Positions 1-37,336 of a DNA stretch of 37,336 nucleotides are shown one piece after another. The stretch comes from a bacterium. Lineage in GTDB: Bacteria > JAHJDO01. The DNA lies in assembly GCA_018812485.1 (NCBI GenBank), contig JAHJDO010000120.1:1-37336 (forward strand), in the 5' to 3' direction. Position 1 is the first letter of the stretch. Each line of letters starts with the position of its first letter. The notes beneath the pieces were generated by a model. That model ran no database searches, was not told the origin of the DNA, and saw only the letters and a list, made by a program, of their open reading frames with translations. A program made the position numbers and the translations under genes.

Positions 1-461
1 ATTCCTGCTCTGCCCTGCCATGATACTGATACGTCTAAACTTGTTCCTCTTATATATGAACTATCTTCAGGCGAGGTTATATTGACTAATATTAGCGGCT
101 TTTTAGGTCTTAATCCGAAGTTTAATGTGTATGTTCTTCCTGCTCTTGCATATATCCATCTGGAAACTGAGTAATATCCTTTTGCTGATGCAGTTACTCT
201 GTATATCCTTCCCCAGAACCATACATTAATATTTTTTATTACATACCTCCCATTTGCATTTGTATTGGCTCTGTAACTGCCTGCTTGGACTGCCGCACCT
301 GATATGGCTTGATTTGTTAGAGAATCTGTTACCCTGCCCTGAATCGCTGCTGTTTTTGGCGGAACTGGTTTGGGACTTTTTGACCATGGCCAACTGTATG
401 CTGGACTAACACTGCTCAGAATTATTGAAAATATGAGTAAGAATACTGAAAGTTTTTTCAT
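1..461 (-). CDS. Secreted carboxypeptidase-regulatory-like domain protein, C-terminus missing (runs off window)
   Basis: The reading frame stays open from an ATG at 461 to the left edge, giving at least 153 residues. Residues 1-25 form a signal peptide (basic MKK start, long hydrophobic core, SPAYS before the mature WPW). A proline-rich linker follows, then roughly residues 38-112 look like a carboxypeptidase-regulatory-like beta-sandwich (IQGRVTD, ISGAAVQAG, TNANGRYVIKNI, VTASAKGYY). The visible end (LVNITSPEDSSYIRGTSL) looks like the start of an Ig-like domain. Such proteins are exported surface or matrix-binding proteins; the ligand cannot be read here. The ATG lies one base after the ppdK stop (TGA-C-ATG), so translation is probably coupled to ppdK, an odd partner for a secreted protein. 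No good Shine-Dalgarno is seen. The call is family-level only. Confidence 0.75.
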   Translation of the reverse strand, partial: MKKLSVFLLIFSIILSSVSPAYSWPWSKSPKPVPPKTAAIQGRVTDSLTNQAISGAAVQAGSYRANTNANGRYVIKNINVWFWGRIYRVTASAKGYYSVSRWIYARAGRTYTLNFGLRPKKPLILVNITSPEDSSYIRGTSLDVSVSWQGRAG

Positions 462-462
462 G

Positions 463-3135
463 TCAATTTTTCTCTTCTTCTAATACCGCATGTGCTGCGG
501 CAAGACGCGCTATAGGTACTCTGTATGGAGAGCAGCTAACATAATTCATGCCTACACGATGGCAGAATTTCACAGATTCTGGTTCTCCGCCATGTTCACC
601 ACATATGCCGATCTTTAAATCAGCTCTCGAGTTTCTTCCTCTTTCAATACCCATTCTAACAAGCTGTCCAACTCCTTCCTGATCCAGTACCTGAAACGGA
701 TCATCTTTGAGAATCCCCTTTTCCACATATTCGCTAAGAAATGCACCGGCGTCATCGCGGCTATAGCCAAATGCCATCTGTGTCAGGTCATTCGTCCCAA
801 AGGAGAAAAATTCCGCTTTCTGAGCAATTTTCTCTGCAACAATACAAGCTCTTGGAATCTCTATCATTGTCCCTACTAAATACTTTACGTTTACGCCGTA
901 CTTCGCCATAACCTCTTTTGCAACTGCGTCCACAATTTCCTTCTGATTGTTAAATTCACCTGTTGTTCCTATGAGAGGAATCATCACTTCAGGAATAACT
1001 TTATATTTATCTTTAGTAAGAATACATGCGGCTTCAAAAATGGCTCTTGCCTGCATCCGGGTTATCTCCGGATATGTTACACCAAGACGGCAACCTCTAT
1101 GACCAAGCATTGGATTGAATTCGTGAAGTGAAGCGATTTTACTCTTTACCTTTTCCACAGACACACCCATCTCTTCAGCCATCTCTTTTTGATTTGCTTC
1201 TTCATGAGGCAAAAATTCATGGAGAGGCGGGTCGAGTAATCTTATTGTAACCGGCAATCCATTCATTGCCTTAAATATACCTATAAAATCATTCCTCTGC
1301 ATTGGAAGAAGTTTTGCAAGCGCCTTTTCCCTGCCGCTTACATCATCTGCAAGTATCATCTCCCGGACAGCCTTAATCCTGTCTCCTTCAAAGAACATGT
1401 GCTCGGTCCTGCATAGACCGATGCCTTCTGCCCCGAACTTTCGTGCCACTTCAGCATCTTGAGGAGTGTCAGCATTAGTTCTTACCCCAAGTTTTCTGAT
1501 CTCATCAACCCATTCCATTAATGTCTCAAAGTCTCCTGAAAGCTCGGGTTGAATTGTTGGAACCTGACCAAGCATAACCTCTCCTGTTGAACCATCAAGA
1601 GAAATCCAATCTCCTTTTTTAACGGTAGTGTTGCTTACAGAAAACTCCTGCCTTTGATAGTTTATCTTAATTGCACCGCAACCAGCTACACAACATTTCC
1701 CCATACCACGAGCAACTACTGCTGCATGAGAAGTCATGCCTCCCCTGGCAGTTAATATACCCTGTGCTGCATTCATCCCTCCAATATCTTCAGGAGATGT
1801 CTCAATACGAACAAGTATTGTTTTCTCTCCCTCTAGAGTTTCTGCATCATCAGCATGGAAAACAACTTTTCCACTAGCAGCTCCCGGAGAGGCAGGCAAT
1901 CCTTTTGCAATGACCTTTTTCTCTGTTTTAGGGTCAAACATTGGATGAAGAAGCTGATCCAATTGTGCAGGCTCAACTCTACTAATTGCTGTCTTTTTAT
2001 CAATCAACCCCTCCGCAATCATTTCAACAGCAATCCTTATTGCTGCCATTGCCGTTCTTTTTCCTGTTCTTGTCTGAAGCATCCATAACTTACCCTTCTG
2101 GATGGTAAATTCAATATCCTGCATATCCTTATAGTGAGATTCCAGCTTATTGTAAATACCCTCCAATGTCTTGTATGCGTCCGGCATCACTTCTTGAAGC
2201 GTCTTTTGTTCTGAAGATGTTTTTGTCGATTCGTTTACAGGCTGTGGAGTCCTGGTACCAGCAACAACGTCTTCACCTTGCGCATTTATTAGATACTCTC
2301 CGTAAAACTTGTTTTCCCCTGTTGCAGGATCTCTTGTAAAAGCAACACCTGTTCCTGAATCATCACCCATATTACCAAACACCATTACCTGTACATTGAC
2401 CGCTGTGCCCCAGTCCCCGGGAATATTATTTATTTTCCTGTATTTTATTGCCCTTTCAGTATTCCATGAGCCAAAAACGGCATCTATAGCCCCCCATAAC
2501 TGATTCCACGGATCCTCAGGAAAATTCATGCCTTTCTTCTCTTTAACCATTGCCTTAAACCTTGCTACCAGATCCTTTAGGTCGTCTTCGTCAAGCTCAG
2601 TATCAAAATGAACATTTTTCTCTTTCTTTTTCTTTTCAATTATTACCTCAAATGGATCTTCATCCTCTTTCTTCTCTGGCTTCATTCCAAGAACAACGTC
2701 TCCATACATCTGGACGAAGCGTCTGTATGCATCCCATGCAAAACGGCCATTTCCTGACTTGACGACAAGACCCTCTATCGTTGTGTCATTAAGGCCAAGA
2801 TTGAGTATTGTATCCATCATTCCCGGCATTGAAACACGCGCACCTGAACGCACTGATACAAGCAGAGGATTTTTAGAATTACCAAATTTAGCGCCCATTA
2901 TTCCCTCAACCTTACTCATTGCATCCTTCATCTGCGACTCGAGTTCCGAAGGATAATTGCGATTATTCTTATAATAAATATCGCACATCTCCGTAGAAAT
3001 AGTAAATCCGGGAGGAACAGGTATGCTAAGATTACTCATCTCAGCTAGATTTGCTCCTTTGCCGCCCAAAAGATTCTTCATCCCAGTATTTCCTTCAGCC
3101 TTCCCATCTCCGAAAAAATACACGTACTTTCCCAT
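463..3135 (-). CDS. ppdK: Pyruvate, phosphate dikinase
   Basis: This cytoplasmic enzyme reversibly converts pyruvate, ATP and Pi to PEP, AMP and PPi, serving gluconeogenesis or PPi-dependent glycolysis. The 890 residues match the usual family length. The N-terminal nucleotide-binding domain is recognisable from [12 protein letters not shown] (about residues 22-33) and [14 protein letters not shown] (about 96-109). The swivelling phosphohistidine domain carries [13 protein letters not shown] at 465-477, with the catalytic His at 470. The C-terminal PEP/pyruvate barrel carries [10 protein letters not shown] (about 573) and [10 protein letters not shown] at 843-852, with the catalytic Cys at 845. 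GGMTSHA plus the [10 protein letters not shown] signature separates it from PEP synthase and PTS enzyme I. The start is supported by GGGGGAGT seven bases upstream. It follows murA after about 80 bases and is one base from the downstream secreted-protein gene. Confidence 0.97.
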
Positions 3136-3215
3136 ATATTACTCCCCCATTAATTTGAAAAATTTCCCGCCAAAATTAGCACAAACACGGGTGACTTTCA
3201 ACAGCTAAATTATTA

Positions 3216-4496
3216 TCAAACCCTCACAATATCCGCACCCAAGGAACACAGTCTTTGGTCTATTCTTTCATATCCTCGGTCTATCTGCCTGATATTATGT
3301 ATTGTGCTTTTTCCCTTTGCGCATAGAGCTGCTATAAGGAGTGCCATTCCAGCTCTAATATCAGGACTTACAATCTCACATCCGTGTAAATCTGAAGGGC
3401 CCACAATTACTGCCCTGTGAGGATCACACAAAACAATCTTTGCTCCCATATTAATCAATTCATCAACAAAGTAGAGACGGCTTTCAAACATCTTTTCAAA
3501 TATTAAAACTGTACCTTCTGACTGAGTAGCGATAACAAGCGCTATACTTACAAGATCTGCTGGAAATCCAGGCCATGGACTATCATCTATCTTGGGTATG
3601 GCTCCACCAATATCTGTAACAACTTTCATCTTTTTCCGAACAGGAATAAAAATATCCCTTTTATCTATCTCTAAACTTATTCCAAGTTTTTCAAGGACAA
3701 GGAAGATCATTTTCATATGTTCTACAGGCGCATTTTTTATTAATAATTCACTATGTGTAGCTGCAGCAAGCCCTATAAAGCTACCTGTTTCAATGTGATC
3801 TGAGGATATTAAATACTCTCCGCCACATAGCTGCTTCACTCCTTCTATTGTTAAGATGTTGCTGCCTACGCCGGATATTTTTGCGCCAAGAGAATTAAGG
3901 AACTTACACAAACCCTGCACATGAGGCTCTGAAGCTGCATTAACTATAGTAGTCTTCCCTTTGGCAAACGCAGCTGCCATTATTGTGTTTTCCGTTGCCA
4001 TAACACTTGCCTCATCCAGAAAAATATCAGCGCCGTGAAAACCAGTTCCGATTTCTAACTTATAATCATTTCCAACACTAACAGAAGTACCTAATGCCTC
4101 CAGAGCAAGCAGATGTGTGTCAATTCTGCGCCGCCCTATTTTATCTCCTCCGGGCTTTGGCAATTTCACCTTGCCGCATCTTACCAGAATAGGCGCTGCA
4201 AACAGGAATGAACCTCTTATCCGAGAACATAGCTCAGGATTTAACTCCATCTTTTTTATAGATAATGCCTTAATTAAATACTCATGCTCTCCTACTCTTT
4301 TTACATCTACTCCAATATCACGCATAATCTCAACCATGTCCCGAACATCACAAATATCCGGTACATTCTTGAGCCTGACAGCCTCCTCCGTCAGAAGAGA
4401 TGCTGCCAGTATTGCTAACGCCTCATTCTTATTTCCGGCAGGAGAGATTTCTCCTTTCAGCTGTTTTCCACCTTGTATAATCAGCCTTTCCCGCAT
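3216..4496 (-). CDS. murA: UDP-N-acetylglucosamine 1-carboxyvinyltransferase, Asp-type active site
   Basis: MurA transfers enolpyruvate from PEP to UDP-GlcNAc, the first committed step of peptidoglycan synthesis, in the cytoplasm. The 426 residues are normal length. The N-terminus shows the substrate-binding GNKNEAL (residues 21-27, Lys23), and [12 protein letters not shown] (91-102) corresponds to the conserved arginine segment. The active-site loop reads [11 protein letters not shown] (116-126). The position that is Cys115 in E. coli is Asp (Asp118), as known for fosfomycin-insensitive MurA of mycobacteria and chlamydiae. The C-terminus has [13 protein letters not shown] and [12 protein letters not shown], typical of the family. 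The ATG has an AGAGGA site about eight bases upstream. It reads toward ppdK and diverges from vapB. A non-essential MurA paralogue cannot be excluded, but no second copy is in the window. Confidence 0.95.
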
Positions 4497-4551
4497 ATCT
4501 TTTTCCTCTCATTTTTGTTGCCCGCTAATTTTATCATAAGAGATTTCCTTA

Positions 4552-4593
4552 TGCCAGCCAATTTATTGACATTTCTCTTAAATAACAGTACAT
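4552..4593. repeat. 42-bp direct repeat, copy 1
   Basis: These 42 bases recur without mismatch at 5330-5371, so the two copies bracket the vapBC genes (period 778 bp). The repeat contains a plus-strand promoter-like pair, TTGACA (4566-4571), 17 bases, TACATC (4589-4594). Similarity continues weakly upstream (TTTCCT...) with a small gap. Confidence 0.93.
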
Positions 4594-4605
4594 CGAAAAA
4601 ATGGG

Positions 4606-4660
4606 TTGACAGAAATCCATCGATCGTGATATTGTAATACCATAAGTTATCGATAGGAGA
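4606..4660 (+). promoter_or_regulatory. vapBC promoter and possible operator
   Basis: A second TTGACA (4606-4611) is followed after 18 bases by TATTGT (4630-4635), close to the vapB start. Two ATCGAT cores (4619-4624 and 4649-4654) lie 30 bases apart, about three helical turns; the second is inside the palindrome TATCGATA (4648-4655). AbrB-type antitoxins usually autoregulate, so these are candidate operator half-sites, which is an inference. AGGAGA at 4655-4660 is the vapB ribosome-binding site, six bases before the ATG. Confidence 0.55.
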
Positions 4661-4666
4661 TAAGTC

Positions 4667-4873
4667 ATGCAAGCAGTAACAGTATCACCTAAGTTTCAGG
4701 TAGTAATACCTCGTACCGTTCGTGATTCAATGCATCTTCGTCCTGGGCAAAAGATGCAGATTGTAGAATATGATGGAAGAATTGAATTAGTTCCTGAACG
4801 AGATATTACTGAACTTCGTGGATTTCTGAAAGGAATCAACACGAAATTCAAACGAGAAAAAGACAGAGTATGA
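4667..4873 (+). CDS. vapB: AbrB/MazE-type antitoxin (VapB-like)
   Basis: A 68-residue protein with an N-terminal swapped-hairpin AbrB/SpoVT DNA-binding fold: VSPKFQVVIPRTVRD (6-20), LRPGQKMQIVEYDGRIELVP (24-43). The charged C-terminal tail (about 44-68) is where such antitoxins normally wrap the toxin. It is expected to neutralise the PIN toxin encoded next to it and to repress its own promoter. The ATG follows AGGAGA by six bases. Its stop overlaps the vapC start in an ATGA tetranucleotide at 4870-4873, a typical coupled arrangement that keeps antitoxin ahead of toxin. Confidence 0.9.
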   Translation: MQAVTVSPKFQVVIPRTVRDSMHLRPGQKMQIVEYDGRIELVPERDITELRGFLKGINTKFKREKDRV

Positions 4874-5244
4874 ACATCGTCGATTCTTCCGGCTGGCTGG
4901 AATACTTCGCGAATGGATCCAATGCCAAGCGTTTTATGTCTGTCCTCAAAGATACAGAATCGCTCGTGGTTCCCGTAATTACAATCTATGAGGTTTTTAA
5001 AGTAGTATTGCGGGAAAGAGGAGAAAACGAGGCATTGTTGGCGGCTGCCGCCATGCAACATGCTCCAGTTGTAGACTTAACTGCCAAACTGGCACTTTCT
5101 GCAGCAAAACTCAGTTTGCAGCACCGCTTACCAATGGCTGACTGCATTATTCTCGCTACTGCCCAACTTCACGACGCAACTATTTGGACCCAAGATTCTG
5201 ATTTTAAAGACATACCTGGAGTAAAGTACTTTCCCAAGAACTAG
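4870..5244 (+). CDS. vapC: PIN-domain ribonuclease toxin (VapC-like)
   Basis: A 124-residue PIN-domain protein, the standard length of VapC toxins, which cleave tRNA or rRNA and stop translation. The four acidic metal-binding positions are visible: Asp5 (MNIVDSSGW), Glu41 (TIYEVFK), Asp91 (PMADCIILATA) and Asp109 near the C-terminus (WTQDSDF). No key residue is missing, so it looks active. It is translated by 4-base overlap with vapB. The pair lies between two perfect 42-bp repeats, which suggests the module arrived or was duplicated as a unit. The RNA target cannot be read from the sequence. Confidence 0.93.
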   Translation: MNIVDSSGWLEYFANGSNAKRFMSVLKDTESLVVPVITIYEVFKVVLRERGENEALLAAAAMQHAPVVDLTAKLALSAAKLSLQHRLPMADCIILATAQLHDATIWTQDSDFKDIPGVKYFPKN

Positions 5245-5329
5245 AAAGCAGACAACCACAAATTATACCGTATCAAAATTTGGGTGCAACAAGACGCCTC
5301 ACTTTTTAGCCGTTTCCTATGATTTTTAT

Positions 5330-5371
5330 TGCCAGCCAATTTATTGACATTTCTCTTAAATAACAGTACAT
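5330..5371. repeat. 42-bp direct repeat, copy 2
   Basis: Identical to 4552-4593. In this copy TTGACA (5344-5349), 17 bases, TACATT (5367-5372) would serve as a promoter for the secreted beta-propeller gene starting at 5425. It marks the right edge of the vapBC unit and the left edge of the GC-rich segment. Confidence 0.93.
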
Positions 5372-5424
5372 TAAAAAAAAGTAATACATGGTGTTTAATA
5401 ATTAATGTTGGATGGAGCAAGACA

Positions 5425-6630
5425 ATGAAACAATACATCGGGACAGCCAAGATGGTGCGTGTTGTAGTGGCTGCGGTGTTGGTTCTCGCAATTGCGAAGG
5501 GTTGGTGTGAACAGCCACAGGCCGCTGCCGATTCTTCTCCATACACGGTAAAAAAGGATACGGTTCTGGCTGAGAACGCCGTCGGGCCAAGTTGGATTTC
5601 ATGGAAAAGCCCTTCCTTGCCTAACGCGGACGTGGTTTACGTAGATCGGGAGAACTGGAATCTGTGGGTCATGGACGAGAATGGCGGCAATAAGCGCTGT
5701 CTCACCGGCTACGGCGAGAACATCCTGGGGGTGAACTTCCCGCTGGACGAAGATGGCAAGGACCCAAAAATTCATTGGAAGGGTGATCCTGAAGCGCATC
5801 CCGTCTTGCCGATTATTTTTTTCAAGGCGGAAAACGAGCACAGTTCCCACAAGCCACTACGCAATGCGCCGAGTATTGGATGGGATAACGACATCTGGGC
5901 TTTAGATGTGGGCAAAAAGCTTTACTACCGGTTGACGAATCTGGCCCCTGGCCAAGGGCTTCAACATACGGCGATTTCAGAGGATGGCAAGTGGTATGTC
6001 TATCCGCTGCGTTATGAGAAAGGAAATCTTCGCAAAGGATTCGGGTTTGCCAAGATGGTATTTTGTGAGCTGGCTCCGGACGGTAATGACCGGTTGCGGC
6101 TTTTGAAACGATTCGAGGTAGAACCGAACGACCAGATGTACTACGAACCGAATGACATCCACAGAAACGTCTCTGGTTCCTATTCCTTGCTATACGCGGC
6201 AGGACGGGGGAAGCTTTGTGATCCGTACGTCTACGAATGGACATGGGATGGCCAGAAACATTCCGGAAAGAACAAAGCGCTTCAGGTAACTTCGTCCCAA
6301 CACGAGGAATTTTTCATGTTTTCGCCATCGGGCAAGAAGATTGCCTGGATGAAAGGCCCTGTCTTCTGGGGCAGATACCTTGCGGATCTCTATGTCTCGA
6401 ATCCTGACTTTACTGAAGTCGAGCGCGTGACCTGGTATAATGATTGCAAGGTCTGGCCAGACCGTTGTAAGCCGGATGGGTGTCAGTTGAGCCGGCTGGA
6501 ATGGAAGAATGATGGAACCGCCATCTTTTTTGGCCTCTGGATTCATGGTGGACGTTTCCGGCCATACCGCAAGACAGAATTGCACCGGATTGATTTCGTG
6601 GGCAGTGACGAGGAGTCGGACGGGCGATAG
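5425..6630 (+). CDS. Secreted TolB-like beta-propeller protein
   Basis: A 401-residue protein starting at the ATG at 5425, chosen because GGAG lies seven bases upstream and the next residues form a signal peptide (MKQYIGTAKMVRVVVAAVLVLAIAKGWC). The rest has repeated WD40-like/TolB blades: VVYVDRENWNLWVMDENGGN, DIWALDVGKKLYYRLTN, HTAISEDGKWYVYPLRY, FFMFSPSGKKIAWMKGP, LYVSNPDFTEVERVTW, LEWKNDGTAIFFGLW. Such exported propellers are binding scaffolds or polysaccharide-lyase relatives; no catalytic motif stands out. The gene is clearly richer in G+C than both neighbours and sits between the 42-bp repeat and pabB, so it looks transferred. An earlier in-frame start would fall inside the repeat and lacks a ribosome site. 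Confidence 0.75.
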   Translation: MKQYIGTAKMVRVVVAAVLVLAIAKGWCEQPQAAADSSPYTVKKDTVLAENAVGPSWISWKSPSLPNADVVYVDRENWNLWVMDENGGNKRCLTGYGENILGVNFPLDEDGKDPKIHWKGDPEAHPVLPIIFFKAENEHSSHKPLRNAPSIGWDNDIWALDVGKKLYYRLTNLAPGQGLQHTAISEDGKWYVYPLRYEKGNLRKGFGFAKMVFCELAPDGNDRLRLLKRFEVEPNDQMYYEPNDIHRNVSGSYSLLYAAGRGKLCDPYVYEWTWDGQKHSGKNKALQVTSSQHEEFFMFSPSGKKIAWMKGPVFWGRYLADLYVSNPDFTEVERVTWYNDCKVWPDRCKPDGCQLSRLEWKNDGTAIFFGLWIHGGRFRPYRKTELHRIDFVGSDEESDGR

Positions 6631-6725
6631 AGGAATGGCGTTCGTATGGAGGAACTAGAAAGCGAATATCCAACCAAGGAGTGCAGGTGACGCGGTGACC
6701 CGCGCCAGACTCCTGACGTTCATGG
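6631..6725. other. GC-rich hairpin tail after the transferred gene
   Basis: This stretch keeps the GC-rich composition of the preceding gene up to the pabB stop. It holds an imperfect hairpin with arms AGGAGT and ACTCCT around an inner GCGG/CCGC stem. There is no T-run, so it is not a classical terminator. The layout is faintly reminiscent of an integron recombination site, but the expected R-box sequences are not convincing. Confidence 0.35.
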
Positions 6726-8150
6726 CTATCTCTGTTTATAACCCAAAGCACTAAAGAGAGCTTTTGCCTTGTCCAAAGTTTCCTGATACTCTTCCTCTGG
6801 CACAGAATCAGCAACAATCCCTCCTCCTACTTGAAAACGAATTTCATTCTTTTTAGCAACTAATGTACGGATAAGTATATTCAAATCCATTTCACCGGAA
6901 AAGCTTAAATATCCAAGAGAACCTGTATATATTCCCCTTCTTGTTGGCTCAAGCTCCTCGATTATTTCCATAGCCCTGATCTTTGGCGCACCGGTAATAG
7001 ACCCTCCGGGAAAACATGCCCTTAACAGGTCAATCCTGTCCTTTCCCTTACTTAACCTGCCTCTAACCGTAGATGTTGTCTGAAAGACTGTAGAATATTT
7101 TTCAATATCTCTTCTGCTTTCCAGATATACGGATCCATATTCACATACTTTTCCTATATCATTTCTTTCAAGATCAACAATCATTATAAGCTCTGACTTG
7201 TCCTTTTCGCTCTTCAACAAATCATTCTTCAATCTCTCATCCTCTTTCTTTGTTTTTCCTCTTGGTCTGGTTCCTTTCATTGGCCTTGTTCTGACAACGC
7301 CATCCCTTAAACTAAGGAATCTCTCAGGAGAGGCACTTATAATAGATTCTTCTCCAAAATTCAGGAACCCTTCAAAAGGCGCAGGATTTATTTTGGTAAG
7401 ACGCTTATATAACTCAAAACTGTCCATACATAAATCAAAGATGAATCGCTGAGATAAATTCACCTGATATATATCACCTGCAGCAATATACTCCTTTATC
7501 CTATTTACAGTGCCTAGATAAGAAGCTTTTGTGAAATTGGAAAGAATATCTCTTTCATTAATAATAGAAGGAGAAACGATGGAATTATTGAACTTTTTGC
7601 CTTTTAATGCCCTTACCCTTAACCTGCCTAAAACTAGTTTTAATCTTTCTTCTGCTTTATTCTCTCCTGTAAGACCTTTCTCAGGAAAGCCTGTTGATAC
7701 TGCATAAAACTTGTTTTGGCTATAACTATACACAATCGCTAAATCATAAAAAGCCAGACAACAATCAGGAACATTAATATCATTCTTTGCTTTATTGGGT
7801 ATTTTCTCAAGTGTTCTTCCAAAATCGTACGAGAAATACCCCACACATCCTCCACAAAAAGGCACTGGGAAAATATTATTTTCAATTTGATAATCAGACA
7901 ATATTTTTCTTATAACTTCTAATACATCTGCGTTTTTCAATACATCTGACGAACCTCTATATGTAATCCTAACATCCGATCCCTCTGCCATTACCAACAG
8001 GAAAGGGTCACTTCCTATAAAAGCATACTCGCCAAGCCCATATTCATGCGTTCCGCTATCCAGAATAAACGAATAAGCAGACGTTTTAAATATCTCATAT
8101 ACTTGAATGGGAGATAAGTCTAACTTTATCTCTTCAATTAAAGGAATCAT
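6726..8150 (-). CDS. pabB: Aminodeoxychorismate synthase component I
   Basis: This chorismate-utilising enzyme aminates chorismate to 4-amino-4-deoxychorismate for p-aminobenzoate and folate synthesis, with a PabA glutaminase partner that is not in the window. The 474 residues show the family order: AFIGSDPF near 43, GCVGYFSYDF near 101, IAAGDIYQVNLSQRF near 222, PMKGTRPRG at 290-298, DLERNDIGKV near 327, FPGGSITGAPKIRAMEII near 373, YTGSLGYLS near 405, and the metal-binding C-terminal GGGIVADSVPEEEYQET. Lys292 in PMKGTRPRG matches the PabB active-site lysine; TrpE has Ala there (PIAGTRPRG), which favours PabB over anthranilate synthase. It diverges from the MC1 gene. Confidence 0.9.
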   Translation of the reverse strand: MIPLIEEIKLDLSPIQVYEIFKTSAYSFILDSGTHEYGLGEYAFIGSDPFLLVMAEGSDVRITYRGSSDVLKNADVLEVIRKILSDYQIENNIFPVPFCGGCVGYFSYDFGRTLEKIPNKAKNDINVPDCCLAFYDLAIVYSYSQNKFYAVSTGFPEKGLTGENKAEERLKLVLGRLRVRALKGKKFNNSIVSPSIINERDILSNFTKASYLGTVNRIKEYIAAGDIYQVNLSQRFIFDLCMDSFELYKRLTKINPAPFEGFLNFGEESIISASPERFLSLRDGVVRTRPMKGTRPRGKTKKEDERLKNDLLKSEKDKSELIMIVDLERNDIGKVCEYGSVYLESRRDIEKYSTVFQTTSTVRGRLSKGKDRIDLLRACFPGGSITGAPKIRAMEIIEELEPTRRGIYTGSLGYLSFSGEMDLNILIRTLVAKKNEIRFQVGGGIVADSVPEEEYQETLDKAKALFSALGYKQR

Positions 8151-8157
8151 TTTTTGT

Positions 8158-8187
8158 TTGCATTCTCCAATAGCTTTGCACTATAAT
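8158..8187 (+). promoter_or_regulatory. Promoter of the MC1-like gene
   Basis: TTGCAT (8158-8163), 18 bases, then a perfect TATAAT (8182-8187). It fits transcription starting near 8194 into the MC1-like gene. AGGAGG (8216-8221) is a near-ideal ribosome site seven bases before the ATG. The strength of both elements suggests high expression. Confidence 0.7.
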
Positions 8188-8228
8188 GTTATAAACTAAT
8201 AAGCCAACTAAAACAAGGAGGGAAAGGA

Positions 8229-8525
8229 ATGGCGACAGCAAAGCTCTACTCAGTAAGAATAGGCAAGAAGGAAGACCACGTATTTAAAGGAAAAGGCGCA
8301 AGACAGGCTGCTCTAAAAGCTGCTTCCAGAGGGCTGAAGGATTCTGACGGTCTCATCAAATTAAGAGAGCACAGCAAGAAAAAAGACGGCAAATGGAGAA
8401 TACACATATTTAAAGGTTCCGTAAAGAAAATCGCTAAACCTGCTAATGCACCTGCTTGGATGCCAAGTACAATAAACAAACCAGTTGTAAAAAAACTTCG
8501 CGTGGAAAAATTAGATAAAATCTAA
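8229..8525 (+). CDS. MC1-like chromosomal (DNA-bending) protein
   Basis: A 98-residue basic protein that matches methanogen chromosomal protein MC1 along its length: a short beta hairpin (YSVRIGKKEDHVFKGK, 7-22), RQAALKAASRG (25-35), IKLREH (43-48), the variable basic loop (SKKKDGKWRIHIFKG, 49-63) and the C-terminal PAWMPSTINKPVVKKLRVEKL (75-95). MC1 binds and sharply bends DNA, and is a main chromosomal protein of Methanosarcina and haloarchaea. The likely job here is nucleoid packaging. It is a single gene with its own consensus promoter, strong AGGAGG site and a rho-independent terminator, as expected for an abundant architectural protein. Codon use does not look foreign by eye. The surrounding genes are bacterial, so transfer from archaea or a bacterial branch of the family is implied. 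Confidence 0.9.
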   Translation: MATAKLYSVRIGKKEDHVFKGKGARQAALKAASRGLKDSDGLIKLREHSKKKDGKWRIHIFKGSVKKIAKPANAPAWMPSTINKPVVKKLRVEKLDKI

Positions 8526-8554
8526 TAAAAATACTTCTTGAGAAGGAAATAGTC

Positions 8555-8587
8555 AGCCTGCTGTTAACTGAACAGCAGGCTTTTCTA
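8555..8587 (+). terminator. Rho-independent terminator of the MC1-like gene
   Basis: A perfect 11-bp stem (8555-8565 with 8571-8581), a five-base loop (8566-8570), and a run of T from 8581. It ends three bases from the stop codon of map on the opposite strand, so it may also separate the two convergent transcripts. Confidence 0.92.
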
Positions 8588-9337
8588 TTAGGAAAGCGTA
8601 AGGATTTCCGTACTGTTATCAGTAATGGCTACAACATGTTCAAACTGTGCAGACAAGCTGCCATCAGAGCTGACAGCTGTCCACCCATCTGGTAGCACCT
8701 TTGTTTGATATGATCCTGCATTAATCATAGGCTCAATAGCTATAACCAGCCCTCTTTTGAGAGTAAATCCTGTACCTGATTTGCCAAAGTGTTGCACCTG
8801 TGGGTCTTCATGTGCACTTGATCCTATACCATGACCAACAAAATCTCTTACAACTGAAAAACCCTGTTGTTCAACATACGTCTGAATAGCATTACCAATG
8901 TCACCTAATCTGTTGTTTTCTATTGCTTCAGTAATACCAATATCTAAGGCCTCTTCTGTAACCTTAATAAGATTCTGTGCAAGAGAAGATATCTCTCCCA
9001 CAGGATAGGTAATTGCTTTATCTCCATAATAACCATTCTTGCAAACTCCAACATCTATAGTTATTATATCGCCTTCTCTCAAAATCTCATCTTTTCTTGG
9101 TATTCCATGAACTACTACATTATTAACAGAAGCACATATGCTGTTTGGATATCCTCTAAATCCCAAAAAAGATGGAACTGCATCAAAACTTCTAATATAG
9201 TCTTCAGCCAATCTATCTAAATAAAGAGTAGAAATACCAGGTTTAATATGTTTGGAAATATAATTCAAGGTTTGTGCAGTTAATTGACAGCTTAATCTTA
9301 TAAGTTTTATTTCTTCCGCTGATTTGTAATAAACCAC
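8588..9337 (-). CDS. map: Methionine aminopeptidase type I
   Basis: It removes N-terminal Met from nascent proteins in the cytoplasm. The 249 residues match the type Ia core. All metal ligands are present: Asp95 (IITIDVG), Asp106 (YGDKA), His169 (VGHGIG), Glu202 (AIEPMI) and Glu233 (QFEHVV); the substrate His77 is in VVHGIP. The start is GTG at 9337, two bases after the preceding stop, with no clear Shine-Dalgarno, so translation is probably coupled to the synthase gene upstream. It is the last gene of the four-gene minus-strand operon beginning with mtnP. Confidence 0.96.
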   Translation of the reverse strand: MVYYKSAEEIKLIRLSCQLTAQTLNYISKHIKPGISTLYLDRLAEDYIRSFDAVPSFLGFRGYPNSICASVNNVVVHGIPRKDEILREGDIITIDVGVCKNGYYGDKAITYPVGEISSLAQNLIKVTEEALDIGITEAIENNRLGDIGNAIQTYVEQQGFSVVRDFVGHGIGSSAHEDPQVQHFGKSGTGFTLKRGLVIAIEPMINAGSYQTKVLPDGWTAVSSDGSLSAQFEHVVAITDNSTEILTLS

Positions 9338-9339
9338 AG

Positions 9340-10869
9340 CTATTTTTCTCGCGCAATAATGTTCAGCATCCTTTCAGATGCCTTAATAGCTGCTATAATC
9401 TGATCAGAATCAACACCAATAGTTTTAAAAACCTTGTCTTTAGCAGACCATATTATCAATGTTTCAACTAAAGCACTTGTTTTCCCTCCGGGAGGAATTC
9501 TAACTTCATAATCAATTAATTCCGGCATAGAAAGCTTTATTCTGCTGCATGCTTTTTTTAACGCATTCATAAAAGCATCGTATCCCCCATTACCAGATGC
9601 AGACTCTTTTATCTTCTGCTTCCCATATTGGAGAACAAATGACGCTGTCGGCAAGATCCCCTTTCCGCTTGTCACAATACAATCTGTAATTTGAACTAGA
9701 TTCCCTTCTCCTATTTCAAGCACATCAGCAATTATAAAAGGCAGATCTTCTATTGTGATTGATTTCTTTTTATCACCAAGCTGGATTATCTCCTGTAAAA
9801 CTTTTTTCTTGTTTTCTTCAGTAAGCTCTATTCCCAATTCAGTCAAATTTTGATCTAACGAAGCCTTCCCGCTCAGTTTACCAAGAGCATATGTCCTTTT
9901 CCTGCCAAATCTTTCAGGCAAAAGCGGATTTGCATATAAATTTGCCTTCTTATCTCCATCAGCATGAATTCCACTGGTTTGCGTAAAAACGTCCTGACCA
10001 ACAATCGGTGTATTTGCAGCAACTCTCTTGCCTGAAAAAGTCTCTACTAATTTACTGACAGAAATAATCTTTTTTTCAACAACATGTGTCTTGCATTCTG
10101 TATTATCATGAATATTAGCTGTAATTTCACCCAAAGAAGCATTGCCAGTACGTTCGCCCAAACAATTAACAGTAACATGAATTGCTCCAACCCCTGCCTC
10201 AATTGCATACAGGCTATTTGCAGTGGCAAGACCATAATCATTATGCGCATGAAAGTCAAATCCCATGTCTGGAAACGAGCTCACCATATCCTTAATATAG
10301 GTATATGTTGTATGAGGTGTAAGAATTCCAAGAGTATCAGGCAGCATTATTCTATTAACACTCATATTGCATAGCGCTTTCGTAATTTCCATAACATAAT
10401 CCTTAGAATCTCTATAACCATTAGACCAGTCTTCTAAGTAAATGTTTACAGTAAGTCCTTTCTCTTTTGCATAATCTATTGTTTCTCTTATTTCACTGAT
10501 ATGTGTTTTTATATCTTTGCGCAATTGAAATTTCAGGTGCTTTTCTGAGCCTTTAGTTAATAGATTCATCACCTTAGCGCCTGTTGAGAATATCCAATCA
10601 ACAGATTTTGTATGGTCAACAAATCCCAATACCTCGACCTTGCTTAGGAACCCCCTCAGTTTTGCCCATTGCATGATACTTGTAACAGATTCCTTCTCTC
10701 CCTGAGACACTCTGGCAGATGCAACTTCTATTCTGTCTATCCCTACCTCATTAAGTAACATTTTGGCAATATTCAACTTCTCACTGCGAGAAAAAGAAAC
10801 ACCTTGAGTTTGCTCTCCATCTCTTAATGTTGTATCAAGTATTTCAATAATCCTTTTTGTATTTTCCAT
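9340..10869 (-). CDS. 2-isopropylmalate / citramalate synthase family enzyme
   Basis: A 509-residue DRE-TIM metallolyase that condenses acetyl-CoA with a 2-oxoacid. The N-terminal barrel has the signature LDTTLRDGEQTQGVSFS (11-27) and metal-binding HAHNDYGLA (about 233-241), followed by GERTGNASLGE. The linker motif SGIHADGDKK is followed by a C-terminal alpha/beta regulatory domain (about 390-505) of the LeuA_dimer type, the normal site of Leu or Ile feedback. The sequence is closest in style to the divergent 'DTTLRDGEQTxGVSFS...RIEVASARVS' group often named isopropylmalate or (R)-citramalate synthase; substrate choice cannot be decided here. It has a GGAGAGC ribosome site and lies between the DRTGG protein and map. 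No other leucine or isoleucine gene is nearby. Confidence 0.85.
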   Translation of the reverse strand: MENTKRIIEILDTTLRDGEQTQGVSFSRSEKLNIAKMLLNEVGIDRIEVASARVSQGEKESVTSIMQWAKLRGFLSKVEVLGFVDHTKSVDWIFSTGAKVMNLLTKGSEKHLKFQLRKDIKTHISEIRETIDYAKEKGLTVNIYLEDWSNGYRDSKDYVMEITKALCNMSVNRIMLPDTLGILTPHTTYTYIKDMVSSFPDMGFDFHAHNDYGLATANSLYAIEAGVGAIHVTVNCLGERTGNASLGEITANIHDNTECKTHVVEKKIISVSKLVETFSGKRVAANTPIVGQDVFTQTSGIHADGDKKANLYANPLLPERFGRKRTYALGKLSGKASLDQNLTELGIELTEENKKKVLQEIIQLGDKKKSITIEDLPFIIADVLEIGEGNLVQITDCIVTSGKGILPTASFVLQYGKQKIKESASGNGGYDAFMNALKKACSRIKLSMPELIDYEVRIPPGGKTSALVETLIIWSAKDKVFKTIGVDSDQIIAAIKASERMLNIIAREK

Positions 10870-10893
10870 ATTAAAGCTCTCCTGTCCCCTTTA

Positions 10894-12003
10894 TTAATTA
10901 TCTCTACTTAATCTCTCAAATAATCTTTCAACATCTACATACTCTTCAACAAGGCTTTTGGCAGTTCTTATTTTCTCCGTATCCGTCTCAGCTATCTTAA
11001 CTACAAGATCATGTATCGATGATGCGACTCCGTAAGTATCTATATCCACAGCCAGAACAGGTATAGTTGTCTTTTGTATGAGATTCATTACGGACTGGTG
11101 AATCTGCATCTTGCCTGTTAATATTATTCCTGATATCATGTGTTTCTTCTCTGTTCCAATAGCTGAAGAACTCATGGCAGCAAGCACAATATCCTCTCTA
11201 TCCGCAGGTGTAATTAACAGCACCCTTTCACCAAAAAAGCCCAATGCATTATGTGGAGTCATTGCTCCTACTACAATCTTTTCAATTTGATTATCAAGAG
11301 ATTCCCTGCCATTTACAAGCTTTGAAGGAATGCTTTCCATAACCTGTTTTATACTTGGCCATGTAAGACGTTTTGTATATGGTATAGCTCCAAACAGCTC
11401 AATCCCCTTCTTTGCCAAGCCTCTCTTTATGTAATCCTTAATTTTATCCATTTTATCGGGTATCACCTTGTTAATTACCACACCCACTAATTCTACTCCC
11501 TCTTTTTCAAACAAGGCCTTATTTAAAACAATCTCATCTATTGGACGGCCAATCCCGCCTACTGTTATCATCAGAACCTTTGCGCCCAGCAATTTTGCAA
11601 CAGACCCATTTCCTAGATCAAAAACAGACCCGACACCAGCATGTCCTGTTCCCTCAATCACTACCAGATCCTTATCTTTTGAAATCTCTCCATAAGCTTC
11701 CATAATAATATCCGTTAAAACTTGTTTCTTTCCATGATCTATATACTCCTCAGTAAAACCCCTTTCAACAGCTATTGGACTTATATGTCGTAATTCTCCG
11801 TCACAATTACAGCAACTTTTTATCAGCACAGCATCCTCATCAACTTTATATCCTTCAACCTCTACATATCGTTGACCAACAGGTTTCATAAATCCAATAT
11901 TCTTGGCATACTGTTTAAATGCCATCATAAGACCAAGACTTACTAATGTTTTTCCGTCATTTTGTCTTGTGGCTGCAATAAATAATTTCTTTTCTTTAGC
12001 CAT
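10894..12003 (-). CDS. BioD-like/DRTGG-domain protein (Pta N-terminal family)
   Basis: A 369-residue protein related to the N-terminal part of long phosphotransacetylases (COG0857 type). It starts with a dethiobiotin-synthetase-like P-loop, AATRQNDGKTLVSLG (9-23), followed by the switch-like VIEGTGHAGVG (about 115-125). The C-terminal half (about 215-330) is a DRTGG-type domain (GAMTPHNALGFFGERVLLITPADRED). The catalytic phosphotransacetylase domain is absent, so it does not make acetyl phosphate. It may be a nucleotide-responsive regulator; the function of stand-alone members is not established. It lies six bases after mtnP and 24 before the synthase gene, which suggests a link to acetyl-CoA metabolism, an inference from position only. 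Confidence 0.8.
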   Translation of the reverse strand: MAKEKKLFIAATRQNDGKTLVSLGLMMAFKQYAKNIGFMKPVGQRYVEVEGYKVDEDAVLIKSCCNCDGELRHISPIAVERGFTEEYIDHGKKQVLTDIIMEAYGEISKDKDLVVIEGTGHAGVGSVFDLGNGSVAKLLGAKVLMITVGGIGRPIDEIVLNKALFEKEGVELVGVVINKVIPDKMDKIKDYIKRGLAKKGIELFGAIPYTKRLTWPSIKQVMESIPSKLVNGRESLDNQIEKIVVGAMTPHNALGFFGERVLLITPADREDIVLAAMSSSAIGTEKKHMISGIILTGKMQIHQSVMNLIQKTTIPVLAVDIDTYGVASSIHDLVVKIAETDTEKIRTAKSLVEEYVDVERLFERLSRDN

Positions 12004-12009
12004 AATATT

Positions 12010-12867
12010 CTATAGATATTTTCCTGCTATAATACTAAGTTTGTCCTTTGCTTGAGAAGAAATAATACTTCTATCTGTTATGATTGCAGCAGCCAGCGCA
12101 TTAGCGCACTCACACTTTCTCTCAGAGAAAATCTCTTTAACAGCTGCTTTTATAATCTTCTTTGCATTCTCTGAGTTTTTATTAAGATTTGCAATTATAG
12201 TCTCCACACTTACTATTTCTTCTGTCTCATGCCAACAATCGTAATCAGTAACCATTGCCATTGCCCCGTAGCAGATCTCTGCTTCCCTTGCCAGTTTTGC
12301 TTCCATCAAATTCGTCATTCCAATAACATCAAAGCCCATTTTTCTATAAAAGAAAGATTCTGCTTTTGTAGAAAATGCAGGCCCTTCCATATTCAAGTAT
12401 GTTCCTCCATTATAAACTCTTAACCCAATTTTTTTCACTGTTTCGTATAGTATCTTGCTCAAATCAGGGCAAACAGGATTGGCAAAACTAATATGAGCAA
12501 CTACTCCGTCTCCAAAAAAGCTGCATTTGCGAGCCTGATTTGTTCTATCAAAGAACTGGTCAGGAATAACAATATCCAGAGGATGAATATTATCTTTAAG
12601 GCTGCCAACAGCACCAACAGAAATAATCCATTCCACACCAAGTTTTTTCATGCCATAGATATTGGCGCAATAGTTTATTTCGGAAGGTAAGAATTTATGT
12701 CCTCTCCCATGCCTCGGAAGAAACACCACCTCTTTTTCAGAAAGAGTACCTGTAATATATTTATCCGAAGGCCTCCCAAACGGAGTATTTATCTCAAGTT
12801 CTTTTATGTTTTTGAGCCCTTCCATATCATAGAGCCCGCTACCACCAATAATACCTATCTTTGCCAT
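12010..12867 (-). CDS. mtnP: S-methyl-5'-thioadenosine phosphorylase
   Basis: It phosphorolyses 5'-methylthioadenosine to adenine and methylthioribose-1-phosphate in methionine salvage. The 285 residues match the MTAP/PNP-II family: GIIGGSGLYDMEG (5-17), FLPRHGRGHKFLPSEINY phosphate/substrate region (about 49-66), VGAVGSL, MEGPAFSTKAE (about 159-169), and VIGMTNLMEAKLAREAE with the purine-site region MVTDYDCWHE. The motifs favour MTAP over a generic purine nucleoside phosphorylase, but 6-oxopurine specificity cannot be excluded. Strong GGAGG before the ATG marks it as the first gene of the operon with the DRTGG protein, the synthase and map. The rest of the salvage pathway is not here. Confidence 0.93.
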   Translation of the reverse strand: MAKIGIIGGSGLYDMEGLKNIKELEINTPFGRPSDKYITGTLSEKEVVFLPRHGRGHKFLPSEINYCANIYGMKKLGVEWIISVGAVGSLKDNIHPLDIVIPDQFFDRTNQARKCSFFGDGVVAHISFANPVCPDLSKILYETVKKIGLRVYNGGTYLNMEGPAFSTKAESFFYRKMGFDVIGMTNLMEAKLAREAEICYGAMAMVTDYDCWHETEEIVSVETIIANLNKNSENAKKIIKAAVKEIFSERKCECANALAAAIITDRSIISSQAKDKLSIIAGKYL

Positions 12868-12886
12868 ATTAGACCTCCATTAGCAT

Positions 12887-12910
12887 AAAATCCGAAATTC
12901 TAAATCTCAA
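12887..12910. repeat. Short remnant of the 'TCCGAAATTCTAAAT' dispersed repeat
   Basis: About 24 bases resembling the outer end of the longer repeats at 21865-22000 and 27482-27612 (AAATCCGAAATT-TAAATC). Probably a decayed copy just upstream of mtnP; too short to be sure. Confidence 0.4.
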
Positions 12911-12936
12911 AGACTGTTGTTCCCTTTATGCTCCAT

Positions 12937-13110
12937 TTATGCTGGCGCATTTACGGTCATTGTCCCGTCAGGAAGCTCATAATAAATTTTTTTATTTTTA
13001 GAATAGACGCTAGGCAATCCTTTTCTGCGGTTTTCCTCTTGCGCCTTTTTAACAGCTCTGGTACCAATTTTTGTCACTTTAAACAATAATTCATAATCTT
13101 CTTTTTTCAT
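12937..13110 (-). CDS. 57-residue basic protein paired with the zeta-like kinase
   Basis: A complete short gene, ATG at 13110 to TAA at 12937. It begins immediately after the TAG of the kinase gene (TAG-ATG, no gap), with GGGAGGTG about seven bases upstream inside the kinase 3' end. The product starts MKKEDYELLFKVTKIG, has a basic middle (KKAQEENRRKGL) and ends in a beta-like ELPDGTMTVNAPA. This 'GLPSVYSKNKKIYYELPDGT' style resembles small proteins that travel with COG4185-type ATPases and is a plausible antitoxin. That role is inferred from coupling and size; I know no tested relative. Confidence 0.7.
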   Translation of the reverse strand: MKKEDYELLFKVTKIGTRAVKKAQEENRRKGLPSVYSKNKKIYYELPDGTMTVNAPA

Positions 13111-13674
13111 CTAAAACACCTCCCTTGTGAATAGAGAAAAATATTCTTCATTAATAACATCCACTTCATTCCCTGTGCCAACTGCTACCTGCAAAAATTC
13201 ATCTTTGCTGTTAAAAAACATCTCCCAATTATGAACCTTTTTTCTGTAAATATTCCAAAAATTGTTTATGCTTCTTCCGAATCGGCGTGTTATGTCTTCT
13301 TGAGGTATAGCATGCCCACCTTTTTTAACCCGGATATCTATTCTATGAATTGCTTCCTCAATGCTTTCCAGATATATATAAATTAATATTATCTTATATC
13401 CATCCTTTTTTATTTTAGCAATAACTTTAATTAGATATTTCCCTGCTAAGGTTGTTTCCACGACAAAAGAATCTTTCTTAATAATACAATTTTCTATTTT
13501 GGCAAAAAAGATTTTCCCTGCTTTTAGTCTCATTTTTTCTAATCTACTTGGAGACAATGTCTTTGCAATTTCATCAGCATTAATAAAAACCAGGTTTGTG
13601 TTTTTAATAAATTCTTTTGCGAATGTTGTTTTCCCACTTCCATTGGGACCAGCAATAATATATGCTAATTTCAC
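13111..13674 (-). CDS. Zeta-toxin-like P-loop kinase (COG4185 type)
   Basis: A 187-residue protein when started at GTG 13674, chosen because GGAGAG (13682-13687) lies seven bases upstream and the protein then begins with the P-loop strand [17 protein letters not shown] (Walker A at 9-17). A TTG 24 bases further upstream would add eight residues without support. Other zeta/AAA-kinase features are NADEIA (32-37, catalytic-type Asp34), VETTLAG (72-78), RIDIRVKKGGH (111-121) and RRFGRS (130-135), the likely ATP-binding basic lid. Zeta toxins phosphorylate UDP-GlcNAc and block wall synthesis; COG4185 members are mostly uncharacterised. It is followed without gap by a 57-residue gene, giving toxin-first order, and has its own promoter. 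Confidence 0.85.
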   Translation of the reverse strand: MKLAYIIAGPNGSGKTTFAKEFIKNTNLVFINADEIAKTLSPSRLEKMRLKAGKIFFAKIENCIIKKDSFVVETTLAGKYLIKVIAKIKKDGYKIILIYIYLESIEEAIHRIDIRVKKGGHAIPQEDITRRFGRSINNFWNIYRKKVHNWEMFFNSKDEFLQVAVGTGNEVDVINEEYFSLFTREVF

Positions 13675-13710
13675 AGTTAATCTCTCCGTATGCCTCAAAA
13701 ACTTTTTTAT

Positions 13711-13739
13711 ATTATAGAATACTCAGAATATTTAAACAA
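13711..13739 (-). promoter_or_regulatory. Promoter of the zeta-like kinase pair
   Basis: On the minus strand TTGTTT (13739-13734), 17 bases, then a perfect TATAAT (13716-13711). The start of transcription would fall near 13704, about 30 bases before the GTG. Confidence 0.6.
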
Positions 13740-13852
13740 ACAATTTTCCTGCAGTTGTTTCTACGTCCACGATTTTACCAAAATCTCCCCTCTTCCAATG
13801 TCTCACATTTAGTGATGATTTCCCTGTTATGTCCCCAGGGAATCTGAAAAAG

Positions 13853-14596
13853 CTATTCAGAATTGACAAGTTCCACAACTATGCTGCCGAAAGTTATCTT
13901 CATTTGTACCCTGACAGGAATTCTTTTCTCATCATCCGTAAGCCAGACTTTTATTTTGCTGCCTTCTACCTCCAGCACTCCTTCAAGATTCAGCCCTTCA
14001 AGAATAGGCTCTATGAGTATTGTTTCATAGGTGCTTTTTCCTATCTTGATTGTCTCTTTTTCCAGAATGTTCACTCTTAATCTATGATTTTTTCTGTTAT
14101 CATAGGCATTGAGGATTAGAGTCTCTCCTGCAACTAATTTTTGAGCTCTTATATAGTATAAACATGCAAAAGGATCCTTTGCTTCAGGAAGAATCTCTAT
14201 AATTTTCCCATTTACGTGTGACACATGCTTTTCCTGATCAAAACAAGTTGTTTCCTTCTTCTTGTAAAATCCTTCCCTAAAATCCTTAATGCATTTCAAA
14301 GAGTATTGTTTTTCTTTATCTATATAGGATTCCATGCGGTCCCTTATTTTACATATAATAGAAACCAGTCCCATTGAATCCCCCCTTGCTTTAATATGCA
14401 AAACTTCCCTGCCGTCAATGTTCAATATCTCGGATAATTCCAGGCTTCCGGATCCAGCCTTTATTCCGAGCCAGCTAATTTCATACTCAAACTTCTCCCC
14501 TTCAACAAAAACTGCCTGAGCATGAGCAATTACAGAACACGAAATAATTAGCGTAGATAAGAAAATAATACACAAGACTAAATTTTTAATTTTCAA
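13853..14596 (-). CDS. DUF3108 family exported protein
   Basis: A 247-residue protein with a signal peptide (residues 1-27, MKIKNLVLCIIFLSTLIISC, processing near AHAQA). The mature part begins FVEGEKFEYEISWLGIKAGSGSLEL, the hallmark of DUF3108, and ends VWLTDDEKRIPVRVQMKITFGSIVVEL, also family-typical. DUF3108 proteins are predicted beta-rich envelope proteins of unknown function. The start is a TTG at 14596, about 11 bases after GAGAGG; an ATG is not available nearby. It is the last gene behind two glycosyltransferases, 20 bases away, which hints at envelope or polysaccharide biology. Confidence 0.88.
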   Translation of the reverse strand: MKIKNLVLCIIFLSTLIISCSVIAHAQAVFVEGEKFEYEISWLGIKAGSGSLELSEILNIDGREVLHIKARGDSMGLVSIICKIRDRMESYIDKEKQYSLKCIKDFREGFYKKKETTCFDQEKHVSHVNGKIIEILPEAKDPFACLYYIRAQKLVAGETLILNAYDNRKNHRLRVNILEKETIKIGKSTYETILIEPILEGLNLEGVLEVEGSKIKVWLTDDEKRIPVRVQMKITFGSIVVELVNSE

Positions 14597-14616
14597 TTTT
14601 TAATTAACCTCTCGAA

Positions 14617-15717
14617 TCAAAGAAGCTCTTTATAGACGTTTTCTATTTTATTCATCATATTCCTAATGTCAAACTTCTCTCTTACAACCTTGAATCCTTC
14701 TTTCCCCATATCTTCTCTCTTTTTTTTATTATTTATCAGTTCTAACAAGCCATTAGCAAGCTCTTCAGCGTCTCCCGGGGAAACCAGGATGCCTGTCTTA
14801 TCATGGCTTACAATTTCAGGAACGCCTCCTACATTAGAGGCAACAACTGGTTTTGCATGTGCCATTGCTTCAATTGCCGATCTTCCAAAAGATTCCTTTA
14901 AAGTTGGAAATGCCAGTATATCAATTGCTGAGAGGATATTCGCAATGTCATTTCTGAAACCGGTAAAAATGACATTTCCACTTAAATTCAACTCACTTAT
15001 CAATGCTTCACAAAGCCCTTGATCTCTTTCCCTGCGAACTTCGCCAGCAATAAGAAACTTAATATTCTTATTTTTCTTCAAAATAATTGATGCTGCTCTT
15101 AAGAACACATCATGTCCTTTTAGTCTGCTTATCTGTCCAACAATGCCAATAACTAATTCGTGCTTAGAAATATTTAGTTTTCCTCTAATATCTTCACTGG
15201 ATTTAAAGCTATCCAGATCAATACTGTTATTAATAACTAGTAACTTCCTGCTTTTATTGTTTATGTCTTTAAATGGCTTTGCAGCTGCATTTGAAACTGC
15301 AATTACTCTATCAGCATGCTTTAACAAATACTTACCTACCTTATCAGGTTCAATAATATCTCTTATGTGTGAGATTATAGGTATTTTTCTAAATCTACAT
15401 GCTAGAATTCCATACGGAGCATCGCTATGAGAATTGCTGTGCACAAGGGAGATTCTCTCCTTTTTTATCAATTTTGCAAGACACATAACAGTGTAAGGAA
15501 TCCATGGAAAATATTTCCCCTTTCTCCATAACCTCATTTTTGCAATTCTGTATGGAATTTTTATTTCATCCAGTTTTTCTGTCAAAGGACCTTTGGATGA
15601 ACATACAACAATTGGGGAAAAAGTCTTCTTATCTAAATGAGTCAGTATGTCAAGAAGACTTCTCCGCGCACCCCATAGATTAACGCTGCTGCTTAGATAA
15701 AGTATTTTATGCAACAT
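14617..15717 (-). CDS. GT4-family glycosyltransferase
   Basis: A 366-residue GT-B retaining glycosyltransferase. The N-terminal acceptor domain starts LYLSSSVNLWGARRSLLDIL with LVHSNSHSDAPYG near 93. The C-terminal nucleotide-sugar domain (Glycos_transf_1) has VIGIVGQISRLKGHDV (about 189-204), FLIAGEV, VIFTGFRNDIANILSAIDILAFPT and the E-x7-E region FGRSAIEAMAHAKPVVASNVGGVPE. It should add a sugar to a lipid-linked or protein acceptor in the cytoplasm; donor and acceptor are not readable. It overlaps the preceding glycosyltransferase gene by 11 bases, so the two are translationally coupled and probably act in sequence on one glycan. Confidence 0.93.
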   Translation of the reverse strand: MLHKILYLSSSVNLWGARRSLLDILTHLDKKTFSPIVVCSSKGPLTEKLDEIKIPYRIAKMRLWRKGKYFPWIPYTVMCLAKLIKKERISLVHSNSHSDAPYGILACRFRKIPIISHIRDIIEPDKVGKYLLKHADRVIAVSNAAAKPFKDINNKSRKLLVINNSIDLDSFKSSEDIRGKLNISKHELVIGIVGQISRLKGHDVFLRAASIILKKNKNIKFLIAGEVRRERDQGLCEALISELNLSGNVIFTGFRNDIANILSAIDILAFPTLKESFGRSAIEAMAHAKPVVASNVGGVPEIVSHDKTGILVSPGDAEELANGLLELINNKKKREDMGKEGFKVVREKFDIRNMMNKIENVYKELL

Positions 15718-16855
15718 CTGGTATATGCTTTTTTATTAGATCTTCAAAAAGATCTTCTGTTCTTTTAATGAATACAGGCGCATCAAACTGCTTTTTTGCC
15801 CATTCTCTCCCTGCATTTCCCATTCTTTCAGCCTTATCCTTATTCGTCAGCAAATCAATTACTGCCTTAGCAATAGCTTTTTCATCTTTAGTGGGGACAA
15901 GTATGCCTGTCTTATCATTAATTACAACTTCAGGCGTGCCTCCAACATTTGTTGCTACTATCGCAACTCCACAGGCCTGTGCCTCAATAATAGAGCGTGG
16001 CAGGCCTTCGTAATAAGATGGTAAAACAAATATATCAAGAATCTGCAGAATTTCAGGAACATCTTGCCTCTGCCCTGCAAAAATTATTTTATCTGCAATC
16101 CCCAGATCCTCAGCCAGGATTTTAAGTTTTTCAGCCATATATCCGTCTCCCACAATTAAGAACTTTAATTTTTTGGGGAACTTCTGAAGTATTAAAGAAG
16201 CCGCTTTAATGAGATAAGGATATCCTTTAAGTTCAACAAGTCTTCCCACAGTGCCTACGACACAGCAGTTTTCATCAATTCCAAATTCCCTTTTTTTCTC
16301 CTGTTTGTTAACACTCAGGTTTAATCTTGCCAGATCTGATGCATTATAGATTAAGCTTATTCTATCTTCTCCTAAATTCAACTCTTTCTGAGTGTGATGT
16401 TTCACTTCCTTTGATAATGCAATTATCCTTTTTGGAACATGTTTCAATAAAAAATTATACTGCCATACTGACGTTCCCCTCTTTTTTTCTCCAAACCTGT
16501 CTGTATTCATTAATGTATGTATTGTAGTAACAACTATAGGAACTCCCCCTAACCATCCTGCAACACAGCCCCTTCTATCTGCAAGCATATTATGAGTATG
16601 AATAATATGAATCTTATATCTTTTTATTATGCCTAAAAGCTTAAGAATAGAACCTGGATTATGTCTAAGCTCTACAGGAATTACTTCAAATCCCTGTTCT
16701 TTATAATACGGAACTATTGAGCCTGGACGTGTTACTACAATAATTCTGTATTTGGTCTTATCTAATCCAGCACAAAGAATTCTTGTATGCTCTTGCGAAC
16801 CCCCTGTTGCATCTTTGGAACTTATTATCTGAAGGATGTTTATACGTGATGCCAT
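15707..16855 (-). CDS. GT4-family glycosyltransferase
   Basis: A 382-residue GT-B glycosyltransferase, same family as its downstream neighbour but divergent. It begins INILQIISSKDATGGSQEHTRIL, with HTHNMLADRRG near 90 in the acceptor domain. The donor domain has VVGTVGRLVELKGYPYLIKA (about 199-218), FLIVGDGYMAEKL, IIFAGQRQDVPEILQILDIFVLPS and LPRSIIEAQACGVAIVATNVGGTPE with the E-x7-E spacing. GAGGG precedes the ATG. It follows the amidohydrolase gene by 13 bases and overlaps the next glycosyltransferase by 11. Sugar and acceptor are unknown. Confidence 0.93.
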   Translation of the reverse strand: MASRINILQIISSKDATGGSQEHTRILCAGLDKTKYRIIVVTRPGSIVPYYKEQGFEVIPVELRHNPGSILKLLGIIKRYKIHIIHTHNMLADRRGCVAGWLGGVPIVVTTIHTLMNTDRFGEKKRGTSVWQYNFLLKHVPKRIIALSKEVKHHTQKELNLGEDRISLIYNASDLARLNLSVNKQEKKREFGIDENCCVVGTVGRLVELKGYPYLIKAASLILQKFPKKLKFLIVGDGYMAEKLKILAEDLGIADKIIFAGQRQDVPEILQILDIFVLPSYYEGLPRSIIEAQACGVAIVATNVGGTPEVVINDKTGILVPTKDEKAIAKAVIDLLTNKDKAERMGNAGREWAKKQFDAPVFIKRTEDLFEDLIKKHIPDVA

Positions 16856-16868
16856 TTATACCCTCTTT

Positions 16869-18032
16869 TTAATGGGACAAATACCCAAGTGCACATTCTG
16901 CTAACAGGGATGTTCCTACAGGCAAAATGTCTTCATCAAAATTAAAATTTCCATTATGCAATGCAACAGGATTTTTATCCTTTTTTACTCCAAGCCAAAA
17001 ATATACTCCTGGAATCTCTTTTTGATAGAAGGAAAAATCCTCGCTCACCATTGATAGATTGGGTCGAATTACTCTTACATCGAGCTTTTTTGCTGAAGAA
17101 ACCATGAGATTGACTAAAGAGGCATTGTTTACTGTTACTGGGTATCCTTTTTCAAAACAAAGAGTATATTTCACTCCAAAACTTTTAGCTATCCCTTCCA
17201 TTATCTCCACCATTCTCTTCTTAACCTTATTCCGCGTTTTATCATTTAATGTCCGAAAAGTTCCTTTCATTTCCACCTCATCAGGAATTATATTATAAGA
17301 AGCTCCTCCATTAATTGAACATACTGATATTACAAATGGGTCAAGTGCATCTATATTTCGGGCTTTAATTGTTTGCAATGCTTGGAACACACTGTTTGCA
17401 GCTATTAAAGGGTCTACTGCCGTATGAGGCATAGCACCGTGTCCTCCTTTTCCCTTTATTATAATACTAAAATTGTCCATTGAAGCCATCATTGCTCCAG
17501 CCCTAACACCAATATTGCCAAAATTTATATACGGCCACAGATGCAAAGCAAATATTGCGTCTACATGAGGATTTTTTAAAACACCATCTTTTATCATCAA
17601 TTCTGCGCCACCTATGTTTTCTTCGGCAGGCTGAAATATAAACTTAACATTGCCGTGTATCTGTTTCTTGAATCTTGATAATACTATTGCTGTGCCTATA
17701 ACCATACTCATATGCCCGTCATGCCCACAAGCATGCATTATGCCCTTATTTCTAGATATGTAAGATACTGCATTCTTCTCATTAACATTAAGAGCATCCA
17801 TATCTGCGCGCAATGCTACTGTCTTTCCATTATAGCCCCCCTTCAACAGACCAACTACACCTGTTTTTGCAATATTTGTTTTCACATCAAGTCCTATTGC
17901 GTCTAAAATTTCTGCAATCTTTTTGGATGTCCTTTTTTCTTGAAAGCCTATTTCAGGGTATTTATGAAAATCCCGCCTGACTTGTATTAATTTATCCTTT
18001 ATTTCCTCTGCAGCTTTCCTTATTTCTGACAT
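16869..18032 (-). CDS. M20D-family amidohydrolase (N-acyl-amino-acid deacylase type)
   Basis: A 387-residue dizinc aminoacylase-like enzyme that hydrolyses N-acyl amino acids or related amides. The start is the ATG at 18032, because GGGAGAG precedes it by about four bases; a TTG 24 bases upstream is the alternative. The metal site reads MHACGHDGHM with Cys102, His104 and His107, followed by FIFQPAEENIGGAE with the general base Glu137 and ligand Glu138 near 131-144. IFALHLWP and the dimerisation-lobe GGHGAMPHTAVDP are also family-typical, as is VSEDFSFY near the C-terminus. It overlaps the nitroreductase gene by 13 bases. The exact substrate is unknown. Confidence 0.93.
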   Translation of the reverse strand: MSEIRKAAEEIKDKLIQVRRDFHKYPEIGFQEKRTSKKIAEILDAIGLDVKTNIAKTGVVGLLKGGYNGKTVALRADMDALNVNEKNAVSYISRNKGIMHACGHDGHMSMVIGTAIVLSRFKKQIHGNVKFIFQPAEENIGGAELMIKDGVLKNPHVDAIFALHLWPYINFGNIGVRAGAMMASMDNFSIIIKGKGGHGAMPHTAVDPLIAANSVFQALQTIKARNIDALDPFVISVCSINGGASYNIIPDEVEMKGTFRTLNDKTRNKVKKRMVEIMEGIAKSFGVKYTLCFEKGYPVTVNNASLVNLMVSSAKKLDVRVIRPNLSMVSEDFSFYQKEIPGVYFWLGVKKDKNPVALHNGNFNFDEDILPVGTSLLAECALGYLSH

Positions 18033-18568
18033 ATACTCTCCCAATACTTTTCGCAAAGAATAATCTCGCTGAGTGATTTTCGCTCAAGATGTTTACCTGA
18101 CTTGAACTCTGTTTTTGAGGGATATCCTAAAGGAGTTAATCCTATAACCTTAACATTAGAAGGAATATTTAATATTGCTTTTACTTGATCCTCATCAAAG
18201 GCTCCAATCCAGCAAGTACCCAAACCTTCCTCTGCTGCCTGGAGCATGAGATGGTCAAAAACAATGCTAACGTCAATCTCTTCGCTTGTATGAGTTCCAC
18301 CGATATTCTGATAGCTCTCCTCTGGAAACGCACAGCCAACTATTATTATTGGCGCTTCTGCTATAAATGTCTGTCTTTTAGACGCTTCAACTAGTTTTGC
18401 CTTAGTTGACTTATCAGTCACCAGAATAAGTTTAAATGGCTGTTTATTAGCAGCAGTAGGAGCTAATCTTGCTGCTTCCAAAACACGATTGAGAACCTGT
18501 TCTGGAATTCCCTTATTCAGATATCCTCGTACACTACGTCTTTTCTTTATTGCTTTCAATATATCCAT
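18020..18568 (-). CDS. Nitroreductase-family FMN oxidoreductase
   Basis: A 182-residue flavoprotein of the nitroreductase fold, using FMN and NAD(P)H on nitro compounds, quinones or other acceptors. FMN-binding features are IKKRRSVRGY (6-15), ARLAPTAANKQPFKLILV (about 33-50), and GLGTCWIGAFDEDQV followed by VIGLTPLGYPS in the C-terminal half. It is the first gene of the minus-strand operon. The promoter lies so close to the ATG that the transcript would be leaderless, and no Shine-Dalgarno is seen. The physiological substrate is unknown. Confidence 0.93.
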   Translation of the reverse strand: MDILKAIKKRRSVRGYLNKGIPEQVLNRVLEAARLAPTAANKQPFKLILVTDKSTKAKLVEASKRQTFIAEAPIIIVGCAFPEESYQNIGGTHTSEEIDVSIVFDHLMLQAAEEGLGTCWIGAFDEDQVKAILNIPSNVKVIGLTPLGYPSKTEFKSGKHLERKSLSEIILCEKYWESICQK

Positions 18569-18575
18569 AAAGTTT

Positions 18576-18604
18576 ATTATACCCTCAATTTATAATGGAT
18601 TCAA
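18576..18604 (-). promoter_or_regulatory. Promoter of the nitroreductase operon
   Basis: On the minus strand TTGAAT (18604-18599), 17 bases, perfect TATAAT (18581-18576). Transcription would begin around 18570-18568, at the ATG itself. Confidence 0.7.
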
Positions 18605-18646
18605 ATTCAAACTGGTGGTAGAATTTAGTATAGGAGATAATTAAGA

Positions 18647-21600
18647 TTGGATAATATTCACACAGCTGCCAATTTTATAGAACTAGAATCCAGAATAAAC
18701 AAATTTAGATTATTCTGGAAATGCATCAGGCTATTTGAGGGAATTACCATCTTCCTTTTTTCAATTCTAATATCAATAATAGCTGTTTTAGGTTTGGACA
18801 GTCTAATCCATTTTTCCCCCAGCATGCGTTTAGTTTGCCTTATTGCTTTCTGGACAGGAGCCATTACCTGCTTCGTAGCATTTATCATAAAACCAATGAT
18901 AAAATATTTCAACATTGACCAGGTCGCAGTACATATAGAAAAAGCATACCCCTATATTAATAACCGGCTCATAAACGCCATCCAATTGGGAAGGAAACTA
19001 GATTCTCACACAGCTGTCTTTACTGACGCACTCATAACAGATAGTTTAAAAACCACACAGATGTTAAGCCTGAAAAAAGCTGTAAATAAAAGGAAGTTAT
19101 GTGTATTTGCCTATCTTTTAGCAGGTTCTGTTCTTTTGACTACTCTCTACTTCGCGGCATTTCCCAGATATTTTAAGAATTCTTATGCAAGACTCATACA
19201 TCCTCTCAAAGACATTCCTCCAATTACACTAACCACATTAAATATAATGCCGGGGAATTGTACTGTGTTTACCGGCGATGATGTTATTATCATTACTTCT
19301 ATTAAAGGAGTAATGCCTTATGGAGCGGAGATCATATACAAATATGAGAATGAGAGAAAATATTCACATACACAAATGAATTTTAAAAACGACTCTTTCT
19401 TATACGAATTAAAAAACATAACTCAACCTGTAAAGTACAGAATTATTGCTGGTGATGGAAAGAGCGCTTTATATAGAATAGAAGTAAAAGAAAGACCGCA
19501 GGTTAAAAAGGTAAAGCTTACTTACAAGTATCCTGGATACACAAATCTTCCTATTAAAACAGTAGAGTCTGCTAATGGCCATATAGAGGCACTGATAGGA
19601 ACTAGAGTGGATACGCAATTCCATTTCAATAAACCTCTGAAAACCCTGGAAGTTAAACTAGATAAAAAGAGAATTAGTTTCTCTATGATCAAGCCTGAAA
19701 TCGCACAGGGAGAAATTCCCGTATTGAATGATGGAATCTATACTGTCTATTATACTGACATGCATGGATGCAGGAATCTGACTCCTGATAAGTATAGGAT
19801 TAAGACAATTGAGGATATATCTCCACTTGTCGAAATTACCTCTCCAGCAAAAAATCTCCAGTTAAGCAAAAAAGATTCCATCTCTATAACCAGTAAATCA
19901 GTTGATGACTATGGCATAAAAACAATAATATTAAAATGCACAAAAGACGCAACAGTCTACCCTTCTGATATAAGGAACTATGACATACCGAAAAAAGAAA
20001 TATTATCCAGTTTTAAGATTGATTTAAATAAAATGGATATAAAAACAGGAGATATTCTAACTTATTATGTTGAAGCAGTTGACAATACACTTCCAACAGT
20101 ACACAGGGCAATTTCAAAAAAATATAACATAGAAATTGTAGACAAAAAACAAAACTTGGATAAGGATAAAAAAATAAACGACATAATCGCAAAACTAAAA
20201 GAAATTATTTCTGAACAGATAGAGAATAAAAAAAGTGTAACTATACTAAACTCAGAAGAACACAACAATCCAAATATTGATAAAACATTAGGCAAACAGG
20301 TTGATATTCGAGCAAAAACCATTGAGATTATTTCTTCTATAGACGAGACACATCCTGTTTATAAATACAAAGATCGCTTAGACTATACATCTGCAGTTCT
20401 AATGGTAAAAGCTATTAAAGGTCTGGATTCCGCAAAAAATTCTACTTCTCCTGCAAAATTCAAACTTTATCTCCATGAAACTGAATTAACACAAGAAGAA
20501 ATAATACTAGTGCTTAAAGGTATATTATACCGTATTGAACAATTATCTCAGAATCAGGAGACAGTGATTGCAGAAAAGCCTGAAGAGGATACTGAAAAAG
20601 CACATCCCGTTCTTAAAAAGCTTGATGAAAATCTTTCAAAATTTCTTGAAGACCAGCAGGAAATTATAAAACAAACATCTGAACTTGCAAAAATAGGCTC
20701 CGAAGGGCTTTCAGAACAAGAAAAAGAGCAATTAAAAAAGCTTTCTATGCTTGAAAGCGAGTGGGGTAAGATATTTAAAAAAGCTGCGGATGATCTTTCG
20801 CGCCTGCCAGACGTGGATTTCCCTGCTTCAACATTAATTGAACAGACCAATCAACTCTTTAGCGATGTTGAAAAGATTGCCGATAACCTTGTTCCTAACA
20901 CAATAGAAATCGCTGTTCCTATTGAAGATGCAGGTTTACTATTGGCAAAACAATTAAAACAGGACCTTGAAATCTGGCTGCCCGATAAGCCTGATAGAGT
21001 AAAATGGAATATGGAACAACCCATTGGAGACTATGAAGTTCCTATGGCAGATTTACCTGATGAACTTGAAGATATGATTGGAGAACTTATTGAACAGGAG
21101 GAAGATTTGATTGATGAAGCTCAAAATATTACAAGTGCATGGGCTGATTCTATGGGCGAAGCTGGGTGGGAGGTTCAAGACGGGCCAATAAGTAATTTCA
21201 GCGCAAAGGGTAAAACTGGAAATGTTCTTCCGGATAGCTCTGAAATAACAGGAAGAAGCGGAGAAGGCAGAAGTGGTAAAACTTCAGGAGAACTTGTTCA
21301 AAGCAAAGTTATGGGACTTGGAGGCAGAAAAACACCAGCTCGTCTTACTTCTGACCCTTTTCAAAAAGGTATTATTCCAGAAGAAAAGGCAACAGAGACA
21401 GGTGGCGCGACTGGTGGAGGAAAGATAAGCGGCGCAGGTGGAGAAGGTCTGCCAGGCACACCGCCGCCTGAGGTAGAATTAAAATTAAGAATGCTGCACG
21501 ACAAACAGCTTCAGGTTCTGAGCAGAGCAAAGAATATTGCGAAAGGACTGGATAGACTCAATTATCCATCAGATATATTGAATGAAAGCATTAATTCAAT

Positions 21601-21853
21601 GCATGATGTATGTGAAAACATCAAAAATTACCAGGCTCAAAGGCTCCTTCGGACACAGCAGATCATATTAACCAAGCTCAAGGATGCACAAACATCAGTT
21701 GTGTATATAAGCAAGGCACGCCGCGATAGATCAATAGGCATGCCAAAGGATTTACGAAAGAAACTAACAACCGTCAAAGACGAGGAATACATCCCCAAAT
21801 ACAACAAACTCCTCAAAGCCTACTACGAAAAACTTTCAAACCCGGATATGTAG
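18647..21853 (+). CDS. DUF4175-like large membrane protein with coiled coil
   Basis: A 1068-residue protein starting at TTG 18647, ten bases after AGGAG (18632-18636). Three hydrophobic helices are visible near residues 29-50, 60-83 and 150-171. Between the second and third lies the DQVAVHIEKAYPYINNRLINAIQL segment typical of DUF4175-type proteins. A long extracytoplasmic beta-rich part (about 180-520) includes Ig/cadherin-like stretches (YKYPGYTN, LVEITSPAKNLQLSKKDSISI). The region from about 620 to 860 is charged and predicted coiled coil. A Gly/Ser-rich linker (about 880-960) precedes a final helical domain to the end. Function is unknown; in related genomes the gene usually accompanies MoxR/DUF58/VWA envelope operons, but here it stands alone. 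Confidence 0.72.
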   Translation: MDNIHTAANFIELESRINKFRLFWKCIRLFEGITIFLFSILISIIAVLGLDSLIHFSPSMRLVCLIAFWTGAITCFVAFIIKPMIKYFNIDQVAVHIEKAYPYINNRLINAIQLGRKLDSHTAVFTDALITDSLKTTQMLSLKKAVNKRKLCVFAYLLAGSVLLTTLYFAAFPRYFKNSYARLIHPLKDIPPITLTTLNIMPGNCTVFTGDDVIIITSIKGVMPYGAEIIYKYENERKYSHTQMNFKNDSFLYELKNITQPVKYRIIAGDGKSALYRIEVKERPQVKKVKLTYKYPGYTNLPIKTVESANGHIEALIGTRVDTQFHFNKPLKTLEVKLDKKRISFSMIKPEIAQGEIPVLNDGIYTVYYTDMHGCRNLTPDKYRIKTIEDISPLVEITSPAKNLQLSKKDSISITSKSVDDYGIKTIILKCTKDATVYPSDIRNYDIPKKEILSSFKIDLNKMDIKTGDILTYYVEAVDNTLPTVHRAISKKYNIEIVDKKQNLDKDKKINDIIAKLKEIISEQIENKKSVTILNSEEHNNPNIDKTLGKQVDIRAKTIEIISSIDETHPVYKYKDRLDYTSAVLMVKAIKGLDSAKNSTSPAKFKLYLHETELTQEEIILVLKGILYRIEQLSQNQETVIAEKPEEDTEKAHPVLKKLDENLSKFLEDQQEIIKQTSELAKIGSEGLSEQEKEQLKKLSMLESEWGKIFKKAADDLSRLPDVDFPASTLIEQTNQLFSDVEKIADNLVPNTIEIAVPIEDAGLLLAKQLKQDLEIWLPDKPDRVKWNMEQPIGDYEVPMADLPDELEDMIGELIEQEEDLIDEAQNITSAWADSMGEAGWEVQDGPISNFSAKGKTGNVLPDSSEITGRSGEGRSGKTSGELVQSKVMGLGGRKTPARLTSDPFQKGIIPEEKATETGGATGGGKISGAGGEGLPGTPPPEVELKLRMLHDKQLQVLSRAKNIAKGLDRLNYPSDILNESINSMHDVCENIKNYQAQRLLRTQQIILTKLKDAQTSVVYISKARRDRSIGMPKDLRKKLTTVKDEEYIPKYNKLLKAYYEKLSNPDM

Positions 21854-21864
21854 TAACCGCTGGA

Positions 21865-22000
21865 AAAATCCGAAATTTTAAATCCGAAACTCGAAACAAA
21901 TTCTAAATTCAAATTTTTAAAATTTAAAACATTGTTTTGAGCATTTGTATTTTTGTTATTTGATATTGTTTCGTATTTCGTGCTTCGTGCTTCGAATTTA
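21865..22000. repeat. AT-rich dispersed repeat, copy A
   Basis: About 135 bases whose reverse complement recurs at 27482-27612. Shared landmarks in order are AAAAATCCGAA, CGAAAC/AAATC, ACATTGTTTTGAGCATT, TTATTTGATATTGTTTCG, ATTTCGTGCTTC and TTCGAATTTA. It sits between two convergent genes, the DUF4175-like gene and the FKBP gene, with no open reading frame of its own. It is probably a member of a genome-wide AT-rich repeat family or a miniature element. Confidence 0.85.
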
Positions 22001-22024
22001 ATCTTCTTAATATCCCGCATTGTT

Positions 22025-22885
22025 TTATTCCTTTTTCTCCGGCTTCTTTGCAGGTTCAGGTTCTGGTATTTTTTCAATTGACAATAACTCTACTTCAAAG
22101 ATAAGCGTAGCATTCGGGCCGATCTGCGGTCCGGCAGCTCGTTCGCCATACGCAAGATCCGATGGAATGAAAAGCTGATACTTGCTTCCTACATTCATAA
22201 GCTGAAGCGCCTCAGTCCAACCAGGAATAACCCGATTCGCTGGAAAAGTAACAGGTTCCCCCCTCTTATATGAACTATCAAATTCCGTGCCGTCAATCAG
22301 TGTCCCTTTGTAGTGAACCTTAACCTGATCAGTTGCCTTAGGTTTCTCGCCTTCTCCCTTACTCAATACTATATACTGCAATCCGCTCTTAGTTGTAATA
22401 ACGTTCTCTTTTTTCTTATTCTCTGCCAGAAATGCTTCTCCTAGTTCTTTGTTTTCTTTGCCCAGTACATCCATTTTCTTCTTTTGCTCCTCCATAATCT
22501 TCATTTGCTTCTCCTGCATCTTTTTAGAGAAAGCCGTTAATTCCTTCATTATCTCTTCCTGGGTAAGCAGAAGTTTCTTGTCATTAAAACTATCTTCAAT
22601 GCCCTGAACCGCAACAGAGAAATCAATATCCTCTTTTATTTCTTTCAGGCTGGTTCCGAGCTGCAGACCAATAGAATAGCTCAGCTTCTCACGATCAGTC
22701 TTTAGACCGTTATCATTAGCGGCTTCTTCCTTTATTGCAATATCTTCTTGCTTAACTACAACCGCCTCTTCCTTAATTACATCCTTATCCTTAGGTACTA
22801 CAACCGCTTCTTCCTTTTTTACAGCACATGCCTGAGACGCCAGCAACAACCCTACTCCAATCAACATTACCAAAACTCTTTTCAT
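22025..22885 (-). CDS. FKBP-type peptidyl-prolyl isomerase, exported (FkpA/Mip-like)
   Basis: A 286-residue protein starting at ATG 22885, with AAGGAGA about six bases upstream; a TTG one codon earlier is the alternative. Residues 1-20 are a signal sequence ending ASQAC, a near-lipobox, so it may be a lipoprotein. Residues 23-55 are a Lys/Glu/Val-rich repetitive linker (KEEAVVV twice, AIKEEAA). The N-terminal dimerisation region (about 60-160) starts DREKLSYSIGLQLGTSLK, as in FkpA/Mip. The FKBP domain (about 165-272) has VKVHYKGTLIDGTEFDSSY, VIPGWTEALQLM and FIPSDLAYGERA, with the catalytic-pocket aromatics kept. It folds or chaperones envelope proteins. Confidence 0.93.
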   Translation of the reverse strand: MKRVLVMLIGVGLLLASQACAVKKEEAVVVPKDKDVIKEEAVVVKQEDIAIKEEAANDNGLKTDREKLSYSIGLQLGTSLKEIKEDIDFSVAVQGIEDSFNDKKLLLTQEEIMKELTAFSKKMQEKQMKIMEEQKKKMDVLGKENKELGEAFLAENKKKENVITTKSGLQYIVLSKGEGEKPKATDQVKVHYKGTLIDGTEFDSSYKRGEPVTFPANRVIPGWTEALQLMNVGSKYQLFIPSDLAYGERAAGPQIGPNATLIFEVELLSIEKIPEPEPAKKPEKKE

Positions 22886-23162
22886 CAAAATCTCCTTTCC
22901 TTAATTATTATTAATGCTGGATTATATCTATAACAAATTTCTATTGCAAGCAATAATATTTCAAAATCCCCTCTTGCCTGTCCTCTCCACCGCAACCGCC
23001 TGCTTTAGCTGGCGGTTATTGTAGGGGCACATTCTTTGAATTGATTGGGGGATTGGATGGTTGAGGTTTGAGCTATTTTTATTTACGCACGAATCTTCGT
23101 GGTACCCATATAACGATCAAGCTCATCTGCCGAGCTTGCAAGGTCAGGTGCAACGGCTTATT

Positions 23163-23197
23163 ATGTGTCTTATTGTCCGTAGACTAATTGGCTACAT
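23163..23197 (+). promoter_or_regulatory. C-box operator of the controller protein
   Basis: A 35-base site that matches the layout of controller-protein operators such as those of Esp1396I and AhdI: ATGTG at one end, CTTAT, a central GTCCGT, and CTACAT mirroring at the other end. Two dimer sites flank the centre at 23180. In the known systems the upstream dimer activates and the downstream dimer represses. The downstream half overlaps the -35 element at 23180-23185, consistent with that switch. The match is from memory of the published operators. Confidence 0.8.
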
Positions 23198-23208
23198 CTC
23201 TTTATATT
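23180..23208 (+). promoter_or_regulatory. Promoter of the C-R operon
   Basis: TAGACT (23180-23185, inside the C-box), 17 bases, TATATT (23203-23208). The start of transcription would be at about 23215-23217, that is at the ATG of the controller gene, so the mRNA is probably leaderless; no Shine-Dalgarno is present. Confidence 0.7.
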
Positions 23209-23216
23209 AGAGTATT

Positions 23217-23435
23217 ATGGAAAGAAAAAAACTTATAGCGTTAGGAGAAAGAATAAGAATATTTCGAATTGGGTTGAATTTATCTCAAGAGAAGTTAGCT
23301 GAGATATGTGATTTTGACAGAACGTATATAAGCTTACTTGAAAGAGGCAAAAGAAACCCATCTTATTTAAATCTTTTAAAATTATCTATCGGATTACAAA
23401 CAACCGCATCAGAACTCACTAAGGACTTAAAGTGA
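23217..23435 (+). CDS. Restriction-modification controller (C) protein, XRE family
   Basis: A 72-residue helix-turn-helix protein, the standard size for C proteins (about 70-80). The XRE fold reads LGERIRIFRIGLNLSQEKLAEIC (9-31), then the recognition helix FDRTYISLLERGKRNPS (33-49) and a final dimerisation helix LLKLSIGLQTTASEL. C proteins bind C-boxes, activating their own and the endonuclease gene at low dose and repressing at high dose, which delays restriction until the host is methylated. A matching operator lies directly upstream and the endonuclease gene overlaps downstream by four bases (GTGA). The gene appears leaderless. Confidence 0.93.
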   Translation: MERKKLIALGERIRIFRIGLNLSQEKLAEICDFDRTYISLLERGKRNPSYLNLLKLSIGLQTTASELTKDLK

Positions 23436-24247
23436 CAAAATTAATAAGTATGCAACAAGCAGTTGAAAATTTTAAAGAATTAATCGAGAATTCGGTTAAG
23501 GAAAGCGGAATAAAAGGTAAAGAAGCAATGATACGTTCTTCTAAAATGATAAATAATATTCACGAAGCTGTTAAAGCTGATTTACTCAGAAATGGAATTG
23601 CACCTTACCGAATACACCCACCTTTGGGAGAAACAAAGCCTGAATTAAAATTGGCTGGCTTTATTAAACAAAAAAATCAAGATGTTTGCGTATCTCCTGA
23701 AGGTTATGTTCCAAAAGAGCAAATATTAACTGAAGGAATATTAAGGGAAGCGCAAGATTATTATGGAGAAGATTACACAGAGCGGACAATATCAATCAAT
23801 ATCAGAAGCCAAATGAGTTCCTTGGCTAAAAATTTTGATACATTATATGAAAGAACTATTGCAGAGGCTCAAAACTTACACGTAAGATGTCCAAAAATGG
23901 TATTAGGTGAAGTTTATATGATACCTGTCAAAGAGTATGATGCAGAAGCAATGAAATCCAATAAGATAAACTTTATTGATAAAATTGGTGCTGTTGAAAA
24001 ATACATAAAATCATTTCAAGCCATCAATGGCAGAACTGATACATCTAAAGAAGAATACAAATATGAGAGAGTCTGCCTATTGCTTGTTGATTTCAAAAAA
24101 AGCCCTGTCAAAATTTATAGCACAAATCAAGACCTATACAATGACGGTTTGCTTGAAGAAAAATCAGATGCAAGTATAGACGAACTATCTTGGGAATCAT
24201 TCACAACAAATATTTTGCAAATTTACGAAACAAGATTTGGAAATTGA
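23432..24247 (+). CDS. Type II restriction endonuclease, family not recognised
   Basis: A 271-residue protein whose identity rests on position: it starts at GTG inside the controller stop codon (GTGA, 23432-23435), with AAGGA about nine bases upstream, and faces a DNA methyltransferase gene. I do not recognise the family. Visible features include a helical N-terminus with a short basic GIKGKEAMIRSSKMI stretch, the conserved-looking block ERTISINIRSQMSSLAKN (about 119-136), LYERTIAEAQNLHVRCPKMVLGEVYMIPV, and VCLLLVDFKKSPVKIY near the C-terminus; the last two could supply acidic and lysine residues of a PD-(D/E)XK site, but the motif is not certain. The cleavage specificity is unknown. Its 3' end overlaps the methyltransferase gene by 25 bases. 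Confidence 0.75.
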   Translation: MTKLISMQQAVENFKELIENSVKESGIKGKEAMIRSSKMINNIHEAVKADLLRNGIAPYRIHPPLGETKPELKLAGFIKQKNQDVCVSPEGYVPKEQILTEGILREAQDYYGEDYTERTISINIRSQMSSLAKNFDTLYERTIAEAQNLHVRCPKMVLGEVYMIPVKEYDAEAMKSNKINFIDKIGAVEKYIKSFQAINGRTDTSKEEYKYERVCLLLVDFKKSPVKIYSTNQDLYNDGLLEEKSDASIDELSWESFTTNILQIYETRFGN

Positions 24248-26100
24248 ATTTTAAGTTGATATTTAGTAACTAAAAATTTATCTATTTCTGTTTTATTTTC
24301 CAAACTTCTTAAGACATTCAATTCTTTACCGGTAAAGTTAGGAATTGTAAACTTCTCAATAAAATTTTTTTGATAGCAAGGATACCCACCTTGAATGGAA
24401 ACACTTGTTTTGGTTACATAATAATCCATAACAATTGAGTTAAGGATTTTTCGAACAAATTTTATATTTTCTTCTTTCGAAAATGGATTGATTAGATTTT
24501 TAAAAAAAGTTTGTTTGTTATTATAGAAATAAATCCCATACCCGTTCGTAAAATAAGCGTCTTCTTCTTCAACCAATAAAAATCTCGGATGTTTGCTAAA
24601 AGTTGGGTTTAGTATTTTTTTCCCGGTTCTTGCAATTCCTTGCGTTCGCCCCCAAACATAAAATGGATCAAATTTTGTTTTCCCTTTGTCTCTGCTATTT
24701 AATTTCTCCTTTTCTGATAATAGATATTCGTAGCAGTTAAAATATTTTTTTTGGAACTCTTTTTCTGAAATTGGAACAGCGTTTCTATTAATTATTCTAT
24801 ACGGTGTAATTATTCTTAACGTATTTGATTTAATTTCTTCTTGCGATTTGAAATTAGATATTTTATAAACAGGCTTAGTTATTTCTTTTTCGATGTAAAA
24901 TGTTCCGTTCTCGGTAGTTTTTTGTAACAATCCATTTTTCTCAAATTTTCTGTCAATGAAAAATACTTCATCTTTTAAAGTCGCAATGCCAACAGCAATG
25001 TTAAACAATTGCTTAATTGGTGTTCCAATAGTTTCAATTATCCGGATGTTTTCTTGTTCGTCTGTTTTCAATAATCTCCATTTTTTAACATTGAGATTTG
25101 ATATGAAATTTGGAGACCAATTTGCTGAAAACAAAAATTCATCTGTTTTCTGTTCGTCTTTTATTTTGTCATACAATATTGATTCATTTCCCTTTTTATC
25201 GGCAAATGTAATCGCTGTGTATGTTTGAGCATCAAAAACTTTTTTGTGTCTAAAATCTGCTATCTGTTTTATGCATTTTGTGTTTAAGAAAAATTTACGA
25301 AGAGATAATCCTGCAAGCGAAGTGAAATAGTTATTTGGTGTTATATAGCCTAATCTACCATTTTTTGTTAAAAGTTTATAGCCTAACTCAAAAAATGCAA
25401 AATATAGATTAAACGTTCCGTTTTCTATTGTTTTCCAATTCCTTATTAAACATTCTCTGTTTTCATCAGACAAGTCTTGATACTTTACATATGGTGGATT
25501 TCCTACTATTACTTCAAATTCTTCTTTCCACTCTGCCTTTAAACTGTCTTGGTGATATAAGTTAAAGTCATTTTCTTCAATGATTTCATTATGAAGCAAT
25601 CCGTAAATACTTAAAATGATTTTTGCTCTTTCAATGTTGTATTTAAGAATATCAGAACCAAAGATATTTTCTTTAATTGTATCTTTGATGGTTTTATTAT
25701 AGGTTGTTCTATAATATTCAACCAATCCAATTAAGAAAGCACCACAACCACAACTGGGGTCTAAACATTTGTCTGTTTCTTTTGGTGCTGTTTCTTTAAC
25801 AATAAAATCTACAACATAATTTGGAGTAAAAAACGCGCCATTTAATTCTCGGTCTTCTTTCGGTATTAATAGTTCAAGATAGTTTTCAAATTGCTTTACT
25901 GTTTCAATTTCAAGAGATGAAACAAGTAAATATAGTTGGGGTTCAACACTAAAATCAGACAATAAATTACTGATAATTGAGCTGTCTTTATAGTGCAATT
26001 GTTGGTTGTTCAAAAATGAGTATACTAAATGCTTTTCAATTAATGAGATGTCGTTTGTATTTATAAGTTTATTTATGATGTTCTTATTTGGCATCTTCAT
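24223..26100 (-). CDS. N6-adenine DNA methyltransferase (gamma class, TaqI/Eco57I-like)
   Basis: A 625-residue SAM-dependent methyltransferase that methylates adenine in the recognition site and protects the host from the neighbouring endonuclease. Motif order is that of the gamma class: motif X GAFFTPNYVVDFI (88-100), motif I LDPSCGCGAFLIG (113-125), motif IV NPPYVKYQDL (201-210), and the remaining catalytic motifs to about 290. The C-terminal half (about 340-625) is a TaqI-type target-recognition region. The target sequence is unknown. It is convergent with the endonuclease gene, ends overlapping by 25 bases, and has a weak AAGGA site about ten bases before the ATG. The gene is very AT-rich. 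Confidence 0.93.
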   Translation of the reverse strand: MKMPNKNIINKLINTNDISLIEKHLVYSFLNNQQLHYKDSSIISNLLSDFSVEPQLYLLVSSLEIETVKQFENYLELLIPKEDRELNGAFFTPNYVVDFIVKETAPKETDKCLDPSCGCGAFLIGLVEYYRTTYNKTIKDTIKENIFGSDILKYNIERAKIILSIYGLLHNEIIEENDFNLYHQDSLKAEWKEEFEVIVGNPPYVKYQDLSDENRECLIRNWKTIENGTFNLYFAFFELGYKLLTKNGRLGYITPNNYFTSLAGLSLRKFFLNTKCIKQIADFRHKKVFDAQTYTAITFADKKGNESILYDKIKDEQKTDEFLFSANWSPNFISNLNVKKWRLLKTDEQENIRIIETIGTPIKQLFNIAVGIATLKDEVFFIDRKFEKNGLLQKTTENGTFYIEKEITKPVYKISNFKSQEEIKSNTLRIITPYRIINRNAVPISEKEFQKKYFNCYEYLLSEKEKLNSRDKGKTKFDPFYVWGRTQGIARTGKKILNPTFSKHPRFLLVEEEDAYFTNGYGIYFYNNKQTFFKNLINPFSKEENIKFVRKILNSIVMDYYVTKTSVSIQGGYPCYQKNFIEKFTIPNFTGKELNVLRSLENKTEIDKFLVTKYQLKIQFPNLVS

Positions 26101-26163
26101 CAGTTATTAATCCTTAGATGTTCTCTCTTTTACACATAACATTAACTATTGAACAATTACTTC

Positions 26164-26208
26164 TACCTTAATACTACCCTACCTCAAATTGCTTAAAATC
26201 TCAATAAA
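26164..26208. repeat. Dispersed repeat, copy 1 (upstream of methyltransferase)
   Basis: The core 26185-26208 (CAAATTGCTTAAAATCTCAA then TAAA) recurs at 37117-37140 with one mismatch, and looser similarity extends about 20 bases to the left. Both copies lie upstream of minus-strand genes. The remaining 26209-26288 has a run of eight C and short AAGGATAAA repeats but no gene. Confidence 0.6.
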
Positions 26209-26288
26209 AATAGACAAAGACATTATATACCCCCCCCATCCCAAAATCATAAAGGATAAATTAAGGATAAAGGGAGAAGGAGGAAATG

Positions 26289-26981
26289 TTAAATAGACTT
26301 CAATATCTCTAAAATACTTTCTTCCGCTTGCTCTTCCAATCCATTTATAATCTTCTTTTGCCATTTCTGAGGCACAGAGTTGAAAACGTCTCTGATTATG
26401 TTTGCTTCGTCCTTGTTAATTAAAAACTTTAATATTTTAACCGCAGTGTCCCTATCTTTTATAGCCTTTTCTTCTCTAACTCTACGTTGGAAAATTATCA
26501 ATTTATGTAAGGCAAAGTTGGCAGGATGTGGCAATGTTAAATAAAAGTCTTCCACTTTAGCTTTAATTGTGTTGCTTGAAAGAAAACTCAAAAATCTTAA
26601 AGCAACTGCGTTAATTCCTAATTTTGGCAATGGATGAGGTTTATCCGTGCCTTTGCCTTTTTCTGGAACCAAAAATTCGAGTATTAAATCCGGGTGATCA
26701 AGTTTGATATAACCTCTACTGCCTTTAAAAGTTGTAACAAACCCTAAATCTTTGAGGAGTTCTGGTATGTCAATATATTTCTTTATTCTATTGGGATTAT
26801 CTATTAGAAAATCGATATCTCTCGTTTTTATGGTTGTTTGGTCTATGTATGGGATGTCAGAAAAATAATCCTTGTAAAAATATACACACCAACTACCAAT
26901 AAGAATGAAATTGTCTAAAATACCATTTCTGTGAAATCTTCTTAAAATCTCAAAACATAATTCAGACTGCTTCTTTTCCAC
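26289..26981 (-). CDS. Nucleotidyltransferase-fold protein (GSU2403-like)
   Basis: A 230-residue protein with a polymerase-beta-type nucleotidyltransferase core: FILIGSWCVYFY (25-36) supplies the Gly-Ser motif and TRDIDFLI (53-60) the two metal-binding acidic residues, Asp55 and Asp57. A later acidic position may lie in DLILEFLVPEKG. The C-terminal half (about 140-230) is helical, with the FALHKLIIFQRR and KDRDTAVKIL pattern of this family. Related proteins act as toxins, antitoxins or AMP-transferases; this one is untested to my knowledge. It overlaps the upstream 106-residue gene by 20 bases and shares its strongly regulated promoter, so it is probably half of a two-gene toxin-antitoxin or defence module. 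Confidence 0.82.
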   Translation of the reverse strand: MEKKQSELCFEILRRFHRNGILDNFILIGSWCVYFYKDYFSDIPYIDQTTIKTRDIDFLIDNPNRIKKYIDIPELLKDLGFVTTFKGSRGYIKLDHPDLILEFLVPEKGKGTDKPHPLPKLGINAVALRFLSFLSSNTIKAKVEDFYLTLPHPANFALHKLIIFQRRVREEKAIKDRDTAVKILKFLINKDEANIIRDVFNSVPQKWQKKIINGLEEQAEESILEILKSI

Positions 26982-27282
26982 GTAATGAGCTCCTTAAAAA
27001 TTTAATTTGTTTTTTTATTCTAGATAAAGAATTCCTATATTTAGCTCTTAGTATTTTTGCTTCGTCGTATTTCTTTTTTTCTTCTTCAGAAATTTTGCCT
27101 TTGTAGATATATTTTACTTTTTTATCTATTCTTTTTACTAAATAATAATACTCGTGACCGTGTATTTCCCTTTTTGCAAGACATCCTTTAGGCAATCTTA
27201 TTAAGGACTCCTCATATTCCTTTTTCATCCTGAGAGAATTTTCCAGCTCTTCCGCTAATACCCCTTTAATAACTCCTCTCAT
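26962..27282 (-). CDS. 106-residue basic partner protein of the nucleotidyltransferase
   Basis: A small, highly charged protein starting at ATG 27282, with AGGAG five bases upstream; a GTG two codons earlier is less likely. It has an N-terminal helix rich in Glu and Lys, then a short beta unit (RLPKGCLAKREIHGHEYYYLVKR, about 30-52, and VKYIYKGKISEEEKKK) and a long basic C-terminal helix (RAKYRNSLSRIKKQIKFLRSS). The 'LPKGxLxxKxIxGxxYYYL' pattern recurs in small uncharacterised proteins of bacteria and archaea, sometimes beside nucleotidyltransferases. It overlaps the nucleotidyltransferase gene by 20 bases. It may be the antitoxin or the repressor for the tandem palindromes upstream; both are inference. 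Confidence 0.78.
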   Translation of the reverse strand: MRGVIKGVLAEELENSLRMKKEYEESLIRLPKGCLAKREIHGHEYYYLVKRIDKKVKYIYKGKISEEEKKKYDEAKILRAKYRNSLSRIKKQIKFLRSSLRGKEAV

Positions 27283-27293
27283 AAACACTCCTA

Positions 27294-27390
27294 TTTACCT
27301 AACAAACGATACTACAATATAACTTGTTGGGTAACATGTCAATAAAATAATTTACCTAACAAATATAATTATTAGAGCATTTGTTGGGTA
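27294..27390 (-). promoter_or_regulatory. Promoter with two tandem palindromic operators
   Basis: On the minus strand TTGACA (27342-27337), exactly 17 bases, TATTGT (27319-27314). Two copies of a palindrome cover it: TTTACCTAACAAA (27294-27306) facing TTGTTGGGTAA (27324-27334), and TTTACCTAACAAAT (27351-27364) facing ATTTGTTGGGTA (27379-27390). The copies are offset by 57 bases and each spans about 40. The first covers the spacer, -10 and start site; the second lies just upstream of -35. This is the layout of an autorepressed toxin-antitoxin or phage-type operon. Confidence 0.82.
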
Positions 27391-27481
27391 GCAAATTAAT
27401 CCATAAAGAAAAAAGGGAGAACGACAAAGGGGGACTTTATATTGCCTAATCTTCGGTTTTGAGATATCATAAATAAAAAAA

Positions 27482-27612
27482 TAAATTCGAAGCATGAAGC
27501 ACGAAATGCGAAACAATATCAAATAACCAAAATACGAATGCTCAAAACAATGTTTGGAATTTTGAAAATTAGGATTTTGAATTTGTTTAGGATTTCGATA
27601 TTCGGATTTTTA
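27482..27612. repeat. AT-rich dispersed repeat, copy B (inverted relative to copy A)
   Basis: The reverse complement of this stretch follows 21865-22000 almost base for base, including TAAATTCGAAGCA...GAAGCACGAAAT, CGAAACAATATCAAATAA, AATGCTCAAAACAATGT and TTCGGATTTTT. The two copies enclose about 5.5 kb holding the FKBP gene, the restriction-modification system and the nucleotidyltransferase pair. Confidence 0.85.
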
Positions 27613-27644
27613 AGTGTAATGTCTAAGAATCGGAAATAAAGGCA

Positions 27645-28199
27645 ATGGGCATAATACAAGAACACGAGCCTGTGAAATTAGTAACAAGTATTTTTTCTCA
27701 GGATAAGAATTTAATAGATTCTGTGATAAAACTGCTTGTGGATAAGTTTGGGAAAATAGATTTTGAGACAGAGTTATTAGATTTCAATCAGACCAACTAT
27801 TATGAGCCAGAAATGGGTAAAGCTCTGTTGAGAAAATTCGTGAGTTTTGAGGGGCTGATAGAGCCTGATAGTATCAGTGATATAAAAATATATACAAACG
27901 AACTTGAAAAAAGCATTTCTTCATCATGGAAGACTGAGAGAAAAAGAGATGTAAACATTGATCCTGGATATTTAAGCCTCGCGAAACTTGTTCTTGCAAG
28001 CACAAAAGATTTTTATCACAGAATATATCTAGACCATGGCATCTATGCGGAAATAACACTTATCTTTAAAAAAGAAACTCACTCTAAAGGAAGCTTTCAG
28101 CCTTTTCAATGGACATATCCCGATTATGCGTCGCAGGAATATCGCAGTATATTTAACCAAATAAGAAAAATATATAAAAACCAACTGGAGAATAAGTGA
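27645..28199 (+). CDS. DUF4416 family protein
   Basis: A 184-residue cytoplasmic protein matching DUF4416: VKLVTSIFSQDKNLID near the start, then FDFNQTNYYEPEMG-like (residues 46-58), LRKFVSFEGLI, the central INIDPGYLSLAKLVLASTKD-type block (about 105-124), RIYLDHGIYAEITL and the C-terminal FQPFQWTYPDYASQEY. The function is unknown. The family occurs in deltaproteobacteria and several candidate phyla. The gene heads an operon: its TGA overlaps the GTG of the U32 gene by four bases. The promoter would have to lie in or just after the AT-rich repeat ending at 27612. Confidence 0.9.
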   Translation: MGIIQEHEPVKLVTSIFSQDKNLIDSVIKLLVDKFGKIDFETELLDFNQTNYYEPEMGKALLRKFVSFEGLIEPDSISDIKIYTNELEKSISSSWKTERKRDVNIDPGYLSLAKLVLASTKDFYHRIYLDHGIYAEITLIFKKETHSKGSFQPFQWTYPDYASQEYRSIFNQIRKIYKNQLENK

Positions 28200-29413
28200 A
28201 GAAACCTGAACTGGTTGCGCCTGCAGGAAACCTTGAAAAGCTAAAAGTCGCAATTGATTATGGAGCTGATGCTGTCTATATCGGTGGAAAAAGATGGAGC
28301 CTCAGAGCAAGAACTGACAACTTCACACTATCTGAAATTAAAAAAGCAGTTGATTATGCTCATAAACGTAAGAAAAAAGTATATGTTGCGCTTAATATAT
28401 TCGCACATAATAAGGACTTTGTAGGATTAGAAAATTATATAAAGAAACTATCCAGTATAGGGATTGATGCATATATCGTTTCTGATCCGGGAATTATCTC
28501 TGTTATTCAGGAAGTAAGCCCTGAGGCAAATATTCATCTTTCCACTCAGGTAAGCACTTCAAATCAACTAAGCGCAGAATTCTGGGAAAGGGAGGGCATA
28601 AAAAGAATTGTATTATCCAGAGAGCTCTCAAAAACAGAGATAAAAAATATTACTAAAAAAACAAAATGCGGGATAGAGATCTTTATTCATGGGGCTATGT
28701 GTATGGCTCATTCAGGGAGATGTCTGCTTAGCAGTTTTATGACAGGAAGAAGCGCTAACCTCGGAGACTGTGCTCAGCCCTGCAGATGGAAATATTTTCT
28801 TAACGAGGAAGTAAGACATGGTGAATACTTCCCTGTTTTTGAAGGAGACAGAGGTTCTTTTATATTCAACTCAAAGGACCTCTGCTTGATAGAACATATT
28901 CCTGAAATCTTTAAGACAGGTGTAAATGCTGTAAAAATTGAGGGGAGAATGAAAAGCCTCTACTATATAGCATGTGTAACAAGAGTATATCGGCAAGCAA
29001 TTGATGAATATGCTTCCAATCCGTCAAAATATAGATTCAGAAAAACCTGGCTGGATGAATTAAAAAAAATCAGCCATCGCGGCTATACAACAGGTTTTTT
29101 CCTCAATAAACCAAATGATGAAGCCCAGGTATATAAGTCCTCATCATACATAAAAAATTACGAGTTTGTTGGTGTAGTTACCAAAACTGCAAAATCAAAC
29201 ATTTCAAGAATTGAAGTTAGAAATAAAATATGTGTTGGAGACAAGCTTGAAGTAATCGGACCAAGTTTAGAAGATGACTGCAAGGAAGCTATAACAAACA
29301 TGACGGATAAAAACGGTAATGAGTTTGAAGTCGCTAATCATGGACAGATTGTATTTATAAAAGCAAAAAACAAGCTAGAAAAAGGCAGCCTGTTACGCAG
29401 GCAAATTGATTAA
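28196..29413 (+). CDS. Peptidase U32 family protein (tRNA hydroxylation / YegQ-like)
   Basis: A 405-residue U32-family protein. It begins ELVAPAGNLEKLKVAIDYGADAVYIGG, the barrel signature, and has the U32 cysteine block EIFIHGAMCMAHSGRCLLSS followed by NLGDCAQPCRWKY (about residues 164-200), which in characterised members holds an iron-sulfur or prephenate-dependent centre. AVKIEGRMKS and the C-terminal beta domain (IEVRNKICVGDKLEVIGPS) complete it. Relatives hydroxylate tRNA uridine-34 (TrhP) or 23S rRNA (RlhA); the exact substrate here is open. The start is GTG, overlapping the DUF4416 stop by four bases, so the two are coupled. It is somewhat shorter than E. coli YegQ. Confidence 0.9.
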   Translation: MKKPELVAPAGNLEKLKVAIDYGADAVYIGGKRWSLRARTDNFTLSEIKKAVDYAHKRKKKVYVALNIFAHNKDFVGLENYIKKLSSIGIDAYIVSDPGIISVIQEVSPEANIHLSTQVSTSNQLSAEFWEREGIKRIVLSRELSKTEIKNITKKTKCGIEIFIHGAMCMAHSGRCLLSSFMTGRSANLGDCAQPCRWKYFLNEEVRHGEYFPVFEGDRGSFIFNSKDLCLIEHIPEIFKTGVNAVKIEGRMKSLYYIACVTRVYRQAIDEYASNPSKYRFRKTWLDELKKISHRGYTTGFFLNKPNDEAQVYKSSSYIKNYEFVGVVTKTAKSNISRIEVRNKICVGDKLEVIGPSLEDDCKEAITNMTDKNGNEFEVANHGQIVFIKAKNKLEKGSLLRRQID

Positions 29414-29414
29414 A

Positions 29415-30266
29415 ATGTATGTAGATTTACACATTCACTCATGCGCCTCTGACGGGACATTAACCGCAGAGGAAACTATAGCTGCCTGCATGGAGAAAGA
29501 TATAACTCTATTCTCTGTTACAGACCATAATTCCATTGCATGCAACGCAGAATTACGCAACCTTATAAAATTAAAAGACATATCATATATTCAGGGAGTT
29601 GAGATCGCATCAACATTTAAAGGCAGAGAGTTTCATATAACAGTTTATGGGTTTGATGAAACTAACAAAGAATTTAGAGAGCTTTTGAGAAAACATACCC
29701 AAGACGTAGAAGAAAACTTTTGCAATAAGTTTATAGAATGTTTCTCAAACCAAATCCCACAGCTCAATTTGGAAGAATTTAATGCATATTTATATGATCT
29801 CCGAAGAGGAGGGAGTAAATTATTAAACTATCTGATGGACAAAAAAGTGCTCAAAAATCTTGATGAGTATTTCCTTCTTGCAGGAGATTTTATTTCCAGA
29901 TTCAGGATATTCTCTCTGCCACGTAAGGTAATAGATATTGCGAGAAAGGCAGGAGGATATCCATTTTTAGCACATCCTCCCGCTTACTATAGTTGCCTTG
30001 ATCATTTTCCTGAGAAAGAGCTTGATGAGTGGCGCGGGTGGGGAATTGCAGGGATAGAGTGTTATTCTCCATATTTCAGAGAGGGAGAGAACGAGAAATA
30101 CATTCAATATTGTATTAAAAACGGCCTCCTCATTTCAGGGGGCTCTGACTACCACGGTACATTTACCGAAAGAAAACTTGGCTCACAGAAGATTACACCT
30201 GATATGATTAATCTGGGGGATATACGAATTATTAATAAACATGTTTCTAAAAGCGTTTTTGTATAA
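29415..30266 (+). CDS. PHP-domain metal-dependent phosphoesterase
   Basis: A 283-residue PHP-fold protein. The start is taken as ATG 29415, one base after the U32 stop, because the product then begins MYVDLHIHSCASDG; a TTG nine bases upstream is the alternative. Metal-binding motifs are HIHS (His6, His8), Asp13, VTDHNS (36-41), GVEIAS, PFLAHPPAY and a final SGGSDYHG. The family includes 3',5'-nucleoside bisphosphate phosphatases (RNase AM/YciV type), and this is a reasonable guess for the activity. The middle (about 90-170) is helical. It ends ten bases from a convergent zinc-ribbon gene and is the last gene of the DUF4416-U32-PHP operon. Confidence 0.9.
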   Translation: MYVDLHIHSCASDGTLTAEETIAACMEKDITLFSVTDHNSIACNAELRNLIKLKDISYIQGVEIASTFKGREFHITVYGFDETNKEFRELLRKHTQDVEENFCNKFIECFSNQIPQLNLEEFNAYLYDLRRGGSKLLNYLMDKKVLKNLDEYFLLAGDFISRFRIFSLPRKVIDIARKAGGYPFLAHPPAYYSCLDHFPEKELDEWRGWGIAGIECYSPYFREGENEKYIQYCIKNGLLISGGSDYHGTFTERKLGSQKITPDMINLGDIRIINKHVSKSVFV

Positions 30267-30276
30267 TCTTTAAATT

Positions 30277-30564
30277 CTAAAACACGTCTTCATCAGTGGT
30301 AATTATGTAGCCGCAATATATACAGACATCCTTGTTAGGAGGAATCGTTCTTTTACATTTAGGACATGTCAGGCTATCATGTTTTTCCCTTGTCATTTTA
30401 CCATCTAAAGAACCATCTTCTTCATCGATATCAATTAATTCATCTTTAAACTCTTCTTCAGTAAAAAGACCTTTTTTAACCAATAACCTGAGAATTGTTC
30501 TGTTAAACAACGCCATTCTTGAGGTATCGTCAGAAATTTTATTTATTTTTTTATTAATATCCAT
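30277..30564 (-). CDS. Small zinc-ribbon protein
   Basis: A 95-residue protein with a helical N-terminus (about 1-45) and a C-terminal zinc ribbon, CPKC (68-71) and CIYC (82-85). The spacing TCPKCKRTIPPNKDVCIYCGY is that of a small treble-clef/zinc-ribbon domain, often used in protein-protein or nucleic-acid contacts. No function can be assigned. Its ATG follows the stop of the membrane-protein gene by one base, so the two are coupled. Confidence 0.82.
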   Translation of the reverse strand: MDINKKINKISDDTSRMALFNRTILRLLVKKGLFTEEEFKDELIDIDEEDGSLDGKMTREKHDSLTCPKCKRTIPPNKDVCIYCGYIITTDEDVF

Positions 30565-30565
30565 C

Positions 30566-31204
30566 TTATGACATTGTTACAGGCTTAAACTTTATATGTA
30601 ATTTTTGTTTTTCCAGATACACATGTTCAATTCTTCTTTCAATTTTTCTAAATTCCAGATTGTTTTCCAGCCCTTCAACTAAGCTAGAGGCAATTTTATC
30701 TCTTAATTCTTTAGGAGGGGTTTTGAATCCCATTACATCGCATCTATCTATTTCCAGTTTCAATAAGCCGTCCTTCATACTCAGTTTTCCGGAAAGATCT
30801 CCATTAATGTATCGGTTCATAAATGGTATAGAGAATCTTATATTGATTTTATCTCCCATAAAATCGACATAAGCTCTATTCTTAAACTGGGGATTAGACG
30901 CAATAAGCAGATTCAAATCTCTGTCAGTGAGAACAAACTCTCCACCTTTTTGCGATATGGATTTTAACTCTCCAATCTTTTCTTTTATATCTTTCTCTTC
31001 CCCGGATAAAAAAGATACTTGCTTAATTTGAACTGGTTCAGTTGAACTGTATTTTATGAATTTACTCCGCACAAAGAAGAGCATCGCTCCAACCGATATT
31101 ACAACAAACAGTACCAGCCCCCCACAACCTATGAGACCCCAGAAAAAGCAACCCTTTTTCTTTTTTTTCTCGCTTTCTGCCCGAATATATTGCTCCTGCT
31201 CCAT
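30566..31204 (-). CDS. Single-pass membrane protein of unknown function
   Basis: A 212-residue protein with a short basic N-terminus (ESEKKKKKG, residues 10-18) and one strong transmembrane helix (about 19-48, CFFWGLIGCGGLVLFVVISVG-like). The remaining 160 residues lie outside the cytoplasm if the positive-inside rule holds. They contain a recurring LTDRDLNLLIA (about 97-107) and a beta-rich body (RFSIPFMNRYINGDLSGKLS) reminiscent of lipid-binding or LEA-like domains, with many Lys and Glu. I do not recognise the family. It precedes the zinc-ribbon gene by one base. Confidence 0.8.
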   Translation of the reverse strand: MEQEQYIRAESEKKKKKGCFFWGLIGCGGLVLFVVISVGAMLFFVRSKFIKYSSTEPVQIKQVSFLSGEEKDIKEKIGELKSISQKGGEFVLTDRDLNLLIASNPQFKNRAYVDFMGDKINIRFSIPFMNRYINGDLSGKLSMKDGLLKLEIDRCDVMGFKTPPKELRDKIASSLVEGLENNLEFRKIERRIEHVYLEKQKLHIKFKPVTMS

Positions 31205-31231
31205 AACTACCTCATATATCCTTACTAATTT

Positions 31232-32770
31232 CTACTCCCATTCTATTGTGCTCGGCGGCTTTGAAGAAATATCATACACTACTCGATTTATGCCTTTTAC
31301 TTCGTTTATTATTCTATTGGATATTCGCTCGAGCAGTTCATACGGCAGCCTTGCCCAGTTCGCTGTCATAGCATCTTCACTTGTAACGGCTCTTATTGCA
31401 ACGACATTCTCATACGTTCTCTCATCCCCCATAACGCCCACTGTTTTGACAGGCAACAGAACACAGAATGACTGCCATAGATCATGATACATTCCAGATG
31501 CTTTGACTTCATCCATCAGAATCCAATCCGCATCACGCAGAACATCAAGCTTCTCCTTAGTTATATCACCCAAAATCCTCACTGCAAGTCCAGGACCTGG
31601 GAAAGGCTGTCTTCTAATTAACTCATCCGGAAGCCCCAATTCTTCTCCGACAAGTCTTACTTCATCCTTGAAAAGCTCTTTCAACGGCTCTATTAGCTTA
31701 AAATTCATTTTTTCAGGAAGCCCTCCCACATTATGATGTGTTTTAATAGTTGCAGAGGGACCTCCTATTGGAGACGTGCTTTCAATAACATCAGGATATA
31801 ATGTGCCTTGAGCAAGAAATTTAATTTTACCTAATTTTCTTGCCTCTTTTTCAAAAATACCTATAAAAAGTCCGCCTATTATCTTTCTTTTCTTTTCAGG
31901 ATCCGTTATATTTTTAAGTGCATTTAAGAACTCAGACTGAGCACTGATTTTCTTCAAATTGATACCAAACCCTTTAAGTCTGCTTTCTACAAGCTCTGCC
32001 TCTTTTTTGCGAAGCAATCCATTATCAACAAAAACAGCTATTAAATTCTTGCCTATGGCTCTATTAAGAAGCACGGCTAGAACAGAAGAATCCACACCTC
32101 CGCTTACTGCGCATAAAACTTTCTCTTTGCCTATCTTCTTCCTTAGCTCCCGAACTGCATTATCCACAAATAACTTCATATTCCATTCCGGCTTGCAACC
32201 AGCTATTTCAGTAAGAAAATTTTTAATGATTGTCTTGCCTTTAGGTGTATGTACCACTTCAGGATGAAACTGAATTCCATAAAACTTCTTCTGTTCATGT
32301 TCCATTGCTGCAATATGCGAATTGTCAGTTGACCCAATTATCCTGAAGCCCCGAGGAAGCTGTGTAATCTTATCCCCATGGCTCATCCAAACAGGTTCTT
32401 TTAGAGACAAGTTCTTAAACAAAGTCTCTCTGAATTTAACATTAAGAACTGCCTTCCCGTATTCTCTTGCTTTTGCAGCAAGAACTTTACCGCCTAGCAT
32501 CTTTGCCATAAGCTGTGCACCATAACATATCCCAAGCACTGGCAATCCAATATTGAAAATTTCCTTATCACACACTGGACTCCCTTTTTCAGTAACACTG
32601 GCTGGCCCTCCGGATAATATAATACAAGTCGGCATATTACTGGACAGTTCACGAGCATTAGTGTCATAAGAGATTATCTTCGAATATACACCGTGTTCTC
32701 TCACGCGCCGTGCAATAAGATGTGTATATTGAGAACCAAAGTCTAAAATAGCTACCCATTCTTTATTCAT
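31232..32770 (-). CDS. guaA: GMP synthase (glutamine-hydrolysing)
   Basis: It converts XMP to GMP with ATP and glutamine-derived ammonia. The start is ATG 32770 ([14 protein letters not shown]), inside the ABC-ATPase 3' end, with GGAG four bases upstream; seven extra residues from an upstream ATG are unlikely. The 512 residues cover a class-I amidotransferase domain with Cys82 (GICYGAQ), His169 and Glu171 (FHPEVVH), a PP-loop ATP domain with SGGVDSS (223-229), and the C-terminal dimerisation domain with [12 protein letters not shown] and the final PPSTIEWE. All catalytic residues are present. It overlaps the ABC gene by eight bases. Confidence 0.97.
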
Positions 32771-33704
32771 TATTCTCCACTGCTTCAACAAAGATTTCTT
32801 CTAAAGACCTCTTTATTGTCATAACAGATAATATCTGGCTGTTATTTGATCTTAGAATATCTATAACAGTATTAATAAGATGCTCGTCAAGACTAATTTC
32901 AAGCATATCTTTATCAGTTTCGTTTTCTCCTATGGAAATTTCAGGAATTTTGTTTAGCTTATTATGAGTTTCTTTATCAATGTTCATTGCTCTAATTTTA
33001 ACCGCATGTTTCATGATTAAAAGATCATCAAGCTTTCCAATCTTATTTAGTCTTCCTTTATGCAAAATGCCTATTCTGTCGCAAATTAGTTCTGCCTCAG
33101 AGAGCTGGTGGGAACATAGAAAAAGAGTCTTGCCTTGTTCTTTTAATTTCAAAAACACATCTCTCATTTCCCTCTGTCCAATAGGATCCAAACCTGACGT
33201 TGGTTCATCAAGAAGCAGAAGATCCGGGTCATTAATCAGAGTTTGCGCAAGTGCAGCGCGCTGTAACATACCTTTAGAATATGAAGAAAGTCTGATGTGC
33301 GCCTTTTCTGTAAGCCCGACTAAATCCAGTATTTTGGCAATACGTCTCTTTCTTTCTATTGATGCTATTCCAAACAAGCTTCCACAAAAATCAAGCAATT
33401 CCCATGCTGTGAGATAGCTATATAAATACGAAACTTCCGATAAATAACCAATTCTGTTTTTTGTCTCTATATTGCCTAACTGCTTACTCAAAATCCATCC
33501 TTGACCCTCGCTAGGAGATATAAAACCCAGTAATAACTTAAGAGTTGTTGTCTTCCCGGAACCATTTGGCCCAAGCAGCCCAAACGTTTCTCCCTTATTA
33601 ACCTCTATACTCAGATGATCTAAAGCCAAAACCCTTGTCTTTCTCTGGATGCCAAGCACATATTCTTTTGTAAGATTTTCTGTTTTTATTACTATATCTG
33701 TCAT
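32763..33704 (-). CDS. ABC transporter ATP-binding protein (ABC-2 type)
   Basis: A 313-residue ATPase of the drug/lipid-export type. It has Walker [10 protein letters not shown] (45-53), a variant signature LSSYSKGM (139-146), Walker B LLLLDEP (162-168), GLDP and an H-loop His199. The tail (about 215-313) is the C-terminal regulatory region typical of ABC-2 (NatA/CcmA-like) subunits. Substrate is unknown. No permease gene is next to it: comM lies upstream and guaA overlaps downstream, so the membrane partner must be encoded elsewhere. GGGGGAAGGA precedes the ATG. Confidence 0.93.
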
Positions 33705-33716
33705 AATTCCTTCCCC

Positions 33717-35255
33717 CTATCTACCTCCCCAGAAGTTTCTATCCATACTTCTATATTGAATCGCTTCTGAGACATGAACAGCAGTTATATTTTTACTTTG
33801 CTCCAAATCTGCAATTGTACGCGCAATCTTTAGTATTTTATCATAAGCTCTTGCACTTAACCCTAAACTATTCATAGCGGCTTTTATAAGAGACTGAGTC
33901 TGACCGTCAAGCTGACAGTGTTCTTTTATGTCTTTTGCACGCATATGAGCATTACAAAAAATCTTCTTTCCTTTAAATCTTTGCTGCTGAATCCTTCGAA
34001 CATTATTAACTCTCTCTTTTATTACAGCAGAGGTCTCAGACTGTGCCCTGTCGGATATCTCCTGATAATTAAGAGCTGGAACATCCACATGAATATCAAT
34101 TCTATCAAGTAGAGGCCCGCTTATTCTAGAAATGTAGTTCTGTATTTGATACGGAGTGCATCTGCACTCTTTTACAGGATGTGTAAAATATCCACATGGA
34201 CATGGATTCATTGCTGCTACAAGTGTAAATCTGGAAGGATATGTATGAGATGCACTTGCACGGGAAATAGTGACAACTCCATCCTCAAGCGGCTGACGCA
34301 GCACCTCAAGAGTATTGCGTCGGAACTCAGGAAGCTCATCTAAAAACAATACTCCATAATGAGAAAGGCTTACTTCTCCCGGCCTTACCAGCTGTGTGCC
34401 GCCAATTAGAGCTACATCGGAAATTGTATGGTGTGGAGCTCTGAAAGGACGGGTTGCTATAAGCCCCTTTCCCTGAGGAAGAATACCAGCAATAGAGTGA
34501 ACCTTTGTTACTTCTAAACTCTCTTGTAATGTCATATCAGGCATTATAGTTGGTATCCTTCTTGCAAGCATCGTCTTGCCGGCTCCAGGAGGCCCAATCA
34601 TCAGGATATTATGCCCGCCACCTATTGCAATTTCTATTGCTCTCTTTACATGCTGCTGCCCTTTAACATCTGAAAAATCAACATCGTACACAGAGTTCAT
34701 TTTAAAAATTTCTTCAATATCCACTTTAAAAGGCGGAATATTTTCTACCTGATTTATGAAATCCACTGTTTGCTGAAGGTTCTCTAATGGATATGTATCT
34801 ATTTGGTCTACAACGGCCGCTTCCTGAATATTATCTGACGGAACACAAAGAGAATGCCCGCTATTTTCCTTAATAGTTAACGCCATTGGTAAGACTCCTT
34901 TGGCAGGTCTAATATCGCCATCTAGTGAAAGTTCTCCAACAAAACAATGTTTACTTATAGTTTTATCGCTTATATAGCCGGAACATGCAAGTATTCCTAA
35001 AGCAATAGGCAAATCAAACGCCGAACCTTCTTTTTTGAGTTCTGCTGGTGCCAGATTAATTGTTATCCTTTTTTGAGGAAAAACAAATCCTGAATTCTTT
35101 ATCGCAGCTTTAACCCTGTCACGGCTCTCTTTTACTGCATTATCAGGAAGACCGACAATTGTAAGCGACGGAAGACCGTTAGCTACATCAGTTTCTACCT
35201 CTATTAACTTGCCACCAATTCCAACAACCGCACAACTATAAACCTTTGCAAACAT
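33717..35255 (-). CDS. comM: ComM/YifB-type Mg-chelatase-like AAA+ helicase
   Basis: A full-length 512-residue protein. ComM is a branch-migration helicase used in natural transformation, extending heteroduplex with RecA. The N-terminal Lon-like (S16) domain spans about residues 1-165 ([42 protein letters not shown]). The AAA+ core has Walker A GPPGAGKT (221-228) and Walker B VLFLDE (302-307), [10 protein letters not shown], and the cysteine motif [18 protein letters not shown] (about 352-370). The C-terminal Mg_chelatase domain carries [18 protein letters not shown]. It is intact with no missing motif. An S16 serine-lysine protease site is not evident, as usual for ComM. The ABC gene follows 12 bases on. 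Confidence 0.95.
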
Positions 35256-35311
35256 ATTCCCACCATATAAATTACCGTTATTCTATTATTATGGGGGTTG
35301 ACAATCAAGAG

Positions 35312-36187
35312 CTATTCTTTGCCTATCACAACATAAGGACGAATCTTTTCAAGTTTCTTTGGACTAATTCCCTTCACTTTGACTAAGCCATCTACTGTTT
35401 TATATGGACGTCTTGCTATAATTCTCTCAGCCAAAACTGAACCGATTCCCTTGATAGACATAAGTTCTTCTTTGCTGGCAGTATTTAGGTTGAGTAAGCC
35501 TTGCGTGGATTTGCCTTTTTTTATCTGATCCTGTAATTCCTTTAATTTTTGATCCTCTCTTCGTTGTTCTGCGCGGAACTCTGCAATCCGGTCAGGATCG
35601 CTCTCTGACCAAATGCCGACACGTTTCAACATGGCAGAAGTTTCCAGATCGCGGAGCCTTTCAATCATTTCACTGCGTAGTATGCCATTGGGCGTTTTTC
35701 TTCCCATCCCGTAATTACGAGCAAAGCCATTTTTAACGAGTAGACTCGCCAAATCATCTCCGCCAGCAGTAGTGATGAACCCGTATACACGGCCTTTGGC
35801 TGATCTTCCTAATGCGCTTGCAAAGGCTGTATGAACAGTAAAAGGGACAGCAAGAATATGTTCAACAAAAGTTTTTGCTTTGTCGCCAAAATGAATGGTG
35901 CGTGCAGCCTGCGATAATCCAAAATATCGCGTTTGCTCCCGTACCCTTTGCACATCACTTGTAGAACTGGCAGAAGTTTCAGGACAGTCAACAAAATAAA
36001 GCCTTACATGGAAAGATTTTTCATTAGATTCCACAAAGAAACTATCTCCATCATTTGCCAGATTACTTACCAATTTTGCATTGGAAAACATTTGCAAATC
36101 AGCAGCATATGATCGAAAAATCCCTCCAAATATCAATACCGCTGTCAGTAATAAAGTTCTGATGAGTGATTTGTTAGAAGTTTTCAT
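35312..36187 (-). CDS. Exported staphylococcal-nuclease-like protein with ComEA-type HhH domain
   Basis: A 291-residue protein with a signal peptide (residues 1-28, core LIRTLLLTAVLIFGGIF). The SNase-fold domain (about 36-215) has DGDSF (46-50), VRLYFVDCPE (61-70; Arg62, Asp67 and Glu70 fit SNase Arg35, Asp40 and Glu43) and GRVYGFI carrying the second catalytic arginine, so it looks active. A charged coiled linker (about 210-240) leads to a double helix-hairpin-helix (about 240-288, LNLNTASKEELMSIKGIGS and VKGISPKKLEKIRPYV), the ComEA-type DNA-binding unit. The fusion suggests extracellular or periplasmic DNA capture and cutting. Its ATG overlaps the preceding stop by one base (TAATG). Confidence 0.92.
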   Translation of the reverse strand: MKTSNKSLIRTLLLTAVLIFGGIFRSYAADLQMFSNAKLVSNLANDGDSFFVESNEKSFHVRLYFVDCPETSASSTSDVQRVREQTRYFGLSQAARTIHFGDKAKTFVEHILAVPFTVHTAFASALGRSAKGRVYGFITTAGGDDLASLLVKNGFARNYGMGRKTPNGILRSEMIERLRDLETSAMLKRVGIWSESDPDRIAEFRAEQRREDQKLKELQDQIKKGKSTQGLLNLNTASKEELMSIKGIGSVLAERIIARRPYKTVDGLVKVKGISPKKLEKIRPYVVIGKE

Positions 36188-36489
36188 TATTGCTTAATTT
36201 GACTTTCTCTCAATTTATTTGCAACGAATAAAGAACGTGATTCACTATTAACTGGACGTTTTTCTTTAATACACCAATCAACTAATTCAGTAACATTAAC
36301 ACCAATCTTTTTAATATGCATACCTTTTGAAATAAGATCTTCAATGCTTTTATTCGCAAAAGATTCCCATTCTTCATATGATTTTTCCAACGAATCTACA
36401 TCAACAGAAACATTGCAAAGGCTTTCCCATTGATCTTTTCGAAACCATGCAATACCAAAAACTGATTCATCTTCAATATGATTTTTCAT
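36187..36489 (-). CDS. 100-residue protein of unknown function
   Basis: The start is set at ATG 36489, with AAGGA about eleven bases upstream; a longer frame to 36561 crosses sequence that does not look like coding. The product (MKNHIEDESVFGIAWFRKDQWE...) has a conserved-looking FGIAWFRKDQWESL (11-24), an aromatic-acidic middle (SLEKSYEEWESFANKSIEDL) and a final helix. I do not recognise the family, though the pattern 'AWFRxDQWxxL...YEEW' recurs in small uncharacterised bacterial proteins. It is translationally coupled to the SNase-HhH gene (TAATG), so the two probably work together or are coexpressed. Confidence 0.72.
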   Translation of the reverse strand: MKNHIEDESVFGIAWFRKDQWESLCNVSVDVDSLEKSYEEWESFANKSIEDLISKGMHIKKIGVNVTELVDWCIKEKRPVNSESRSLFVANKLRESQIKQ

Positions 36490-36606
36490 TAGATTTCTAT
36501 TCCTTTTAAATATTTCTTTACCTCTAACGACCAAGTTCACCAGCTGAAAGACGCGACACAAAGCGGCGCGGGTTTTGGTCAGTGTGAAGCAAATTGTTAT
36601 ACATTT

Positions 36607-37080
36607 TCATTCTCTACCTAATGGTTTTGGACGAACTTTTTTATTTTCTGTCCAGCCATTATTAGCGTTTCTAAAATAATCAAATTTCGGAATATAGGGT
36701 TTTATGTCAATGAGTGGCGTATTATCAAGAACGTCTATCCCACTTACTTCCAAAATATTTTTATTTCTTTTTTCTAATTTTACAATAGAAATGCCAATAC
36801 TATTCGGTCTACAAGGATGTCGGGAGGCAAAAACCCCATGAGGAGAATCATCTAAGAACGTTGGTCGAGATAATTTTATTTCTCCGGCTTGGTCAAAAAT
36901 ATAAAACAATATGATATGTGAAAATGTTTCAATTGTTTCTAATCCTTTTTCGTATTCCGGAAATAATTCTATTAGACCTTTTTCTTCAGGTCTTATCTGT
37001 CCTTGAATAGGGCACTCATCTTTTGTTTTATATGGACTATAAATAATCCCAATCTGCTCAATTCTAAATTTATTTTTCAT
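36607..37080 (-). CDS. trmO: tRNA (N6-threonylcarbamoyladenosine37-N6)-methyltransferase
   Basis: A 157-residue single-domain TsaA/TrmO protein that methylates t6A37 of tRNAThr with SAM. The signature PHGVFASRHPCRPNSIGIS (about 81-99) and the later LEVSGIDVLDNTPLIDIKPYIP (about 112-133) are diagnostic. It starts FRIEQIGIIYSPYKTKDECPIQGQ, also family-typical. The C-terminal extension of E. coli TrmO is absent, as in many bacterial and archaeal members. A short dispersed repeat lies just upstream. Neighbours downstream are the 100-residue gene and the nuclease. Confidence 0.93.
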   Translation of the reverse strand: MKNKFRIEQIGIIYSPYKTKDECPIQGQIRPEEKGLIELFPEYEKGLETIETFSHIILFYIFDQAGEIKLSRPTFLDDSPHGVFASRHPCRPNSIGISIVKLEKRNKNILEVSGIDVLDNTPLIDIKPYIPKFDYFRNANNGWTENKKVRPKPLGRE

Positions 37081-37092
37081 GTTTTAGCTTAA

Positions 37093-37140
37093 TTTACTTA
37101 TAGTGCTACAATAGCCCAAATTGCTTAAAACCTCAATAAA
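37093..37140. repeat. Dispersed repeat, copy 2 (upstream of trmO)
   Basis: The core 37117-37140 matches 26185-26208 with one mismatch. It lies just upstream of the trmO start, as the other copy lies upstream of the methyltransferase gene. It might carry a promoter or be a remnant of a mobile sequence. Confidence 0.6.
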
Positions 37141-37234
37141 TTTCTGGATTGCTCGGTCAAGTCTGGCTTTGAAAGTGGACTTTTACATCCCCCTGAATCC
37201 CATACGTGTTAAGTTAAGCTAATAAGTTTTCTCG

Positions 37235-37262
37235 CCGATGTGGTTGACATCGGTGTTTTTTT
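37235..37262 (+). terminator. Hairpin followed by seven T (terminator or operator)
   Basis: A perfect 7-bp stem (37235-37241 and 37247-37253) with a five-base loop is followed by seven T (37256-37262). It has terminator form, but no plus-strand gene ends before it, and TTGACA of the next promoter is inside it, so it may be an operator instead. Confidence 0.5.
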
Positions 37263-37298
37263 GTGCCATTATACCGATAGCCGTAATAATGCTATCGG
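37244..37298 (+). promoter_or_regulatory. Promoter with palindrome for the gene at the right edge
   Basis: TTGACA (37244-37249), 17 bases, CATTAT (37267-37272), with a start expected near 37279. A perfect 8-bp inverted repeat, CCGATAGC (37274-37281) and GCTATCGG (37291-37298), straddles that start. Its arms share CCGAT/ATCGG with the hairpin at 37235-37253. Confidence 0.6.
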
Positions 37299-37316
37299 CA
37301 TAGAAAGGAGACAGTT

Positions 37317-37336
37317 ATGACGAAGGAGAACAGAAG
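37317..37336 (+). CDS. Start of an unidentified gene (cut by window edge)
   Basis: ATG at 37317 preceded by AAAGGAG (37304-37310). Only the first codons (MTKENR) are present, so no function can be given. The strong ribosome site and the promoter with palindromes upstream support a real, regulated gene. Confidence 0.6.

Follow-up and report, generated by a model that had tools for sequence, protein, structure and literature searches.

How does a gene for MC1, treated until now as a euryarchaeal chromatin protein, come to stand in a bacterial genome, and what could its product do there? The window analysed here is a whole contig of 37,336 nucleotides (C120) from a 2.68-Mb genome bin that is 96% complete with ~5% contamination. 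On its forward strand, at 8229..8525, lies a gene for a single-domain protein of 98 aa (10.9 kDa, pI 10.6) with 27 K+R and 8 D+E residues. An earlier note, made from the letters of this DNA, had read the product as MC1 along its length, pointing to an RQAALKAA block and a PAWMP...KKLRVEKL-type end as in the methanogen protein. Searches bear this reading out. The Pfam MC1 profile (PF05854) aligns residues 14-96 with positions 13-96 of its 96 (E 4.2e-20) at 72.3 bits, compared with a curated cut-off of 23 bits. A phmmer search of all PDB sequences returned Methanosarcina MC1 (1t23, 2khl, 2nbj; E 2.5e-16) as its sole family, in an alignment that takes in both the RQAALKAA and the PAWMP...KP.VKK.R.EKL blocks. 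The match is specific, because the MC1 profile found proteins only in Haloferax and Methanosarcina among 14 control genomes; in NCBIfam no model matches the window protein. Judged by its sequence, then, the product of 8229-8525 is a genuine MC1.

The predicted structure has the same layout. An AF2 model of the window protein (pLDDT 88.9) follows the MC1 order b1-b2-helix-b3-b4-b5, with strands at residues 5-11, 14-21, 42-47, 56-69 and 81-95 and a helix at 24-34; the published MC1 elements lie at 4-9, 15-21, 25-34, 43-49, 54-66 and 78-90 (PMC3928310). A model of an archaeal control MC1 gave the same order of elements. Foldseek did not place 1T23 among the best 50 matches of the window model; the archaeal control retrieved it, but with a poor fit (TM 0.47, rmsd 8.3 Å at 76% identity). 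Because searching an AF2 model against an NMR structure has low power for the MC1 fold, the family assignment rests on sequence.

The gene sits among ordinary bacterial housekeeping genes, as the note had said of every neighbour. By Pfam, an anthranilate synthase component I-like gene (6726..8150, minus strand) and an EPSP synthase gene lie on the left, and a type I methionine aminopeptidase gene (Peptidase_M24; 8588..9337, minus strand) and a gene for a LeuA-type enzyme on the right. MC1 occurs in all five genomes examined of the window's phylum, which belong to one genus, in two or three copies each. The aminopeptidase gene is beside MC1 in all five and the anthranilate synthase gene adjoins the window-type copy in four (the window's genome, G002, G003 and G004); in G001, MC1 lies near a contig end and that side is missing. 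The window's genome has two further MC1 genes, on C136 and C79. One paralogue, 'a', occurs in 5/5 genomes and has a double-zinc-ribbon/phosphoribosyltransferase gene as its neighbour; in four of them a VTT-domain gene lies upstream. A third occurs on C79 of the window's genome (G000; L116:7255-7563) and C42 of G003 (L117:3510-3818), with identical protein sequence in both; its neighbour is a DUF5615 (PIN/Mut7-C-like) gene, its surroundings are less conserved, and it lacks the promoter that the other two paralogues conserve. The same bin also contains a second, GC-rich 16S rRNA fragment (C168:83-648) unlike its own 16S on C48, marking C168 as a contaminating contig.

To place these copies in a wider setting, we turn to a scan of 84,980 species genomes, which beyond the bins of the window's phylum yielded one further bacterial bin, D14_bin-0225 (71% identity); the sequence patterns used miss several members of that bin's phylum, so the bacterial distribution is a lower bound. 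In the phylum of D14_bin-0225 (hereafter the second phylum), which shares no rank below the domain Bacteria with the window's genome, MC1 is present in 6 of 7 genomes examined. Here too gene order is shared: in four genomes MC1 stands between a TPR-protein gene and a gene for a nucleotide-sugar epimerase. An ABC transporter precedes this group, and on contigs that extend far enough, genes for a glycosyltransferase and RNase Y follow at a distance. The second-phylum genome G009 (10 contigs, 92% complete, 1% contamination) has MC1 and HU on one 593-kb contig, at 261 kb and 132 kb respectively. In a spread of 385 genomes around the window's genome, true matches came only from its own genus (five) and the second phylum (three); thus, among the 380 bacterial genomes outside the genus, true MC1 was confined to the second phylum. 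A second, overlapping spread centred on the second phylum gave the same distribution. A weak match in G201, at the same locus as G581, lies in a frame whose flanks look, by eye, like an RlmE-like rRNA methyltransferase, and was discarded. In G012 (contig C159, 1895-2155) the MC1 frame is stopped by a TGA before the C-terminal strand and may represent a pseudogene, a sequencing error or a frame problem.

Could the gene nevertheless be an artefact of binning or assembly, an archaeal gene or contig lodged within bacterial genomes? All of these genomes are metagenome bins, that of the window has its measure of contamination and the foreign 16S fragment on C168, and one bin, G011, does include a contig of archaeal character that encodes an archaeal-type MC1. 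We nonetheless give this explanation next to no weight. Gene order around MC1 is shared by independent genomes of two phyla, bacterial housekeeping genes stand on both flanks, a loop insert (described below) is confined to the bacterial copies, and in G009 the gene is interior to a long contig that also bears HU. Since gene order is conserved across several independent bins, a stray archaeal contig is excluded; conserved synteny and the diagnostic insert likewise led us to reject contamination and chimerism. With synteny in five genomes and syntenic copies in the second phylum, the contig is neither archaeal nor chimeric, either of which the earlier note had named as grounds for giving up its claim. 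The host is a bacterium, and the MC1 gene belongs to its genome and is not a contaminant.

The copy in G011 is a separate matter. It lies at 7683-8060 within the segment C2:46000-60556 of a bacterial bin, lacks the insert, and has a Salactin homologue as its neighbour and a SET-domain gene ~1.3 kb away; short ORFs are numerous on this contig. This is probably a mis-binned archaeal contig or an archaeal mobile element; in Methanosarcina mazei a SET protein methylates an MC1 (PMC6776556).

Mobile elements offer another account of the bacterial genes themselves, in which MC1 would be cargo of a plasmid, phage or virus and would package the element's DNA. Plasmids of the archaea Methanoperedens and Halococcus do encode MC1 (PMC9674854), a distant form of the protein occurs in Chlorella viruses (PMC8715426), and the C79/C42 paralogue pair, next to its DUF5615 gene, has a less conserved setting. 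Against this, the window-type and 'a' copies occupy conserved housekeeping neighbourhoods, and no relative was found in 2.9 million viral contigs, in phage records or in non-archaeal plasmids. A cargo role is thus very unlikely in our estimation, and the idea that the bacterial copies came from viruses or plasmids, for which the searches of viral, phage and non-archaeal plasmid sequences gave no support, was set aside.

The relationship of the bacterial proteins to those of archaea, which the note had proposed examining by phylogeny, was addressed with a 94-sequence tree, in which all 19 bacterial MC1s form one clade with 100/100 support on a long branch (1.6 changes per column), beside Methanosarcinales-type MC1. 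The clade attaches among sequences of the Methanotrichaceae with modest support. Because similarity to the query decided which 75 archaeal sequences entered the tree, and because MC1 is a short protein, the exact donor lineage is left broad. The distribution of MC1 is broad in archaea and narrow in bacteria, which suggests that transfer ran from archaea to bacteria.

How two such distant bacterial phyla came to share the gene is a further question. The MC1 proteins of the second phylum share 70-76% identity with the window protein, and an AU test rejected neither of two trees in which the copies of one phylum form a single clade (p = 0.15 and 0.22). With ribosomal protein L2, the second phylum matched at only 1e-105 to 1e-111 and many other bacteria at up to 1e-125; by this single marker the two phyla do not come out close to each other. 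Identity of L2 to that of the window's genome was 63% in one second-phylum genome among the matches listed. Because MC1 is the more similar of the two proteins (70-76% vs 63%) and the phyla are not neighbours by L2, transfer between bacteria looks more likely than common descent for their MC1 genes, as far as one marker can suggest.

All 19 bacterial copies differ from all 75 archaeal ones by five additional residues in the beta3-beta4 loop (LP4). In the window protein the insert reads DGKWR (residues 53-57; 8385..8399, forward strand) and in other bacterial copies DGLYR or DGYYR. It lies next to the K53/K54/H56 region of MC1, not in the intercalating arm LP5; K54 and H56 touch DNA phosphates in the archaeal complex (PMC6776556). 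A longer basic loop at about residues 49-63, which may alter bending, had been proposed from the letters alone. The difference in the loop is real and diagnostic of the bacterial proteins (19/19 vs 0/75), but it comes to five residues, not fifteen, and in DGKWR these have a net charge of only +1.

Mutagenesis and NMR of archaeal MC1 have shown which residues matter: R25, P72 and W74 both bind and bend DNA, which H56 and K86 also contact (PMC3928310, PMC6776556). R25 neutralizes phosphates in the compressed major groove, and the arm residues P72-A73-W74-M75 insert into the minor groove or intercalate there (PMC3928310, PMC6776556). Q23 is a helper contact. In the Methanosarcina thermophila protein, DNA binding and bending both suffer when R25, P72, W74 or I89 is mutated, whereas the R71A mutant bends DNA slightly more (PMC3928310). 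The window protein keeps R25, P75, W77, M78 and K89, which correspond to archaeal R25, P72, W74, M75 and K86. The Arg25 codon (8301..8303, forward strand) specifies a residue invariant in the 19 bacterial and 75 archaeal sequences. By alignment, the codons for P75-A76-W77-M78 (8451..8462, forward strand) specify the archaeal arm, whose P and W are invariant in both groups and whose M75 equivalent is kept in 17 of the 19 bacterial proteins. Equivalents of R25, K30, H56, P72 and W74 are invariant in all 19, and that of K86 is kept wherever the sequence is complete. Elsewhere there is change: archaeal I89 is V92 in the window protein and V or L in bacteria (V is also seen in archaea), and the R71 position carries A in the bacterial copies, a trait of many Methanothrix proteins too. 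None of the bacterial copies keeps Q23, which is replaced by G or S, and the second phylum has lost Q26. The main DNA-bending residues (R25, P72, W74 and K86) are retained, and the set as a whole predicts a working DNA bender.

The same comparison bears on whether the bacterial clade has instead changed function, for example to RNA binding, and lost DNA bending. Such a shift would fit the loss of Q23 and partial loss of Q26, the new insert with its aromatic W56 near the region that contacts the A-tract, and the long branch leading to the clade. The retained equivalents of R25, P72, W74, K86 and H56, which in archaea bind, bend or contact DNA, argue the other way, and we consider a change of function unlikely.

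The MC1 gene most likely forms its own monocistronic unit of sigma-70 type, as read from its flanking signals. A promoter at 8158..8187 on the forward strand combines TTGCAT (8158-8163) and TATAAT (8182-8187) across an 18-bp spacer. Within the phylum, the other orthologues of the window gene and the 'a' paralogues have this arrangement too, their -10 elements differing slightly. The earlier note had called this promoter consensus; the -10 is indeed a perfect TATAAT, but the -35, TTGCAT, falls short of the full consensus, and a consensus promoter scanner did not score this promoter, although related genomes keep it. Its AGGAGG site and strong terminator are both real and recur in related genomes: a Shine-Dalgarno sequence, AAGGAGG, lies 7 nt before the ATG (8215..8221, forward strand), and an intrinsic terminator (8555..8589, forward strand), with an 11-bp stem and 5-nt loop at 8555-8581 and a T-rich tail, occupies the same place in orthologues with changed stems. 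The note had also expected an abundant nucleoid protein. Despite the conserved promoter, Shine-Dalgarno sequence and terminator, codon usage gives no signature of high expression: the three MC1 genes and HU are no closer to the ribosomal-protein genes than the background is, the ribosomal-protein set is itself barely biased in its codons, and the window copy scores under background. High abundance is for this reason something that we infer at most.

The earlier note had further suggested looking for HU or IHF in the same genome, and an HU gene (PF00216) is there. Exactly one is present in each of the five genomes of the window's phylum, and HU was found in 5 of 7 second-phylum genomes; the archaeal histone profile (PF00808) had no match in the five genomes of the window's phylum. 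A replacement of HU by MC1 in the window's phylum is therefore ruled out by the single HU gene in 5/5 genomes, and the proposal that this lineage packages its DNA with MC1 stays, for bulk packaging, a conjecture. Given HU in all five and in five of the seven genomes, MC1 is most likely an additional DNA-bending nucleoid protein that acts beside HU. We put at roughly three in four the probability of the reading as a whole, namely that this is a true MC1, archaeal in origin, vertically inherited and duplicated in at least two bacterial phyla, and serving as an architectural protein alongside HU.

A genuine MC1 fold might also serve as a low-abundance specialist that acts on four-way junctions, on intermediates of repair or recombination, or at particular promoters. 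HU is already present, MC1 codon usage is unremarkable, archaeal MC1 prefers bent DNA and four-way junctions (PMC3928310, PMC6776556), and several paralogues per genome could split such roles. Yet in charge, size, monocistronic unit, and strong Shine-Dalgarno sequence and terminator the gene and its product resemble general nucleoid proteins, and no conserved repair or recombination genes adjoin MC1. A specialist role is possible but, on balance, doubtful.

Under the preferred reading, of an architectural protein beside HU, the small, basic MC1 would bind double-stranded DNA as a monomer, without strong sequence specificity, and bend it sharply. At one end of the site P75 and W77 would enter the minor groove, while beta5 would hold the A-tract side with its basic and aliphatic residues and R25 would neutralize the compressed major groove. 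The gene would have entered bacteria from a Methanosarcinales-like archaeal source and gained the five-residue insert in LP4; it would then have reached at least two bacterial phyla, to be inherited vertically and duplicated thereafter to two or three copies per genome. Expressed from its own sigma-70-type unit, the protein would most likely act as an extra architectural nucleoid protein beside HU. More tentatively, though with some plausibility, the two phyla may have a mixed chromatin in which multiple loop-bearing MC1 paralogues, fixed and diversified after transfer from archaea to bacteria, are major DNA benders together with HU.

Comparison with known systems shows what is shared and what is particular to the bacterial protein. 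MC1 of M. thermophila CHTI55 (1T23, 2KHL, 2NBJ) belongs to the same family over window residues 14-96, has the same order of strands and helix, and shares the P-x-W-M-P arm, R25, K30, H56, K81, K85, K86, R88 and K91. The window protein differs from it by the five-residue LP4 insert and by Q23->G, W61->S, R71->A and I89->V, and in occurring in a bacterial host with HU, among two or three insert-bearing paralogues. The nearest archaeal sequences are those of the Methanotrichaceae (Methanothrix; 52-57% identity), which like the bacterial proteins have a NAP[AD]WMP arm and Ala at the R71 position; unlike them, they come from archaeal hosts, lack the LP4 insert and have a shorter helix-beta3 loop. 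The histones of Bdellovibrio and Leptospira (PMC10627809) are likewise an archaeal-type chromatin family in particular bacterial lineages; theirs is a histone fold, in contrast to the MC1 barrel, and the five genomes of the window's phylum gave no match to it. HTa of Thermoplasma, an HU homologue (PMC6877293, PMC7613761), is also a nucleoid protein that moved across domains and was fixed in a lineage, but it went in the opposite direction, from bacteria to archaea, and is of another protein family.

According to a fold survey of 2017, only archaea and viruses of eukaryotes share MC1 (PMC5671483); a study of nucleoid proteins across 1,419 archaeal genomes, published in 2022, discusses how MC1 was transferred among archaea (PMC7613761). 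In the open-access literature we found no published mention of bacterial MC1; an earlier report elsewhere is possible. The protein is a new, bacteria-specific variant of the known family, with a presumptive role in the nucleoid, and MC1 derived from archaea now appears to be a stable part of bacterial chromosomes. Much as with the recently discovered bacterial histones, a conserved MC1 subfamily in bacteria beside HU offers a natural experiment: can a bacterial nucleoid take in a foreign DNA bender, and how is the work then divided with HU? The insert and the lost Q23 contact also provide direct handles on how MC1 bends DNA.

Several other genes in the window deserve brief mention. A 625-aa Eco57I/N6-adenine DNA methyltransferase-like protein (24223-26100, minus strand) has weak similarity to BREX/MADS methylases, with no restriction partner among the flanking ORFs scanned. 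The 1068-aa ORF at 18647-21853 (forward strand) has no Pfam or NCBIfam match, and a Zeta-toxin-like P-loop kinase of 195 aa is encoded at 13111-13698 on the minus strand.
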